From NCBI GenBank assembly GCA_016936505.1, contig JAFGXS010000006.1:1-64000 (forward strand): a stretch of 64,000 bases of DNA. Direction: 5' to 3'. This document shows, in pieces, positions 1 through 64,000 of the stretch. The notes beneath the pieces are model-generated. The model had not been told where the DNA came from and searched no databases. It saw only the letters and a program-made list of their open reading frames with translations. Source of the stretch: Bacteroidales bacterium (GTDB taxonomy: Bacteria; Bacteroidota; Bacteroidia; Bacteroidales; F082). Within the stretch, counting starts at the first letter, position 1. Every line of letters starts with the position of its first letter. Made by a program: the position numbers and the translations under genes.

Positions 1-58
1 AAAAGGATTGATAGACGTTGATTTCATAGATTAAATGCAGCATTATGCCATTTATAAC

Positions 59-124
59 ACTAGCGCGCGCATGTTGCGCGTGCTTTAGTAACATGCCTGT
101 CACGCGCTAAAAGCGCGCGCCAGT
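59..124. repeat. GC-rich nested palindromic (REP-like) element
   Basis: The outer arms at 59-70 and 113-124 are 12-nt inverted repeats with one mismatch. An inner pair at 76-82 (GCGCGTG) and 101-107 (CACGCGC) can pair inside them. A competing short stem, 70-75 (CATGTT) with 90-95 (AACATG), is also possible. The element is far richer in GC than the AT-rich flanks and lies just beyond the ATPase operon terminator. It resembles a REP/BIME-type intergenic palindrome or the folded end of a transcript. Only one copy is seen in this window, so repetitiveness is an inference. Confidence 0.55.
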
Positions 125-138
125 AAAAAAGTCTGGGC

Positions 139-174
139 AAAAAAATAACTGCCCTGAAATAGGACAGTTATTTT
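139..174 (-). terminator. Rho-independent terminator of the V/A-ATPase operon
   Basis: The 10-nt arms at 142-151 and 165-174 are perfectly complementary, with extra inner pairing (153-155 with 161-163). On the minus strand the hairpin is followed by a U run encoded by the A tract at 139-145. It sits about 20 nt past the stop codon of the K subunit, the last gene of the operon. Confidence 0.75.
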
Positions 175-194
175 ACTTCTTTACGTTCGGTGGA

Positions 195-671
<477 letters not shown>

Positions 672-676
672 TTAAA

Positions 677-2494
677 TTATTTCTTAAACGGTTTATACGC
701 GATGCCGCCTCCTTCGAAACCGGCATTTTTATAAAATTCTACAAAAGTCAAACGCAACGGATGCACCATTGAACCCAGTCCCGACATAAAAATGTTAATG
801 GAATGGCCGACCAAAAGTACAAACAACATCAGAATTATCCCCACCCCCTGCATAACAATGGAGGCTTCGGGGTTAAAGAGTTTTGTTCCCAGTTCGTTAA
901 ATACGAGGCCGAGAATGGCGGTAGCCAACCCCAGAGCAAACAAACGAACGTACGACAACAGGTCGCCCACACCCCCTACAACAGTATTATAAGTATCCCA
1001 AAGTCCTACGCCGAAATTCATCAGCGGGTTCTTTCCGGGAGAATTCAGGAAGAAAATGGCGAACAGCGAAATACCTGCCAGCACATAGTAGTAGATGTTT
1101 CCAAAGCTTACAATACCTTCTTTTGACAGCAGGTAATTCACACCGGAGAAAATAATCAGAAACGCCCATCCCAAAATGGAAAGTGCATGACGGAACCCTT
1201 TCTGGCGGGTGATTTTGGCTGCATTAATAAACATCCCCAACAGGATCTGAACCAAACCAAGGCCCAGAGAAGAAACAAACATCAGGTTTTGAACCGTGAG
1301 TCCCGAAGCCTTCAACTTAGCGGCTACCTGTGCGAACACCGGCAGATCGGTGGCGTAGAGATTAATACCAAATGCCGTTCCGGTAAGCAAACCAAAAATA
1401 ATGGTAGAAAGCCCCAGCAACTGAACCACAGTCAGAATCTGAGCATTTTCTTTTTGTTTTTTCTTGAAATAAGTGGCTGCCCCCACAAAGAGCAATCCGT
1501 AACCGGCATCACCCAGGCAAAAGCCAAAGAACATCCAGTAAAAGAAAGCCACAAACGGGGTAAGGTCTATTTCGTTATAATTGGGAAGGCTGTACAGTTC
1601 TCCGATCATTTCAAACAAGTGGCCAAATCTGCCGTTTTTGAGTTTGATCGGTACTTTTTCTTCTTCGGCAGAAAACTCGCGGGCTTCGAAAAAGATGCCT
1701 TCCTCGGTTAAGGATTTTTCCAGTTCCTGAGCCTGAGCAGCAGGCACCCATCCTTCCAGAACAGCCACACGGTTGTCCACAGCCCTGTCGCTACCGTTTA
1801 CAACCTTCGAAAAATCGAGCTGATGTTTCAGCTGTTGTTCGTAAGCATGAAGCGATTCCAGCTGTCCCGACAATTTGGAGAGTTCTTCGCGCAAATCTTC
1901 CAACTGCTTTTCTACCACTTGTTTTTGATGAAGGGTCTCCATTAAGCTGCTGTCGGGCAGTTTTATGGGGTCCATTTCAAAATCTGGAGCCTCCGGCGAT
2001 TGCGATACTACGGCAAAATATACCTGCGAACCGATCTGGTTCAGTCTGAACATGGAATGTTGCTCTTCCCATTCGTCGGCATAATTTTTAATGCTGCAAT
2101 GGAAAACATGAACATAATACCCGTTTCCGTTGAGTTTATTGATTACCTCAGGTTTAAACTGTCCCAACGGTTCGAGCAATGCCAACTGTTTGCGCAGGTG
2201 TTCGTTGTGCAGCAGCAGCTGATCCTGTTGCTCGATCAATTGGTCGTACCTGTATATGATTTCTTTGCCGCCCAGTTCAGCATCGGGTTGAACAGCCTCA
2301 AGCTTGCTCAGGTTTTTATGCACCCTGCCCGCTTTACTGATTTGCTCCATCAACGAAAGCACTTCTTCGTTGTCGGCAAACCTGTCTTTGGAAAGTTCAA
2401 CGTGAACGACACCTTTTTCCCGAAGATTTTCGAGAAAGGTTTCGTATTCTTTATGATAAACCAGGAAGGCATATTTCTGCATTTTTTCTATCAT
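677..2494 (-). CDS. atpI: V/A-type ATPase subunit I (stator a-subunit homologue)
   Basis: At 605 aa this is the large stator subunit that forms the ion half-channels next to the K ring. Residues 1 to about 310 are soluble and rich in coiled coil (about 45-110 and 185-230). The rest holds about seven or eight membrane segments starting near residue 312. The motif SYVRLFALGLA has Arg517 at the position expected for the conserved arginine that faces the rotor glutamate. The start overlaps the stop of subunit D by 4 nt (ATGA), so translation is probably coupled. Confidence 0.93.
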   Translation of the reverse strand: MIEKMQKYAFLVYHKEYETFLENLREKGVVHVELSKDRFADNEEVLSLMEQISKAGRVHKNLSKLEAVQPDAELGGKEIIYRYDQLIEQQDQLLLHNEHLRKQLALLEPLGQFKPEVINKLNGNGYYVHVFHCSIKNYADEWEEQHSMFRLNQIGSQVYFAVVSQSPEAPDFEMDPIKLPDSSLMETLHQKQVVEKQLEDLREELSKLSGQLESLHAYEQQLKHQLDFSKVVNGSDRAVDNRVAVLEGWVPAAQAQELEKSLTEEGIFFEAREFSAEEEKVPIKLKNGRFGHLFEMIGELYSLPNYNEIDLTPFVAFFYWMFFGFCLGDAGYGLLFVGAATYFKKKQKENAQILTVVQLLGLSTIIFGLLTGTAFGINLYATDLPVFAQVAAKLKASGLTVQNLMFVSSLGLGLVQILLGMFINAAKITRQKGFRHALSILGWAFLIIFSGVNYLLSKEGIVSFGNIYYYVLAGISLFAIFFLNSPGKNPLMNFGVGLWDTYNTVVGGVGDLLSYVRLFALGLATAILGLVFNELGTKLFNPEASIVMQGVGIILMLFVLLVGHSINIFMSGLGSMVHPLRLTFVEFYKNAGFEGGGIAYKPFKK

Positions 2495-3093
2495 GCGGCA
2501 TCCCCCTTTCTTTCCTGACGCGATTTAACAATCTTCTGTGCTGCTTTGCTCAGGTTCTCCTCATCTTCCATAAAACGTTTTATTTTACGGATGGCATCCT
2601 GGTAACCCGGTATATGAACCTTTTCAAAAAGATTTACTTTTTGTGTGGTTTTCTTACGGGCATATTCCAGCATTCCCATTTTCTGGACGAACACTTCGCG
2701 TTCGAGACTTACCGAAGCCACCTTCCTGATAATTTCAATGCCTTCGGGCAGCCATGCAGGACTGTTGAAAAAACTATAGGGTTTCACATTGAATTCAACA
2801 CCTTCGAAGACCGGGGTAGGAACACCGGCAATTTTTTTCACCGATATCTTTACATCCGTTACTTCCAGTAATTCAGGATTGAATTCGCCGTATAAAACCA
2901 TAATTTCCTCGTTCTCGCGTATCATTCGTTCAAACTCTTCATTGAGACGGTGAGCTTCATTTTTGGCTTTCTTCACCTCCAGGCGCAGAGCCGACTCCTT
3001 ACTTTTGATGGTAGGAAGTGCTTTAACCCTAACCTTGAGGCTTTTCTCAAGCATCTGAAGCGACGTTTTATTGTATTGAAATTTTATGGCCAT
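2491..3093 (-). CDS. atpD: V/A-type ATPase subunit D (central shaft)
   Basis: This 200-aa protein is the central stalk that links the catalytic head to the membrane rotor. It begins IKFQYNKTSLQ and is built of long N- and C-terminal helices rich in charged residues, as expected for the antiparallel coiled coil of the shaft. It lies 32 nt after subunit B and overlaps subunit I by 4 nt. No separate F subunit gene, the usual shaft partner in archaeal and Thermus enzymes, is present in this operon. Confidence 0.9.
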   Translation of the reverse strand: MAIKFQYNKTSLQMLEKSLKVRVKALPTIKSKESALRLEVKKAKNEAHRLNEEFERMIRENEEIMVLYGEFNPELLEVTDVKISVKKIAGVPTPVFEGVEFNVKPYSFFNSPAWLPEGIEIIRKVASVSLEREVFVQKMGMLEYARKKTTQKVNLFEKVHIPGYQDAIRKIKRFMEDEENLSKAAQKIVKSRQERKGDAA

Positions 3094-3125
3094 AATGACA
3101 GCGTTTTCCGAAATTATTATGCCTC

Positions 3126-4442
3126 TTAAGGCCAGTATTCTTTAACCAATTCTTCGCGAATACCCACTTCTTCTTTCTTGAAATGTTTTCCCAGCAATTT
3201 CCAGGTTTCATCCAACATTTCATTGGTTCCGACATTCACATCAATAGCCAGAATCTCACTGGAATAATCTTTAGCAAAAGCTAAACTTCTTTCGTCGTAG
3301 TTACTCAGATCGAAACCATTCTCCATTTTGGTACGGGCATTGGCAGCATCGGCATACAAACGAATTGCAGCATTCATAATCTGAGGATGGTCTGCACGTG
3401 TTTTTTTACCAATAACCAGCTGTTTCAAACGCGACAAACTACGGAAGGGGTCAACAATAACTTTTCCAACATCGCTGTCGCTACGCAGGAACAACTGACC
3501 TTCGGTGATGTAACCGGTGTTATCGGGAATAGCGTGGGTAATGTCGCCACCCGAAAGTGTAGTTACCGCAATAATGGTAATAGAACCGCCATCGGGGAGC
3601 TGTACCGCTTTTTCGTAGATTTTTGCCAAGTCGGAATACAGTGAACCCGGCATACTGTCTTTGGATGGAATCTGGTCCATACGGTTGGACACGATAGACA
3701 ACGCATCTGCATACAGTGTCATGTCGGTCAACAGTACCAGCACACTTTCATTCTTTTCCACAGCAAAATATTCAGCTGCGGTAAGTGCCATATCAGGAAC
3801 CAGCAGACGTTCAACCGGTGGGTTCTCAGTAGTATTCACAAAACTAATGATACGATCCAGTGCACCTGCATTGTCGAAAACCTGTTTGAAATACAGGTAG
3901 TCGTCGTTGGTCAGTCCCATTCCACCGAGGATAATTTTGTCGGCTTTGGCTCTCAGCGCCACGTTAGCCATTACCTGGTTAAAAGGCTGATCGGGGTCGG
4001 CAAAGAAAGGAATCTTCTGACCGGAAACCAGTGTATTATTCAGATCGATACCGGCAATACCGGTAGCAATCAGTTCACTGGGTTGTTTACGACGTACCGG
4101 GTTAACGGAAGGTCCGCCGATTTCTACTTCAACACCGTCAATTTCCGGACCACCGTCGATAGGTTTTCCGAAAGAGTTGAAGAAACGGCCTGCCAACTGG
4201 TCGCTCACTTTTAAAGTAGGAGCGCCACCCAGGAAAACAACCTCGGCATTGGTAGGAATCCCTTCGGTTCCGCCAAACACCTGAAGTGTTACTTCGTTTC
4301 CAATGATTTTTACTACCTGAGCCAGCTGACCCTGAATGGTAGCCAATTCACCATAACCAACATCTTCGGCGTGAAGACTTACCGTTGCTTTGGTGATCTG
4401 TGTAATTTTTGTAAATATTTTTTGAAAGGCTTTCGTTGCCAT
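3126..4442 (-). CDS. atpB: V/A-type ATPase subunit B (non-catalytic head subunit)
   Basis: This 438-aa head subunit alternates with A in the A3B3 hexamer and lacks a Walker A P-loop, as expected for the regulatory subunit. Family stretches include SGQKIPFFADPDQPFNQ and the acidic LLTDMTLYADALS segment followed by SNRMDQIPSKDSMPGSLY. It is slightly shorter than the archaeal form (about 460 aa), as in the spirochaete/chlamydia type of operon. A 20-nt gap separates it from subunit A upstream. Confidence 0.95.
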   Translation of the reverse strand: MATKAFQKIFTKITQITKATVSLHAEDVGYGELATIQGQLAQVVKIIGNEVTLQVFGGTEGIPTNAEVVFLGGAPTLKVSDQLAGRFFNSFGKPIDGGPEIDGVEVEIGGPSVNPVRRKQPSELIATGIAGIDLNNTLVSGQKIPFFADPDQPFNQVMANVALRAKADKIILGGMGLTNDDYLYFKQVFDNAGALDRIISFVNTTENPPVERLLVPDMALTAAEYFAVEKNESVLVLLTDMTLYADALSIVSNRMDQIPSKDSMPGSLYSDLAKIYEKAVQLPDGGSITIIAVTTLSGGDITHAIPDNTGYITEGQLFLRSDSDVGKVIVDPFRSLSRLKQLVIGKKTRADHPQIMNAAIRLYADAANARTKMENGFDLSNYDERSLAFAKDYSSEILAIDVNVGTNEMLDETWKLLGKHFKKEEVGIREELVKEYWP

Positions 4443-4462
4443 AATAAGTCCTCCTTAATTTA

Positions 4463-6217
4463 TTAAACCACAGCTTCGCTTAAGGTTTCCTGTAATTCTT
4501 TTTCGTAATTGTAGAACCGGTCTGACTTAAATTCGGAATAGTTCATCTGACGCAATGTGTTAATCACGCGTTTGAAATAAGGACCGACTTCGGCAAACGA
4601 TTCGAATGAGAAATCTTTATGGCAAAGATCCATAACCTTGTCAACCATATACTCCTGACGATCGATAGGTGTTACCGCATCAATTTCGTCGAAAGCATCC
4701 TGTTGCAAAATTACAAAGTCGATGACTTCCGATTTCCAGAAACGAACATGATAGTCAACAGAAACACCGTCGTCGCCCAAAATATTGATTTGCTCACTAA
4801 CTTCCAGACCACGCTGAAGCAGTGTTTTCATTTCATTAATCTTATCCAGCCACTGGTCGTTGATGCGTTCTGAAATGTATTCTTCAAATTCAGGATATTC
4901 AAGATATTTTGAATAGCTGTCGATAGGGTTAATAGCGGGATAACGTTTACCGTCGGCACGTGATTGCTGTAAAGCGTAGAAACAACGGGCTGCCTTTTTA
5001 GTAGATTCGGTTACCGGTTCCTTAAGGTTACCACCGGCCGGTGATACCGTTCCGATAAAGGTAATGGAACCCGGTTTTCCGTTGTTCAGGTTCACATAAC
5101 CTGCACGGGCGTAGAAGTTTGAAATAATAGCCGGAAGGTCAACAGGGAATGCATCAGGTCCGGGAAGTTCTTCCAAACGGTTCGACATCTCACGCAAAGC
5201 CTGTGCCCAGCGCGAAGTGGAGTCGGCCATCATCAACACTCTCAATCCCATGTTTCTGTAGTATTCAGAAATGGTCATAGCGGTGTAAACCGAAGCTTCA
5301 CGGGCTGCCACCGGCATGTTTGATGTGTTGGCAATAATGGTTGTACGTTCCATCAGCTTGCGTCCTGTGTGCGGATCTTCCAGTTCGGGGAACTCAGTAA
5401 AGATTTCAACTACCTCATTGGCACGTTCACCACAGGCAGCAATCACCACGATATCGGCTTCTGCCTGTTTGGAGATACCATGCTGAAGTACGGTTTTTCC
5501 TGTTCCGAAAGGACCTGGAATAAAACCTGTACCACCTTCTACAATGGGGTTGATGGTATCGATGGTGCGAACACCTGTTTCGAGCAATTTAAACGGACGA
5601 GGCTTATCTTTGTAGATCGTAATGGCTTTTTTCACCGGCCATTTCTGAGTCATGGTAACCTGTACATCTTCTCCTTTGGAGTTCGTGAGTACGGCCATCA
5701 CATCGTCAATGGTATACGATCCTGCCTCGGCGACACTTTTTACTGTGTAGGTTCCCTCAAAAACAAAGGGAACCATAATTTTGTGGGGCTGGAAGTTCTC
5801 ATCCACTTCACCCAGCCAGCTTCCTGCTTCAACAGTATCTCCAGCTTTTGCCAGAGGTTTAAAATCCCATTTTTTGCCTTTGTCGAGCGGGAATGTGTAA
5901 TCGCCGCGTTTCAGAAAAACGCCTTCCATTTTGTCGAGGTCGTTCTGCAAACCGTCGTAGTTTTTGGAGAGAATTCCAGGCCCCAGTGTTACTTCCAACA
6001 TGTGTCCTGCAAATTCAACGGTATTGCCCACTTTCATACCCCGGGTACTTTCGTACACCTGAACATAAACGTTTTTACCAATTACTTTGATTACTTCAGC
6101 CATGAGTCTTTCGTCGCCGATATGAATGAAACAGATTTCGTTCTGTGCTATTGCTCCATCGGCTTCGACAACCACCAGGTTTGAGATAATTCCTACAACC
6201 TTTCCTTTCGCTGCCAT
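4463..6217 (-). CDS. atpA: V/A-type ATPase subunit A (catalytic)
   Basis: This is the catalytic subunit of the ATPase head, 584 aa. The Walker A loop is GPFGTGKTV at residues 235-243, and the A-type specific non-homologous insert lies between about residues 110 and 190. The Walker B region (LRVLMMADSTSRWAQALRE) follows about 90 residues later. Thr in place of the common Ser or Ala in the P-loop is a mild variant. It is transcribed after the DUF2764 gene with a 30-nt gap and precedes subunit B. Confidence 0.96.
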   Translation of the reverse strand: MAAKGKVVGIISNLVVVEADGAIAQNEICFIHIGDERLMAEVIKVIGKNVYVQVYESTRGMKVGNTVEFAGHMLEVTLGPGILSKNYDGLQNDLDKMEGVFLKRGDYTFPLDKGKKWDFKPLAKAGDTVEAGSWLGEVDENFQPHKIMVPFVFEGTYTVKSVAEAGSYTIDDVMAVLTNSKGEDVQVTMTQKWPVKKAITIYKDKPRPFKLLETGVRTIDTINPIVEGGTGFIPGPFGTGKTVLQHGISKQAEADIVVIAACGERANEVVEIFTEFPELEDPHTGRKLMERTTIIANTSNMPVAAREASVYTAMTISEYYRNMGLRVLMMADSTSRWAQALREMSNRLEELPGPDAFPVDLPAIISNFYARAGYVNLNNGKPGSITFIGTVSPAGGNLKEPVTESTKKAARCFYALQQSRADGKRYPAINPIDSYSKYLEYPEFEEYISERINDQWLDKINEMKTLLQRGLEVSEQINILGDDGVSVDYHVRFWKSEVIDFVILQQDAFDEIDAVTPIDRQEYMVDKVMDLCHKDFSFESFAEVGPYFKRVINTLRQMNYSEFKSDRFYNYEKELQETLSEAVV

Positions 6218-6247
6218 ATGTAAACTATTGTATGGTTATTGATTAAT

Positions 6248-7069
6248 TTAATTCTTTTGAAACTCGTAATTTTCCTTCAACTGATTCACAGTTTGCAGAA
6301 AAACTTCGCTGCCTTTTTGCCTACGCATGATTTCCCAACGCTCCAGAATATCGATACGGATCATATAGGCGAAAACTTTTTCAAGCGAGAAATATTCAAA
6401 AACAGTATGCTGATCGAGATAATTCCAGAGTAAAGCATCCAGCCTTTGTTCTCTTGTCAGGATGTTGTTTTCTTCGGCAATCAGCAGAATGGTTTCCAGG
6501 TTGTCCACTTCCCCGGTAAGACCAAAATCTTTTGCCTTGCTGCTTTTAACCAGCTCAGCAATTTTGTTGCTGCTAACGATAGCCTTTTCAATATCGAAAT
6601 TGTATTTACGACACTGGTACCCTATGACAATATTTTTCACATTGAGTGTGAACTCAAAAAAATCTCTGACAAATGAGTTTGTATTCTGTACAGCATAATC
6701 ATAATACATGGAGGTAAGCATATCCTGTGCTGTTACTTCATGCATTTCGCCATGATACAAATCAAGGAAATTGAAAAAATATTGGGGCACATCAACACCG
6801 GAAAGATAAACCTTATCCTGATTGACAATACTTTCAAGATTTTCTGTGGTATAGGTTCCCAACGGATTCAAATCTGCTTCCGGATTTTTCAAATAAGCGA
6901 GCAGGTTTTCATTGTCGAATTTGAGAAAAAACAGCCTGATTAACTTCATGTCCTTGCCGACAACCGTATCTTTCAGTAATTCCTTCAGATCCGCTAAAGT
7001 TAAAGGAACCTTGGCCATATCGAGAGAAAGATCCGGCAATCCGGCAACTAATGCATAGTATTTGCTCAT
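6248..7069 (-). CDS. DUF2764 protein of the V/A-ATPase operon (probable subunit C-like)
   Basis: This 273-aa, mainly helical soluble protein starts SKYYALVAGLPDLSLD, a typical DUF2764 beginning. Genes of this family lie between subunits E and A in the seven-gene V-type operons of Bacteroidota, spirochaetes and chlamydiae, exactly as here. By position it probably replaces subunit C, which couples the shaft to the rotor ring. That role is inferred from synteny rather than from residues. It starts 6 nt after subunit E. Confidence 0.8.
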   Translation of the reverse strand: MSKYYALVAGLPDLSLDMAKVPLTLADLKELLKDTVVGKDMKLIRLFFLKFDNENLLAYLKNPEADLNPLGTYTTENLESIVNQDKVYLSGVDVPQYFFNFLDLYHGEMHEVTAQDMLTSMYYDYAVQNTNSFVRDFFEFTLNVKNIVIGYQCRKYNFDIEKAIVSSNKIAELVKSSKAKDFGLTGEVDNLETILLIAEENNILTREQRLDALLWNYLDQHTVFEYFSLEKVFAYMIRIDILERWEIMRRQKGSEVFLQTVNQLKENYEFQKN

Positions 7070-7075
7070 GCCAGC

Positions 7076-7678
7076 TTATTTGTTGAAAAGAATTTTTACC
7101 ACCCTCGGGCGTAAAAGTTCCTGAATAAAGGCTTCAAAATCTGTATCTGTAAAGCTTACTTTGTAGCTTCCGTCGGCAGGACCAATCTGAAATCCTGATT
7201 TAATACCGGATACTTTGTTCAGTTGAATTCCCTTTTGCAATAGTCCGGCAATATTTTTTTTGAGGTAGCCTTCAATTCCTTTTTCATCTTTTTCAGGAAT
7301 ATTAAGCTGCAACTCTTGTTTTTCGCCCCAGGTTTTGGCTAAATTTAGCAAGAACTGATTGAAAAACTCACTGTCGTTAACTGATTTTTCAGTTGCGTTA
7401 CTTACCAGTGTATCGGTAATCATTGAGGAAATTTCCTGCTTTAAAACACTTACCGATTGATCAAATGTAAGTTTCAGCTCAGCTTCAACGCTTTTCTTAA
7501 GGTTTTCTGCTTCCTTTCCGGCTTTCGAAAGAATGCTTTCGGCATCGTTTTCTGCCTTTTTAACAATTAGATCTGCTTTTGCTTTGGCTTCGGAAACAAT
7601 ACGGTTTGCCTCTTCACTTCCTCTCTCTACGCCTTCTTTGTAGATTTTTTCAGTGAGTTCCTGAAGTTTATTCTCCAT
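7076..7678 (-). CDS. atpE: V/A-type ATPase subunit E (peripheral stalk)
   Basis: This 200-aa protein is the first gene of the ATPase operon and forms the peripheral stalk holding the A3B3 head. The N-terminal half (residues 1-90) is a continuous charged, alanine-rich helix (EEANRIVSEAKAKADLIVKK), and the C-terminal half is globular and binds the head. No separate G/H subunit, its usual coiled-coil partner, is encoded nearby. Confidence 0.88.
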   Translation of the reverse strand: MENKLQELTEKIYKEGVERGSEEANRIVSEAKAKADLIVKKAENDAESILSKAGKEAENLKKSVEAELKLTFDQSVSVLKQEISSMITDTLVSNATEKSVNDSEFFNQFLLNLAKTWGEKQELQLNIPEKDEKGIEGYLKKNIAGLLQKGIQLNKVSGIKSGFQIGPADGSYKVSFTDTDFEAFIQELLRPRVVKILFNK

Positions 7679-8021
7679 GTTATCTGATTTATAATATGCT
7701 TGTTACCAATAAATTGTCCATGTAATGGGGAGCAGGTGATTCCCCTCTATTTTTAAGCGGTTAAAATTAGCCAAATTAATTTGAATCAAACGGGTTCTTT
7801 ATTAAAAAAAATTAAATTGTCCCGACAAGTTTTTAACAGGAAACCCTCTGTTACATGATAAGTTGGGTAGCCGGAAAAATCCAGGGTTCAATTTAAAATG
7901 ATAGAACAGCGGATAATTCTGATAAGAAAAAGAGATGATTATGTATTCTTTTTACTTAAATATCTAAATTTACGCTCCGGTTTTTCAAAACAACCAATTA
8001 ATTCCGGAACAACGGGGATTT
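7679..8021. other. Divergent intergenic region (343 nt)
   Basis: The region separates the minus-strand ATPase operon from the plus-strand lipoprotein gene and must hold both promoters. A near-consensus minus-strand -7 box (TTAATTTG, plus positions 7772-7779) and a near-consensus plus-strand box (TAAATTTA, 7965-7972) are visible, each with one mismatch. There is no convincing hairpin or RNA gene. The open frame that begins at 7898 runs into the lipoprotein gene out of frame and is not credible. Confidence 0.4.
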
Positions 8022-9548
8022 ATGAAATATTTTACGAGAACTTTCTTCATTATTGTACTTATTCTTTCCGTCGCTGTAAGTTCGTGTCTAAAATCTACAA
8101 ACCCCGGCATTCCTGAATCGGTTCGAAAAACACTGGAATCGTCGGGCATAAACCAGCCGAATTTGATGAGAGCCGTGGTTAATTACAGCAGGCCTGCCGA
8201 TTCGCTCAGGCAAAAAGCCTTGTTTTGGCTTCTTACCAATATGCGAGGCAATTACACTGTACATTACAGCATCGAAGATAGTACAGGTAAAAAATATTTA
8301 TTTCCTCCTGCTCATTACTTAAACCTGGAGAATCTGGAACTCAGCTGGGATTCCGTGGAAGTAATCAATGGTCCGTTACATTACCAGGCCGATAGTTTCT
8401 TACTGGATCAAAAACAAACAACAACAGATTTTCTTAAAACAACAATTGATCAGGCTTTTGATGCTCGAAACACTTTTTCATGGGCCAAAAAATATGATTT
8501 TGAACTCTTCTCCAAATGGATCTTGCCCTACCGTTGTGCTAATGAACAGATAGAAAATTTCAGAAGCCATTTCATCAAAAAGTACAGTTCCTATTTTGTA
8601 AAAAAAGACAGTATTCCGGTTTTAGAAGCCGCACTTATCCTGAACCAACTGGTAAATCTTGAGCTTGTATATAAAGACAGTTATGAAAAAGAAATTAATG
8701 TACAAACCATTGAACAACTGGAAAAAAGCAGATCGGGAAACTTTTACGATCTGAATATTTATAAAATCAAGGTTTTGCGCAGTTTTGGTATTGCAGCGGC
8801 ATTGGACTACACCCCCTATCTGGCCGACACAACCTTTGGATATGCCTGGACCACGGTAATTCTGCCTGATCGTTCAGAGTTTACACTTGAGTTTCCTCAA
8901 AAGGTTCACAACCTGGGAAAACCCGGCCGAATAGCAAAGGTTTACCGCAGGACTTTTGAAAGAGATTCAACCAGCTTATATGCCATTAAGCAACCAAACC
9001 AGCCAACACCTCCGTATCTTGGAAGCTTTTTTTATAACGACATCACCAATCCGCTCAACAGCAAAAGTGTATGGCTTCCCTATTACAAGAAAACAAACTA
9101 TGCTTATCTGGCAGTATTCAACAACGGAGACTGGCATCCCATTGACTGGAGCATTCCACAAAAAGCTTCGGGAACACATTTTAACAGGGTAGGGACAGGT
9201 GCTGTGTATTTACCTGTGGAATTAAAAAAGAAAAAACTTTACCGATTGGGGTCACCTTTTCTATTACTGGACAATGGTTATATGAAAGAATTCAAGCCTG
9301 ACTTTACGTTTGAACAAAAAACTCTTTTGGCCAAAACCGGGCCTTATCAGAATATTGATCAGGGAGCAAGTTATACACTATACATCTGGAATGGTAACTG
9401 GTCTTCATTGTTTTCATTTACTGGAAAGAAAAACGGAATTTCAGCCTTTTTACCGGTTAATGGCTTATACCTGTTAACCAACGACGATCCAATAAGGAAC
9501 GAACGGATATTCAGCGTTTCAGAAAAAGGCCATCAGATATTCTACTGA
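8022..9548 (+). CDS. Lipoprotein with degenerate transglutaminase-like fold
   Basis: The 508-aa product has a lipoprotein signal peptide with lipobox VSSC (Cys22), so it is probably anchored on the periplasmic or surface side. Residues 238-285 match the core layout of Bacteroidota transglutaminase-like domains. However, the catalytic Cys of the usual SGNCxDL motif is Phe241, and the His of the GHAW motif is Tyr274. The region up to residue 235 is helical. The C-terminal 200 residues look like beta-rich repeats. It is monocistronic and followed 88 nt later by the PPDK-like gene. I infer a non-enzymatic binding role; the substrate is unknown. Confidence 0.6.
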   Translation: MKYFTRTFFIIVLILSVAVSSCLKSTNPGIPESVRKTLESSGINQPNLMRAVVNYSRPADSLRQKALFWLLTNMRGNYTVHYSIEDSTGKKYLFPPAHYLNLENLELSWDSVEVINGPLHYQADSFLLDQKQTTTDFLKTTIDQAFDARNTFSWAKKYDFELFSKWILPYRCANEQIENFRSHFIKKYSSYFVKKDSIPVLEAALILNQLVNLELVYKDSYEKEINVQTIEQLEKSRSGNFYDLNIYKIKVLRSFGIAAALDYTPYLADTTFGYAWTTVILPDRSEFTLEFPQKVHNLGKPGRIAKVYRRTFERDSTSLYAIKQPNQPTPPYLGSFFYNDITNPLNSKSVWLPYYKKTNYAYLAVFNNGDWHPIDWSIPQKASGTHFNRVGTGAVYLPVELKKKKLYRLGSPFLLLDNGYMKEFKPDFTFEQKTLLAKTGPYQNIDQGASYTLYIWNGNWSSLFSFTGKKNGISAFLPVNGLYLLTNDDPIRNERIFSVSEKGHQIFY

Positions 9549-9586
9549 GCTGTTTTTCATATGGAATGAACGAAATACATAAATTA

Positions 9587-9618
9587 TTTGGAGTATTTGC
9601 GTTTCTCGTTTAACTTTG
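9587..9618 (+). promoter_or_regulatory. Bacteroidota-type promoter (TTTG-N20-TAACTTTG)
   Basis: A -33 TTTG at 9587-9590 and a -7 TAACTTTG at 9611-9618 are separated by 20 nt, the best full match in the window to the Bacteroidota sigma consensus. The last bases of the -7 box create a TTG codon that would otherwise look like the start of the next gene. Confidence 0.7.
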
Positions 9619-9636
9619 TCATTTAATGGAAAGACA

Positions 9637-12621
9637 ATGATTCCCCAAAATAAAGACATCAAATCTGCTGAATATTTCTTCAACGAAACATCTTTCAGTA
9701 CACTGATCAAAAAACGCATTTATCACGTTTTACTGGTTACCAGTGTTTATGATGCCTTTATTCTTGAAGAAGACGGAAGAATTGAAGAACAGATTTTTAA
9801 TGAGTACGTTTCATTAAACCTGCGTTATCCGCCACGAATCATTAAAGCCACCTCACAAAGTGAAGCATTAAGTATACTAAAGGAAGAAACCATTGACCTA
9901 GTTATTTCCATGTTGAGTTTCGATGACAAAGGAACTTTCAGACTTGCCCGGTTAGTTAAAGAAGACCATCCCAAGGTTCCTTTTGTAGCACTGTCGCCTT
10001 TTTCAAGAGAAGTACGCCTTAAAATGGAACGCATCAATCTTCAGCACATTGATTATGTTTTCAGCTGGTTGGGAAACAATGACCTTTTGATGGCCATCAT
10101 TAAGCTAATTGAAGATAAAATGAATGTGGAACACGATGTAAAGGAGGTTGGAGTTCAGGCAATTATTCTGGTGGAAGACAACATTCGCTTTTATTCCAGT
10201 TACCTGCCCATTATTTATAAAATCCTGTTTAAACAGTCGAGAGCCTTCGTAACCGAGGGATTAAACGAACATCAAAAAATGTTGCGTGCCAGAGGCCGTC
10301 CGAAAATACTGCTGGCCACTAATTTTGAAGAAGGTTTGCACCTTTACAATGAATACAAAAACAATTTGCTGGGTATTATTTCCGATATCAGCTATCCCAG
10401 AAATGGGGTAAAAGATATGGAAGCCGGTATTCGTCTTTTCAGTAAAATTAAAAAAGAGAATCCATACCTGCCCATGCTGCTGCAATCTTCTGATGAATCG
10501 AACAGAGAAAAAGCAGAAAAACTCAGAATCGGGTTTATTGACAAAAATTCTACCAGCTTAACCTACGAACTCCGAGAGTTTATTAAGGCCTATTTTGCCT
10601 TTGGTGATTTTGTATTTAAAGATCCGGAAACGGGAGAAGAAGTGGAACGGGCACACAATCTGAAAGATCTTCAGGAGAAAATCTTCCAGATTCCTCATAA
10701 TTCACTGCAATATCATATAGAAAAGGAACATTTTTCTAAATGGCTTCGTGCCAGAGCCTTGTTTTCATTGGCGCAGCTATTCGGTAGTTTTACCGCTGAT
10801 GATTTTAAAAACATTCGTGAAGTACGGTATTTTATTTTCAATGCCATCAGTAGCTTTAGGATTAATAAATCGAGAGGTGTTATTTCTCAATTCGACAGAA
10901 ACCAGTTTGATGAATATTTTACCATATCAAGAATTGGCGAAGGTTCCATTGGAGGTAAAGCTCGTGGTTTGGCTTTTCTCGATTCTTTGATAAACAGAAA
11001 TCAGTTGCATCAACTTTTTCCAGATGTCGACATTTCCATTCCGAAAACCGTTGTGTTGGGAACCGATATTTTTGATGAGTTTATGGAAATGAATGACCTC
11101 TATCACACTGCACTTTCTGCAACTCATTCTGACGAAGAAATTCTTCAGGCCTTTTTAAACGCCCGTCTTCCTGAAGAAATACAGGAAGACCTGAATATAG
11201 TTGCCTCACGAATTGATGCTCCTTTGGCGGTCAGATCGTCAAGCCAATTGGAAGATTCGCATTACCAACCTTTTGCCGGTATTTATAATACGTATATGAT
11301 TCCGACCAACGTTGATGATGTGGATAAAAAAATTTCCATGATTACCAACGCCATCAAAAGCGTTTATGCTTCTGCTTTTTTCGCTGATAGTAAGTCATAT
11401 ATCCAAGCCACATCGAATGTAATAGATGAGGAAAAAATGGCTGTAGTTTTACAGGAGGTCTGCGGGACTCAATATGGTAATTATTTTTACCCAACACTTT
11501 CAGGAGTAGCCCGCTCTATCGACTATTATCCTATCCCTCCCGAAAGGCCTCAGGACGGTACGGCAAGCATTGCACTTGGTCTAGGAAAATATATTGTTGA
11601 CGGAGGTGGATATTCTCTACGGTTCTCTCCTAAATATCCATCCAAATCTATCCAGACTTCTACCATGGCTTCTTCGCTTAATGAGACCCAGAAATATTTC
11701 TTTGCTTTAAACCTCGAAAATGAAGACTTTGAACCCAGTACAAATGATAGTAATAACCTTATTAAACTAAGTATAAAACAAGGTGAAAAGGATAATTCAA
11801 TCAGAAAGATTGCCAGCACCTTTGACATGCAAAACGGCATGATTCGTGATGGCTATAATTATCAGGGGAAAAAGCTAATCACTTTTGCTCCCATTTTAAA
11901 ACACAACACATTCCCATTGGCTGAAATCTTGCAAAAAACTTTGTATCTGGGAGCCAAAGAAATGGGAAAACCCGTTGAAATAGAATTTGTTATTGACTTA
12001 AACACACGCAAAAACCAAAATATTACTTTTTACCTTTTACAAATCAGACCTATTGCCAGTAAGGAAGAAAGCATCCACATCAGTACTCGAAAAATAAAAA
12101 TTGATGATTGTTTGGTTCTTTCACACTCAGCTCTGGGCAATGGGTTAATTGAAGATGTTTATGACGTGGTGTATGTAAAGCCGCAAAATTTCAATGCCTC
12201 GAAAAATGTGGAAACTGCAGAAATGGTAGGTAACCTGAACAAACAGTTTCTTGTTGAAAACAAAAATTACATCCTTATAGGACCGGGCCGTTGGGGTTCG
12301 GCGGACCCATGGTTGGGTATTCCTGTCAAATGGTCGCAAATATCGGCTGCCAGAATTATTATTGAATCGGGGCTAAAGGAATATCGAATTGATCCCAGTC
12401 AGGGAACTCATTTCTTCCAGAACCTAACCTCTTTCCGGGTAGGGTATTTTACACTCAACCCCTATCTTAATGATGGGCATTATGACCTTGACTTTTTGGA
12501 CAAACAAGAAGCTGTTTTTGAAAATGATATCATTCGCCATGTCAGATTCTCAAAACCTTTAATAACAAAAATTGACGGAAAGAGAAATTTGGGAATCATC
12601 GAAAAACCCAAAGAGAGTTAG
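9637..12621 (+). CDS. Receiver-PPDK_N fusion (PEP/pyruvate-binding domain protein)
   Basis: The ATG at 9637 (994 aa) is preferred over the TTG at 9616, which lies in the -7 box. Residues about 28-160 resemble a receiver domain without its acidic pocket. Residues about 172-320 form a second receiver that keeps Glu180/Asp181, Asp250, Ser284-285 and Lys303. From about 430 there is a PPDK N-terminal ATP-binding domain (GEGSIGGKARGLA; LAVRSSSQLEDS at 530-541). There is no phosphohistidine swivel motif and no PEP-binding barrel, so it cannot be a complete PEP synthase despite common annotation. It may phosphorylate or ligate another substrate under receiver control. Confidence 0.7.
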   Translation: MIPQNKDIKSAEYFFNETSFSTLIKKRIYHVLLVTSVYDAFILEEDGRIEEQIFNEYVSLNLRYPPRIIKATSQSEALSILKEETIDLVISMLSFDDKGTFRLARLVKEDHPKVPFVALSPFSREVRLKMERINLQHIDYVFSWLGNNDLLMAIIKLIEDKMNVEHDVKEVGVQAIILVEDNIRFYSSYLPIIYKILFKQSRAFVTEGLNEHQKMLRARGRPKILLATNFEEGLHLYNEYKNNLLGIISDISYPRNGVKDMEAGIRLFSKIKKENPYLPMLLQSSDESNREKAEKLRIGFIDKNSTSLTYELREFIKAYFAFGDFVFKDPETGEEVERAHNLKDLQEKIFQIPHNSLQYHIEKEHFSKWLRARALFSLAQLFGSFTADDFKNIREVRYFIFNAISSFRINKSRGVISQFDRNQFDEYFTISRIGEGSIGGKARGLAFLDSLINRNQLHQLFPDVDISIPKTVVLGTDIFDEFMEMNDLYHTALSATHSDEEILQAFLNARLPEEIQEDLNIVASRIDAPLAVRSSSQLEDSHYQPFAGIYNTYMIPTNVDDVDKKISMITNAIKSVYASAFFADSKSYIQATSNVIDEEKMAVVLQEVCGTQYGNYFYPTLSGVARSIDYYPIPPERPQDGTASIALGLGKYIVDGGGYSLRFSPKYPSKSIQTSTMASSLNETQKYFFALNLENEDFEPSTNDSNNLIKLSIKQGEKDNSIRKIASTFDMQNGMIRDGYNYQGKKLITFAPILKHNTFPLAEILQKTLYLGAKEMGKPVEIEFVIDLNTRKNQNITFYLLQIRPIASKEESIHISTRKIKIDDCLVLSHSALGNGLIEDVYDVVYVKPQNFNASKNVETAEMVGNLNKQFLVENKNYILIGPGRWGSADPWLGIPVKWSQISAARIIIESGLKEYRIDPSQGTHFFQNLTSFRVGYFTLNPYLNDGHYDLDFLDKQEAVFENDIIRHVRFSKPLITKIDGKRNLGIIEKPKES

Positions 12622-13691
12622 TCAATCAATACTGTTTTTTCCTTCATTAGATTTGCAGTCATACAAGAATGGACAGGCAAAATACCCAAAACATCTGAAG
12701 GCTTCCAGTTTTGTAATTCCTGTTCAGGCAATTTCACAATCCCATGTTCCTGAGAGAGTGATGAAACATAGGCTCCGGGAATGGGCTCACCCCAGGTTCC
12801 ATTTTCATTTAAACGAACCACATAACCAAACAGTTGAAATTGGTTATCAGCAGCAATAAATTCTTTGGATAAATGAACACCGCCTCCGTAAACAACAAGT
12901 TCATTTCTGTTGGGATGCAAAGCAACTACAGGACAGGCCAAAGCAACAGCAATATCATTTAAAGAACAGGAACCCAAATGATATTGCATCACATCGTAAT
13001 AAACAAAATTACCCGGCCTTATCTCATCAAATTCAGTACAATCTTCGGCCACACTACACGACGGTGTATCACCATAGGACAATATTAAGTTGGGATAATC
13101 ACTTACATATCTGCCCTTTAAGCTTTGCATCTGGAATGCGGCAGAATTCTTAATTTCCAATATCGCTTCTTTTCCTTTTGCATGATAGGTATGTCCGGCA
13201 TGGGAAAGAAATCCCTTAAAAGATAAATTCGGCGCTGTTTGAATAATTTCCAGAATGGTATCAATCTCATCCAAATCCCCAACTGACAAACCTGTACGAT
13301 GATATCCTGTATCTATTTTTAAGAAAACGCCCATTTTTGCATGAGCCCGCTTGGCTAATTCCGATACAACATAACTGCTTTCAACCAATACATTCAGATT
13401 AATTTTCTCAGCCAATTTGTTTACTTCCTCCATCTCCAATAAATTCAGCGGAAAAGCAATTGTAATATCATCCCAGCCGTGTTCAGCAAAAAACAGGGCC
13501 ATCGAAACAGAGGAAACGGTAATCTTATCCACACCTCGTTCTCTGAAAAGCGTTCCTACTTCAACAGACTGGTGTGTTTTAAAATGCGGACGAAAAATAA
13601 CTGAAGATTCTTGTGCTTTCTTCAGCATTCGCTCTAAATTTGATTTTACCTTGATTTTATCTATTAGAAAAACAGGACTTTTAAATTCCAT
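12618..13691 (-). CDS. D-serine dehydratase / D-threonine aldolase-like PLP enzyme
   Basis: This 357-aa protein has the alanine-racemase-like TIM barrel of fold-type III PLP enzymes. The motif RPHFKTHQ has Lys38 as the likely PLP Schiff-base residue, and SHAGHTYHA and GDTPSC are family stretches. Near the C-terminus His341 and Cys343 (HSC) match the His/Cys zinc pair of eukaryotic-type D-serine dehydratase; D-threonine aldolases usually have His/Asp. D-serine or a related D-3-hydroxy amino acid is therefore the likely substrate, by inference. Its stop codon overlaps the stop of the convergent PPDK-like gene. Confidence 0.75.
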   Translation of the reverse strand: MEFKSPVFLIDKIKVKSNLERMLKKAQESSVIFRPHFKTHQSVEVGTLFRERGVDKITVSSVSMALFFAEHGWDDITIAFPLNLLEMEEVNKLAEKINLNVLVESSYVVSELAKRAHAKMGVFLKIDTGYHRTGLSVGDLDEIDTILEIIQTAPNLSFKGFLSHAGHTYHAKGKEAILEIKNSAAFQMQSLKGRYVSDYPNLILSYGDTPSCSVAEDCTEFDEIRPGNFVYYDVMQYHLGSCSLNDIAVALACPVVALHPNRNELVVYGGGVHLSKEFIAADNQFQLFGYVVRLNENGTWGEPIPGAYVSSLSQEHGIVKLPEQELQNWKPSDVLGILPVHSCMTANLMKEKTVLID

Positions 13692-13711
13692 AATCAGCTC
13701 AATAATGATTA

Positions 13712-15532
13712 TTACAAAAGTAAAATCTTATTCCGATAAACTTTATTGTTCACGCCAATCCTAATAAAATACATTCCTGACTTAAATGTATCGGGCAACC
13801 TTATTTCTATTCTGTTTCCCTCTGGTTTTACCTTGTTTTTATAAATCATCTTTCCATCCAAACTGTATACTTCATAATTTAAAACCTGTAAAATCTTCTC
13901 AGGAAAAAGAGAATAAAAGAAACCATGGTTTGGATTAGGATAAATCATCATTTTGTGGAAAGCATCGGGGTTTTCAATTCCGGTTGTTGATCCGTTATCG
14001 CAATAGTTATAACCTTCTCCTGTATGATACCTGATTACAGAAGGAATAACTGAAGAGCTTTCAGAAGCCGGCATTGGCGGAGGCCATGAAAGTGTTTCAT
14101 TCCAGAATTCCGGAGCTGAGCTTAGGTAATAGGATGAATCCGAAAGATCGTAGGTTCCTGAAGGAACCCATTGTCCAAGGATATTATTTCCGTAAACAAA
14201 ATTACTATCCAAATCTACAGTAAACTGTCCGTGAAGCAATGTTGTATTGGTTGTCTGATTTCCCACAAAATTTTGATTTATCGAACCGGGTATATCAGGA
14301 TATGAAATATAAAATCCAATCCCCCACGATTCTGCACGATTTCTAAAAAATGTATTCCATGGTCCCGCTATACCCCAATAATCATCTATAACAATATTCT
14401 GAACTACATTTCCCTCAAATAAATTAGCAAAAGGATAATGACCATGCAATGAAATATCACCTGAAGCATCATTAGGAAATTCGGTTCGGATTACATCAAA
14501 AGAATAGTTATAAGAAAAGACATTGCCATTAGCTCCGTTGTATGCCATCATAGCATGGCGCAAATGATGAAAAATATTATTTGTTATTAAACAACCACCA
14601 CTATGATAAGAAACTGTAACGCCATAACCATGTGTTGCCACGCCATCAAATAAAAATGCATTCCTGAAAGTACTTCCTTCTACTCTAATCATTGAACTTC
14701 GGCTGACAAAAACATGGCTGGCATTGCTACTGTCGCTTACAATTGCTCTTACCCGACAATTGACTGCCAGGTTAAAATAAATATTATAACCTCCGCCTGT
14801 TCCCGTTCCATCCAATCTTTTGATGGTCATACACTGCACACCCGAATTCACCACTGGCGTAATCTTTTGTATTTGGGGTTTCAGATTTGTGTCATAATCA
14901 ATTCTTAAAGGATTAGATAAAAATATTGTATCACCATCTACTGACAAAACCTGCTCAATTTGTCCTACCGAATAATCAGCCCAGCTGACAGGCTGTGTAT
15001 CCCAACTTCCATTTTCTTCTCTTATCTCAACCCAGTCGCCCGGCTGAAATTGGGTAGATGCAGTCCATAACTTATTACTTCCTTTTTCAAACCCACCATC
15101 CAATAAAACAAAATTATTAGCCGAACTTCCGGTCATTTGGATCGTATTCACGGGTTGGTTTCTCAAATCAAACAATAAGTTTGTGTTCAAAGTTCCTGCT
15201 CCTGCCAAAACAACGCTATCAGGCAAACTTATTGTACTTTCAAACATAAACCTTCCGGCAGGAAAATAAATAACTCCCGCATGACCATTCAAAGCTGAGA
15301 GCGCTGTTGTAAAAGCTGCTGTATTATCTTCCTGACCTAAACTATCTCCTCCGTAATCCATGATATTCAATCGAGTAGTTGGTTCACGAAACTGATACTT
15401 ATCTACTATCTGACCCCAATTAACACGTTTATCGGAAGGAATAACCTGTGAATGTACCGTTAAAACCAAATTCGACAAGAAAACTATAAGCAATAGTTTA
15501 GCCCGAAATGCGTTTTTGTAAAACTTTTTCAT
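13712..15532 (-). CDS. Secreted right-handed beta-helix (pectate-lyase-3-like) protein with T9SS sorting domain
   Basis: This 606-aa protein has a Sec signal peptide (residues 1 to about 29) and then a pectate-lyase-superfamily start (LNIMDYGGDSLGQEDNT) with a gap-rich beta-helix repeat pattern to about residue 500. The last 80 residues form a type A T9SS C-terminal sorting domain (MIYPNPNHGFF at its start, SGMYFIRI near its end, then a basic tail). It is probably exported across the outer membrane and processed by the sortase PorU. The carbohydrate substrate cannot be read from sequence. A -7 box and a perfect palindrome lie upstream. Confidence 0.85.
   Translation of the reverse strand: MKKFYKNAFRAKLLLIVFLSNLVLTVHSQVIPSDKRVNWGQIVDKYQFREPTTRLNIMDYGGDSLGQEDNTAAFTTALSALNGHAGVIYFPAGRFMFESTISLPDSVVLAGAGTLNTNLLFDLRNQPVNTIQMTGSSANNFVLLDGGFEKGSNKLWTASTQFQPGDWVEIREENGSWDTQPVSWADYSVGQIEQVLSVDGDTIFLSNPLRIDYDTNLKPQIQKITPVVNSGVQCMTIKRLDGTGTGGGYNIYFNLAVNCRVRAIVSDSSNASHVFVSRSSMIRVEGSTFRNAFLFDGVATHGYGVTVSYHSGGCLITNNIFHHLRHAMMAYNGANGNVFSYNYSFDVIRTEFPNDASGDISLHGHYPFANLFEGNVVQNIVIDDYWGIAGPWNTFFRNRAESWGIGFYISYPDIPGSINQNFVGNQTTNTTLLHGQFTVDLDSNFVYGNNILGQWVPSGTYDLSDSSYYLSSAPEFWNETLSWPPPMPASESSSVIPSVIRYHTGEGYNYCDNGSTTGIENPDAFHKMMIYPNPNHGFFYSLFPEKILQVLNYEVYSLDGKMIYKNKVKPEGNRIEIRLPDTFKSGMYFIRIGVNNKVYRNKILLL
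13715..13722 (-). promoter_or_regulatory. -7 box (TACTTTTG) for the D-serine dehydratase-like gene
   Basis: On the minus strand TACTTTTG matches TAnnTTTG and lies 23 nt before the ATG at 13691. It overlaps the 3' end of the upstream beta-helix gene. No good -33 element is seen. Confidence 0.4.
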
Positions 15533-15549
15533 GTGTAACCTTCCTTTTC

Positions 15550-15557
15550 CAAAGATA
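15550..15557 (-). promoter_or_regulatory. -7 box (TATCTTTG) for the T9SS beta-helix gene
   Basis: A perfect TAnnTTTG match on the minus strand, 17 nt before the ATG at 15532. The place expected for the -33 element falls inside the palindrome at 15572-15594. Confidence 0.45.
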
Positions 15558-15571
15558 AGGAATAAAAGAAA

Positions 15572-15594
15572 AAAAGTAAAGCTTCTTTACTTTT
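15572..15594. promoter_or_regulatory. Perfect 10-bp inverted repeat in a divergent promoter region
   Basis: AAAAGTAAAG (15572-15581) and its exact complement CTTTACTTTT (15585-15594) flank a 3-nt spacer. It lies between the divergent beta-helix and GldN-like lipoprotein genes and covers the -33 position of the minus-strand promoter. It is a candidate operator. It is not followed by a clean T tract placing it after a gene, so a terminator is unlikely. Confidence 0.4.
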
Positions 15595-15675
15595 ATATCG
15601 GTCAGATAGATATGAAGCAAAAAATTGTACTTTTAGAATTAAAACAGCATAAACATTCAGATACAGATTTCGTTC

Positions 15676-16245
15676 ATGAAAAACAAAATCAAAATAGCTT
15701 TTGTGGTTGGCGTATTGTTTATTACAGCTTCCTGCAATCAGAAAAAAGAAAAAGTGATCACCCCCAAAATCCAATACGATGTAACCATACAGAGCCCTAA
15801 TTCATCTTACGACTGGTGGATTCAAAACATTCCGGGACCTCAGCGGGAAAAATTAATAGAAACTTTGCTGAAAGGTGCACTTTCGGGAAAGTATCCTGTT
15901 TATGACTACTTCTACAACCCTATTAATCCACAAAAAGTAGCTCAGATTCTAAACGATAGTATTCGAAAAACGGTTCAGGATAAGAATCCTCCTTACGAAT
16001 TAAAAGATACAGTAATTGTAAAAAGAATAGGAATTAAAGATATTGCCAAACTGCGGTTCCTTGAAAAATGGGATATAGATCCGGCAAATCTGGAAATCAG
16101 TAAAAAAGTAATGGGAATAGCACCTGTGGCAAAAATTCAGGATGTTTCAGGAAATACAAGATGGCAACCTCTTTTTTGGGTAATTACAGATAATGCCTTT
16201 CTGAAAGAACTGAAAAAAAATCAAACAGAAAACTTTGACGATTAA
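15676..16245 (+). CDS. GldN-like lipoprotein
   Basis: This 189-aa protein has a lipoprotein signal with lipobox ITASC (Cys20). Its middle and C-terminal part (IKDIAKLRFLEKWDID, then GIAPVAKIQDVSG and PLFWV) recalls the conserved core of the T9SS/gliding protein GldN/PorN, which works in the periplasmic ring with GldK. True GldN is longer, lies in a gldKLMN cluster and is not usually a lipoprotein, so this is an orphan relative. Function is inferred only. It is divergent from a T9SS cargo gene. Confidence 0.5.
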   Translation: MKNKIKIAFVVGVLFITASCNQKKEKVITPKIQYDVTIQSPNSSYDWWIQNIPGPQREKLIETLLKGALSGKYPVYDYFYNPINPQKVAQILNDSIRKTVQDKNPPYELKDTVIVKRIGIKDIAKLRFLEKWDIDPANLEISKKVMGIAPVAKIQDVSGNTRWQPLFWVITDNAFLKELKKNQTENFDD

Positions 16246-16300
16246 CATGCTTTTGTGAACAAAAATAACAAGTCATTTTAATTCAGTAATTCCTATATTT

Positions 16301-16308
16301 TAATTTTG
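16301..16308 (+). promoter_or_regulatory. -7 box (TAATTTTG) of the glucosaminidase gene
   Basis: A perfect TAnnTTTG match ending 8 nt before the ATG at 16317. A GTG codon at 16308 is formed by the end of the box and was rejected as a start. The leader would be only a few nucleotides. Confidence 0.5.
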
Positions 16309-16316
16309 TGTGTACT

Positions 16317-17276
16317 ATGCATCTATTTAAAAAGTTTTCCATTTATATTTTGTTGACCTTGATGTTTTTTGCTTTTAGTAATAGCTTAAAGGCACAAACT
16401 AACAGGAGGACTTTAGAGTACATCAAAAAATACAAAGACATTGCCATAAGAAGCATGGAGAAATACAAGATTCCGGCTTCCATAACTTTAGCACAGGGCA
16501 TTCTTGAATCGGGAAGCGGAGAAGGCCGCCTGGCCAGAAAAGCTAATAACCACTTTGGTATTAAATGTCATAACGGCTGGCAAGGAAAAACGTTTTACAT
16601 GGACGATGATTACAAGCATGAATGTTTCAGAAAGTACAAAAATCCTGAAGCCTCGTTTGCCGATCATTCAGACTTTCTTACCTCCGGAAGCCGATATGCT
16701 TTTCTGTTTAAATATCCGATTACCGATTACAAAAAATGGGCCTACGGGCTCAAACGTGCCGGATATGCCACTAATCCCAAATATCCTGAGCTATTAATAA
16801 GCCTTATTGAACGTTATAAACTGTATCGATATGATAAGACTGTTAAAAAACACTGGTGGCAAATTGTAAACAAATCAAAAATAAAATATGTCGAACCCGA
16901 TACAGATCAATTTGTAGTAGCCGGAAAAAATGTTGTTGGCAGGAATTATTATCTAAATAACGACAGAAAAGTTGTTATTATCAGATCTGGAGACACATTT
17001 AAAACGCTGTCATCTGATTTTGAAATATCGTTACCCAGATTATTAAAATACAATGACGTAAATAAAGACTTTATACTTCATCCCGGCGACCTGATTTATT
17101 TACAGAAAAAGGCTCGTAAGGCGGAAAGACCATATTACTATCACGTTGTGAAAGAGGGCGAAACACTGTGGCAAATTGCACAACTCTACGGAATACAACT
17201 CAAAGTATTGAAAAAAAGAAACAACCTGCCGACGGTTTATCAACCGGAAGCAGAAAGTCATCTTAAATTACGTTAA
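16317..17276 (+). CDS. Glucosaminidase with LysM domains (peptidoglycan hydrolase)
   Basis: The 319-aa protein starts at the ATG at 16317, just after the -7 box, and has a signal peptide ending near SLKAQ (residue 27). Residues 30-175 form a glucosaminidase domain of the FlgJ/LytG type, with likely catalytic Glu64 in LAQGILESGSG and the NNHFGIKC motif. Two LysM repeats follow (about 203-252 and 272-317), which would hold it on peptidoglycan. It should cleave glycan strands in the periplasm during wall growth or remodelling. Confidence 0.9.
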   Translation: MHLFKKFSIYILLTLMFFAFSNSLKAQTNRRTLEYIKKYKDIAIRSMEKYKIPASITLAQGILESGSGEGRLARKANNHFGIKCHNGWQGKTFYMDDDYKHECFRKYKNPEASFADHSDFLTSGSRYAFLFKYPITDYKKWAYGLKRAGYATNPKYPELLISLIERYKLYRYDKTVKKHWWQIVNKSKIKYVEPDTDQFVVAGKNVVGRNYYLNNDRKVVIIRSGDTFKTLSSDFEISLPRLLKYNDVNKDFILHPGDLIYLQKKARKAERPYYYHVVKEGETLWQIAQLYGIQLKVLKKRNNLPTVYQPEAESHLKLR

Positions 17277-17357
17277 CTTCATTCTCAATAACGTTGCAAT
17301 TGCTGTCAAAAAGCAGATTTTTGCTTAAATTTACCCCCTACTTAAAATTAGATTACT

Positions 17358-18779
17358 ATGTTTCATAAATCAGTTTACATGGGCAGAAGAGCCCGGTTGA
17401 AAAAAGAACTCGGCTCCGGTATTGCCTTATTTCCAGGTAATGTAGATGCCGCTTTTAACTATGGTTCAAACACTTACTCTTTTAGACAAGACAGCAACTT
17501 TCTCTATTATTTTGGTTTGGACCATGCAGGTTTTTCTGGAGTGATTGATGTTAATAATGACAAGGATATTATCTTCGGAAACGATGTGGATATGGATGAT
17601 ATTATCTGGATGGGTCCACAACCTTTTGTATCTGATATGGCAGCTGAAGTTGGCATTGAAAACACGGCGCCTTATGCACAGTTAACTTCATTCATTAAAA
17701 GTGCATTGAAGTCCGGACAGAAAGTTCATTTCCTTCCACCCTATCGTGGAGAAACCATTATCGAACTTGCTGCATTATTGGATATTTCTGTTAGTGAAGT
17801 AAAAGCAAAAGCATCTGTCGAACTCATCAAGGCTGTAGTAAAGCAGCGGGAAATTAAAGACGAGCATGAAGTAGCAGAAATTGAAAAAGCAATGTTCACT
17901 GCTTATATGATGCATACCACTTCCATGAAAATGGCTCAACCTGGCATGGTTGAACAAGACATTGCCGGAACCATTGAGGGTATTGCTCTAGCTTTGGGAG
18001 GCCCGGTATCATTTCCCGTTATTTTAAGTGTAGACGGACAAACTTTGCACAACCACGATCATCATAATATACTCAAAGAAGGAAGAATGATGGTTACCGA
18101 TGCTGGTGCTGAAACATCAATGCATTATGCCAGTGACATTACCCGTACAGTTCCTGTTGGAGGAAAATTTAATACCCGTCAGGCTGAAATTTATCAAATT
18201 GTTTTAGATGCCAACACGGAAGTAATCAAAGCCTCAAAACCCGGTGTTCCATATAGAGATATGCATTTTCTCGCTTCACGTGTTATTGTCAACGGCCTCA
18301 AAAATCTGGGACTCATGAAAGGCGATACCGAAGCCGCTGTTCAGGCCGGTGCTCATACTTTATTCCTGCCGCACGGTTTGGGACATATGATGGGACTTGA
18401 TGTGCATGATATGGAAGGTTTGGGAGAAGATTACGTTGGTTATAATGACACCATAAAACGTTCGGATCAGTTTGGAACCGCTTATTTACGTTTAGGTAAA
18501 GAGCTAAAACCCGGATTTGTTGTTACCGATGAACCTGGAATCTATTTCATCCCTGCCCTGATAGATCAATTCAAAGCTGAAGGCAAATTCAAAGACTTCG
18601 TTAATTACGATAAGGTTGAAACCTATAAGGATTTTGGTGGCATTCGGATTGAAGATGATTTACTCATCACTGAAGACGGTTGCCGCGTGTTGGGCAAACC
18701 TATTCCGAAAACTATCGGTGAGGTTGAAAAAACCATGGCTGAACCCAGAGAATGGATTAAGCGAGAAGGATTTATTTAA
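17358..18779 (+). CDS. pepP: Xaa-Pro aminopeptidase (aminopeptidase P, M24B)
   Basis: This 473-aa cytosolic metallopeptidase removes N-terminal residues next to proline. It has the N-terminal creatinase-like domain (residues 1 to about 165) and a C-terminal pita-bread catalytic domain. The five metal ligands are visible: Asp248 (TDAG), Asp260 (SDITR), His343 (HGLGHMMG), Glu392 (DEPG) and Glu432 (GIRIEDD). It is a single gene, ended by a strong terminator. Confidence 0.93.
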   Translation: MFHKSVYMGRRARLKKELGSGIALFPGNVDAAFNYGSNTYSFRQDSNFLYYFGLDHAGFSGVIDVNNDKDIIFGNDVDMDDIIWMGPQPFVSDMAAEVGIENTAPYAQLTSFIKSALKSGQKVHFLPPYRGETIIELAALLDISVSEVKAKASVELIKAVVKQREIKDEHEVAEIEKAMFTAYMMHTTSMKMAQPGMVEQDIAGTIEGIALALGGPVSFPVILSVDGQTLHNHDHHNILKEGRMMVTDAGAETSMHYASDITRTVPVGGKFNTRQAEIYQIVLDANTEVIKASKPGVPYRDMHFLASRVIVNGLKNLGLMKGDTEAAVQAGAHTLFLPHGLGHMMGLDVHDMEGLGEDYVGYNDTIKRSDQFGTAYLRLGKELKPGFVVTDEPGIYFIPALIDQFKAEGKFKDFVNYDKVETYKDFGGIRIEDDLLITEDGCRVLGKPIPKTIGEVEKTMAEPREWIKREGFI

Positions 18780-18783
18780 TATA

Positions 18784-18807
18784 AAAGCGGCAAATGCCGC
18801 TTTTTTT
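18784..18807 (+). terminator. Rho-independent terminator after pepP
   Basis: GCGGCA (18787-18792) pairs with TGCCGC (18795-18800), extended by flanking A/T pairs, and is followed by a run of T. It starts 4 nt after the pepP stop. Confidence 0.85.
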
Positions 18808-18984
18808 ATTTAGTTTATTTCCTTCCAGACAATCGGACCCTATTTTAAAAGAATTCCAAATTACACACTGTTGATCATCTGAAACTATTTACTGGTAAGC
18901 GATTGAACAATTCCTGAATTATCATTTTTTATTCGTAATCACTTGTCTTCAATGTGAAAGTTATAAAATTAACAATGCAAATTT

Positions 18985-18992
18985 TATATTTG
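18985..18992 (+). promoter_or_regulatory. -7 box (TATATTTG) of the acyl-CoA dehydrogenase gene
   Basis: A perfect TAnnTTTG match 26 nt before the ATG at 19019. No clear -33 TTG. Confidence 0.45.
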
Positions 18993-19018
18993 CTCTTCAA
19001 TTTCATAAACAACAACAA

Positions 19019-20800
19019 ATGACTAATACCGATTTGATAAAAGGTGGTGAATTTCTTGTAAAAGATACCTCTTTTGAAAACATTTTTATCCCAGAAGAAT
19101 TTGATGAAGAGCAACTGATGATTGCACAAAGCTGCACCGACTTTGTAGAATCTGCTGTAGCTCCAAATTTTGAAGCACTGGACAAACACGAAGAGGGGTT
19201 AATGCCTTCACTTTTAAAACAAGCCGGTGAAATGGGTCTACTGGGAATTGCTGTTCCGGAAGAGCTGGAAGGCTTTGGACAATCGTTTCTCACTAATATG
19301 AAAGCCAATGAAGCCATTGGATCAGCCTATTCATTTTCCGTTGCCTTTATGGCTCACACCGGAATAGGCACTTTGCCTCTTCTGTATTATGGAAATGAAG
19401 AACAGAAACAAAAATATATCCCCAAACTGGCTACCGGAGAATGGCTGGCTGCATACTGTCTGACCGAACCGGGGGCAGGTTCTGATGCCAACGCCGGAAA
19501 AACTAAAGCCGTGTTGTCAGAAGACGGTCAGCATTATGTGCTAAACGGTCAGAAAATGTGGATTACCAATGGTGGATTTGCAGATTTACTGACAGTTTTT
19601 GCAAAAATTGACAACGACAGGGTTTTGAGCGCCTTTTTGGTAGAAAGCTCATGGGAAGGGATTAGCATGAATCCTGAAGAAGAAAAAATGGGGATCAAAG
19701 GGTCATCAACCCGCCAAATATTTTTCAACGACGTAAAAGTTCCTGTAGAAAATCTTTTGGGTAAAAGAGGCCAGGGTTTCCGCATTGCACTGAACATCTT
19801 GCATGTGGGACGTATTAAGTTGGGGGCCACAGTAATTGGTGCTATGCATCGTGCCATCAACAACGCGGCTCAATATTCTGTGGAGAGAAAACAGTTTGGT
19901 TCACAACTGGCTGATTTTGGAGCCATTCAACATAAACTGGCCGAACAGGTTGTAAAACTTTTCTCTACGGAATCGGCAGTGTACCGTGTCAGCAAGGATA
20001 TCGAAAACACGATTGAAGCGAATGAAGCTTCAGGTATGGACCACGGAACAGCTCATATCGAGGGAATTGCAGAATTTGAACCTGAATGCGCTTTACTCAA
20101 AGTTTACGGTTCAGAATCGTTAGATTATATTGTTGACGAAATGGTTCAGATTTACGGGGGAATGGGATTTTCTTCTGAAGCTCCCGCTGATCGTTCATAT
20201 CGCGACTCAAGAATCAACAGGATTTTTGAAGGAACCAATGAAATCAATCGCCTGATTGTTGCAGACAGTGAATTAAAAAGAGGATTGAAACACAAATTCA
20301 ACCTGTTTGAAAAAGCTGAAGAAGTGAAACAGGAAAACAATATACAACATCCCCAACCAGATGAATTGGATTATTTTGGGTTGAAACATTATTACGTTAG
20401 CAATATTAAAAAATCAATTTTGTTGCTCATGACCAGTGCTCATGAACATTTTGGGAAAAAACTGGCCTGGGAAGAAGAGGTTCAGATGAATTTTGCCAAT
20501 ATGCTGATGAATGTTTATGTTTTTGAATCGACATTGTTAAGAATTGAGAAACTCGAAAACAAAGGATTAAAGTCTGATATTGCTGTTTACCGCGATATTC
20601 TGGATGTATTAACACAGAATGTAATGTTGCTTGTACAAAAAGAAAGCATAGAAGCCATCAGTTCTTACCTTGAAGGCGTAGAAAAGAAAGAAATGATTTC
20701 CACGATGGAAAAGTTAAACTGGTTCGAGCCTATTAATGTGAAAGAAAGCCGTCGCAGAATTGCCAAAAAGTTAATCGACGATCAAACTTATAAGTTCTAA
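19019..20800 (+). CDS. Acyl-CoA dehydrogenase (long form)
   Basis: This 593-aa FAD enzyme should oxidise acyl-CoA thioesters in fatty-acid or branched-acid breakdown. The AcylCoA_DH N, M and C domains fill residues 20-430. They show CLTEPGAGSDA, the KMWITNGG motif, and IFEGTNEINR, whose Glu is the expected catalytic base. An extra helical C-terminal domain of about 160 residues matches the longer VLCAD/TdmE-type proteins rather than the 380-aa short form. It is monocistronic. No electron-transfer flavoprotein genes are adjacent. Confidence 0.9.
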   Translation: MTNTDLIKGGEFLVKDTSFENIFIPEEFDEEQLMIAQSCTDFVESAVAPNFEALDKHEEGLMPSLLKQAGEMGLLGIAVPEELEGFGQSFLTNMKANEAIGSAYSFSVAFMAHTGIGTLPLLYYGNEEQKQKYIPKLATGEWLAAYCLTEPGAGSDANAGKTKAVLSEDGQHYVLNGQKMWITNGGFADLLTVFAKIDNDRVLSAFLVESSWEGISMNPEEEKMGIKGSSTRQIFFNDVKVPVENLLGKRGQGFRIALNILHVGRIKLGATVIGAMHRAINNAAQYSVERKQFGSQLADFGAIQHKLAEQVVKLFSTESAVYRVSKDIENTIEANEASGMDHGTAHIEGIAEFEPECALLKVYGSESLDYIVDEMVQIYGGMGFSSEAPADRSYRDSRINRIFEGTNEINRLIVADSELKRGLKHKFNLFEKAEEVKQENNIQHPQPDELDYFGLKHYYVSNIKKSILLLMTSAHEHFGKKLAWEEEVQMNFANMLMNVYVFESTLLRIEKLENKGLKSDIAVYRDILDVLTQNVMLLVQKESIEAISSYLEGVEKKEMISTMEKLNWFEPINVKESRRRIAKKLIDDQTYKF

Positions 20801-20803
20801 TCT

Positions 20804-21103
20804 TTAAAGAGCACCTGATGCACTCAGGTGCTCTTTCATTTTTTGTTTTTGCTCATCACTTAACGTGATAATTAAATGATCAGGATCTATTTCTGCCCAG
20901 TTTTTTATCTGTTGGTGAATAAACTCTGATTGTTTTTTAAACTCACGGCAAAATGAACAAACAGCCAAATGCATTTTCAACTGAACGCGCTCCATAGAGC
21001 CAGCGGAATCCAAAGATTGTTTGGTAATCAATAAAGTAGCCGTATCACAATCAAGCAACACCTTAGAAAACCCTTTTGATACAATATTTTTTAAACTACT
21101 CAT
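20804..21103 (-). CDS. Putative anti-sigma factor with zinc-binding HX3CX2C motif
   Basis: This 99-aa soluble protein has His45-x3-Cys49-x2-Cys52 (HLAVCSFC), the ZAS/zf-HC2 signature of zinc anti-sigma factors, and no membrane segment. It follows the ECF sigma gene with an 8-nt overlap, so the two are probably made together. It would bind and hold the sigma factor until a signal, perhaps redox, releases it. Its last codons lie inside the terminator hairpin of the convergent acyl-CoA dehydrogenase gene. Confidence 0.75.
   Translation of the reverse strand: MSSLKNIVSKGFSKVLLDCDTATLLITKQSLDSAGSMERVQLKMHLAVCSFCREFKKQSEFIHQQIKNWAEIDPDHLIITLSDEQKQKMKEHLSASGAL
20806..20836 (+). terminator. Terminator hairpin after acyl-CoA dehydrogenase, inside convergent coding end
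   Basis: Perfect 13-nt arms at 20806-20818 and 20824-20836 enclose a 5-nt loop and are followed by a T-rich stretch. On the other strand the same bases encode the C-terminal codons of the anti-sigma gene. Confidence 0.75.
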
Positions 21104-21674
21104 TCAACCATTTTTTTTCAACACATTCTCTTAGCTGTAACCGCGCCCTGTGTAAGATTACCCAGAAGTTAGACGATGTACATCCCAATTCCTTACATAT
21201 TACTGATGACTCTACCTCTTCCATCACTTTAAGCACAAAAACAGATCTCCATTTTTCAGGCAAAAGAGAAAGGCACAACTCTATCATTTTTTGAAATTCC
21301 TCATTCCTTAAAGGGTTGTAGTTGTCAAGATTCCAGTCTTTAGGTGCCCTTTCCAGTATCCAGTGTCCTTCAACTCCTTTTGCATCCTCAAAAGGGCTGA
21401 CAAAACCTGATATATCCTTTTCATTTTGGGTACTTTTTTTGCGGTAGTGATCCACAACTTTTCTTCTCAGAATAGACAGTAACCAAGTACGAACCGCACT
21501 TTCTCTTCTGAAAGATTCCAAAGAATTTAATGCTGAAACGAATGTATCCTGAACTAAATCCTCAGCCAATTCTTTAGATTGCACCCTCGACCACGCATAA
21601 TTATAGAGGTAATCGCCATGAGTGTCTACCCATGATGAAGGATTCAAATCAGATGAATTTAGTTTTTCCGGCAT
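21096..21674 (-). CDS. ECF-type RNA polymerase sigma factor
   Basis: This 192-aa protein has sigma region 2 (residues 15-85: YNYAWSRVQ, ELAEDLVQDTF, RTWLLSILRRKVVDHYRKK). Region 4 covers about 115-185, with ELGCTSSNFWVILHRARLQL as the -35 recognition helix area. The two are joined by a rather long linker. It is followed by an overlapping zinc anti-sigma gene, which fits a sigma/anti-sigma stress-response pair. The signal and regulon cannot be told from the window. Confidence 0.92.
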   Translation of the reverse strand: MPEKLNSSDLNPSSWVDTHGDYLYNYAWSRVQSKELAEDLVQDTFVSALNSLESFRRESAVRTWLLSILRRKVVDHYRKKSTQNEKDISGFVSPFEDAKGVEGHWILERAPKDWNLDNYNPLRNEEFQKMIELCLSLLPEKWRSVFVLKVMEEVESSVICKELGCTSSNFWVILHRARLQLRECVEKKWLNE

Positions 21675-21693
21675 GAGATAAAAGTAAGAAAAT

Positions 21694-22143
21694 CTATTTT
21701 ATCGTATTAAGCCAGCCATTATTGGCATCCTGATAACAATCAATTTCAGATACATAAGGCTTAATATCCAATAAAGGTGATCCGTCAAGCATATCAGGAG
21801 CTGAGAAATAAATTTTATTTCCTTCAATTCTTTGTATTCTTACAATTGTAAGTCCAATAGGATTGGGTCTTCGAGGACTTCTGATAGCAAAGACTCCCTT
21901 TTCAGCATGATGACGAGGCGTTTTCTGAATTAAATCGTAGCTTTCTGACAAATGAAAATGAAATATAAAATAGGCATGGGTAAAATCCTTTAATCCATTC
22001 AATCCTTCTTCATATTCTGAAAAAATTTCAACCCATCCTTCATTGTCAGGTTCAAATCTTCCCTGACGAGGCGGTTTTTGTTGTTTATCAAAAGGTGTAT
22101 GAATAATACCAATTGGATTTAAACTAATATGCTGATTTTCCAT
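21694..22143 (-). CDS. trmO: tRNA (N6-threonylcarbamoyladenosine(37)-N6)-methyltransferase TrmO
   Basis: This 149-aa protein of the TsaA/YaeB family methylates t6A37 of tRNA using S-adenosylmethionine. The family signature SPRRPNPIGLTIVRI is present, with IGIIHTPF near the N-terminus and DGSPLLDIKPY near the C-terminus. It lacks the C-terminal extension of the E. coli protein, as is common outside Proteobacteria. It starts 1 nt after the thioredoxin stop, so the two are likely co-transcribed. Confidence 0.88.
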   Translation of the reverse strand: MENQHISLNPIGIIHTPFDKQQKPPRQGRFEPDNEGWVEIFSEYEEGLNGLKDFTHAYFIFHFHLSESYDLIQKTPRHHAEKGVFAIRSPRRPNPIGLTIVRIQRIEGNKIYFSAPDMLDGSPLLDIKPYVSEIDCYQDANNGWLNTIK

Positions 22144-22144
22144 T

Positions 22145-22441
22145 TTATAAAAATTGATTGATTTGGGCGACTAATTGTTGGGGCCGGATTACTCCTGCCT
22201 GACGAAATTTCACCTCTCCCTTCTTAAAAATCATGATCGTAGGTACATTCTGAATCATCCATTTACGAGAAATCTCAGGATTTTTATCCACATCCACCTT
22301 AAGAATTCTTACTTTATCTCCAAGTTGCTGTTTTACTTGTTTCAAAATTGGCGGCATCATCTTACAAGGTTGGCACCATTCTACCGAAAAGTCAATAAGA
22401 ATGGGTTTTTCACTATTTATTATCTCTTGAAAATTCGCCAT
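22145..22441 (-). CDS. trxA: Thioredoxin
   Basis: This 98-aa protein is a single thioredoxin fold with Cys23 and Cys26 in EWCQPCK. The usual WCGPC is changed to WCQPC. The cis-proline region is NVPTIMIF. It is a cytosolic disulfide reductase, first of a two-gene unit with trmO. Confidence 0.9.
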   Translation of the reverse strand: MANFQEIINSEKPILIDFSVEWCQPCKMMPPILKQVKQQLGDKVRILKVDVDKNPEISRKWMIQNVPTIMIFKKGEVKFRQAGVIRPQQLVAQINQFL

Positions 22442-22566
22442 AACTTCATTGTTTAATTTGTCCTTTCAAAAACTGTTCCTTCATAAAATAACTGACAAAA
22501 TTTCCTAACCACCTCAGATTTAACAAAATATTTTTGGGAAATTTTTCCAAATATTGGAACTTTTAT

Positions 22567-22574
22567 TACATTTG
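22567..22574 (+). promoter_or_regulatory. -7 box (TACATTTG) of the DUF4382-like lipoprotein gene
   Basis: A perfect TAnnTTTG match 25 nt before the ATG. An imperfect palindrome (TTTGGGAAA ... TTTTCCAAA, 22533-22551) overlaps the -33 zone and could be an operator. Confidence 0.45.
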
Positions 22575-22599
22575 ACCATTAATTCATAAAAATACTAAC

Positions 22600-23544
22600 A
22601 TGAAAATTAAACCTACCCTTATTTTATTAGCTTTAGTTTTTGGCCTAATTTCTTGTTCAAAAGACAAACAAATTACACCAACAGCTCAGACCTCTACACC
22701 GCAAACCGCAAATCTTAAAAGCGCTCCTTCTACTACCACTACAAATGATGGTCTAATTCATCTTTTCATTAGAGGTGTAGACAACACACAGTTTGTTGCC
22801 GGTGGCGGTACATTAACCCATATTGATCTTGTACAAAAAGGAAATTCTAATAAAGAAAAACGTGTAACTATTTTTGATCAATCCTGGCACTGGTACCCTA
22901 CTCCAACAGGTGCTGAATATTTTAACGATCTATTGGACATGTATCAGGGAATCATGATAGACTTGGCTAATGGGGATGTTAATCCACCTCCTGGCGATTA
23001 TGATTTTGCTGTTGCTACAGTAGAGGGAACAGGGTGGTTAAAGGATAAAGATGGAAACACCTACCCGGTAAAGTTTCCCGGAAACCAATTTATATTAAAA
23101 TTTAAACCGGCTCTAAAAATTGCAACTGAATTGTCAACAGATGTTGTTCTAGATATTGACATCAATCGCTCTTTTGTCAAAACAGGAAATTTTTACATTT
23201 TTAAACCTGTTGTAAAGGTTGCGAATTTGACCACTAATGGTAGTCTTTACGGTGGCGTTTATACATACAACGCAGATTATTCAGATGTGGTTCCTGTTCC
23301 AGGAGCAACAATAAGCGTAGATGGAGTTCCTTCTTTTGTAACTTATGACCAGCCAATCCCGGTTCCTGGTACTGATTTTACAATTGAACCCGGCCAATAT
23401 TGGATCCCTGGACTACCAGCCGGAAGCTACACAGTTTCTGCTTCAGCAGATGGATACACAACTTACTCAACACAAGTTACTATCGTGGAAGGAAACTTCA
23501 CACAGCAATTCTTTCTTTTAATGCCTACGACAACAGCGCCATAA
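22600..23544 (+). CDS. DUF4382-like lipoprotein with carboxypeptidase-regulatory-like domain
   Basis: This 314-aa lipoprotein has lipobox LISC (Cys20), followed by a Thr/Ser/Pro-rich linker to about residue 48. Residues 50-195 resemble DUF4382 (LIHLFIRGVDN, THIDLVQKG). Residues about 215-305 form a beta-sandwich of the carboxypeptidase-regulatory/CnaB kind (GATISVDG, GLPAGSYTVSASADGYTTY). Such proteins sit on the cell surface, with no known enzyme activity. It is a single gene with its own promoter and terminator. Confidence 0.6.
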   Translation: MKIKPTLILLALVFGLISCSKDKQITPTAQTSTPQTANLKSAPSTTTTNDGLIHLFIRGVDNTQFVAGGGTLTHIDLVQKGNSNKEKRVTIFDQSWHWYPTPTGAEYFNDLLDMYQGIMIDLANGDVNPPPGDYDFAVATVEGTGWLKDKDGNTYPVKFPGNQFILKFKPALKIATELSTDVVLDIDINRSFVKTGNFYIFKPVVKVANLTTNGSLYGGVYTYNADYSDVVPVPGATISVDGVPSFVTYDQPIPVPGTDFTIEPGQYWIPGLPAGSYTVSASADGYTTYSTQVTIVEGNFTQQFFLLMPTTTAP

Positions 23545-23571
23545 TAAGCAAGCGCGCAGTGATAAGAAAAT

Positions 23572-23607
23572 AAAAAAAGAGGATGCAAAATGGCATCCTC
23601 TTTTTTT
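23572..23607. terminator. Bidirectional terminator between the DUF4382-like gene and pdxJ
   Basis: Arms at 23572-23586 and 23593-23607 are perfectly complementary over 15 nt, with an A tract on one side and a T tract on the other around a GC core (GAGGATGC). It serves both convergent genes. Confidence 0.88.
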
Positions 23608-23628
23608 ATTTTGAAATTTACCTATTTC

Positions 23629-24348
23629 TTAGTCCAACCGCAGGGCGCGGAGATACATCTGAATAGCATTCTGAAGTCCCAGATAAAGTGCATCAACAAC
23701 TAATGCATGACCAATACTTACTTCAGCCAGCCAGGGAATGTTTTTAGCAAAATAATGTAAATTTTCCAGGTTCAGATCATGACCGGCATTGATCTCTAAT
23801 CCGATCTCTTTTGCAACTTTTGCAGCATCAACAAAAGGTTGAATTGCTTTTTTCGGGTTATTTTTATAACCAGAAGCATAAGATTCTGTATACAATTCTA
23901 TTCTATCAGTTCCTGTCTCTTTGGCTTTTTCAACCATTAATTGATCAGGATCAACAAAGATGGAGGTTCTGATACCCGCTTCTTTAAACTGACCAATTAC
24001 ATCCACCAGAAATGATTTGTGTTTCACTGTATCCCAACCATGATCCGAAGTTAGCTGACCGGGATCGTCAGGAACTAAGGTTACCTGATCGGGTCTGTAT
24101 TTTAAAACCAAATCAATGAATTTGGGAACCGGATTCCCTTCAATATTAAACTCTGTTGTTATTAAAGGTTTTAATAATTCCACATCCTTATATCTGATAT
24201 GTCTTTCATCAGGTCGTGGATGAACCGTTATTCCCTGGGCACCAAATTTCTCACAATCTACAGCTGTCTGCTGAACATCGGGGAAATTACCACCACGTGC
24301 ATTACGCAAAGTAGCTATTTTATTGATATTTACACTTAATCGGATCAT
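23629..24348 (-). CDS. pdxJ: Pyridoxine 5'-phosphate synthase
   Basis: This 239-aa TIM-barrel enzyme joins deoxyxylulose 5-phosphate and 3-amino-2-oxopropyl phosphate to make pyridoxine 5'-phosphate in the DXP-dependent vitamin B6 pathway. Recognisable stretches are [37 protein letters not shown] and [10 protein letters not shown]. It ends at a bidirectional terminator and is divergent from dtd. Confidence 0.96.
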
Positions 24349-24362
24349 TGTTTTATTTTCGT

Positions 24363-24370
24363 CAAAATTA
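24363..24370 (-). promoter_or_regulatory. -7 box (TAATTTTG) of pdxJ
   Basis: A perfect TAnnTTTG match on the minus strand, 14 nt before the pdxJ ATG. No clear -33 element. Confidence 0.4.
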
Positions 24371-24410
24371 CTAATTTAGATGTTTAAAACACCCATAAAA
24401 TTAACACTTC

Positions 24411-24863
24411 ATGCGAGCAGTAATACAGCGGGTACAGAAAGCAACTGTTACTATATATCTGGAAAAAACAGCCGAAATTGAACAAGGACTTCTCATACTT
24501 CTGGGTATTGAAGAAGAAGACTCAAGAGAAGATATAGACTGGTTAGCGGGCAAGATTTCCCGTCTGCGTATTTTTGATGATCAACAAGGGGTTATGAACC
24601 TTTCAATACAGGACACTAAAGGAGATATTCTTGTTGTGAGTCAGTTTACTTTATACGCATCAACAAAAAAAGGAAACCGACCTTCTTACATCAAAGCTGC
24701 ACGACCGGAGACCTCAGAACCTATTTATAAAACTTTTGTTGAAACATTATCTGAACTCATCCAACAACCTGTGAAAACAGGAAAATTTGGGGCAGAAATG
24801 CAGATAAGTCTGGTTAACGACGGTCCGGTAACTATCCTTATCGATACAAAAAACAAAGAATAA
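24411..24863 (+). CDS. dtd: D-aminoacyl-tRNA deacylase
   Basis: This 150-aa protein removes D-amino acids (and glycine mischarged on tRNA-Ala) from tRNA. It starts MRAVIQRV and has the catalytic SQFTLYAST motif with GNRPSY following, and NDGPVTILIDT near the C-terminus with the Gly-cisPro chirality-filter region. It is a single gene, convergent with the membrane thioredoxin gene by a 1-nt gap. Confidence 0.96.
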   Translation: MRAVIQRVQKATVTIYLEKTAEIEQGLLILLGIEEEDSREDIDWLAGKISRLRIFDDQQGVMNLSIQDTKGDILVVSQFTLYASTKKGNRPSYIKAARPETSEPIYKTFVETLSELIQQPVKTGKFGAEMQISLVNDGPVTILIDTKNKE

Positions 24864-24864
24864 A

Positions 24865-25293
24865 TCAGGCTTTTAGCGCTGCATTGATTCCTTTAAGCAA
24901 AACGGGCTTTGTTTTAACGCCAACAAATCTCTGAACAACTTCTCCATCCTTAAAAATCAGAATAGTCGGAATGTTTCTAATACCTAACTCACCTGCCATT
25001 TTTTGATTGTTTTGGACATCGAGTTTACAGATTTTCGCTTTATCACTCACTTCTTCAGCTAATTCACTAACAATTGGCCCCTGAATTTTACACGGAGTAC
25101 ACCAATCAGCCCAGAAATCAACTAAACTTACTCCTTTACTGATTTGCTTTTTAAAGGTTGCATCAGTTAAGATAACTAGTTTCTCGCTGTCGGGCCTACC
25201 AGCCGATTTCGTTAGCAATCTATATCTGCGGTAAGCAGAAAAAACCATCCATAAGATCAGTGCCCCCAAGGCAATCCAAACATAATTATTCAT
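24865..25293 (-). CDS. Membrane-anchored thioredoxin-like protein
   Basis: The ATG at 25293 gives 142 aa; an upstream TTG adds one residue only. An N-terminal membrane segment (residues 4-20) is followed by a thioredoxin fold with Cys65/Cys68 in WADWCTPCK and NIPTILIF at the cis-proline. The hydrophobic start and no lipobox suggest an inner-membrane anchor. The start overlaps the upstream thioredoxin gene by 8 nt, so they probably act as a pair. Confidence 0.8.
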   Translation of the reverse strand: MNNYVWIALGALILWMVFSAYRRYRLLTKSAGRPDSEKLVILTDATFKKQISKGVSLVDFWADWCTPCKIQGPIVSELAEEVSDKAKICKLDVQNNQKMAGELGIRNIPTILIFKDGEVVQRFVGVKTKPVLLKGINAALKA

Positions 25294-25612
25294 CAATTTG
25301 TTTTTTTATTTGACTTATTAAATATTCTTTACTTTGTATTCCAGGCATTTGAGTAATCACTTTTCCATCTTTCATTATCAAAAGAAAAGGAATATTACGA
25401 ACCCCGAAACGGTCGGCCAAAATTCTGTTATCACTAACATTAATTTTCGCAACCTTTATTTTGCCCTCAAACATATTTGCGATCTCAGTATAAATTTTAT
25501 CCTGAGCAATGCAGGCTGTACACCATTCAGCCCAGAAATCGACCAGCCAAAGACCTCTGTTTAAATGCCGCTGCCAATTCATATAATGAACCGTAACAAA
25601 GTCATTTTTCAT
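25286..25612 (-). CDS. Small thioredoxin-like protein
   Basis: The start was placed at the ATG at 25612 (108 aa). The longer open frame runs back into the hydrolase gene on the same strand, and a perfect -7 box (25618-25625) sits just upstream. Cys31/Cys34 are in WAEWCTACI, an unusual Thr-Ala dipeptide between the cysteines, and NIPFLLIM provides the cis-proline. No signal peptide. It overlaps the membrane thioredoxin gene by 8 nt. Confidence 0.78.
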   Translation of the reverse strand: MKNDFVTVHYMNWQRHLNRGLWLVDFWAEWCTACIAQDKIYTEIANMFEGKIKVAKINVSDNRILADRFGVRNIPFLLIMKDGKVITQMPGIQSKEYLISQIKKQIDE

Positions 25613-25617
25613 GAGTG

Positions 25618-25625
25618 CAAAGATA
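25618..25625 (-). promoter_or_regulatory. -7 box (TATCTTTG) of the small thioredoxin gene
   Basis: A perfect TAnnTTTG match on the minus strand, ending only 5 nt before the ATG at 25612. The transcript would be nearly leaderless. Confidence 0.5.
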
Positions 25626-25674
25626 CTGCTTTTGTAACTCTCACTGATAGAAAATAACAGGTTAAGAAAGCATC

Positions 25675-26478
25675 TTAAGCTCCTTGATACCAAGACGGCT
25701 TTCCGGTCATAAAACCAAAGGTAATTTGATAAAACCGCTCCCAGGCTTCCACATGAACCCAATGCGAAGCTCCTTCGATGGTAATAATTTCGGCATGAGG
25801 GAAGTTTTTCCTTAAATCGCCGTAATCTAAAGGTAAAATATAATCAGAAGCACCTCCCCTGATAAATAATGTTGGTCTATCGTAAGTTTGATCAAAGTCA
25901 ATTGAATCCATCATATCATTCAAATTAGGTTCAATACCCTCAACATTCAAACGCCACCTAAAATTATTATTTTCGTCACGATAAATATTCTTTAATACAA
26001 ACTGACGAATCCGAATTTGAGGAATCAACGGTTCCAATTGGTGTTCCACATCATGGCGCGATTTTGCATTTGCCAGATTAATCTGGCGCATGGCTTTTAT
26101 AATTTCAATATGTTGCTGCCGTGGAGGATACGCCTTAATTCCAATATCAACAACGATGAGCCGTTTAACCAAATCAGGATTTTCCAGGGTATAACGCATA
26201 GCCACTTTTCCACCCATTGAATGCCCGAGCAAAATAGGATTTTTAATTTCATGGTCTTCAATAAAGTCAGTTAAGTCGCTGGTTAGAGTCAAATAATTAA
26301 ACACGGGACTGTGAGGCGACTGTCCGTGATTGCGTTGATCAATAACGTACACCTCAAAACCTTCCATAGCAATCCGACGGGCATAAGTAACCCAGTTATC
26401 AGATAACCCAAACAAGCCATGCAAAATAATTAAGGGGTATGAACCCGGGTCTCCATACTTTCTGAAAAACAACTCCAT
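25675..26478 (-). CDS. Alpha/beta hydrolase (YbfF-like esterase)
   Basis: The ATG at 26478 (267 aa) is preferred over a TTG at 26496, which belongs to a -7 box. The alpha/beta hydrolase fold shows the oxyanion stretch LHGLFGLSDNW and nucleophile elbow GHSMGG with Ser87. His of ASHWVH near the C-terminus completes the triad, and an Asp/Glu lies between. It is closest in style to acyl-CoA esterase YbfF or related proteins. The substrate is not known. Confidence 0.85.
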   Translation of the reverse strand: MELFFRKYGDPGSYPLIILHGLFGLSDNWVTYARRIAMEGFEVYVIDQRNHGQSPHSPVFNYLTLTSDLTDFIEDHEIKNPILLGHSMGGKVAMRYTLENPDLVKRLIVVDIGIKAYPPRQQHIEIIKAMRQINLANAKSRHDVEHQLEPLIPQIRIRQFVLKNIYRDENNNFRWRLNVEGIEPNLNDMMDSIDFDQTYDRPTLFIRGGASDYILPLDYGDLRKNFPHAEIITIEGASHWVHVEAWERFYQITFGFMTGKPSWYQGA

Positions 26479-26493
26479 GATTATTTTTTGGTG

Positions 26494-26501
26494 CAAAAGT
26501 A
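26494..26501 (-). promoter_or_regulatory. -7 box (TACTTTTG) of the hydrolase gene
   Basis: A perfect TAnnTTTG match on the minus strand, 15 nt before the ATG at 26478. A possible -33 TTTG complement (26526-26529) is about 24 nt away, slightly long. Confidence 0.5.
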
Positions 26502-26603
26502 CTTCAAATTATAAAAACAGAAAGTCAAAGTATGAACCTATGAACATACTTTAAAGTAATTTTCTCGCGAATAAATCTGATATTTGTACCAAACAAATCC
26601 GAT

Positions 26604-27833
26604 ATGAATTTTTCGCTATTCATGGCCCGCCGCTACTTATTTTCTAAAAAGTCGCATAATCTTATTAATGTGATTTCTGGAATTTCAATTGTTGGCATGA
26701 CCATAGGAACAGCGGCATTGATTATTGTTCTTTCTGTTTTTAACGGATTTGAAAGTGTGGTAAAATCGTTATACCAAACCTTTAGTCCTGATTTACTTGT
26801 TACCGTAAAACAAGGTAAAACATTTCACTATTCTGACTTTCCTTCAGAAAAAATTAAAAATCTGAGTGGTGTAACTGCCCTGGGACCTGTTGTTGAGGAA
26901 GATGCCCTTTTCCGCTACGGACATAAGCAAGCCATTGGAAAACTGAAAGGTTATCCTGAAAATCTGGCTTCCAAAATCGGGTTGGACACATTAATGCAAC
27001 AGGGAGAGTTCACATTGCAATCGGGGAATTCCGACTTTGCAGTTTTGGGAACAGGAGTTGCCTGGAGACTGGGCGTTCAGGCCATTGACGGAACCTCAAT
27101 ACTGGATGTTTTTGTTCCCAGAAGAGGAACCTTATTTACCAACAGTTTTGAAAACGCATTTAATACAGCCCGGCTGCCTGTATCAGGAGTTTTTTCTGCA
27201 CAGCAGGATTTCGATCAGAAATATGTTCTTACTTCTTTGAGTGTTGCACGCACACTCATGGACTATTCTGACGAAGCCACCTCTGTAGAAATTTATCTCA
27301 AACCTGGAACAGCAGTTAATGAATTTCAGTCCAAAGTACAGCAAATTTTAGGAAATAATTTTTCTGTCAGGAACCGCTTTCAACAAAATGAATCACTCTT
27401 TAAAATTATGAAATCTGAAAAAATTGCCGTTTTTCTGATTCTGGTTTTTATTCTGATCCTCGCTTCATTTAATATGATTGGATCCATTTCTCTTTTGATT
27501 GTTGAGAAAATAAAAGACATGGCCATTTTAAAGAGTATGGGCGCCGAAAAACAAACTGTAAAAAGAATCTTTCTCCAACAGGGAATCTTAATCAGTTTTA
27601 TCAGTGCAATTGCCGGACTTTTGATCGGATTTATTGTTCTATGGCTCCAACAAACTTTTGGATTAATCCGACTTGGCCCTGAAGGAAGCTACGTAATAAG
27701 TGTTTATCCAGTAAAAATGCAGCTAACCGATTTTATCATTGTATTTTTCACAGTCCAAGTCATCGGAATACTTGCATCATGGTACCCGGTTCACTTTTTA
27801 CTCAGAAACTTTAGCAAGATCAAACTTCAATAA
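26604..27833 (+). CDS. ABC transporter permease of the LolC/LolE (FtsX) type
   Basis: This 409-aa protein has an N-terminal membrane segment (about 20-45), a MacB-type periplasmic domain (about 50-240) and three C-terminal membrane segments (about 270-400). This is the layout of the lipoprotein-releasing permeases. The opening ARRYLFSKKSHNLINVISGIS and the FtsX stretch KDMAILKSMGA are typical. The ATPase partner is not adjacent. It probably moves lipoproteins from the inner membrane. A near -7 box (GATATTTG) lies about 18 nt upstream. Confidence 0.85.
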   Translation: MNFSLFMARRYLFSKKSHNLINVISGISIVGMTIGTAALIIVLSVFNGFESVVKSLYQTFSPDLLVTVKQGKTFHYSDFPSEKIKNLSGVTALGPVVEEDALFRYGHKQAIGKLKGYPENLASKIGLDTLMQQGEFTLQSGNSDFAVLGTGVAWRLGVQAIDGTSILDVFVPRRGTLFTNSFENAFNTARLPVSGVFSAQQDFDQKYVLTSLSVARTLMDYSDEATSVEIYLKPGTAVNEFQSKVQQILGNNFSVRNRFQQNESLFKIMKSEKIAVFLILVFILILASFNMIGSISLLIVEKIKDMAILKSMGAEKQTVKRIFLQQGILISFISAIAGLLIGFIVLWLQQTFGLIRLGPEGSYVISVYPVKMQLTDFIIVFFTVQVIGILASWYPVHFLLRNFSKIKLQ

Positions 27834-29351
27834 TTAGTTCTTTACAAGAGTAAAGAGTCTGTTCCAGCGGATTTTACCATCCAGTAAAGATTTATTAGGA
27901 TCTAATGAAAGCCAGATGAAAACGGCTTTACCTTCCACATGATTTTCAGGCACAAAACCCCAATAGCGTGAATCTGCTGAATTATCACGGTTATCGCCCA
28001 TCATCCAATAGTAGTTCATCTTAAATGTATAATGATCGGCCTCTTTTCCGTTAATATAAATCTTGCCATCTTTTACTTCAAGTTTGTTGCCTTCGTAAAC
28101 ACGGATAATTCTACGGTACAGGGGCAACACTTTCAGATTTAAAGCAATTGTTGCTCCTTTTTTGGGGATATATATAGGGCCAAAATTATCACGGTTCCAT
28201 TTATACTGAGTTGTGTCGTGCGGGAAAATATCTTCATCAGCCACACCAGCAGCAATATCGGAAACAACAACACTCTTCACAATAGGAAGTTGAGCTATAG
28301 CATTTTTTGCTTTTTCAGAAAGCATCCCAATATACTGACCAGCAACATTTGTACGCCAAAACTCAGTAACCCCCAAGTTGCTAAGAACAATAGGATTAAT
28401 CTGCTGACCATTAGTGGTAATATAATATTCGTATTCTTTTATTCCAGGATCATGATTTCGTTGACCATTGATGTAAACCTTTTTATTAACGATCTGCAAC
28501 GAATCACCGGCAACACCAACACATCGCTTAACAAAGTTTTCTTCTTTATCAACCGGTCTATAAATTATTTTCCCGAAATCGGCTTTATCTGACCACACCC
28601 TTGTTCTTCCATACTGGCGAACCAGAGCATAATAGCTTGCATTACTCTGGAACCTTGTTGACACTGTATCACCAACAGGATAGTTAAATACAACCACATC
28701 ATTTCTCTTTACATGACCCAAACCAGGCAATCTAAGATAGGGAAACTCAATCCAGTCGAGGTACGAATTCACATCCTTGGTAAAAGGCATGGTGTTGTGT
28801 ACAAAAGGAAATGAAAGTGGGGTATTCGGAATCTTTGGTCCGTATGCTATTTTACTCACAAACAAATAATCGCCAACAAGCAATGATTTCTCCATTGAAG
28901 ATGTCGGAATTGTATAGGCCTCTATCAGAAATGTCCGGATAATTGTAGCAGCCACCACAGCAAAAACAATAGCATCAACCCACTCACGGGTTGCTGACTT
29001 TAATGGTTCTTCGCGGGTTTCCGGATCCAGATAAGTATCATTTTTCGTGGCGATATAAGGAAAATAAATAAAAGGAAAAACAACAGCCAGAAACTGCTCT
29101 CCTAATCCGTACTTGCCATAACATTTTGCCATTTCTACCAACATCAACATATACACAAAAACATTGATGAACGGAAACAGCAACAGCAAGTACCACCACC
29201 AGGGTTTCTTTACTATTTTCAAAAATACATACAGGTTATAAAAAGGAATAAGCGTTTCCCATGATTTTCTTCCTGCACGGAAAAACTGAACCCATAGAAA
29301 AATGGTAGGAACCGTAAATGATAGAGGTAAAAAGATTAATAATTCCAACAT
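27834..29351 (-). CDS. lepB: Signal peptidase I
   Basis: This 505-aa membrane protease cleaves signal peptides on the outer side of the inner membrane. The N-terminal 100 residues hold extra membrane segments, as in Bacteroidota LepB. The S26 core starts near residue 125 with a membrane anchor, then IPTSSMEKSLLVGD with likely nucleophile Ser152. The general base Lys is in ENFVKRCVGVAGD, and the family motif MMGDNRDNSADSRYWG is near the end. A long insert (about 300-390) explains the size. It follows dapB. Confidence 0.93.
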   Translation of the reverse strand: MLELLIFLPLSFTVPTIFLWVQFFRAGRKSWETLIPFYNLYVFLKIVKKPWWWYLLLLFPFINVFVYMLMLVEMAKCYGKYGLGEQFLAVVFPFIYFPYIATKNDTYLDPETREEPLKSATREWVDAIVFAVVAATIIRTFLIEAYTIPTSSMEKSLLVGDYLFVSKIAYGPKIPNTPLSFPFVHNTMPFTKDVNSYLDWIEFPYLRLPGLGHVKRNDVVVFNYPVGDTVSTRFQSNASYYALVRQYGRTRVWSDKADFGKIIYRPVDKEENFVKRCVGVAGDSLQIVNKKVYINGQRNHDPGIKEYEYYITTNGQQINPIVLSNLGVTEFWRTNVAGQYIGMLSEKAKNAIAQLPIVKSVVVSDIAAGVADEDIFPHDTTQYKWNRDNFGPIYIPKKGATIALNLKVLPLYRRIIRVYEGNKLEVKDGKIYINGKEADHYTFKMNYYWMMGDNRDNSADSRYWGFVPENHVEGKAVFIWLSLDPNKSLLDGKIRWNRLFTLVKN

Positions 29352-29438
29352 ATGTATTTAATTTTAGTACAAAATACCGAAAAAAATGTAAGATCAGGCT
29401 TTTAAAAAACTTTAAAAAATTATTGGTTTTCAATGGAT

Positions 29439-30167
29439 TTATTCAACACCCAGTGTTTTCAAATAATCATCCATTCTGTAAACACCTTTTTTATTTAAAA
29501 GAAATTCGGCTGCCAATACAGCTCCCAGGGCAAAACCCTTTCTGCTTTTGGCTTGATGACTTAAGGTAATTGTATCCACTTCAGAATCGTAATAAACCTC
29601 ATGTGTTCCAGGAACCTCTCCTTCACGGACAGAATCTATGGGTAATTCATTCGAATTCCCGGTATTCTGAAGTGTCCACTTATTTAAAGAAGGATACTCT
29701 GTTAAAATATCTTCAGCAATTTTAATGGCAGTCCCACTGGGAGCATCCAGTTTATGAATGTGATGAATCTCTTTCATAGAACAACTATATCCCCGGGTTT
29801 TTCCCATTACTCTTGCCAGCAACTTATTTACATAGAAAAACAGGTTCACACCAATGCTGAAATTAGGGGCGTAAAAAAGGCTTCCGTTTTTTTCTTTACA
29901 CACAGCTTTAACCCCATCCATTTCGGTATACCATCCTGTTGTTCCGACAACTACCGGAAGGTTCAGATTGAAACATCTGTATAGATTAGAAACGGCTTCA
30001 TTAGGAATTGAAAAATCGATGGCCACAGTATTTGTCAAATCCATGTCATACAGCTGCTTCCAGTCCTCTTCCTTATCCAGCAATGCAACAATTTCATGGT
30101 TTCGCTCCTGAGCAATTTGGGCAATCATTTTTCCCATCCGTCCATAACCCGAAATAACAACTTTCAT
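29439..30167 (-). CDS. dapB: 4-hydroxy-tetrahydrodipicolinate reductase
   Basis: The ATG at 30167 (242 aa) overlaps the aroE stop by 4 nt (ATGA) and starts directly at the NAD(P)-binding motif GYGRMG (7-12). The enzyme makes tetrahydrodipicolinate for lysine and diaminopimelate. The family site EIHHIHKLDAPSGTA contains the catalytic His and Lys. A longer frame starting at 30194 only adds charged residues. It is translated after aroE and before lepB; dapF of the same pathway lies 20 kb away. Confidence 0.95.
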   Translation of the reverse strand: MKVVISGYGRMGKMIAQIAQERNHEIVALLDKEEDWKQLYDMDLTNTVAIDFSIPNEAVSNLYRCFNLNLPVVVGTTGWYTEMDGVKAVCKEKNGSLFYAPNFSIGVNLFFYVNKLLARVMGKTRGYSCSMKEIHHIHKLDAPSGTAIKIAEDILTEYPSLNKWTLQNTGNSNELPIDSVREGEVPGTHEVYYDSEVDTITLSHQAKSRKGFALGAVLAAEFLLNKKGVYRMDDYLKTLGVE

Positions 30168-30919
30168 TTTCTGTTTTTTTTCCATATTTTCCAAGATTCC
30201 TCTGCCTGTAAATGCAACATTTCCAAACCATTTTTTGTTTGAGCACCTTGTGCTTTTCCTTTCTTTAGGAACACGGTTTCTTCCGGATTATAAACCAGAT
30301 CAAAAAGTATATGATCTTTAGTTAGCTTATCGTAAGGAATCTCGGGGAATGTTTCTACATGAGGATACATACCCAAAGGAGTTGTATTGATAATTAACTG
30401 ATAGTCTTCAATGATTTTTGGGGTAAGCCAGGTATAATTAAGTTCAATCAGTTTTCTGGGATTGCGTGAAACGTAATAATAGTAAATACCCCATTTCCTT
30501 AAAACATATGCTACCGCATGAGCCGCACCGCCGGTTCCCAGTATTAATGCTCTGAGTTGTTCTCTTTTTTCAATTAAAGGCTTTAAACTCATTTCAATGC
30601 CGTAAACATCAGTATTATAGCCTCTCAGTTTTACAGAACCATTTTTTCTGTGAACATCAACTACATTAATCCCACCCACTGTTTCAGCAACCTCATTCAA
30701 CTCATCCATTTGTTGTATTAACTGTCGCTTATATGGAATAGTTACATTGAGTCCTCTTAATTCTGGGTTCTTAGCCAACAACTCCTTCAGATCAGGAATA
30801 TCTTCCGATTCAAAAAGCTGATAGGAAGCATCGATCTTTTCCTTTTCAAACTTTTTGGCAAAGTAATCTCCTGAGAAAGAATGCTTCAGCGATCTGCCAA
30901 TTAATCCATATAAATCCAT
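30164..30919 (-). CDS. aroE: Shikimate dehydrogenase
   Basis: This 251-aa enzyme reduces 3-dehydroshikimate in aromatic amino-acid synthesis. It starts MDLYGLIGRSLKHSFS, which is the shikimate-binding SxS region, then has NVTIPYK with the catalytic Lys. A NADP-binding LGTGGAAHAVAY motif (about 127-138) and INTTPLGMYP follow. It is slightly short for the family. It leads the aroE-dapB-lepB unit and has its own -7 box. Confidence 0.94.
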   Translation of the reverse strand: MDLYGLIGRSLKHSFSGDYFAKKFEKEKIDASYQLFESEDIPDLKELLAKNPELRGLNVTIPYKRQLIQQMDELNEVAETVGGINVVDVHRKNGSVKLRGYNTDVYGIEMSLKPLIEKREQLRALILGTGGAAHAVAYVLRKWGIYYYYVSRNPRKLIELNYTWLTPKIIEDYQLIINTTPLGMYPHVETFPEIPYDKLTKDHILFDLVYNPEETVFLKKGKAQGAQTKNGLEMLHLQAEESWKIWKKNRK

Positions 30920-30960
30920 AAAATAATGAAAGTAAACTATTTATACCTATATCGCTACAA

Positions 30961-30968
30961 CAAAGTTA
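30961..30968 (-). promoter_or_regulatory. -7 box (TAACTTTG) of the aroE-dapB-lepB unit
   Basis: A perfect TAnnTTTG match on the minus strand, 41 nt before the aroE ATG, in the gap after the DUF368 gene. Confidence 0.4.
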
Positions 30969-30986
30969 AGTATTTTAATGATAATA

Positions 30987-31916
30987 CTATAAATCAGATT
31001 TTTTACTTGCCAGCAATTCTATAGCAACAATTGAAACAATTCCCAGAATCATTATGAGTATCGCTATCCAAAACTGATGATTAAAATGTTCGGGTAACAC
31101 ACTAACATAACGCGAAACTACGGCCCTGCCATGTTTTAGGACTACATTCCCCTGCAAATCTGTAAGGTATTCTGCAGTTTTCCATGGCCAAAGAATTACC
31201 ATTGATCCTAAAATAAAGCCTGTTAAAATAGCAATGGTTTGATTCTTGAATTTCTTGAACACCCATGAAAGTATGTGTGAGAATGCTATCAGACCAACTA
31301 TAGCACCCAAAGCAAAAGGAACTAATATAGTAATATCCCTTGTATTAATTGCATGTATAGCTACCAACTGATAATTTCCCATCAAAATCAGCACAAAGGA
31401 ACCAGAAAGTCCGGGAAGAATCATGCTGCAAATTGCAACTACACCCGAAAGAAACAAATAACCAAAGCTACTGTCCTCGCCAGCAGGGTTCATATAAGAC
31501 AGAACAACAGCAATAGCCGTTCCCAGAACAAGAAATACAATTACATCCCATTTCCACCGATCAATGGTTTTTCCGACAAAATAAATACTTGCCAACACCA
31601 AACCAAAAAAGTAAGCCCAAATATAAACCGGATAATTTCTAAAAAGAAAATCAAAAATGCGCGCCAAACTGACAACCGCCAGCCCGATACCAACAAAAAT
31701 GGACAACAAAAAATATAAATCTGTTTTCTCTGCAAATGCTTTCCATTGCCCCTTAAGTAACAAGCGTAAAGCTTCCAGTCCAAATGATTTAATTGCATCA
31801 ATCAGGCGTTCAAATATTCCGGTAATCAAGGCTATGGTTCCACCAGAAACCCCCGGAATTATGTTTGCAACCCCTACGGCTATTCCCTTAATTATATAAA
31901 TGATATATTCTTTCAT
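30987..31916 (-). CDS. DUF368 membrane protein (polyprenyl-phosphate transporter-type)
   Basis: This 309-aa protein has about eight to nine membrane segments and the family start IIKGIAVGVANIIPGVSGGT, repeated later as MILPGLSGSF in an inverted-repeat design. Members of DUF368 have been linked to undecaprenyl-phosphate recycling (PopT). I apply that by family only. It follows the aldehyde dehydrogenase gene by 38 nt. Confidence 0.85.
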   Translation of the reverse strand: MKEYIIYIIKGIAVGVANIIPGVSGGTIALITGIFERLIDAIKSFGLEALRLLLKGQWKAFAEKTDLYFLLSIFVGIGLAVVSLARIFDFLFRNYPVYIWAYFFGLVLASIYFVGKTIDRWKWDVIVFLVLGTAIAVVLSYMNPAGEDSSFGYLFLSGVVAICSMILPGLSGSFVLILMGNYQLVAIHAINTRDITILVPFALGAIVGLIAFSHILSWVFKKFKNQTIAILTGFILGSMVILWPWKTAEYLTDLQGNVVLKHGRAVVSRYVSVLPEHFNHQFWIAILIMILGIVSIVAIELLASKKSDL

Positions 31917-31954
31917 TCAAAAAAGTATTACGTTCTGTGTGAACCCTGTTTTTT

Positions 31955-33334
31955 CTATCTTAATAGGTATTTCACTATGTTGATTTTGTTTTTAAAAGGC
32001 GCATAACGCAATGGCACGTCCAGCCATTTTTTTTTGAACATCACAGGTTTTGCATTTGAAAAAGTATAAAAACTGTATATTCCATGATATTTACCCATTC
32101 CGCTGTTTCCGACACCACCAAAAGGAAGTTTACTATTAGCAATATGCATTAGCGTATCATTAACTGTAACTCCTCCTGCAGGAATACTGAGAATCGCTTT
32201 TTCAATAAATTTCTTTCTGTTAGAGAAGACATACAAAGCCAAAGGATGTGGCATAGAATTCATTTGCTGAATAACCTGATCAAACTCTTTAAAAGTGATC
32301 ACAGGCAAAACAGGCCCAAAAATCTCCTGCTGCATTACCGGCATATCATTCTGAACCCCGTCTAACAAAGTGGGCGAGAAATATTTTTCTTTTTTGTCAA
32401 TCTTGCCACCATAAATTATTTTAGCACCATCAAGCAGAGTTTCCAGTCGCTCCATATTGGCTTCGGAAATGATCCGGGGATATTCGCTGTTTTGTTCAGG
32501 ATCGCTTCCATAAAAACCCTCAATAGCTTTAATCATTTCTGATATCAGCTCACTTTTTACCTTTTCATGAACCAAAAGATAATCGGGGGCTATACAGGTT
32601 TGTCCGGCATTAATCAGTTTTCCCCAAATAATTCTCTTAGCAGCAAGCCTAATATTAACATGCTCATCAACAATACAGGGACTCTTGCCTCCCAGTTCCA
32701 ACGTAACCGGAATCATATTTTTAGCCGCTGCCTGCATCACCATCTTTCCCACATGCGAACTTCCGGTAAAAAACACATGATTTACTCTAAGCTGAAGTAA
32801 TTGCTGAGCAACTTCCACACCACCGTTCACAACATAAATAAATGATTGATCAAATGATGAATTAATCATCTTCTCCATCACTTTTGCAGTATGCGACGAT
32901 ATTTCAGAAGGTTTCATTATCACAGTATTTCCTGCAGCAATAGCGCCGACTAGAGGAGCAAAAAGCAGCTGAAACGGATAATTCCAGGGAGCAATAACAA
33001 GGACTGTTCCCAATGGTTCATAAGTTACATAACTACTTGCAGGAAAACTAATAAGCCCTGAAGAAACTTTTTCCGGTCTCATCCATTCCTTTAGGTTTCG
33101 TAAAGCAACCCGAAGTTCTTCAAGAGTAAAACCAATTTCTGTAGAATACGACTCAAATTTCGATTTGTGCAGGTCCTTATTAAGAGCTTCATACAATTCG
33201 CTTTCAAACTGAAGAATTACATCTCTCAGTTTTTTCAACATAGCACGCCTGAATGCATAATCCCGGGTTTTACCGGAATTAAAAAATTGTTGCTGCTTTA
33301 CAAGTAACGAATTGTAAGAGTTCTGATCCTGCAT
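31955..33334 (-). CDS. Aldehyde dehydrogenase (class 3-like)
   Basis: This 459-aa NAD(P)-dependent enzyme has the PWNYP motif (116-120), catalytic Glu213 in LELGGKSP, and nucleophile Cys247 in NAGQTCIAPD. The length and the lack of an N-terminal extension match fatty-aldehyde (class 3 ALDH) types. It may oxidise medium or long aliphatic aldehydes. It lies 10 nt after the phosphosulfolactate synthase gene, so a linked role with sulfonate or lipid metabolism is possible but not proven. Confidence 0.93.
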   Translation of the reverse strand: MQDQNSYNSLLVKQQQFFNSGKTRDYAFRRAMLKKLRDVILQFESELYEALNKDLHKSKFESYSTEIGFTLEELRVALRNLKEWMRPEKVSSGLISFPASSYVTYEPLGTVLVIAPWNYPFQLLFAPLVGAIAAGNTVIMKPSEISSHTAKVMEKMINSSFDQSFIYVVNGGVEVAQQLLQLRVNHVFFTGSSHVGKMVMQAAAKNMIPVTLELGGKSPCIVDEHVNIRLAAKRIIWGKLINAGQTCIAPDYLLVHEKVKSELISEMIKAIEGFYGSDPEQNSEYPRIISEANMERLETLLDGAKIIYGGKIDKKEKYFSPTLLDGVQNDMPVMQQEIFGPVLPVITFKEFDQVIQQMNSMPHPLALYVFSNRKKFIEKAILSIPAGGVTVNDTLMHIANSKLPFGGVGNSGMGKYHGIYSFYTFSNAKPVMFKKKWLDVPLRYAPFKNKINIVKYLLR

Positions 33335-33344
33335 TATAACAAAT

Positions 33345-34118
33345 TTATTCTTTTAATTCATCCGGGAGAAAATCCAAAAAAGTATCGCCTCTCAGACCTA
33401 ACCTTAGAGTCTCCATAGGAATAATTTCGGAAGGAGCAATATTTCCCAGATTAACATTCGCGCCAAAATGCTTAATAAACCAAGCTTGTTGTGATTTTAG
33501 CGGAGCTTCCCATATAATGCTTTCAAAAGGCAAATGCTTGGAAATTTCACTAATCAACTCATAATTGGCTTTTCCGTTCAAATCATAAATACCTACGGTC
33601 CCGCTTTCTCTTGCCTCGGCAATGGTTTTGAACGAACCAGCTTCGAGTTCAGATTTCATCTGAATAATCCAGTCTTTAATCGGAATCTCCAACCCTGCCA
33701 CCTTTGATCCTACTTCTGAAACCACAGTGTATTCTTTTGACAGAACTCTGATGTATTCGCATTTTTTATCATGATTCAAAGTCATTGAACCATCAGAAAT
33801 TTCAACAGAATCAAAACCCAGTTTTTCAACAAACCTTCTGTAGTCATCAAACTGATTCCGAATACAAAAAGCTTCAAAAAGAGTTCCTCCGGGATAAACT
33901 TTTATGCCATTCCTTTGATACAAGGCAATCTTATCCTTTACATTCGGGTTCACATAAGAGGTACCAAAACCCAACTTTAAAAAGTCGATCAGGTTTCCGG
34001 CTGTTTCAACCATATCTTCAGCCTGACGCATACCCAGACCTTTGTCCATAACCATGGTAATTCCCCCTGTTCTGGGCATTTTTGTTCTTTCGGGTAAAAA
34101 ATTCAATGTAATATCCAT
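33345..34118 (-). CDS. comA: Phosphosulfolactate synthase (ComA family)
   Basis: This 257-aa TIM-barrel enzyme adds sulfite to phosphoenolpyruvate to form phosphosulfolactate. Family stretches are MPRTGGITMVMDKGLG, DFLKLGFGTSYV, YPGGTLFEAF and the LGNIAPSEIIPMETLRLGLRG end. It is known from coenzyme M synthesis in methanogens and from sulfolactate synthesis in Bacillus spores. In Bacteroidota it may feed sulfolactate or sulfonolipid-type metabolism, which is an inference. No comB or comC is adjacent. It is co-directional with a TPR gene upstream (14-nt gap). Confidence 0.92.
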   Translation of the reverse strand: MDITLNFLPERTKMPRTGGITMVMDKGLGMRQAEDMVETAGNLIDFLKLGFGTSYVNPNVKDKIALYQRNGIKVYPGGTLFEAFCIRNQFDDYRRFVEKLGFDSVEISDGSMTLNHDKKCEYIRVLSKEYTVVSEVGSKVAGLEIPIKDWIIQMKSELEAGSFKTIAEARESGTVGIYDLNGKANYELISEISKHLPFESIIWEAPLKSQQAWFIKHFGANVNLGNIAPSEIIPMETLRLGLRGDTFLDFLPDELKE

Positions 34119-34132
34119 TGTCTTATATTTTA

Positions 34133-35548
34133 TTATTTCTTGGGTTCTTTATATAAATCGAGCATTTCCAGGAAACGGTTATTCTGCATCAATTCGGGAA
34201 TATAGTCTAGCAATTCTGTGTGGCTCTCGAAATCAAGTTTAAACGCCTTTTCCATATGAACGTAGGCCTGCTCAAGCTTTCCCGACCGATACAAATAACC
34301 TGCCTGGCGAAACCATAAAAGCGCCTCATCAGCATTGGAATCAATCGCTGTAACCATAATATCCTGTGCCGTGTCAAAATCACCCTGCAATGCATAAATG
34401 AGAGAGTAATTCATCCAGGCTTCACTGTAATTCTTGTTATTCTTTACTACTTCTTCAAAAAGTGTTGCCGCTTTATCATATTCGTTAAGCTGAAGATATA
34501 AAACAGCCAGTTCAAATTTAATATCTTCCTGCTGAGGCGATAATTCCATAGCCTTCTGATAATAATTTACAGCCATTTTATTTCTATCCTGCTTCATAAA
34601 AACACGGGCAACACCAGCCCACGATTCAGGAAGTTTTTCATCTTTATCCATGGCCATATAATAATACTTCAGAGCTTTTTCAATGTCATCCAGACTCTCG
34701 TAACATTCACCAATATAGCAGTAAGTTATTGCCTCTGGTTGTTCAAGATTAAAAGTCTCTCTATATAAATTTATGGCTTTTCTGAATTGCTTTAAACTGG
34801 AATACGAGTTAGCCATGTTAAAATAGGCTGCTGCAAACTTATCGTCAATAGCCAGCACAAACTCATACGACTGAATAGCTTTCTCGTAAAGGTCCTGTGA
34901 GCTGTAAAATATGCCTAAATGAAACCACCCGTAAGCCGAATAAGGATGCTCATCCAAAAAACGCGTATAAAATTCTATAGCCTCTTCTTCCCTATGATTA
35001 ATTTCGAAAAAGAAAGCAATTTCCTGAATCAAATCATCAGAATCGGGTTGAAGGTAGAGCGCTTTTTCCAAATAAACCAATGCCTGATCGAAGTTGTTCA
35101 TACTTTCATATTCAAAAGCAATGTTCGACAACACATCAACCATGCGTTCAGTATCTGTATCTAAAAGTTTTTTGTATTCTTCAATGGCATCTTCATGTCG
35201 GTCCATCAACCCAAAAATTTCACCCCTGGTAAAATATATCTCTTCATCACCCGGTTCAAAAACCTCTAACTGATCCAGCACCCGGAGTGCCTGATCATAC
35301 TTATTTTCCAACGCCAGTAATCGTGCCTCTCTCGCTCCAAAAGAGGAACTATCAGGATGTTGCTGTTTCGCGCTTTCTATCGCTTGACGTGCCATGGTTT
35401 TCTCATGGTTATCCAAATAGTAGTCAATAATGGCTTCAAATTCTTCAACATCAAAAAAATGGCCCTTTTCTGATTCTAACTGCTCCTCAAAACGTTGGAT
35501 TAAAGCAGAAATATCATTCTCAGACTGCCATTCTAATTCTTCACTCAT
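34133..35548 (-). CDS. Tetratricopeptide repeat protein
   Basis: This 471-aa soluble protein is made almost wholly of about twelve TPR units from about residue 35 to 455 (for example AIEEYKKLLDTD, ALVYLEKALYLQPDSDD, AINLYRETFNLEQPE). No signal peptide or enzyme domain is seen. It should act as a protein-binding scaffold. It leads a unit with comA, the aldehyde dehydrogenase and DUF368. Confidence 0.9.
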   Translation of the reverse strand: MSEELEWQSENDISALIQRFEEQLESEKGHFFDVEEFEAIIDYYLDNHEKTMARQAIESAKQQHPDSSSFGAREARLLALENKYDQALRVLDQLEVFEPGDEEIYFTRGEIFGLMDRHEDAIEEYKKLLDTDTERMVDVLSNIAFEYESMNNFDQALVYLEKALYLQPDSDDLIQEIAFFFEINHREEEAIEFYTRFLDEHPYSAYGWFHLGIFYSSQDLYEKAIQSYEFVLAIDDKFAAAYFNMANSYSSLKQFRKAINLYRETFNLEQPEAITYCYIGECYESLDDIEKALKYYYMAMDKDEKLPESWAGVARVFMKQDRNKMAVNYYQKAMELSPQQEDIKFELAVLYLQLNEYDKAATLFEEVVKNNKNYSEAWMNYSLIYALQGDFDTAQDIMVTAIDSNADEALLWFRQAGYLYRSGKLEQAYVHMEKAFKLDFESHTELLDYIPELMQNNRFLEMLDLYKEPKK

Positions 35549-35565
35549 ATACTTAGATTGATTCG

Positions 35566-35573
35566 CAAAATTA
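35566..35573 (-). promoter_or_regulatory. -7 box (TAATTTTG) of the TPR-comA-ALDH-DUF368 unit
   Basis: A perfect TAnnTTTG match on the minus strand, 17 nt before the ATG at 35548. No clear -33 element. Confidence 0.4.
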
Positions 35574-35719
35574 AGATTTCTGGCTTACTATCAGGGAAAA
35601 GATTCACAAAATTTCATAAGACCATTTATTTCAGCTACAAATATATATGCCAAAAAAGTAATTGCTGAACATTTTAAAATGCCTTCTTAAATATCTTCTG
35701 TTTTAACCTTCATATTTCC

Positions 35720-35727
35720 TACTTTTG
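35720..35727 (+). promoter_or_regulatory. -7 box (TACTTTTG) of the phosphoglucosamine mutase-like gene
   Basis: A perfect TAnnTTTG match. The final G begins a GTG codon that is not a likely start; the ATG at 35766 is 38 nt downstream. Confidence 0.5.
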
Positions 35728-35765
35728 TGAACCAGTATTATAAACCGTTATTTATTCGATTTTTT

Positions 35766-37145
35766 ATGACGCTCATAAAATCCATTTCCGGCATCAGGGG
35801 AACTATTGGAGGAAAGGTTTCAGAAAACCTTACTCCTGTTGATATTGTAAAATTTACAGCAGCATTTACCCGTTTTCACCAACTACGAAACAACAAACAA
35901 AATATCATGCTCGTTGTTGGCCGCGATGCCCGTATCTCGGGAAAAATAGTTGAACAGCTTGTAGTTTCTACAATTGCTTCTATGGGAGCCGATGTAATAA
36001 ATACAGGACTTTCAACTACACCAACTGTAGAAGTTGCTGTTACCCACCTGAAAGCTGATGGCGGAATTATTTTGACTGCAAGCCATAATCCAAAACAATG
36101 GAATGCCCTGAAGCTGTTGAATGAAAAGGGCGAGTTTCTATCGGATGCTGATGGCAGAACTGTTCTGCAACTGGCAGAAGAAATGGATTTCGATTACGCT
36201 GATGTTGATCATTTGGGAACCATTACTGAAAAATATGGAATGATTGACTACCACATTGATGAAGTTTTGAAGTTGGGTTTAGTAGATAAAAATGCAATAC
36301 AGAAAGCCGGATTTAAAATCGTTGTTGATGCTGTAAATTCAACCGGAGGTATTGCCATTCCCAAACTTCTCGAATCACTTGGAGTTGAACAAATCACCAA
36401 ATTATATTGTGAACCCAATGGCCATTTCCCGCATAATCCTGAACCTTTACCTGAAAATTTAAAAGAGATTTCAAAACTGGTTATTGACCAAAAAGCTGAT
36501 TTGGGAATTGTAGTTGATCCAGATGTTGACAGGCTTGCTTTTATTATGGAAGACGGCAATATGTTTGGTGAAGAATATACGTTGGTTGCAGTTGCTGATT
36601 ATGTACTTCAAAATGAAAAAGGCAATACGGTTTCAAACCTTTCGTCAACAAAAGCATTACGCGATGTAACAGAAAAAGCAGGAGGCTCATACACAGCCTC
36701 TGCAGTGGGTGAAGTAAATGTGGTGGAAAAAATGAAAGAAACCAAGGCAATTATTGGTGGTGAAGGAAATGGCGGGGTCATTTATCCTGCCATTCATTAC
36801 GGACGTGATGCGCTTGCCGGAACAGCTCTTTTTCTAACCCATCTGGCGAAAAAGAAAATGAAGATGACTGAACTCAGGGCTTCATATCCTAACTATTTTA
36901 TTTCAAAAAATAAAATCAACCTTACTGATGGTTTGTCAACAAAAACCGTGTTCAATAAAGTAAAAAATGAATACAGTCAATTTCCAGTTACTGATATTGA
37001 CGGAGTAAAAATTGACTTTCCTGATGGCTGGGTACATCTACGAGCATCCAATACCGAGCCTATTTTAAGGGTTTATGCCGAATCTGTTTCCACTGATAAG
37101 GCCCAGGATTATGCACAAAAAGTAATGGCTATTGTTAGTCAATAA
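35766..37145 (+). CDS. glmM: Phosphoglucosamine mutase-like phosphohexomutase
   Basis: The ATG at 35766 gives 459 aa and starts MTLIKSISGIRGT, the usual Bacteroidota opening; the GTG at 35727 lies in the -7 box. The phosphoserine loop TASHNP carries Ser106, the metal loop is DPDVDR, the sugar-binding loop is GEGNGG, and the phosphate-binding end is RASNTEP. It should convert glucosamine 6-phosphate to 1-phosphate for wall precursors. A phosphomannomutase role cannot be excluded from sequence alone. Confidence 0.9.
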   Translation: MTLIKSISGIRGTIGGKVSENLTPVDIVKFTAAFTRFHQLRNNKQNIMLVVGRDARISGKIVEQLVVSTIASMGADVINTGLSTTPTVEVAVTHLKADGGIILTASHNPKQWNALKLLNEKGEFLSDADGRTVLQLAEEMDFDYADVDHLGTITEKYGMIDYHIDEVLKLGLVDKNAIQKAGFKIVVDAVNSTGGIAIPKLLESLGVEQITKLYCEPNGHFPHNPEPLPENLKEISKLVIDQKADLGIVVDPDVDRLAFIMEDGNMFGEEYTLVAVADYVLQNEKGNTVSNLSSTKALRDVTEKAGGSYTASAVGEVNVVEKMKETKAIIGGEGNGGVIYPAIHYGRDALAGTALFLTHLAKKKMKMTELRASYPNYFISKNKINLTDGLSTKTVFNKVKNEYSQFPVTDIDGVKIDFPDGWVHLRASNTEPILRVYAESVSTDKAQDYAQKVMAIVSQ

Positions 37146-37226
37146 ATTGCTGTTAAAAACATTTTATTTCTAATTTCTGGGAATTTGCTCATTCTGCTTA
37201 TATTTAGCTAATCAATAAGATGAGCC

Positions 37227-37478
37227 ATGTTAAAAGTACGAAACCGCAATGCAGGATACCAACTTGTACAGTTCAAGCTTTCAAAAAAGCAGATGAAATC
37301 ATTGAAAAATTACTGTCGTGCACGAAAAACCTCACCGAATAAACTGATTAAAAAGAGCATTCGATATTATACCGAACATTTTTCGGATGGTGTTCCGCAA
37401 AAGTTTTATGCTACAGCAAACCAATTAGACATTTTCCACGATATTGAAAAAGACGAAACCCCGCTCAGCTTATTCTAG
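37227..37478 (+). CDS. Small basic protein, possible ribbon-helix-helix
   Basis: This 83-aa protein is strongly basic in its first 50 residues (RNRNAGYQLVQFKLSKKQ, then helix-rich KNYCRARKTSPNKLIKKS). The strand-helix-helix layout recalls CopG/Arc-type DNA-binding proteins, and the acidic tail ends in PLSLF. I do not recognise a named family. It is 81 nt after glmM and followed by the convergent secreted protein gene. Confidence 0.5.
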   Translation: MLKVRNRNAGYQLVQFKLSKKQMKSLKNYCRARKTSPNKLIKKSIRYYTEHFSDGVPQKFYATANQLDIFHDIEKDETPLSLF

Positions 37479-37514
37479 CCGTGCAGGGTTTGAACCTTTT
37501 ATTTTTCAAATAAT

Positions 37515-37949
37515 TTATTTCGCGGTCACTTCCAGAGTGCTAATTTTTCTTCCTTCAGATTTTTTGTATTTCACTTTCCGGTCACTGATATAGGCTTTTT
37601 TTGGAGGATCTCCGTACCGTCTTAAATCAAAAAAGTCGCCGCCATTATCCATTCTATACTCAACCATTACCAAAACCACTTTCTTAAAACCTCTTTTAGT
37701 TCCTCTTTTAGTTTCAATAACCCATTTCTTCATGTTATTTTTTCTACCTTCAATAAAAACAGAAGTTTTGCCACTACGACTTTTAATTACCTGAAAAGTT
37801 AACCCCATCTTGTTCAATGCTTCCTGAACCGATGGAACTTCTGTTTTAAACAATTCGTTTGCAATTTCAAGATCAGTTTTTACTTCTTCCTGAGCCTTAA
37901 CTATAAAAGTAGAAAAGATAAAAACTGCTAGTAAAAGAATATTTTTCAT
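37515..37949 (-). CDS. Small secreted protein of unknown function
   Basis: This 144-aa protein has a signal peptide ending near IVKAQ (residue 19) and a basic mature part (about 20% Lys/Arg) with no cysteines. I see no known domain. It is a single gene in the minus strand, upstream of the stretch that holds apbE. Confidence 0.55.
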   Translation of the reverse strand: MKNILLLAVFIFSTFIVKAQEEVKTDLEIANELFKTEVPSVQEALNKMGLTFQVIKSRSGKTSVFIEGRKNNMKKWVIETKRGTKRGFKKVVLVMVEYRMDNGGDFFDLRRYGDPPKKAYISDRKVKYKKSEGRKISTLEVTAK

Positions 37950-38068
37950 TTTATATATTTTTGGATATTCCCCTTTAATCAGTATATAAACAACCTTTCA
38001 TCTGACTGATATATACAGTATTGCCAAATATAAGAAAAATATTTTTTTCAAAAATGAATTTCTCTGAT

Positions 38069-39088
38069 TTACTTGTCCTCGCTTACAATAACTTTTTTGA
38101 AGCCTTCAGTAGCATAGTTATGAAATTTACCGTCCTTACCCGACCAAATGAAAAAGGCTTCCATTTCTGGATGACTTTCTACAAATTCTCTTGCTTTTGG
38201 ATAGCCCATAACCATAAAAGCTGTAGCATAAGCATCAGCCAAAGCTGTATTTTTCATCAAAACAGAAACACTCAACAAAGAGTGCTGAACAGGATAGCCC
38301 GTTGCCGGATCTATGGTATGAGAATATTTAATCCCATTTTTAACATAATACTTCCTATAACTTCCTGATGTAGCTACCGACTGATTTTCGAGTTTTATTA
38401 TCGCTTTAACTGTACGTGGGGCATCAGCATCAGGTGCCGGTTTTTCAATACCAACAAGCCATGGCCCATCAGGTTTCTTACCATGTCCAACAACCTCACC
38501 ACCAATATCAATCAAATAGTTATGAATACCTTTTGATTCAAGATAACGAGCCACAACATCATCAGAATAACCCTGTGCTATTCCGTTGAAATCAATTTGC
38601 ATTCTGGGATCAGCTTTCATAACTTTCCCATCGACAATCTTCATTTTCTGATAGCCTACAAATTGTTTCAGGCTGTCCACAATATGCTGAGTTACATTTT
38701 CACGATTTTCAAAACCAAATCCCCACACTTCCACCAGTGGTCCGACAGTCATATCGAAAGCTCCGTTTGTAGCTTTACTTACTTCCTGAGAGTAATTAAA
38801 ATTCCCTACAAAGTTTGAATCCAGCACAACGGTACTGTCGTCATTGTTTACACGGGAAATAATTGAAGTAGAAACCCACAATGAAACAGATTTGTCAAAA
38901 GCATGCAGAATTGAATCTACTTCAGGATGAAAGTTTCTGTTTTGCTTATCATAATACGTGATGTTATAATATGTTCCCTGGGCACTACCCTGCAAGTTAA
39001 CCCTATGTTCATTTTCAGGAGCACATCCTGTAAAGAAAAAAGAGGTAACAAATATTATTATCAAAGCGGAAATAAAACCTTTTTTCAT
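38069..39088 (-). CDS. apbE: FAD:protein FMN transferase (lipoprotein)
   Basis: This 339-aa lipoprotein (lipobox FFTGC, Cys22) attaches FMN through a phosphodiester bond to Thr of target flavoproteins on the outer side of the membrane. ApbE hallmarks include QGTYYNITYY, VSLWVSTSIISRVN, DFNGIAQGYSDD, NYLIDIGGE, and SHTIDPATGYP near the metal site. The genes for its expected targets NqrB and NqrC, each with an SGAT flavin site, lie directly upstream. A terminator separates it from nqrF, so expression may be partly independent. Confidence 0.95.
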   Translation of the reverse strand: MKKGFISALIIIFVTSFFFTGCAPENEHRVNLQGSAQGTYYNITYYDKQNRNFHPEVDSILHAFDKSVSLWVSTSIISRVNNDDSTVVLDSNFVGNFNYSQEVSKATNGAFDMTVGPLVEVWGFGFENRENVTQHIVDSLKQFVGYQKMKIVDGKVMKADPRMQIDFNGIAQGYSDDVVARYLESKGIHNYLIDIGGEVVGHGKKPDGPWLVGIEKPAPDADAPRTVKAIIKLENQSVATSGSYRKYYVKNGIKYSHTIDPATGYPVQHSLLSVSVLMKNTALADAYATAFMVMGYPKAREFVESHPEMEAFFIWSGKDGKFHNYATEGFKKVIVSEDK

Positions 39089-39162
39089 GATACTTGTTTT
39101 TTGTAATAAACCATACTGAATTCAATAACACGTAAAGAACCAATTTATTTTGGCTCTTCCCT

Positions 39163-39196
39163 AAAAAAAGATGAATGGCCCAGAAGAGCCATTCAT
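39163..39196 (-). terminator. Terminator between nqrF and apbE with an alternative stem
   Basis: On the minus strand the arms at 39188-39196 and 39171-39179 are perfectly complementary over 9 nt with an 8-nt loop, followed by a U run (A tract 39163-39169). A second perfect 9-nt pairing, 39183-39191 with 39151-39159, uses part of the same sequence and can only form if transcription reads through. Confidence 0.75.
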
Positions 39197-39219
39197 ACTT
39201 TTTCATTTTATTTTAATGA

Positions 39220-40479
39220 TTAACCTCCAAAATCGTCGAAGGCGATCATTTCCTGGGGGACTCCCAAATCGTCCAACATTTTCAAAACTGCTGCATTCAT
39301 CATAGGAGGTCCGCAGAGGTAGTATTCAATTTCTTCAGGTTCAGGATGATTAGCCAGATAGCTATCAAAGACTACCTGATGAATAAATCCAGTTTTACCA
39401 TCCCATTTATCTTCAGGTAAAGGTTCGGATAGTGCAATATGAAAATCAAAGTTTTCATTTTCTTTTTCAATTTCTTCAAATTGATCCACATAGAAGAGTT
39501 CCTTCTTTGAACGTCCACCATACCAGAAAGTAGCTTTCCTATCGGTATGCTCGGTTTTAAACAAATGGAAAATGTGTGAACGCATTGGAGCCATACCGGC
39601 ACCACCACCAATAAACATCATTTCACGCTTTGTATCTTTAATAAAGAACTCCCCGTAAGGTCCAGAAATAGTAACTTTATCACCGGGTTTTCTAGAGAAG
39701 ATATAAGATGAACAAACCCCAGGGTTTACATTCATGAAACCATTTTTCTTACGATCCCAGGGCGGAGTAGCTATACGGATATTCAGCATAATTATGTTTC
39801 CTTCGGCAGGATGATTGGCCATAGAATAAGCTCGGAATAATGGCTCTGGATTTTTCATTTTCAGATCCCACATATTAAAGTGATCCCAATCGCCACGGTA
39901 TTCCTCATCAATATCCATATCCTTAAACTCAACTTCAGTTTTAGGAACATCAATCTGGATATAACCGCCTGAACGAAAATCAAGATGTTCTCCTTCAGGA
40001 AGTTTTACTACAAATTCTTTAATAAAGGTAGCTACGTTATTGTTTGAAACTACTTCGCACTCCCATTTCTTAATACCAAAAATTTCTGCCGGAACTTTAA
40101 TTTTCATGTCTTCACGAACCTTCACCTGACATCCCAGACGCCAGTTATCCTGTTGTTCCTTACGGCTAAAAAAGCCTTTTTCAGTGGGCAAAATTGTACC
40201 GCCTCCATCAGTTACCTGAACACGGCACATACCACAGGTTCCACCACCGCCACAAGCTGAAGGAAGAAATACCTTTTCATTAGAAAGAGTACTCAACAGT
40301 GTACTTCCCGGATTTACTTCAATTTCAGTTTCGCCGTTGACAGTAATTTTAACGTTTCCTTTTGGAGTTAATTTTGCTTTAGCAAACAACAGAAGTGCCA
40401 CAAGCAACATAACAATCAAAAGGAAAACCCCGATACTGAGCAATACGATGGTAGTAATTCCAATAGATAATAAAGTCAT
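39220..40479 (-). CDS. nqrF: Na+-translocating NADH:quinone reductase subunit F
   Basis: The ATG at 40479 (419 aa, 13 nt after nqrE) is preferred over an in-frame ATG at 40509 inside nqrE. It is the NADH entry subunit: an N-terminal membrane helix (6-33), a 2Fe-2S ferredoxin domain with Cys76, Cys82, Cys85 and Cys117, then an FAD-binding domain (RAYSMAN) and an NADH-binding domain (GGGAGMAP). It passes electrons from NADH through FAD and 2Fe-2S into the membrane complex. Confidence 0.96.
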
Positions 40480-40492
40480 CTTGTTATCTTTT

Positions 40493-41110
40493 TTATAATT
40501 TAATTCCAAGGAAGCTCATAAAGGCAATCCCCATAAGTCCTGTCAAAATAAATGTAATTCCAATTCCTCTCAATGCCGGCGGAACATTTGAATAACGAAT
40601 CTTTTCACGAATGGCTGCAATAGCAACAATAGCTAGGAACCAGCCAAAACCTGAGCCAAGACCAAAAGCAGTAGCTTGTCCCAAGCTGGGGTAATCGCGT
40701 TCCTGCATAAACAATGATCCACCAAGAATAGCACAGTTTACAGCAATCAATGGGAGGAAAATACCCAATGAATTGTAAAGGCTGGGGGAGAATTTCTCAA
40801 CCACCATTTCTACCAACTGTGTCATAGCAGCTATAACTGCAATAAAAATGATAAAGCTCAAAAAGCTCAAATCAAGGTTTGCAAATGCAGGACTAACCCA
40901 TTCCAAAGCACCCGGTTTCAGAATATACTGGTTTAACAGATAGTTCACCGGAACTGTAATACCTAAAACAAAGGTTACAGCCGCGCCCAATCCGATTGAG
41001 GTATCAACGGTTTTTGAGACAGCAAGGAAAGAACACATGCCCAGGAAATAGGCAAACACCATGTTGTCAACAAAAATCGATTTTATAAATATGTTAAAAA
41101 TCTCTTGCAT
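40493..41110 (-). CDS. nqrE: Na+-translocating NADH:quinone reductase subunit E
   Basis: This 205-aa protein has six membrane helices. NqrE and NqrD are related and together hold a metal (2Fe-2S) centre in the membrane. Typical stretches are [15 protein letters not shown], the [11 protein letters not shown] loop with a conserved Cys, and [17 protein letters not shown] at the end. It is co-transcribed after nqrD with a 23-nt gap. Confidence 0.95.
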
Positions 41111-41133
41111 AGTCTTGTATCTTTAACTTAATA

Positions 41134-41790
41134 CTATTTGTCTTCTAATAATTCTCTGTTATAATATCGCTGTACCCAGATAATCACACCCACGGTAATC
41201 AGAGCCATTGGAGGCAAAATCATCATTCCATTGTTTTCATATCCTGCATGATAGAGGCTCTGAGGAACAACTTCATAACCAAGAATGGTTCCTGAACCAA
41301 AGAGTTCTCTAAAGAATGCAACAATGAGCAGAATCAGTCCGTATCCCAAACCATTACCAATACCATCAAGGAAAGAAGGCCAGGGTTTATTACCCATAGC
41401 AAATGCTTCCAAACGTCCCATAATGATACAGTTGGTAATAATCAAACCAACGAAAACCGAAAGCTGTTTACTAACGTCATAAACAAAAGCTTTTAATATC
41501 TGGTCCACAAGAATTACCAGTGCGGCAACTACAACCAATTGCACAATGATACGGATACGTGGTGGAATTCCGTTACGTAACAGCGAAATCACCAGGTTAG
41601 AAAAACCGGTAACAATCATTACAGCCAGGGCCATAACCAGAGCAGGTTTCATTTTAGCTGTTACAGCCAATGCAGAACAAATACCCAAAACCTGAACAGT
41701 AATAGGATTGTTCATATTTACAGGCCCTGTCAGCAGCTTAATATTTTTAGCTGAAAACAAAGGCTCTTTTTCCATTTTTTCTGTACTCAT
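41134..41790 (-). CDS. nqrD: Na+-translocating NADH:quinone reductase subunit D
   Basis: This 218-aa membrane protein has six helices. The paired cysteines of NqrD (LGICSALAVT and TNCIIMGRLEAFAM) match the membrane metal site shared with NqrE. It lies between nqrC and nqrE with short gaps. Confidence 0.95.
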   Translation of the reverse strand: MSTEKMEKEPLFSAKNIKLLTGPVNMNNPITVQVLGICSALAVTAKMKPALVMALAVMIVTGFSNLVISLLRNGIPPRIRIIVQLVVVAALVILVDQILKAFVYDVSKQLSVFVGLIITNCIIMGRLEAFAMGNKPWPSFLDGIGNGLGYGLILLIVAFFRELFGSGTILGYEVVPQSLYHAGYENNGMMILPPMALITVGVIIWVQRYYNRELLEDK

Positions 41791-41800
41791 CTCCTAAATC

Positions 41801-42538
41801 TTATCTGTTTTTCTCAATATAGGGTAAATAAATCCCCAAAACATTTTTTAGCATATCGTTAACACCGTTACTGGTCAATGTAGCGCCAGATAAAGCATCA
41901 ACACCATGGATACGGTCACCGGCAGGCAGTTTTTGAATACCACCTTTCACTACTTCAATTGAGGTAAATTTACCCTCATTATCAAAGATTTTTTTGCCAA
42001 TAAACTGATCCTTAAATTTATCCGATTTAATTTCACCACCCAAACCAGGGGTTTCAGATGCATCGCCAAAATAAACCCCGATCACAGTGTTTAAATCTGA
42101 TGACAGTGCAATATTTCCCCAGATAGCTCCCCACAAACCGGTTCCTCTCATTGGAAAAATATAAATCTTCTGCCCTTCTTTTTCAGCTATATAAACCGGA
42201 AGTTGAAAAGGCTTATTGTGTGCTTTGTTGTACAACTCTACTTTCATATCCAGATTAAATGCCTGAGCCTTATCTTTCTGATTCTGAGTATAACTATTAA
42301 CCACCTCACCTTTTGCATTAACTACCTGCTCGTCAACAATATATTTATCAAAATAAGGAATAGCATTGTTTGCATTCACTCCCTCAACACGGGCAGCAGA
42401 CAGGATTCCTTCCATTTTGTCAATAGCTTTATTCCTTTCCTGAAAAGGCTTCAACAATACAGAAGCCAGTGAAAGAAAGGCTGCAGCTAAAACAACAAGA
42501 ATGGCTGCATATCTGAAAATATAACCATTTGAATACAT
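41801..42538 (-). CDS. nqrC: Na+-translocating NADH:quinone reductase subunit C
   Basis: This 245-aa protein has one N-terminal membrane helix (about 8-28) and a periplasmic FMN-binding domain. The covalent FMN site is the SGAT motif at 217-220 (Thr220), which needs ApbE for flavin attachment; apbE lies downstream. The stretch ETPGLGGEI is also typical of the family. Confidence 0.95.
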   Translation of the reverse strand: MYSNGYIFRYAAILVVLAAAFLSLASVLLKPFQERNKAIDKMEGILSAARVEGVNANNAIPYFDKYIVDEQVVNAKGEVVNSYTQNQKDKAQAFNLDMKVELYNKAHNKPFQLPVYIAEKEGQKIYIFPMRGTGLWGAIWGNIALSSDLNTVIGVYFGDASETPGLGGEIKSDKFKDQFIGKKIFDNEGKFTSIEVVKGGIQKLPAGDRIHGVDALSGATLTSNGVNDMLKNVLGIYLPYIEKNR

Positions 42539-42551
42539 AATCTTACCTTTC

Positions 42552-43700
42552 TTATTTATTTACGGCAACTGTTGCCCTTTTTAAACGTCTTTTAATATTG
42601 GACTGAACCACCAGGTGATCAATAAACGGAGCAAAGGCATTCATCAAGAGAATAGACAACATCACTCCTTCCGGATATCCGGGGTTAATAACCCGGATCA
42701 GAACCGCTATAAAACCAATAAGGAAGCCATAAATGTACTTTCCCTTAGTTGTTTGCGACGATGTTACAGGATCTGTTGCCATAAACACTGCCCCGAAAGC
42801 AAAGCCACCCATGATAAAGTGTTGCCAGAATGGAATTTCCATATATGTATTGGCACCCCACAGATTAAATAACAAACCCATTACTGCACCACCGGCAAAT
42901 ACTGAAACCATAACCCGCCAACTGGCTACTCCGGTTAACAATAAAATTACTGCTCCCACCAGAATCCAGAAAGTAGATGTTTCACCTACTGAACCCGGTA
43001 TGTAACCAAAAAACATATCATGTGCCGATGGTAAATCCTTAAGATTACCTACAAGTGCGTTACCCAATGGAGTTGCTCCGGAGAATGTATCAGGTTTATC
43101 TGCAATCCAAACTTTATCTCCTGACATATTACCAGGATAAGCGAAGAAGATAAAAGCACGGGCGGTCAAAGCAGGGTTAAACACGTTCATTCCAGTACCA
43201 CCAAATACTTCTTTACCAAAAATCACTGCAAATGCCACTCCAATAGCCAACTGCCACAGAGGCAAGTCCGGCGGAACAATCAAAGGGATCAACATACCGG
43301 ACACAAGAAATCCTTCGTTAACTTCTTCATGACGAATTTGTGCAAATAAAAATTCAATACCCAGTCCCACACCATAGGAAACAACAATTAATGGCAAAAC
43401 TTTCATAAGACCATATGTAATATTGGTCAAAAAGTCAACTGTTTGCCCATGAGACAGGTAATGTTCATAACCCACGTTCCAGGTTCCGAAAATAAGTGCA
43501 GGAATCATAGCAATGATAACCGTAAACATGAAACGTTTCATATCTACTGCATCTCTGATATGCGCACCTGTTTTCGCTGTAGTATTTGGAACAAAAAGAA
43601 AAGTTTCAAATGCATCAAAAGTTGATTCCAACTTATGCAACTTTCCACCTTTCTGAAATTTGGGCTTTTGTTTATCTAAAAATTTTCTCAGCGCTTTCAT
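42552..43700 (-). CDS. nqrB: Na+-translocating NADH:quinone reductase subunit B
   Basis: This 382-aa membrane subunit has about ten helices. The covalent FMN site is SGAT at 207-210 (Thr210) in a DTFSGATPL setting. Conserved stretches are FGKEVFGGTGMNVFNPAL and MATDPVTSSQT. NqrB also takes part in the quinone site and Na+ channel. It follows nqrA with a 26-nt gap. Confidence 0.96.
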   Translation of the reverse strand: MKALRKFLDKQKPKFQKGGKLHKLESTFDAFETFLFVPNTTAKTGAHIRDAVDMKRFMFTVIIAMIPALIFGTWNVGYEHYLSHGQTVDFLTNITYGLMKVLPLIVVSYGVGLGIEFLFAQIRHEEVNEGFLVSGMLIPLIVPPDLPLWQLAIGVAFAVIFGKEVFGGTGMNVFNPALTARAFIFFAYPGNMSGDKVWIADKPDTFSGATPLGNALVGNLKDLPSAHDMFFGYIPGSVGETSTFWILVGAVILLLTGVASWRVMVSVFAGGAVMGLLFNLWGANTYMEIPFWQHFIMGGFAFGAVFMATDPVTSSQTTKGKYIYGFLIGFIAVLIRVINPGYPEGVMLSILLMNAFAPFIDHLVVQSNIKRRLKRATVAVNK

Positions 43701-43726
43701 GCGAATATTTTGAATTTCTGATTTTA

Positions 43727-45076
43727 TTAACTCATTTCTTTACGCATCAGATCCAGTCCTTCGCGAACCACTTTCTGGATTTCCGTTTTGGAAACATCCA
43801 CCACTTCACAAAGAGCAAAATCTTCTTCATCCACTTCATAGATCCCCAGGTTTTCCATCAGATCAATGTCCTGAACCATAATAGCTTTAATCAGTTGCAT
43901 CGGGTAAATATCAAAAGGAAATACCTTTTCGAAAATACCTGTAGCAACAAATGCTCTTGGTCCTCCGTGAACATTAGAATCGAGGCGGTATTTTTTGTTA
44001 GGAAACAGGAATGAAGGGAAGGTTTTAGAAATACTGAATTTACTGAATCCAGGAGCAAGCCAGCCCATAAATTCATAGTAATCGCCTTCAGGAATTACGG
44101 TAACATGTGAGTTATAAAACCCTACAAAGCCATCCTTTTCAATAACACTTCCTGTCAGTACGTTTCCACTGATGTAACGCAGGTTTCCCTCCTTAACATT
44201 ATCCTGAAGCATATGGGTAACTGAAGCTCCTTTACGTGTTTTATAATAACGGGGATTTTTAACTTCAGAACCTGTTAAAGCAACCATACAGGAAGAATCA
44301 TACTGTCCTGTTAAAAACAAACGTCCGACAGTCAATACATCCTGAGCAGAAATATACCAAACCACTTCCCCTTTATTTAAGGGATCTATGCGGCTGATGT
44401 GAACACTCACATTTCCTGAAGGATGTGGTCCCTGGAAAGTGTTAATCTGAACATTTTTTGCTTCCAGAAATTCTTTTGATAAAGTTTTTTTCTTGTGTAC
44501 ATTCAAATGTACTTTACCGCTGGTGAGTTTGGTCAAAGCATCCAAACCTGCCTGAAATTCTTTTCCATAGCCATGCAGGAAAAGATCGAAATCGGGAGCC
44601 AGGGGAGCACTGTCAAATGCAGAAACAAAAATTGCCTTAGGCACATCTACTGACTTGGCAATAGTTGAATAAGGTCTTTGGCGCAATACGGGCCAAACAC
44701 CACTTTTCAGCATTTTTTCAACAACATCCTCGCGTTTTAATGAGGCAATATCAGATTTTCCAAAATCCAACGACTCATTTTTACCATCCGATTCAACAAC
44801 AACTTCCAGGATTTTTCTTTTCTCTCCCCTTCTGATATCCAAAACTTTTCCACTAACCGGTGAAGTAAAATAAATTTCATCACGGTATTTATCGAAAAAT
44901 AATGGGGTTCCAGCCTTAACTTCATCACCAACTTTAACCAACATTTTCGGAAAACAGCCAACAAAGTCATCAGGCCTCAACGCAAACAGACGGGAATTCA
45001 GGTCAACAACGGTTTTCTCAGCCCCTCCTAACAACTTAATATCGAGGCCTTTCTTGATAGAATAGATAGTTGACAT
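43727..45076 (-). CDS. nqrA: Na+-translocating NADH:quinone reductase subunit A
   Basis: This 449-aa peripheral subunit on the cytosolic side leads the nqrABCDEF operon. It has the RnfC-like start KKGLDIKLLGGAEK and the biotin/lipoyl-like fold KVGDEVKAGTPLFFDK, and ends in a helical segment. The gap upstream (45077-45262) must hold the operon promoter; I found no good TAnnTTTG there. Confidence 0.95.
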   Translation of the reverse strand: MSTIYSIKKGLDIKLLGGAEKTVVDLNSRLFALRPDDFVGCFPKMLVKVGDEVKAGTPLFFDKYRDEIYFTSPVSGKVLDIRRGEKRKILEVVVESDGKNESLDFGKSDIASLKREDVVEKMLKSGVWPVLRQRPYSTIAKSVDVPKAIFVSAFDSAPLAPDFDLFLHGYGKEFQAGLDALTKLTSGKVHLNVHKKKTLSKEFLEAKNVQINTFQGPHPSGNVSVHISRIDPLNKGEVVWYISAQDVLTVGRLFLTGQYDSSCMVALTGSEVKNPRYYKTRKGASVTHMLQDNVKEGNLRYISGNVLTGSVIEKDGFVGFYNSHVTVIPEGDYYEFMGWLAPGFSKFSISKTFPSFLFPNKKYRLDSNVHGGPRAFVATGIFEKVFPFDIYPMQLIKAIMVQDIDLMENLGIYEVDEEDFALCEVVDVSKTEIQKVVREGLDLMRKEMS

Positions 45077-45223
45077 ATATAAATAAATTCATGTTAAATT
45101 TCGGCATGCAAGTTAAATATTTCACAGCTAATAATTCATAATAAAACTAAAAAAAATTTAAATGGAATTATGGAACCTGAACAATCAGAGTTTTATGCTC
45201 ATTTTATGCAGTTGAAATAATTC

Positions 45224-45231
45224 TATATTTG
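45224..45231 (+). promoter_or_regulatory. -7 box (TATATTTG) of the T9SS plug-domain gene
   Basis: A perfect TAnnTTTG match 31 nt before the ATG at 45263. No good -33 element. Confidence 0.45.
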
Positions 45232-45262
45232 TGAAAAAAGATACTGACCCTATTTTTCGTAT

Positions 45263-46534
45263 ATGTTGAAAATACCTAAACTCACTTTTATTCTTATTCT
45301 GATTATTTTCGGGCTGAAAACATATGGAAATGAACCGGAAAATCAAAGTAAGGTGTATGACCCAAATATTGTTACAGTTCAATTATATCCAGTAGGCGAA
45401 CCACTAAAAGATCCTATTATTGAACTTAATTCCGGTCAGCAACTACAGCTTTCTTTTGATGATCTGAGTAATCAATATGCGACCTATCAGTATTCATGGA
45501 TACATTGCTCTGCTGACTGGAACAGTTCACAACTTCAACCTATTGATTACACCCAGGGATTTTTCACAGAAAACATCACCAATTACCAATTCTCATTCAA
45601 TACACTTACAGGATATGTGCATTACCAACTAACATTTCCAACTACCGAAATGAGCCCCAAAATTTCCGGAAATTATATACTTCAGGTTTTCAGAAACGAT
45701 AACGGACATAAACAACTCGTCATAACCCGTCGTTTTTTTGTTGTGAACGAACAAGTTACCATTCAATGTCAGGAAAGTAGAGATATGATTAATCTGGCCG
45801 ACAATCAAAAACGTCAGCAAATAACACTGACCTGCAATACACCGAATACATTTTCTGACGAACCACAGCAAAGGTTCAAAGTTGATATTCAGCAAAACGG
45901 CCGTTGGGACAATGCCAAAATAGATCTGAAGCCTTCAGCTGTTTCACCAAACACATTATACTTCGATTATCCTGAAGGTATTATTTTTAACGGAGGCAAT
46001 GAACCAAGGTTTTTTGATATGAAGAGTTACAGATACCTGGCTCAAAACATTGCAAAAATAACTCATGAGACCAACTATTATAATGTTTGGCTTCACACCG
46101 GATTTCCCCGGACAGGACAGCCCTATGAAACTTACAGTAACATCAACGGCCGCGAAATGATTACTGCACGAAGCGATCAAAATCCTTCAACAGAAGGAGA
46201 TTATGCCATTGTAACTTTTACATTAAAAATGCCTCAAATTCCAAATGCTTCTGTTTATATTCTCGGTCAGCTTACAGGTTGGACCTACAGCGATGAAAAC
46301 AAAATGGAATATAACAAAACCACACAGGAATACGAAGGCAAATTGTTTCTGAAACAAGGTTATTATGAATACTGGTTCTCGGTAATAAGAAATGGGGATA
46401 CCGCAGGAAATATTGGCACAATTGAAGGAAATCACTGGCAAACCAACAATACATATATTGTATATGTGTATTACCACAACCGATTGCCGGAATATGACAG
46501 GCTGGTAGGGATTCAGACATTAACAGCCCAATAA
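45263..46534 (+). CDS. T9SS plug-domain protein (DUF5103)
   Basis: This 423-aa protein has a signal peptide (1-22) and beta-rich domains. The stretches PIIELNSGQQLQLSFDDL, YQYSWIHCSADW, VFRNDNGHKQLVITRRFFV and IFNGGNEPRFFDMKSYRYL are characteristic of DUF5103. One member (the Plug protein) blocks the idle SprA translocon of type IX secretion. Residues about 310-400 look like a carbohydrate-binding E-set fold (SVYILGQLTGW). It is likely periplasmic or at the outer membrane, and is co-transcribed with the next unknown gene. Confidence 0.85.
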   Translation: MLKIPKLTFILILIIFGLKTYGNEPENQSKVYDPNIVTVQLYPVGEPLKDPIIELNSGQQLQLSFDDLSNQYATYQYSWIHCSADWNSSQLQPIDYTQGFFTENITNYQFSFNTLTGYVHYQLTFPTTEMSPKISGNYILQVFRNDNGHKQLVITRRFFVVNEQVTIQCQESRDMINLADNQKRQQITLTCNTPNTFSDEPQQRFKVDIQQNGRWDNAKIDLKPSAVSPNTLYFDYPEGIIFNGGNEPRFFDMKSYRYLAQNIAKITHETNYYNVWLHTGFPRTGQPYETYSNINGREMITARSDQNPSTEGDYAIVTFTLKMPQIPNASVYILGQLTGWTYSDENKMEYNKTTQEYEGKLFLKQGYYEYWFSVIRNGDTAGNIGTIEGNHWQTNNTYIVYVYYHNRLPEYDRLVGIQTLTAQ

Positions 46535-46536
46535 AG

Positions 46537-47706
46537 ATGATTAAAAAGGGTTTTCTTTTAATTACCATATTATTAATACAGAATCTTCTCTTTGCACAGG
46601 ATATACATATTCTGGAAAAGATTGATTCGTTGCAATCCAGAGGTAACGGATTTTACACAAGAGGATTATTTCCATCTCAGATGGGGCTGGTAGGTGGTAG
46701 AAAAATGTACGAAGACAATAATATCTTCTTTACGGCACTTACCCTATACACCCTACAATCTATTAAAAACCAATTTAGTATAAAAGGAAAATTTTTAATT
46801 AGCAATATGAGTGGGTGTGCCAAAAATTTATATCCTCTCTACCAAAATCGGCAATGGGGACCAACATATAATTTTTATCAGACACATCCTGATAGGCCAT
46901 TTCCCGGTTTAAAAATTCTATCAGGGATGAAAAAGTTTCGTTTGGCAGATGATCTGGATGATACAAGCATAATATATCTGCTACTACACACCAACGATAG
47001 CCTGAATGCTGCGGTAAAGAAACGAATGGAAGCCCAGGCTAAAAGTCCGAAGAAGGTTACCTCAACATTCAAAAAATACAGAAATTATAAAGCCTATCGC
47101 ACCTGGTTTGCACACAAAATGAAACAGGACATGGATATTTGTGTAATGTCGAATGCACTTCTTTTTGTTATTAGAAAAGGTTTGCCACTTGACAGCACTG
47201 ATTCCTGTACCATTACACTGATCAAAAAAATGGTGAACGAAAATGAAATTATGAAACACGGTTATATTGTTTCTTCTCATTATCAGAAAAGCCCCGTGAT
47301 TCTCTACCATTTGTCCCGCCTAATTTCTGTTGCAAATAATCCGGAACTTAATGGTTTAATTCCTAAAATCGTTACCGATTTGAAATATGAACTTAAGATT
47401 TCCAAGAATGCAATGGATCGGGTTATTTTAATCAGCTCTCTTTATCGTTTACACCAAAAAGTAGATTTCTCATTTAGTTACAATAACCTTAATAAAGCCA
47501 TGCAATCTTTTTATTGGTTTATGGCAAACCCTTTTAGTGGAAGCAATGTAACCATAAAAAGGATTATAGGCCGTAAAGGATTATTAAACTTCGAGTATAA
47601 AAGTGAAGCCTATTACTGGAGCCTCGTTCTGGAACTACAAAGTTTAACAGGAGCAAAAATTAATTATGGTAGTAATTTTGAAGAAACAGTGATGATAAAA
47701 AACTAA
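46537..47706 (+). CDS. Exported protein of unknown function with a DxDDT motif
   Basis: This 389-aa protein has a signal peptide ending near LLFAQ (residue 21) and a mature part that looks all-helical, like an alpha/alpha toroid. DLDDTS at 139-144, before a hydrophobic helix, copies the DxDD acid motif of class II terpene cyclases. However, those are cytosolic or inner-membrane enzymes and other conserved motifs are not apparent. It starts 2 nt after the T9SS plug gene, so a role at the cell envelope is more likely. I cannot name a family. Confidence 0.55.
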   Translation: MIKKGFLLITILLIQNLLFAQDIHILEKIDSLQSRGNGFYTRGLFPSQMGLVGGRKMYEDNNIFFTALTLYTLQSIKNQFSIKGKFLISNMSGCAKNLYPLYQNRQWGPTYNFYQTHPDRPFPGLKILSGMKKFRLADDLDDTSIIYLLLHTNDSLNAAVKKRMEAQAKSPKKVTSTFKKYRNYKAYRTWFAHKMKQDMDICVMSNALLFVIRKGLPLDSTDSCTITLIKKMVNENEIMKHGYIVSSHYQKSPVILYHLSRLISVANNPELNGLIPKIVTDLKYELKISKNAMDRVILISSLYRLHQKVDFSFSYNNLNKAMQSFYWFMANPFSGSNVTIKRIIGRKGLLNFEYKSEAYYWSLVLELQSLTGAKINYGSNFEETVMIKN

Positions 47707-47777
47707 AGATGATTTAATTCAGGTAAGATATCTATTATTATTTCTACAAATAACTGTTTATCAACATATAGCAAATA

Positions 47778-47785
47778 TACATTTG
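47778..47785 (+). promoter_or_regulatory. -7 box (TACATTTG) of the BASS-plsC unit
   Basis: A perfect TAnnTTTG match 49 nt before the ATG at 47835. A five-codon reading frame (47811-47828) lies between box and gene. Confidence 0.45.
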
Positions 47786-47834
47786 GACATTTCAAAAGAT
47801 TTACGTACCTATGCAGGCTAAACTGTGATCGCTT

Positions 47835-48824
47835 ATGCATGCATTGGAAGCACTGGACCACGTTCGCCTGAATTTCAGTCCGGCCAGCCTACATATTCTT
47901 AACCTTACGCTGGCTTTTGTGATGTTCGGAGTGGCACTCGACATTAAAATACAACATTTTAAGGACATTTTCTTCAAACCCAAGTCGGCTATTGTCGGGG
48001 TATTTTCGCAATTTATTGCCCTCCCGTTTTTCACCTTTCTGTTGGTTGTTTTACTAAAAGACTACATCACTCCTACCATTGCGCTGGGTATGATTTTAGT
48101 TGCTGCCTGTCCCGGCGGAAACATTAGTAATTTTATTTCTGCTCTGGCCAAAGGTAATGCGGCATTATCGGTAAGTTTGACTGCTTTTGCTACTATTTCA
48201 GCTGTATTCATGACCCCGCTTAACTTTGCTTTCTGGGGAAAACTTTATACGGGAATTATTGAACGCTCCAATGCTGATCAACTGGTTCGTCCGTTGGATA
48301 TCGACTTTTCACAAATGTTTCAAACTGTATTTTTGATTCTTGGAATTCCTTTAATTCTAGGCTTATTTATTAACCATAAATGGCCGAACCTGGCAAAGAA
48401 AATTATCGGGCCTTTAAAAAAGCTTTCCATCCTGGCTTTTGTTGCCATTGTAATATTTGCATTCGCAAAAAACTTTCATCATTTCATGCTTTATGTGAAA
48501 TATGTCTTTTTTATAGTTTTAGCACATAACGCACTGGCTTTAGGAACAGGTTATACACTTGGCCGCATTTTTAAACTTCCCAAAAAAGACAAAAAAACCA
48601 TTTCCATTGAAACAGGAATCCAAAATTCAGGATTGGCTCTAGTACTCATTTTCAACCCCAAAATTTTTCCCCCCGACATGGAACTTGGAGGTATGGCCAT
48701 TATTGCAGCCTGGTGGGGAATATGGCATATGGTTTCAGGACTTACTATGGCCTATTTCTGGTCGGGAACCTACAAAAAAATTAATTTTAGTTACCTGACC
48801 AATATTATTCGGAATGGGGATTGA
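47835..48824 (+). CDS. Bile acid:sodium symporter family (BASS) transporter
   Basis: This 329-aa membrane protein has about ten helices in the inverted-repeat BASS/SBF fold. The start LHILNLTLAFVMFGVALDIK and the ACPGGNISNF segment (Na+ site region) are typical. It likely imports an organic anion with Na+; bile acids are not implied in a non-gut organism, and pantoate or 2-keto acids are known substrates of relatives. Its 3' end overlaps the acyltransferase start by 11 nt. Confidence 0.88.
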   Translation: MHALEALDHVRLNFSPASLHILNLTLAFVMFGVALDIKIQHFKDIFFKPKSAIVGVFSQFIALPFFTFLLVVLLKDYITPTIALGMILVAACPGGNISNFISALAKGNAALSVSLTAFATISAVFMTPLNFAFWGKLYTGIIERSNADQLVRPLDIDFSQMFQTVFLILGIPLILGLFINHKWPNLAKKIIGPLKKLSILAFVAIVIFAFAKNFHHFMLYVKYVFFIVLAHNALALGTGYTLGRIFKLPKKDKKTISIETGIQNSGLALVLIFNPKIFPPDMELGGMAIIAAWWGIWHMVSGLTMAYFWSGTYKKINFSYLTNIIRNGD

Positions 48825-50181
48825 GAAGATTGAAAAGTTTTCGATACGATATCTTTTATTGAAAACCTTTGGAAAGTTTTGGCACGATTACATTTTCTAC
48901 CGCAAAGTTGAGTATGTGAATCGAAAATCCGTTCCATGGAATGAACATATAATTATCACCCCAAATCATCAGAATGCATTGATGGATGCGCTTGCAGTCG
49001 AACTTTCTAAAAAAAATCAGTTTGTTTTCGTTGCGCGTTCCGACATTTTCAAAAAGAAATTCATAGCCCGGATGCTGTATTTCTTGAAAATACTGCCTGT
49101 TTATCGAATTCGTGATGGTTTCGAAACGCTGAAAAAGAACGAACAGACTTTCAAAAAAACGCTGGATATCATCAATAATAAAAATGGCTTTGTTATAATG
49201 CCTGAAGGCAATCATGCGGGTTACCGCCGTTTAAGACCATTAAGAAAAGGTTTTGCACGCATTGCTTTTCAGGCTGAAGAAGCTACTAATTTTTCACTTG
49301 ACATTAAACTCATTCCGGTAGGCATCAGCTATAGTAATTATGAAAAGTACCGCAGCGATTTACTTGTCGTTTTTGGTGAACCAGTTCCTGTATCCAGGTT
49401 TTATGATGAATATAAAGCTAATCCTGCTGTTGCATTCAATAAAATTAAAGATGAGCTTGCTAAAGAAATAAAACCGCTCATGATTGATATTGAGAGCGAG
49501 GAAAACTATGATGTTTACGATAGTCTACGTTATCTGTATGAAAAAAGAGCAGCAAAAAAACTGGAAATAAACACACGTCGAAGACTCTACAATCAATTTA
49601 AGGTTCACAAAACCATTATTTCCGCACTCGATACTGAAGAAAAAGCCCAATCCAATGAATTCAATATCTTATCAGCAAAAACCAAAGCTTTTCTCAAGAA
49701 TATGCAGCAAATGAAACTTAACACGCAGGTTTTTGAAAAAAAGTCGGGAAATATGATTTTATGGTTGGTGAAGAGTCTTCTTCTTATTGTAGGTTTTCCA
49801 TTTTTCGCGTACGGTTTTATCAATAATGGAATTCCTTATTTCGCTCCTTTTTTGATTACCCGCTTATTCAAAGACAGGCAATTTCACAGCTCTTTTAAGT
49901 TTGGTGTTTCATTTTTTCTGTTTACACCGTTTTACGTACTTCAAACTGTTCTTATTTATCTCCTTTCGGAAAATGGTCAATGGACATTCTATTACATAAT
50001 CAGCTTACCATTATCAGCTGTGATTGCGTGGAAATATTCGAGGTTATACCTCAGCACACAAACAGACTTTCGGGTAATACAAAACAAAAAAAGTAAACGC
50101 TTTAAGGAAAGTAAAAAATTGTACAGTGAAATTATGAACCTCACGAATCAGGTCTTTCAGAAAAATCAGGAGAAGAAATAG
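48814..50181 (+). CDS. PlsC-like 1-acylglycerol-3-phosphate acyltransferase
   Basis: This 455-aa protein has an acyltransferase domain in residues 35-230: NHQNALMD is the catalytic His-Asp motif and MPEGNHAG matches the PEGT phosphate motif. The His-Asp spacing is five residues, where E. coli PlsC has four. Two C-terminal membrane segments (about 310-395) and a basic tail make it longer than E. coli PlsC. It should acylate lysophosphatidate or a related lipid. It overlaps the transporter gene by 11 nt. Confidence 0.8.
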   Translation: MGIEKIEKFSIRYLLLKTFGKFWHDYIFYRKVEYVNRKSVPWNEHIIITPNHQNALMDALAVELSKKNQFVFVARSDIFKKKFIARMLYFLKILPVYRIRDGFETLKKNEQTFKKTLDIINNKNGFVIMPEGNHAGYRRLRPLRKGFARIAFQAEEATNFSLDIKLIPVGISYSNYEKYRSDLLVVFGEPVPVSRFYDEYKANPAVAFNKIKDELAKEIKPLMIDIESEENYDVYDSLRYLYEKRAAKKLEINTRRRLYNQFKVHKTIISALDTEEKAQSNEFNILSAKTKAFLKNMQQMKLNTQVFEKKSGNMILWLVKSLLLIVGFPFFAYGFINNGIPYFAPFLITRLFKDRQFHSSFKFGVSFFLFTPFYVLQTVLIYLLSENGQWTFYYIISLPLSAVIAWKYSRLYLSTQTDFRVIQNKKSKRFKESKKLYSEIMNLTNQVFQKNQEKK

Positions 50182-50182
50182 C

Positions 50183-50968
50183 TTATCTCAGCTCAATATT
50201 TCCTTCAAAAACCTTTTCAGCCGGACCACGTAACCAAACATTAGTGAAACCATTTTCATTTGAATCAAAAGTCACGCTAAAATCGCCACCATGCGCCTGA
50301 ATTCTCAACTCCTTGATTCCGGTTTTCAAAAAAGCAGCCATTGCCGATGCCGTTACACCAGTTCCACAAGATAATGTTTCATCTTCAACACCACGCTCGT
50401 AGGTTCTTACATAAATTCTGTCGTGTTTCATTTCCACAAAATTAACATTGGTTCCTTCCGGAGCAAATCTCGAGTCTAACCGGATCTGACGCCCATTATT
50501 CACTACATCAAGCTGTTCTACATCATCAACAAATTGAACATAGTGAGGAACTCCGGTATTTAAAAAATAATAATCCGGATTTCGCTCAACTTTTTCAACA
50601 TCTACCATTTTAAGAGAAACATCATAGCGTTTCCCTTTCTCCAACTCGTGCTCAATTACTGCCTCATGCACTCCGTCAGAAGCAAGAAAAAGCATCCGTT
50701 CATTTGCACGACCTTCAATAAAAGCTAAAGAAGCAATACTACGCCCCCCATTTCCACACATAGTAGCCATTTTTCCATCGCTGTTATAGTAATGCATTTC
50801 AAAATCATAAGCTTCAGATGAACGCAAAATCATTAGTCCGTCTGCCCCAATACCAAAGTGTCTGTCACAAAGAAAACTGATCTGATCTTCCGACAATGTT
50901 ATATTGTCATCTCCTTCCACAATCATAATAAAATCATTGCCGTTGGCCTGAAATTTCTGAAATTTCAT
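50183..50968 (-). CDS. dapF: Diaminopimelate epimerase
   Basis: This 261-aa enzyme converts LL- to meso-diaminopimelate for peptidoglycan and lysine. It has the two catalytic cysteines Cys71 (MCGNGGRS) and Cys201 (LSCGTGVTAS) and the start QANGNDFIMI with the Asn-Asp substrate-binding site. It is convergent with the acyltransferase gene (1-nt gap). Confidence 0.96.
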   Translation of the reverse strand: MKFQKFQANGNDFIMIVEGDDNITLSEDQISFLCDRHFGIGADGLMILRSSEAYDFEMHYYNSDGKMATMCGNGGRSIASLAFIEGRANERMLFLASDGVHEAVIEHELEKGKRYDVSLKMVDVEKVERNPDYYFLNTGVPHYVQFVDDVEQLDVVNNGRQIRLDSRFAPEGTNVNFVEMKHDRIYVRTYERGVEDETLSCGTGVTASAMAAFLKTGIKELRIQAHGGDFSVTFDSNENGFTNVWLRGPAEKVFEGNIELR

Positions 50969-51175
50969 GATATAAAATTTAATAATTGTTAAATAGTTTA
51001 CTTGTCAACCTTTTTGGTGCAATTTTTGAATAACGAATTTAGTTTCAAACTATAACAAAGATTAACAACATGTTGAAATTAATCTGCTTTTTTCAACGTT
51101 TAAACAGAGAACTAAATTAGATTATTTTAAAAAGCACATTACATTATAGAAAACAAAAGTAATACGCTACAATAT

Positions 51176-52630
51176 ATGAGGACAATCGTTAAAAGTTTTT
51201 TTGGTGCAGCCATAGCAACGGCAATTGTTTTACTGATTTACAGTCTTGTTTTTGGAAATTCGGATTATTCGTCACAAAAACAAATTCAATACAATAAGGC
51301 AAGTCAAACAAAACAATCAACTTTTCCTCAAACAGGAAACACAAATTTTGTTGATGCGGCTCAAAAATCTGTCAATGCTGTGGTTCACATCAAAACAATT
51401 GTTGGCATAAAACCACAGCATTATGATGATTTTTTCGGACAATTGCGCGACTATTTATACGGGCAAAGAAAAACAAACAGAGCACTCGTTGCTTTTGGAT
51501 CAGGGGTAATTATTTCTTCTGACGGATATATCGTAACCAACAATCATGTGGTGGCAGGAGCCGATAAAATAACTGTAACATTTAATGATAAACGTCAGAT
51601 GACAGCTAAAGTGATTGGAACGTCTGCTTCAACTGATTTAGCCTTAATTAAGGTGGAAGCTCAGGATTTACCTTACCTAACCTACGGAAATTCAAATAAC
51701 CTGGAAGTCGGCCAGTGGGTGTTGGCTGTGGGAAATCCATTTAACCTTACTTCGACAGTTACTGCCGGAATTGTAAGTGCCAAAGCCAGAAATATTAATA
51801 TCCCTGGCGGACAGTCTGGAATTGAATCTTTTATTCAAACCGACGCTGCTGTAAATCCTGGAAATAGTGGAGGAGCATTGGTTAATACCGATGGTCAGTT
51901 GGTAGGGATTAATACAGCAATTGCATCCAAAACCGGAGCATATGAAGGATACTCTTTTGCAATCCCGTCAAATTTCGTAAAAAAAGTCGTGAATGATTTA
52001 AAAAAATATGGACACATTCAACGGGCCTACATGGGAATCCTAATCAGAGATATTAATGAACAACTGGCAAAAGAAAAAGATATAAATAACCTTGAAGGAG
52101 TTTATGTAGCAGAAGTAATTGACAATGGTGGTGCTGGAGAAGCAGGAATGAAACCCGGAGATATAATAAAAGCATTGAATGATATGCCAGTAAAAGGACT
52201 TGTGTCTTTTATAGAAATTTTGGGTCAATACAGTCCTGGTGACAAAATTAAGGCGACAATTTTAAGAAATAACAACAAAAAAATACTTACAATTACACTT
52301 AAGAACCGTGATGGATCACTTGCCGTGGTTAAGCCTCAGAATCCATTTTTTAATGAAAAACTGGGAGTTGAACTTGAAAGTATTTCCGATGCTCTACAGA
52401 ATAATCTGGGAATAGATCAAGGCCTACAGATTATAAGTCTTTCCAATGGTGTTTTAAAAAACGGAGGAATTATCAAAAGTTTCATCATCACGGAAATTAA
52501 TGGCCAGAGGGTTTCCAATGAAGAAACCCTCAACCACGCCCTTAATTTAAGCGAACAGGAAAATAATGTAGTGAAGATGAAAGGGATATATCCCAACGGC
52601 ATGAAAATATCTTTTGAATTTATGTTATAA
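51176..52630 (+). CDS. degP: DegP/HtrA-type periplasmic serine protease
   Basis: This 484-aa protein has an N-terminal membrane segment (about 8-28, no lipobox) and a trypsin-like domain with triad His124 (TNNHVV), Asp154 (STDLALIK) and Ser231 (NPGNSGGALV). Two PDZ domains follow (about 275-370 and 385-480). It degrades or refolds damaged envelope proteins. It is a single gene preceding rpoD. Confidence 0.94.
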   Translation: MRTIVKSFFGAAIATAIVLLIYSLVFGNSDYSSQKQIQYNKASQTKQSTFPQTGNTNFVDAAQKSVNAVVHIKTIVGIKPQHYDDFFGQLRDYLYGQRKTNRALVAFGSGVIISSDGYIVTNNHVVAGADKITVTFNDKRQMTAKVIGTSASTDLALIKVEAQDLPYLTYGNSNNLEVGQWVLAVGNPFNLTSTVTAGIVSAKARNINIPGGQSGIESFIQTDAAVNPGNSGGALVNTDGQLVGINTAIASKTGAYEGYSFAIPSNFVKKVVNDLKKYGHIQRAYMGILIRDINEQLAKEKDINNLEGVYVAEVIDNGGAGEAGMKPGDIIKALNDMPVKGLVSFIEILGQYSPGDKIKATILRNNNKKILTITLKNRDGSLAVVKPQNPFFNEKLGVELESISDALQNNLGIDQGLQIISLSNGVLKNGGIIKSFIITEINGQRVSNEETLNHALNLSEQENNVVKMKGIYPNGMKISFEFML

Positions 52631-52717
52631 AAATTTGTTATTTGGATTTTTTTTAAATAAATTGCTGAACTAATTGAATAATAATAAATAAAGTCGTTTT
52701 AAAATTATAATAATACA

Positions 52718-53581
52718 ATGAGACAACTAAAAATAACCAAATCTATAACCAATCGTAACACTGCGTCTCTGGATAAATACCTGCAGGAAATCGGTAAAGA
52801 AGAATTGATTACTGCAGAAGAAGAAGTTGATCTGGCGCGCAAAATCAGAGCCGGTGACGAAAGAGCTTTGGAGAAACTTACCAAAGCAAATCTCAGATTT
52901 GTCGTCTCGGTAGCTAAACAATATCAAAATCAGGGGCTCAGTCTTCCTGACCTGATCAATGAAGGCAATGTCGGATTAATTAAAGCCGCCCGACGGTTCG
53001 ATGAAACACGCGGATTTAAATTCATATCTTATGCTGTTTGGTGGATCCGACAGTCTATTTTACAGGCTTTGGCTGAACAATCAAGAATTGTTCGGCTGCC
53101 ATTGAATCAGGTAGGTTCATTAAATAAAATAAAAAAAGCCTCAATGGCGCTTGAACAAAAATATCAACGCCTGCCATCGACTGATGAAATTGCCAAAGAA
53201 ATGGACATTTCTGAAAGCAAGATTGAAGGAGCTATGAAAATAACAACCCGGTATGTTTCAATGGATGCTCCTATTGGCGCAGAAGAAGATACAACCTTGA
53301 TGGATGTTTACATTCCTTCAGAAACACCTAATACAGATGACGACCTGATTCAGGAATCGCTCCGTAAAGAAATTGAACGCTCTCTTTCGACACTCAGCGA
53401 AAAAGAAAGAGATGTGATTAACCTATATTACGGAATAGGTATGAACCATGGTTTAACACTTGAAGAAATTGGTGCCAAATTTGATTTAACCAGAGAACGG
53501 GTTCGTCAAATCAAAGAAAAAGCAATTCGTCGACTCAGACATACTTCAAGAAGCAAACTTCTTAAAGCCTACTTAGGCTAA
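52718..53581 (+). CDS. rpoD: Primary sigma factor RpoD (sigma A)
   Basis: This 287-aa sigma factor is the short Bacteroidota housekeeping type. It has region 1.2 ([15 protein letters not shown]), region 2 ([37 protein letters not shown]), region 3 ([16 protein letters not shown]) and region 4 (LTREQ-like [19 protein letters not shown]). It lacks the long region 1.1 of E. coli RpoD. It would read the TAnnTTTG promoters seen across this window. A strong terminator follows. Confidence 0.95.
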
Positions 53582-53611
53582 AGTAATAAGTTAATTAATT
53601 TATAATTTATT

Positions 53612-53643
53612 GGCGGATAGAAATTTCTATCCGCCTTTTTTTT
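53612..53643 (+). terminator. Strong terminator after rpoD
   Basis: A perfect 24-nt palindrome at 53612-53635 (12-nt arms, GC-rich outer stem GGCGGATAG) is followed by a T run to 53643. The T run also touches the -7 box of the next gene. Confidence 0.9.
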
Positions 53644-53650
53644 ACATTTG
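53643..53650 (+). promoter_or_regulatory. -7 box (TACATTTG) of the GAPDH gene
   Basis: A perfect TAnnTTTG match, starting at the last T of the rpoD terminator and 41 nt before the ATG. Confidence 0.5.
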
Positions 53651-53691
53651 TGGGACAGCTTATTTCTTAACCATCAAATAATTAATGGACA

Positions 53692-55155
53692 ATGAATTCC
53701 AAAAAAGACATGAATGGAAACTATGAAGTTTCCCTGAATGACTGGGCCCATCAGGAAAAACTGGCTAACGAATTCATCAGCGTGCTTTACAAACTTTTTT
53801 ACGACAAGAGTACAGAACTGGTCTTGTTTCGTGAGCAACTGATTGACCGAAGTGCCAGTGTAATCCTTTACCGTCATTCTTACGCCGAAAACATCATCGA
53901 CAAGCCTTTAAACATAAAGGATTCTTTGACTTTGGCCAAAGCCATTTTGCGAACCAACATTGGGGCTTCACGCATCGACATCGGAAAACTGAACCAGGAA
54001 TGGACTCTGGAACAGAAAAACTTTGTAGATGAAGAAGATTTTATTCAGTTTAAACTGAAACATCTGATGGAGGCCAAAAACGCTCCCTGTAAACCTAGAG
54101 ATGTTATTCTTTATGGTTTTGGACGTATTGGGCGTTTACTGGCACGAGAGCTCATTATTCAGGGCAATGGGAGACAACTTCGGGTGAAAGCCATTGTTAC
54201 ACGCGGAAACGATGATCTCCACATTGTAAAACGAGCTTCGTTATTTCGTCATGACTCCATTCACGGACCTTTCCGTGGTGTAGCCATCGAAGATCTGGAT
54301 GACAAAACCATATACATTAATGGACACAAGGTGCTTATGCTTGCAGCCAACAATCCGGAAGATATCGATTACACAGAATATGGAATTAAGGATGCCATTC
54401 TGATTGACAATACTGGTATTTACCGCGATAGAACCGGACTCAGTAAGCACTTGAATGCCAAAGGAGTTAGTAAAGTATTACTTACCGCTCCTGGAAAAGG
54501 TGATATTCCCAACATTGTTTATGGTGTAAATGAAAAAACTGTTGAGGTTAAAAACGAACAAATTTTCTCAGCAGCTTCTTGTACAACTAATGCTGCAACA
54601 CCTATTCTTTACCTTTTGGAGAAAAAATTTGGTATTGAAAAAGGACATATTGAGACAGTTCATTCCTATACCAATGATCAGAACCTTTTGGATAATTTTC
54701 ATAAAAAATATCGTCGTGGGCGGGCTGCTCCGTTAAATTTAGTCATTACAGAAACGGGAGCTGCAAGCGCTGTGGCCAAAGCCATTCCCCAACTAAAAGA
54801 TAAATTAACAGGAAACGCCATCCGCGTTCCTACTCCAAATGTTTCGTTGGTCATATTATCTTTAACCGTTAATAAAGAAACCTCTGTAGAAGAAGTAAAC
54901 AACCTAATGCTCAAAGCCTCACTGGATGGAGAACTGGTTCAACAGATCAAATATTCAACATCAAATGACGCGGTCTCTTCTGATTTCATCAGTGAATCGG
55001 CAACTTCCATTTTCGACAGTCAGGCTACAATAGTCTCAAGCGACAAAAAAAGCATCGTAGCCTATGTTTGGTATGATAATGAGTTTGGTTATGCCTTGCA
55101 GGTTATTCGTGTTGCCAAAATGATAGCCGGAGTTATCAGGCCAGCCTATTATTAA
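53692..55155 (+). CDS. gap: Glyceraldehyde-3-phosphate dehydrogenase, long form
   Basis: This 487-aa glycolytic enzyme has an N-terminal extension of about 135 residues before the NAD-binding motif GFGRIGR (142-148). The catalytic Cys297 is in SAASCTTNAATP and the active-site His in HSYTNDQ. The usual bacterial GAPDH is about 335 aa; long forms occur in Bacteroidota and some marine Proteobacteria. The role of the extension is unknown. It has its own promoter and terminator. Confidence 0.95.
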   Translation: MNSKKDMNGNYEVSLNDWAHQEKLANEFISVLYKLFYDKSTELVLFREQLIDRSASVILYRHSYAENIIDKPLNIKDSLTLAKAILRTNIGASRIDIGKLNQEWTLEQKNFVDEEDFIQFKLKHLMEAKNAPCKPRDVILYGFGRIGRLLARELIIQGNGRQLRVKAIVTRGNDDLHIVKRASLFRHDSIHGPFRGVAIEDLDDKTIYINGHKVLMLAANNPEDIDYTEYGIKDAILIDNTGIYRDRTGLSKHLNAKGVSKVLLTAPGKGDIPNIVYGVNEKTVEVKNEQIFSAASCTTNAATPILYLLEKKFGIEKGHIETVHSYTNDQNLLDNFHKKYRRGRAAPLNLVITETGAASAVAKAIPQLKDKLTGNAIRVPTPNVSLVILSLTVNKETSVEEVNNLMLKASLDGELVQQIKYSTSNDAVSSDFISESATSIFDSQATIVSSDKKSIVAYVWYDNEFGYALQVIRVAKMIAGVIRPAYY

Positions 55156-55190
55156 ATTTTAGTTAAATTTTCTTAAAAATAAAAACTTTT

Positions 55191-55224
55191 GAGCCGGCAA
55201 AATCTGCCGGCTCTCTTTTTTTTC
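55191..55224 (+). terminator. Terminator after gap
   Basis: GAGCCGGCA (55191-55199) pairs with TGCCGGCTC (55205-55213) around a 5-nt loop and is followed by a run of T. Confidence 0.9.
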
Positions 55225-55308
55225 AATGAGTTAAATAGCTGATCAAGCAAAATATAGAAACGAACACCACTTTCAGGTATCCATAAAAGTTGTTTCTTTG
55301 CACTTTAA

Positions 55309-56937
<1,629 letters not shown>

Positions 56938-56998
56938 TTTATTAAGTACTCTTTTGTGAGATTTGTTATTGCTCTTTATTGAAATGAAGGCAATTTCA

Positions 56999-57006
56999 TA
57001 TTTTTG
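56999..57006 (+). promoter_or_regulatory. -7 box (TATTTTTG) of mutS2
   Basis: A perfect TAnnTTTG match ending 5 nt before the ATG at 57012. The GTG at 57006 begins at the last base of the box and was rejected as a start. Confidence 0.5.
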
Positions 57007-57011
57007 TGCTC

Positions 57012-59444
57012 ATGATTTATCCTTCAAACTTTGAGCACAAAATTGGGTTTAATCAAATCAGAAATCTGATTGGTGATGCCTGCATCAGCGAAATGGGCAG
57101 ACACTTTGTCTCGCGAATGAAATTTACCAACAAAAAACCATTGCTTGAAAAGTGGTTAAATCAATGTTCTGAGTTATCATTTATTATTTCTTCAGGAAAG
57201 AGCTTTCCTTCACAAAATTATTTTGATCTGCGTGAAGAATTTCAAAGGCTAAAAACACCGGGAACGTTTATTGGCCAGGAAGCTTTGTTTGACCTTAAAC
57301 TATCATTGGCGACATTATCAGACATTTTGGCCTTTTTCAATAATTCAGATGAAAATGAATTTCCTGAACTAAAGGTATTAACGACTTCTATTTTGTTTCC
57401 TGAAAAATTATTTCAACTGGCCGAATCTATTATTGATTACAAAGGAGAAATAAAAGATACTGCCTCAACCAGGCTTGCTGAAATCAGAAAAGAACTGGTT
57501 TCCAAACAAAAAAAAATAATGAAAGAAACACGCAAAGTGTTTCAACACGCCAAAGATTCAGGATTGACAGTTGACAAAGCTGAAATCACAATCCGAAACG
57601 GACGTTGGGTAATTCCTGTAAAAGCTGCAGACAAAAGGGCTTTCCAGGGAGTAATCCATGATGAATCAGCCACGGGTCAAACCATCTTTATTGAACCAAT
57701 GGTTTCCTTCGAAATCAATAATGAGCTCCGTGAACTTGAAAATGAGGAACACAGGGAAATAATTAAAATCCTGACCCATTTTACCGATGAACTAAGACCT
57801 TTTATTGATGAATTAAACAACGCTTACCGTTTTTTAGGGTTGATCGATTTCATCAGAGCCAAAGCCATTTTCTCAAACAGTATCAATGGCCACATTCCTG
57901 TACTTTCTGATGAAAATATACTGAAGTTAAAAAGAGGTGTACATCCTTTATTATTTCTTAACCACAAAAAATCAGGAAAGGAAATTGTTCCTTTGGATTT
58001 GGATCTTAATCCTGAGAACCGTATGATTGTTATTTCCGGACCAAATGCAGGAGGAAAATCTGTTTGCCTAAAAACAGTAGGACTACTTCAATATATGCTT
58101 CAATGTGGTATTCCATTATCAGCATCTCCTGACAGTATATTCAGGCTCTACGAAAATATTTTTATCGATATTGGAGATGAACAGTCGCTGGAAAATGACT
58201 TAAGCACATACAGCTCCCATTTGCTCAACATGAAGCATTTTATTCAACATGCCAACGAGAACAGCCTGATTTTGATTGATGAATTTGGTACAGGAACCGA
58301 ACCGCAATTAGGTGGAGCCATTGCTGAAGCTGCATTAGAACAGTTTTCACACAAAAAAGCATATGGTGTAATTACCACACACTATAGCAATTTAAAGCTT
58401 GCCGCCGACAGGCTGAACGGGCTGATTAACGGAGCCATGTTATTTGATGTTGAAGAACTTAAACCTTTATACCTATTAAAAACCGGACAACCGGGTAGCT
58501 CATTTGCCTTTGAAATAGCTAAGAAAATAGGTTTCCCTAAATCGGTTATTCAACGTGCACAAAAAAAATCAGGAAGTCAGCATTTACGATTTGATATTCA
58601 ATTACAACAGCTGGAAGCCGATAAGCTTTCATTTTCTCAACAAAAAAAAGAAGTCGATGAAAAGGAAGCACAACTCAACCAACTACTGCAACGATATAAC
58701 GAACTGAAGGATCAGATTCAACAACAAAAAAAGGAAATCATCCAACAGGCAAAAGAAGAAGCTTTAAACATAGTTAGCCAAGCCAATAAAAAAGTTGAGA
58801 ACACCATACGTGAGATTAAAGAAGCACAGGCAGAAAAAGAAAAAACCAAAATCAGCCGTGAAGAACTGAATAAAACTAAAAAACTTCTTGAAAAAGATAT
58901 TGAAAAACTTAAACAACCAGTTCAGAAACAAGTTAAAAAAAGAACAAACTCTTCTGTTGAAGTTCAAAAAACTCCTGAAAGTGGTCCGCTCAAGGTTGGT
59001 GATTATGTTCAGATAAAGAATACCGGATCTGTTGGCATTTTGCTTAAAACATCTGATAAAGAAAGCCAGGTTGAAGTGAATGGAATGAAACTGACTATCG
59101 CAACAAAAAATCTAGAAAAAACTCTTAAACGGCCTAAAAAAACAGGTCCAAAAGGTTCTTATTCAGGTATTGTGCAATCTTTAAACGACAGAGCCAATGA
59201 TTTTAAACTTTCGTTGGATTTAAGAGGTAAACGTGCCGATGAAGCCTTAGAACTTTTACAAAAGTATATTGATGATGCTATTATGCTGGGTATGAAAGAA
59301 GTCAGCATTTTACACGGAAAAGGGTTTGGAATTTTGAGAGAAACGCTACGAGAATATTTATTGTCGGTAAAAGAAATCGATAATTTTGGTGATGCACCGG
59401 TAGATATGGGAGGAGCAGGTATTACGCGAATAAGGTTCAAATAA
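57012..59444 (+). CDS. mutS2: Endonuclease MutS2
   Basis: The ATG at 57012 gives 810 aa with the standard MIYPSNFEHKIGF beginning. MutS core and lever domains are followed by the ABC-type ATPase domain with Walker A GPNAGGKS, signature STYSSH and Walker B LILIDEFGTGTEP. A coiled coil covers about residues 525-660. A C-terminal Smr nuclease domain (LDLRGKRADEAL, HGKGFGIL) ends the protein. Known roles are suppression of recombination and, in some bacteria, rescue of collided ribosomes. Confidence 0.95.
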   Translation: MIYPSNFEHKIGFNQIRNLIGDACISEMGRHFVSRMKFTNKKPLLEKWLNQCSELSFIISSGKSFPSQNYFDLREEFQRLKTPGTFIGQEALFDLKLSLATLSDILAFFNNSDENEFPELKVLTTSILFPEKLFQLAESIIDYKGEIKDTASTRLAEIRKELVSKQKKIMKETRKVFQHAKDSGLTVDKAEITIRNGRWVIPVKAADKRAFQGVIHDESATGQTIFIEPMVSFEINNELRELENEEHREIIKILTHFTDELRPFIDELNNAYRFLGLIDFIRAKAIFSNSINGHIPVLSDENILKLKRGVHPLLFLNHKKSGKEIVPLDLDLNPENRMIVISGPNAGGKSVCLKTVGLLQYMLQCGIPLSASPDSIFRLYENIFIDIGDEQSLENDLSTYSSHLLNMKHFIQHANENSLILIDEFGTGTEPQLGGAIAEAALEQFSHKKAYGVITTHYSNLKLAADRLNGLINGAMLFDVEELKPLYLLKTGQPGSSFAFEIAKKIGFPKSVIQRAQKKSGSQHLRFDIQLQQLEADKLSFSQQKKEVDEKEAQLNQLLQRYNELKDQIQQQKKEIIQQAKEEALNIVSQANKKVENTIREIKEAQAEKEKTKISREELNKTKKLLEKDIEKLKQPVQKQVKKRTNSSVEVQKTPESGPLKVGDYVQIKNTGSVGILLKTSDKESQVEVNGMKLTIATKNLEKTLKRPKKTGPKGSYSGIVQSLNDRANDFKLSLDLRGKRADEALELLQKYIDDAIMLGMKEVSILHGKGFGILRETLREYLLSVKEIDNFGDAPVDMGGAGITRIRFK

Positions 59445-60287
59445 CTAATTAGCAGCCCTTTTCAACTGCCTTTTATAGACTCTTTTAGAAATCAGAATAC
59501 TAATCTCATAAAGTGCTTCCAGTGGGATAAATACCATCATTTGGCTAAAAACATCGGGCGGTGTAATAATTGCTGAAACAACCAACAAAATAATCACCAT
59601 ATATTTTCGGTTTTTCTTCAGAAAATCGGGCGTTAATACCCCAACACTTGTTAGAAAATAAACCAGAATCGGCAGTTCAAAAACCAAACCAACAGCAAAT
59701 GTGAGCGAAACCACAGTACTGATGTAAGAACTCAATGAAATTTGGTTTACCACATTTTGACTCACTGAATAGGTTCCCAAAAAATTAACCGTAATGGGTA
59801 CAATCATAAAATAACTGAATACAACTCCTATTAAAAACAAAAGCGTGCTAAATAACAATCCCCCACGTGAATATCTTTTCTCATTCTGCAACATGGCTGG
59901 TCGGACAAAACGCCATATTTCCCAAAGAATATAAGGAAACGACAAAATAACACCGGCAACCATTGAAATATACATATGGGTCAAAAACTGACCCGACATT
60001 TTTATGTTGATTATCTTCAGGTTCAGATCACCAAAGCACAATGATTTTGCATGGATAAGTTGTCCCAGTTCACACAACAAGCGATAAGTAATAAAATCTG
60101 ATCTGCTGGGAGCCAGAATAATCACATCGAAAATAACATGGCGATTGAGAAATGCTACTACAGCCAACACAACAACTGCAATAACAGACCGGACTACATG
60201 CCCCCTGAGTTCTTCCAGATGATCCCAGAATGACATCACTTTTTCGTCTGGGCCAGCGTTGTTATTTTTTGTTGATTGCTCTTCCAT
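59445..60287 (-). CDS. tatC: Sec-independent protein translocase TatC
   Basis: This 280-aa membrane protein has six helices. The opening MSFWDHLEELRGHVVRS is the TatC signature for signal-peptide binding. It includes an insert between helices 1 and 2 of about 40 residues. tatA/tatB are not in the window. It is convergent with mutS2 with no gap, and its own -7 box directly touches the terminator of the sulfur operon upstream. Confidence 0.94.
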   Translation of the reverse strand: MEEQSTKNNNAGPDEKVMSFWDHLEELRGHVVRSVIAVVVLAVVAFLNRHVIFDVIILAPSRSDFITYRLLCELGQLIHAKSLCFGDLNLKIINIKMSGQFLTHMYISMVAGVILSFPYILWEIWRFVRPAMLQNEKRYSRGGLLFSTLLFLIGVVFSYFMIVPITVNFLGTYSVSQNVVNQISLSSYISTVVSLTFAVGLVFELPILVYFLTSVGVLTPDFLKKNRKYMVIILLVVSAIITPPDVFSQMMVFIPLEALYEISILISKRVYKRQLKRAAN

Positions 60288-60297
60288 ATTCTATTGC

Positions 60298-60305
60298 CAA
60301 AAGTA
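60298..60305 (-). promoter_or_regulatory. -7 box (TACTTTTG) of tatC
   Basis: A perfect TAnnTTTG match on the minus strand, ending 10 nt before the tatC ATG and overlapping the end of the upstream terminator U run. Confidence 0.45.
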
Positions 60306-60336
60306 AAAAAAAACCTCACCGAAAAAGTGAGGTTTT
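60304..60336 (-). terminator. Terminator of the sulfur operon
   Basis: Perfect 10-nt arms at 60310-60319 and 60327-60336 with a 7-nt loop. On the minus strand they are followed by a run of U encoded by A residues 60305-60313. Confidence 0.85.
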
Positions 60337-60356
60337 TCATCAATAGAAAGCTAAAA

Positions 60357-60860
60357 TCAGGTAAACACAATTTGTGTACCTTCTCCATCACACATAGCAT
60401 ACAAGTCTCCAACAGTAATAATATCTTTTACAGCCGGATGCATGTCTTCCTTAGTCAGTTTAAACATATCAGCTGCCAGTTTACAGGCATAGATCTCACC
60501 ACCACCTGCTTCAATTAATTCCAGAAACTCATCAACCGGAGGCATGTCTAATCTTTCCATTTCTTTTTTCATCATGGCTGTTACACCTGATTCCACACCG
60601 GGTAAACCTCCAAGCATGGTTGGAAATGGCATTCCTCCGGGCATACGCATGCCAGGGTTCCCCACAGTTGAAGTGTGTAGTTTGTTCATGCGTTTTGAAG
60701 TAATGGCATCCAGTCCGAAGAAGGTGAAAAACAATTTAGCTTCAATACCTTCCATTACTGCACCATTAGCCATTACCAAAGCAGCATAAACATCCTCAAG
60801 ATTTGCCTTTGAACAGATTAAAAGAATCTTTTTCAAAGGATGTTTTTTTTCGTTTTCCAT
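60357..60860 (-). CDS. DsrE/DsrE2-family sulfur-carrier protein
   Basis: This 167-aa protein resembles the DsrE2/DrsE_2 family. It starts with the ILLICSKANLEDVYAALVMANGA Rossmann-like segment in two parts (Cys16 and the following helix). A Gly/Met/Pro-rich loop covers about 68-90, and Cys126 is in IYACKLAADMF at the usual active-cysteine site. Cys157 is a third. DsrE-type proteins accept sulfane sulfur on Cys and pass it to DsrC/TusE or TusA. Here it is the last gene of the operon, 15 nt after the DsrC-like gene. No membrane segment is evident, unlike some DsrE2. Confidence 0.82.
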   Translation of the reverse strand: MENEKKHPLKKILLICSKANLEDVYAALVMANGAVMEGIEAKLFFTFFGLDAITSKRMNKLHTSTVGNPGMRMPGGMPFPTMLGGLPGVESGVTAMMKKEMERLDMPPVDEFLELIEAGGGEIYACKLAADMFKLTKEDMHPAVKDIITVGDLYAMCDGEGTQIVFT

Positions 60861-60875
60861 AGTAATAGATGTTTA

Positions 60876-61187
60876 TTAGATACAGGACACGGGCTTGGGC
60901 ACACCCGCTATTTTTGTCGCCTTTTTCAAAGGAGCCCCGGGAAACAACTGATAAAAAGTTTTGGCATCAACTACTCCTGATTTATTAATTCCCCTGATAG
61001 TTAATCCCTCACCAGAAGCTACTTTTTCTCTGATATAGTCAATCACTTCAAAATGTTTGTCAGTAATTTCAATACCCTCTTCCTTTGCGATTTCTGTTGC
61101 AATTTCTTTTGTCCATTGTGAAGCGTCAGTCATGTATCCTTCTTCATTTACTTCAACATTAACGCCTGCAATTGATTTCGTTGCCAT
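60876..61187 (-). CDS. DsrC/TusE-family protein with one C-terminal cysteine
   Basis: This 103-aa protein is the full DsrC/TusE length. The C-terminal arm ends GVPKPVSCI with the conserved Cys102 (CysA). The second cysteine of true DsrC, eleven residues earlier, is Thr91. It is therefore of the TusE/one-cysteine class, suited to carrying a persulfide rather than forming the DsrC trisulfide with sulfite reductase. The start and helical core (TKEIATEIAKEEGIEIT, HFEVIDYIREK) match the family. No dsrAB or tusBCD is seen in the window. Confidence 0.87.
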   Translation of the reverse strand: MATKSIAGVNVEVNEEGYMTDASQWTKEIATEIAKEEGIEITDKHFEVIDYIREKVASGEGLTIRGINKSGVVDAKTFYQLFPGAPLKKATKIAGVPKPVSCI

Positions 61188-61213
61188 AATTTTTATTTTA
61201 AATAATGAATAAT

Positions 61214-61903
61214 TTATTTCTTAGCAGAATTCTTTTCAGATTCCTTTGCTATATTTTTCAAAAAAGTGATCATAAATCCGATTCCTTTTCTCATTTCAGG
61301 AGCATTCATTGCACGGGCGGCTTTAAATAACGAATACTCAGGAATATTCTCCACATCCATACTTTTGTATACCACAATTCCATTGTTCACAGCTTCAAGC
61401 ATCTCAGGCTGAGTAATGTTTTTAACAGTCTCCAGAATAGTAACAATGTTGTCAGCCAGACTCCGAACATCTTCAACAGAAAAATGTTCTACAATATTAT
61501 CAAAAATATGAATTGTTTCCTTTAAAAAATCAATATACCCCTTCGACTCCATGTCATTGAGCACTTTGATTCCATCCAAACCAATTTGCCTTAAAATTGG
61601 CGACACATCATGAATCAAATCCATTCCACTTTCCAACATTCCAAACACTTCATAAAGGGTATCAATGTTACGGACGGCTTTCAACAAAAGCATTTTTACT
61701 GCCTCACCATCTACTTCTACACCTGCTCCATCCAGTTCGGTTACTGCGGCTTTAAACATGTCATTACCAATTACCGAAATATCAGTTACCAAATCTGAAG
61801 CAGTTTGACGTACTTGCTTTTGTGCCATTACTTCTTCCAGAACAATATCCAGTTTACGATTGATATCGTCTATCTGTTGTTGTATTTCCATATTCTCTTT
61901 CAT
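61214..61903 (-). CDS. DUF1641 helical protein
   Basis: The ATG at 61903 (229 aa) was chosen; the longer frame begins with a TTG. The protein is all helical with a short N-terminal coiled coil (IQQQIDDINRKLDIVLEEV) and then repeated amphipathic helices typical of DUF1641. It has no cysteines. Genes of this family are often found beside sulfide:quinone reductase-like or formate/Hdr-type genes, but no activity is known. By position it may be a membrane-side adaptor for the FAD enzyme encoded upstream. Confidence 0.75.
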   Translation of the reverse strand: MKENMEIQQQIDDINRKLDIVLEEVMAQKQVRQTASDLVTDISVIGNDMFKAAVTELDGAGVEVDGEAVKMLLLKAVRNIDTLYEVFGMLESGMDLIHDVSPILRQIGLDGIKVLNDMESKGYIDFLKETIHIFDNIVEHFSVEDVRSLADNIVTILETVKNITQPEMLEAVNNGIVVYKSMDVENIPEYSLFKAARAMNAPEMRKGIGFMITFLKNIAKESEKNSAKK

Positions 61904-61933
61904 AGCTTTAAGTTTTTTGAGGTTCAAACTGGC

Positions 61934-63163
61934 TTAAAGCTTTTTGCCGGCCATTTGCATTTCAGAATCGATAGGCATTTCTTTACCTTTCAACAAAATA
62001 TGCCAGTACAACCAGCGGAAAATCAATTTACCGTAATGATTGGTTCGGGTTACTTTTAGCAGTCCGAATGGCCCTAATCCCGGGAACGGGAATGAACCGG
62101 CCAAAGGTTCAGTATCATAATTAAAGTCAATCAAGGTGCCTTTACCATAACCGGTTTCAATGTAACAGTTGGCATGACCATCAAAACTTGCGGTGTAAGG
62201 ACGTCCTTCAATGGCGCACATCAGGTTTTCTTCCAGAATTTCGGAAGCAAAGTGTGCTACCGAACCGGCTTTTGATGTAGGCAAATTAGCAGCATCGCCA
62301 ATAACAAAGATGTTCTTATAATCTCTTGCCTGAAGAGTGTGTTTATCTGTAGGAACAAAATTCATATCATCGCCCATTCCGCTTCGTTCTATCATCTCGT
62401 CGCCCATGTTAGTAGGAATGCTGACAAGACAGTCAAACTTTACTTCATTTCCTGCATAGTCCACAATCTTTTTTACATCGTTATCAACCTCAGCAACATT
62501 AAAATCAGGAACAATATTGATATTTTTCGATTTCAGAAGTTCACCCAGCATTTTTGTTGCGCGGGGCTTAGTAAATGCACCAGGCAAAGGAGTTACATAA
62601 GTAATATTTACCTTATCACGCATGCCTCTTTCGGTAAAAAAAGCATCGGCAAAAAAGACAAATTCAAGGGGGGCAACCGGACATTTGTAAGGTAATTCTG
62701 CAATATTTACAACAAGCTCTCCACCCTGCCAGGTTTTAAAGAAGTTGCTCAATGCCACAGCCCCTTCAATAGTATAAAAATCAAAGATTTCTTTGTACCA
62801 TAGTTTATCTTTCAAACCAGGTGTTTCTTCCGGGGCTGTTCGAGTTCCCGTAGCAATAATCAAATAATCATAATTTAAAACCACGCCATCAGCCAGAAGA
62901 ACATGGTTTTCATCAGGAATAATTTTCTCGATTTTTGAGTAAATAACATTCACTCCAATTGGGAAGAAATCACTTTTTGGCTTAATAACATCCTGGGCCG
63001 AATACATCCCGAAAGGAATAAACAAAAAACCCGGCTGATAATAATGGGTTTTATATTGATCTACAATCGTAATATCCCAATCTTCTCTGAGAAACTTTTT
63101 TCTTAATTTGTTGGCCATCATGGTTCCGGCTGTTCCGGCTCCCAAAATCAATAATTTTTTCAT
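61934..63163 (-). CDS. Sulfide:quinone reductase-like FAD oxidoreductase
   Basis: This 409-aa flavoprotein starts with the FAD motif GAGTAG (8-13) and has the second dinucleotide region LIIATGTRTAP (101-111) and FAD-closing VIGDAANLP (287-295). Cys161 (PYKCPVAP) matches the central redox cysteine of sulfide:quinone reductases and Cys333 (GHANCYIE) the probable partner; the third cysteine near residue 128 of some types is absent. A C-terminal amphipathic end (LIFRWLYWHILL) suits membrane contact. It leads the operon with DUF1641, DsrC-like and DsrE-like genes. A persulfide-forming role is inferred. Confidence 0.85.
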   Translation of the reverse strand: MKKLLILGAGTAGTMMANKLRKKFLREDWDITIVDQYKTHYYQPGFLFIPFGMYSAQDVIKPKSDFFPIGVNVIYSKIEKIIPDENHVLLADGVVLNYDYLIIATGTRTAPEETPGLKDKLWYKEIFDFYTIEGAVALSNFFKTWQGGELVVNIAELPYKCPVAPLEFVFFADAFFTERGMRDKVNITYVTPLPGAFTKPRATKMLGELLKSKNINIVPDFNVAEVDNDVKKIVDYAGNEVKFDCLVSIPTNMGDEMIERSGMGDDMNFVPTDKHTLQARDYKNIFVIGDAANLPTSKAGSVAHFASEILEENLMCAIEGRPYTASFDGHANCYIETGYGKGTLIDFNYDTEPLAGSFPFPGLGPFGLLKVTRTNHYGKLIFRWLYWHILLKGKEMPIDSEMQMAGKKL

Positions 63164-63186
63164 AGCATTAATTTTATATTTTTTTA

Positions 63187-63201
63187 GACTTTCAGAAAGT
63201 C
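63187..63201. promoter_or_regulatory. Palindrome GACTTTC-A-GAAAGTC upstream of the sulfur operon
   Basis: A perfect 7-bp inverted repeat with a 1-nt centre, 23 nt before the start of the sulfide:quinone reductase-like gene. It could be an operator or a leader hairpin. Confidence 0.35.
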
Positions 63202-63240
63202 AGGTTTTACTCACTAAAACAGCCTTTTACCGACTTCAAA

Positions 63241-63259
63241 TTAACTGTTGTAAAGTTAA
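63241..63259. promoter_or_regulatory. Palindrome TTAACT-N7-AGTTAA between the divergent genes
   Basis: A perfect 6-bp inverted repeat with 7-nt spacing, next to a near-consensus minus-strand -7 box (TTAATTTG, 63237-63244). The size and AT-rich arms suit a Crp/Fnr-type dimer site, but it is not the classic TTGAT-N4-ATCAA. Confidence 0.35.
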
Positions 63260-63306
63260 ATATATATGTTCTTCTATATTTCTTTTTAAGTATGCTATAA
63301 ATCATC

Positions 63307-63314
63307 TATTTTTG
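63307..63314 (+). promoter_or_regulatory. -7 box (TATTTTTG) of the FNR-like regulator
   Basis: A perfect TAnnTTTG match 19 nt before the ATG at 63334, with a T-rich -33 zone about 20 nt upstream. Confidence 0.5.
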
Positions 63315-63333
63315 CTTTTTAATAATTTTTAGA

Positions 63334-64000
63334 ATGAAAATAAAAAACGACATACTAAGCTGTAGGACATGTGTTTACAGGCAGTTACTATTTAAAGACC
63401 TTAATGATTTTGAATACAAACTGGTAAATGACAGCCGAACTGAGATGCTCTATAAGCGTGGTGAAGTAATTAAAAATGAGGGAGATCAGGTGAACTCCTT
63501 TATTTACTTACGAAAAGGTTTAGTAAAGTTGTATAAAACAGATTCTAATGGTAAAGACCACATTTTAAGTATCAACCGACCCGGAGACTTTATCAGTTTG
63601 CTCAGTATTTTTGCTGATGAGCCTTACCGGTTCAGTATTGCGGCACTGGAAGAAACACTTGTTTGTGATGTTAAGCTGGATGTTTTACAACATTTGATTG
63701 AAACAAACGGAAAGCTGGCCATGCACCTGTTTAAAAAAATGAGTCAGATTTCAGATGAAATTATTGAAAATCAGTTTGAGCAAGCCCAAAAACAAGTAAA
63801 AGGCCGGGTGGCACATTTACTGTTATATTTTGCCAATCACGTTTACCATAAAAATGAATTTTACCTCCCCTTAACCCGACGTGAAATGGGGGAACTGATT
63901 TCTATAACTACAGAAAATACAATCCGTACATTCTCTGAATATAGAAAAGATGGAATTATCGATCAGCAAGGCAAGACGATCAAGATTCTTGATTACGATC
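63334..64000 (+). CDS. Crp/Fnr-family regulator, 3' end cut by the window
   Basis: The reading frame is open from the ATG at 63334 to the window end (222 aa visible, near complete). A cyclic-nucleotide-binding-like beta barrel (about 35-120) and dimer helix (122-155) are followed by a winged helix (LTRREMGELISITTENTIRTF). Cys10, Cys13 and Cys111 align with FNR Cys20, Cys23 and Cys122 (VCDVKLDVL against VCEIPFETL), but FNR Cys29 is Leu19 here. It is divergent from the sulfur operon and may sense oxygen, redox or reactive sulfur to control it; this is an inference. Confidence 0.88.
   Translation, partial: MKIKNDILSCRTCVYRQLLFKDLNDFEYKLVNDSRTEMLYKRGEVIKNEGDQVNSFIYLRKGLVKLYKTDSNGKDHILSINRPGDFISLLSIFADEPYRFSIAALEETLVCDVKLDVLQHLIETNGKLAMHLFKKMSQISDEIIENQFEQAQKQVKGRVAHLLLYFANHVYHKNEFYLPLTRREMGELISITTENTIRTFSEYRKDGIIDQQGKTIKILDYD

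Follow-up and report, generated by a model that had tools for sequence, protein, structure and literature searches.

A conserved Bacteroidota operon encoding a type III sulfide:quinone reductase, a DUF1641 protein and DsrC- and DsrE-like putative sulfur carriers

Type III sulfide:quinone reductases (SQRs) are known from cable bacteria, whose class III enzyme belongs to the same family (NF049943) as the SQR analyzed here and has the same catalytic cysteine pair; the account of these bacteria also reports psr/phsABC, rhodaneses and YeeE, as encoded at our locus, together with full Dsr enzymes (PMC13047784). Selenoprotein SQRs are reported to be marked by an HxxU selenocysteine motif (PMC13188914). 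Carriers of the DsrE and DsrC types are encoded in one operon in the DsrEFH-DsrC system of the Allochromatium type and in TusBCD-TusE. The YTD cluster of sulfur disproportionators is described as combining a YeeE-type transporter with DsrE-type carriers (PMC13047784), and the zero-valent sulfur transporter YedE1E2/PmpAB as two half-size YeeE proteins (PMC10812762, PMC11582611). In Bacillus, ForE and YjlC are DUF1641 proteins encoded beside quinone-reducing enzymes without membrane-spanning parts: ForE1 is reported to couple formate dehydrogenase to menaquinone, ForE being required both to bind menaquinone and for activity with menadione (PMC8808070), and YjlC, the product of the partner gene of type II NADH dehydrogenase, is annotated as DUF1641 (PMC12020853, PMC4059632).

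We analyzed a window of 64,000 nucleotides from a Bacteroidales contig, in which the ORF list places four genes for SQR, DUF1641, DsrC-like and DsrE-like proteins on the minus strand at 60357-63163 (table below). Unlike in cable bacteria, the SQR thus shares its operon with a one-Cys DsrC, a DsrE and a DUF1641 protein, and unlike DsrEFH-DsrC and TusBCD-TusE, the operon lacks DsrF/DsrH and TusC/TusB. The intergenic gaps are 6, 26 and 15 bases; the first becomes 30 bases when DUF1641 starts at its ATG instead of the upstream TTG (61214-61927, 237 amino acids), and we favor the ATG because it fits the alignment of relatives. An earlier note on this DNA had described a compact four-gene module with a shared terminator, and the ORF coordinates, the family matches and the T-tailed hairpin after the DsrE stop codon bear this out. 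Since the terminator scan gave 2 such sites against 2.1 in shuffled sequences, the case for the hairpin rests on its position and not on the count. A promoter scan with a sigma-70 pattern, which may be ill suited to Bacteroidota, returned 2 sites, both on the plus strand, against 9.6 expected. A regulator of the CRP/FNR kind was the divergent neighbor in 79 of 105 loci (L027-L131); all 79 regulators contain a CxxC motif and 78 a later cysteine, and the FNR-like regulator probably controls the SQR operon.

Table. Features of the SQR operon and its flanks (window positions)
Feature	Position	Strand	Size or structure	Family	Residues and remarks
Type III SQR (cysteine form; family of the selenoprotein subtype)	61934..63163	-	409 aa, ATG	NF049943	Cys161, Cys333 (in HANC)
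DUF1641 protein	61214..61903	-	229 aa from ATG	PF07849	without cysteine
DsrC/TusE-family protein	60876..61187	-	103 aa	TIGR03342	penultimate cysteine Cys102 only
DsrE-type protein	60357..60860	-	167 aa	PF13686	Cys126 candidate sulfur-carrying residue; Cys16 conserved too
Terminator-like hairpin, operon end	60308..60338	-	13-pair stem and T tail		between DsrE stop and tatC
Divergent CRP/FNR-family regulator	63334..63999	+	cut by window end	PF00027, PF13545	Cys10, Cys13, Cys111

The SQR scored 648.5 bits against NF049943 (cut-off 525) and aligned to the human SQOR structure 8dhk, catalytic cysteine pair included. Cys161 and Cys333 were both present in 74/74 aligned sequences; the SQR sequence set A1 comprised 10 SQRs. 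The enzyme is not a selenoprotein, as HANC replaces HxxU and a cysteine occupies the selenocysteine site, and none of the above-cut-off SQR matches listed from a sample of 395 Bacteroidota genomes contained an internal stop codon.

The two small proteins belong to known carrier families. The DsrC-like protein matched TIGR03342 (TusE/DsrC/DsvC) at 79.6 bits (cut-off 53.5), and Cys102, its sole cysteine, was kept in all 31 aligned sequences (set A3, 30 of 76 plus that of the window, from 40 picked). The second DsrC cysteine is replaced by Thr91, and no cysteine occurred in this column among the 31 sequences, which excludes a canonical two-Cys DsrC; a canonical TusE was also rejected (68.8 bits against the PRK11508 equivalog, cut-off 191). 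The DsrE-like protein scored 83.8 bits against PF13686 (cut-off 25) but fell below the DsrE2 equivalog NF047629 (88.8, cut-off 210). Its Cys126, found in 29/29 aligned sequences (set A4, 28 of 71 plus that of the window, from 32 picked), lines up with cysteine residues in 2qs7 and 3pnx, and Cys16 was present in at least 90%. The single cysteine of the DsrC-like protein is confirmed, the cysteines of SQR, DsrE and DsrC are conserved, and the sulfur relay to DsrE Cys126 and DsrC Cys102 proposed in the earlier note would fit them.

Conservation of the gene order beyond close strains had been set as a test of the proposed module. All four genes occurred in the same order on one strand in 74 of 80 named loci and 23 of 24 related loci, well past close strains, so that the arrangement is not due to chance; the remaining 6 named loci, which run off their contigs, and 1 related locus end soon after the SQR. 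Isolates that carry the four genes include Draconibacterium sediminis JN14CK-3, D. mangrovi GM2-18 and Lutimonas halocynthiae CECT 8444. In the 395-genome sample, an SQR above cut-off was present in 95 genomes, 38 outside family f43 and 57 within it. Genes for DsrC- and DsrE-like proteins adjoined the SQR in 38/38 genomes outside f43 and were not beside it in 13/13 f43 genomes examined (of 57). Our tree combined 23 of the 80 named loci, hand-chosen for spread, with 51 loci from the phylum search; in this set, 28 of 60 uncut non-f43 loci had no DUF1641 gene within the stretch covered. As DUF1641 is often absent, the conserved core is SQR-DsrC-DsrE, three of the four genes staying together in distant relatives. 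Among the matches listed from the open-access literature, no title or abstract start mentioned the operon, which is weak evidence of absence.

The DUF1641 protein had been proposed as a sulfur adaptor. We rejected it as a relay protein, since the window protein has no cysteine; an alignment of 25 sequences had no column with at least 3 cysteines, and a cysteine beyond residue 30 occurred in 2 of the DUF1641 matches from the surveyed loci. The protein matched PF07849 at 33.7 bits (cut-off 21), as did 36 of 38 relatives at E 0.01. Set A2 comprised 37 of 74 distinct DUF1641 sequences plus that of the window, from 40 diverse picks with 3 short ones dropped. The family profile retrieved ForE1 (8rqz_A) at E 4.4e-6, aligning its C-terminal part alone (profile 103-223). 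Because it is a relative of the menaquinone coupler of formate dehydrogenase, DUF1641 is likely better read, from its sequence, as a quinone/membrane subunit, in this case of SQR and not of the Bacillus partners. YjlD, the partner of YjlC, is itself a sequence relative of our SQR (E 2e-12), and in Sulfobacillus SQR and DUF1641 are reported with consecutive locus tags, and both rise (PMC7409299). Counted against such a subunit, the 28/60 loci indicate that SQR can do without DUF1641. The structure model of the protein was poor (pTM 0.26): a Foldseek search with it gave no match at E 0.001, the top row being 9a63 YjlC-YjlD at E 0.41, and in a VIA comparison ForE1 (8rqz_B, Z 4.2) stood seventh among the rows listed, with unrelated helical chains scoring above or tying with it. 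Such a quinone-coupling role for DUF1641, shared across SQR, type II NADH dehydrogenase and formate dehydrogenase, would be testable.

A psrABC-like operon starts about 30 bases beyond the window; it also encodes two putative transporters of the half-YeeE type and a pair of rhodanese-like proteins. Its PsrA-like protein fell below the PhsA equivalog (440.1, cut-off 694), and its best solved relative was 2vpw, titled thiosulfate reductase (665.9 bits). Each half-YeeE has one conserved cysteine (26/26 and 22/25). Unlike the YTD cluster, the locus has two half-YeeE, rhodanese-like proteins and psr genes, with TusA on a contig other than that of the SQR operon; unlike YedE1E2/PmpAB, its putative transporter is flanked by psr genes and rhodanese-like proteins ending in -GGC. 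Genes of the kinds found in this operon were linked in 16/80 named and 6/24 related loci, and none of six psr-cluster gene kinds occurred in 58/80 and 16/24, respectively, within stretches that were often short. A profile of the -GGC rhodanese-like proteins matched at E < 1e-45 in 6 of 395 genomes, 3 of them without an SQR above cut-off. The last two results argue against a fixed link between the operons.

The four genes probably oxidize sulfide and pass the sulfur on via the two small carriers. In the full model, in which we place somewhat more belief than doubt, a unit on the cytoplasmic side of the inner membrane would oxidize sulfide through SQR, reducing menaquinone and forming sulfane sulfur on Cys161/Cys333; DUF1641 would dock on SQR and aid membrane or menaquinone access, as ForE1 does for ForC1; and DsrE-like Cys126 would accept the sulfur and hand it to Cys102 of the DsrC-like protein, which would feed the sulfane pool of the cell and not a DsrAB sulfite reductase. 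Sulfide oxidation is suggested by an SQR far above cut-off with two invariant cysteines, the carrier roles by the adjoining genes in 38/38 genomes and invariant Cys102 and Cys126, and the DUF1641 role by ForE1, by the YjlC-YjlD pair and by the genes reported from Sulfobacillus. Also in favor, the genome encodes TusA and a heme-copper oxidase and gave no match to PF01077 NIR_SIR (dsrAB-type) at 91.84% completeness, with 11 of 14 controls positive; this and the missing second DsrC cysteine distinguish it from reverse Dsr systems. The missed DsrE2 and TusE equivalog cut-offs and the f43 SQRs without directly adjoining partners count against the model. If the model is correct, SQR would be served directly by one-Cys DsrC and DsrE proteins, without Dsr sulfite reductase, across many Bacteroidota.

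We consider it unlikely that the main task of the operon is biosynthetic, with sulfide converted to carrier-bound sulfur that supplies Fe-S clusters, tRNA thiolation or molybdenum enzymes, and with energy gain secondary. TusE acts in tRNA thiolation and, like our DsrC-like protein, has one such cysteine, TusA is encoded and a molybdoenzyme operon adjoins; but the TusE equivalog is missed and biosynthetic sulfur needs no SQR. Detoxification, in which SQR alone would count and the carriers merely buffer reactive sulfane sulfur, would suit the wide occurrence of SQR (95/395) and the f43 genomes; the constant presence of carriers beside SQR outside f43 makes it quite improbable. Most doubtful is the reverse direction, with imported zero-valent sulfur on DsrE/DsrC reduced to sulfide by an SQR-like enzyme run backwards, since menaquinol has little power to reduce sulfur under standard conditions, and most loci showed no psr-cluster genes in the stretch covered. 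Such a direction would accord with the adjoining psr genes and half-YeeE pair, and with Cupriavidus YedE1E2, reported to import but not export zero-valent sulfur (PMC10812762).

Beside the sulfide-oxidizing unit that we prefer, the adjoining operon may perform periplasmic polysulfide or thiosulfate chemistry and sulfur import. More speculatively, and with rather low odds in our view, both operons could form a two-sided sulfane-sulfur circuit in which two quinone enzymes share one carrier-bound pool. Outside, membrane-anchored rhodanese-like proteins would shuttle sulfur between PsrABC and the split YeeE importer, their catalytic cysteine in effect moved onto a flexible lysine-rich C-terminal -GGC arm; inside, the window operon would be the cytoplasmic half, with DsrE and one-Cys DsrC exchanging sulfur with SQR, whose quinone site DUF1641 would complete. 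The -GGC proteins would then represent a new kind of sulfur-carrying arm. Both matched PF00581 (56.4 and 57.5, cut-off 22.2), a relative shows the rhodanese fold, and both have lost the catalytic cysteine and end in -GGC, a serine standing opposite the catalytic cysteine of 6mxv. Among ORFs of at least 80 amino acids, 59 of the 60 distinct sequences ending in GC carried Ser, Gly or Ala in the catalytic column; set A5 took in every rhodanese-like protein from the named loci, 22 in total. The control was small: of 10 matches not ending in GC, 4 had a cysteine in the catalytic column and the others were gapped or doubtful. At one locus, L042, a single GC-ending rhodanese-like protein has kept its catalytic cysteine.

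The four genes that the earlier note had placed on one strand were recovered as four ORFs, all on the minus strand (see the table). Their order is kept beyond close strains, in line with the compact module described in that note. All four genes lay in order on one strand in 23 of 24 relatives' loci read more widely, the remaining one ending at a contig edge. We also scanned named genomes with an alignment of the sulfide:quinone reductase (SQR) and took forward the best 80 out of 580 relatives that were confirmed; among these loci, which are nearest relatives by construction and thus biased toward the same arrangement, 74 carried all four genes in order, and the other 6 stopped 587 to 1171 bases past SQR. 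The named carriers include Draconibacterium mangrovi, D. sediminis, and Lutimonas halocynthiae, together with many metagenome-assembled Bacteroidota. Additional copies were seen near the operon at two loci: a second, more distant DsrC-like gene (L082:12245-12568) and a second DsrE-like gene (L110:17002-17604). Altogether, this is a real, deeply conserved operon, probably for sulfide oxidation, built from known parts, and our literature searches found no description of this combination.

Features of the operon and its surroundings (contig positions unless a locus is named)
Feature	Position	Strand	Basis or remark
SQR, type III		minus	NF049943, 648.5 bits against a cut-off of 525
DUF1641 protein		minus	family score
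DsrC/TusE-superfamily protein		minus	family score
DsrE-type protein		minus	family score
tatC	59445-60287	same as operon	downstream of operon
Hairpin with T tail	60308-60338		between operon and tatC
CRP/FNR-family gene	63334-63999 (start 63334)	divergent from operon	ORF list and family matches
Two rhodanese-domain proteins without catalytic cysteine	L051 (own locus):4034-5313; own contig about 64033-65312		beyond window
Two rhodanese-domain proteins, two half-size YeeE, NrfD protein, ferredoxin-type subunit, molybdoenzyme	about 64030-70252	minus	gene map and families

Candidate sulfur-handling cysteines are retained in three of the proteins. Cys161 and Cys333 of SQR were kept in 74/74 sequences and align to cysteines of human SQOR, which we take to be numbers 201 and 379. 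In the window SQR, Cys333 sits in HANC, which matches, in its cysteine form, the HxxU motif that an excerpt of PMC13188914 gives for the subtype. The DsrC-like protein retains the penultimate cysteine alone (invariant in 31/31), and the DsrE-like protein has an invariant Cys126 (29/29) and a Cys16 found in at least 90% of sequences. A sulfur relay from SQR through the DsrE-like cysteine to the DsrC-like one, as drawn in the earlier note, is plausible from these residues.

The role given there to DUF1641, that of an adaptor, should be revised. The window protein contains no cysteine, and a profile of 38 DUF1641 sequences searched against the PDB matched ForE1 of Bacillus subtilis at E 4.4e-6, the next matches being at E 0.28 and 0.3. 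According to excerpts of PMC8808070, ForE copurifies with its formate dehydrogenase, and its absence reduces menaquinone copurification to 1.6% and abolishes formate:menadione activity. The DUF1641 annotation is also given to YjlC (PMC12020853, in part), and a passage of PMC4059632 describes yjlC-ndh as forming a type II NADH dehydrogenase unit. The title of one PDB entry gives it as a model of YjlC-YjlD, and the window SQR is related in sequence to YjlD (9pxk, E 2e-12). In Sulfobacillus, the portion of PMC7409299 at hand places SQR and a DUF1641 protein on consecutive locus tags and reports them up 5.8-fold and 2.2-fold, respectively, in sulfide concentrate. We infer for DUF1641 proteins the role of an accessory subunit in quinone-reducing enzymes that have no membrane-spanning parts, a reading for or against which structure prediction for the DUF1641 protein gave no argument.

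DUF1641 was present in 25 of 60 genomes, the own one counted. SQR scored above the cut-off in 95 of 395 sampled Bacteroidota genomes, 57 of them in one family (f43) and 38, including the own genome, outside it; we viewed the neighborhoods of all 38 and of 13 of the 57. DsrC- and DsrE-like genes occurred in the stretch around SQR in 38/38 non-f43 genomes, where the gene maps place them directly downstream of SQR or of DUF1641, and directly downstream of SQR in 0/13 f43 genomes, three of which were read only 1.5 kb to each side. On a tree of 74 SQR sequences, 32 loci had all three partners, 28 had DsrC and DsrE without DUF1641, 13 (all f43) had no partner, and 1 was cut; DUF1641 occupied half of the tree and seems to have been lost in places there. 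Therefore, SQR-DsrC-DsrE forms the conserved unit, with DUF1641 as a lineage-bound partner. One f43 genome, L177, has a two-Cys DsrC two genes past SQR and, after it, ORFs of 422 and 363 amino acids that, from their size and order, would be dsrAB of a green sulfur bacterium. Another f43 genome, L218, carries a ferredoxin-type subunit and a psrA-like gene downstream of SQR on the same strand.

The sulfur context that had been thought missing starts just outside the window: the contig runs on to 75479, and psr, YeeE, and rhodanese-like genes begin at about 64030. The best solved relative of the molybdoenzyme is 2vpw (665.9 bits), titled thiosulfate reductase and presumably from Thermus. The enzyme scores below the PhsA equivalog cut-off, and sequence cannot tell Psr from Phs substrates, as an excerpt of PMC13047784 warns. 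Besides the own locus, at least three of the six gene kinds of this cluster occurred in 16 of the 80 named and 6 of the 24 related loci, and one or two in a further 6 and 2; none was found in the stretch around the operon in 58/80 and 16/24. Depending on the locus, the cluster is found upstream of the operon, in the same or the opposite direction, or downstream of it, and its linkage to the operon has therefore probably been rebuilt more than once. In four loci (L069, L073, L081, and L084), the SQR operon is separated from the psr genes by genes that we take to encode a Rieske protein and a cytochrome b. The tatC gene follows the operon in the window's family and is not downstream of it in L047, L049, and L050, which are more distant; a Tat export gene beside the operon of a Tat-type molybdoenzyme may or may not be meaningful.

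The half-YeeE proteins have one conserved cysteine each (26/26 and 22/25), in which they resemble PmpAB (PMC11582611, in part) and likewise YedE1E2, a zero-valent sulfur importer (excerpt of PMC10812762). Both own rhodanese-domain proteins have a lysine/arginine-rich tail with a terminal AAGGC. The GGC terminus was found in 38/38 copies from loci L027 to L131 and in 56 of the 60 distinct sequences with a GC end from the full set of loci. In these 60, the catalytic-cysteine column holds Ser (27), Gly (19), or Ala (13), and one keeps Cys; the own copy aligns a serine opposite the cysteine of 6mxv. In the predicted structure of a relative, an N-terminal helix precedes a rhodanese domain modelled with confidence, and the tail is disordered. 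YeeE halves fused to a rhodanese-like domain likewise end in GGC: L189 to L194 and L197 to L200 have single ORFs of about 395 to 485 amino acids matching both profiles, which read as a transporter half joined to a putative carrier domain. The fusion of L201 ends in EGC. The -GGC proteins are putative swinging-arm sulfur carriers. In L042, a lipoprotein-like rhodanese (196-amino-acid ORF) ends in DGGEVGGC and also has a catalytic-type Cys (VYCKKGKRG), perhaps an intermediate form.

The search of the own genome, which is 91.84% complete, gave no NIR_SIR match and so did not reveal the known end point of the Dsr pathway. It encodes one DUF1641, one TusA, one DsrC-family protein, and one heme-copper oxidase subunit, so that electrons from sulfide could reach oxygen. 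The FNR-like divergent regulator has a CxxC near its start in 79/79 relatives and a later Cys in 78/79, a pattern as expected for a putative Fe-S or thiol-based sensor. Three loci (L162, L163, and L175) are without the FNR-like gene and instead have an ORF, presumably MerR-like, upstream of SQR on the same strand.
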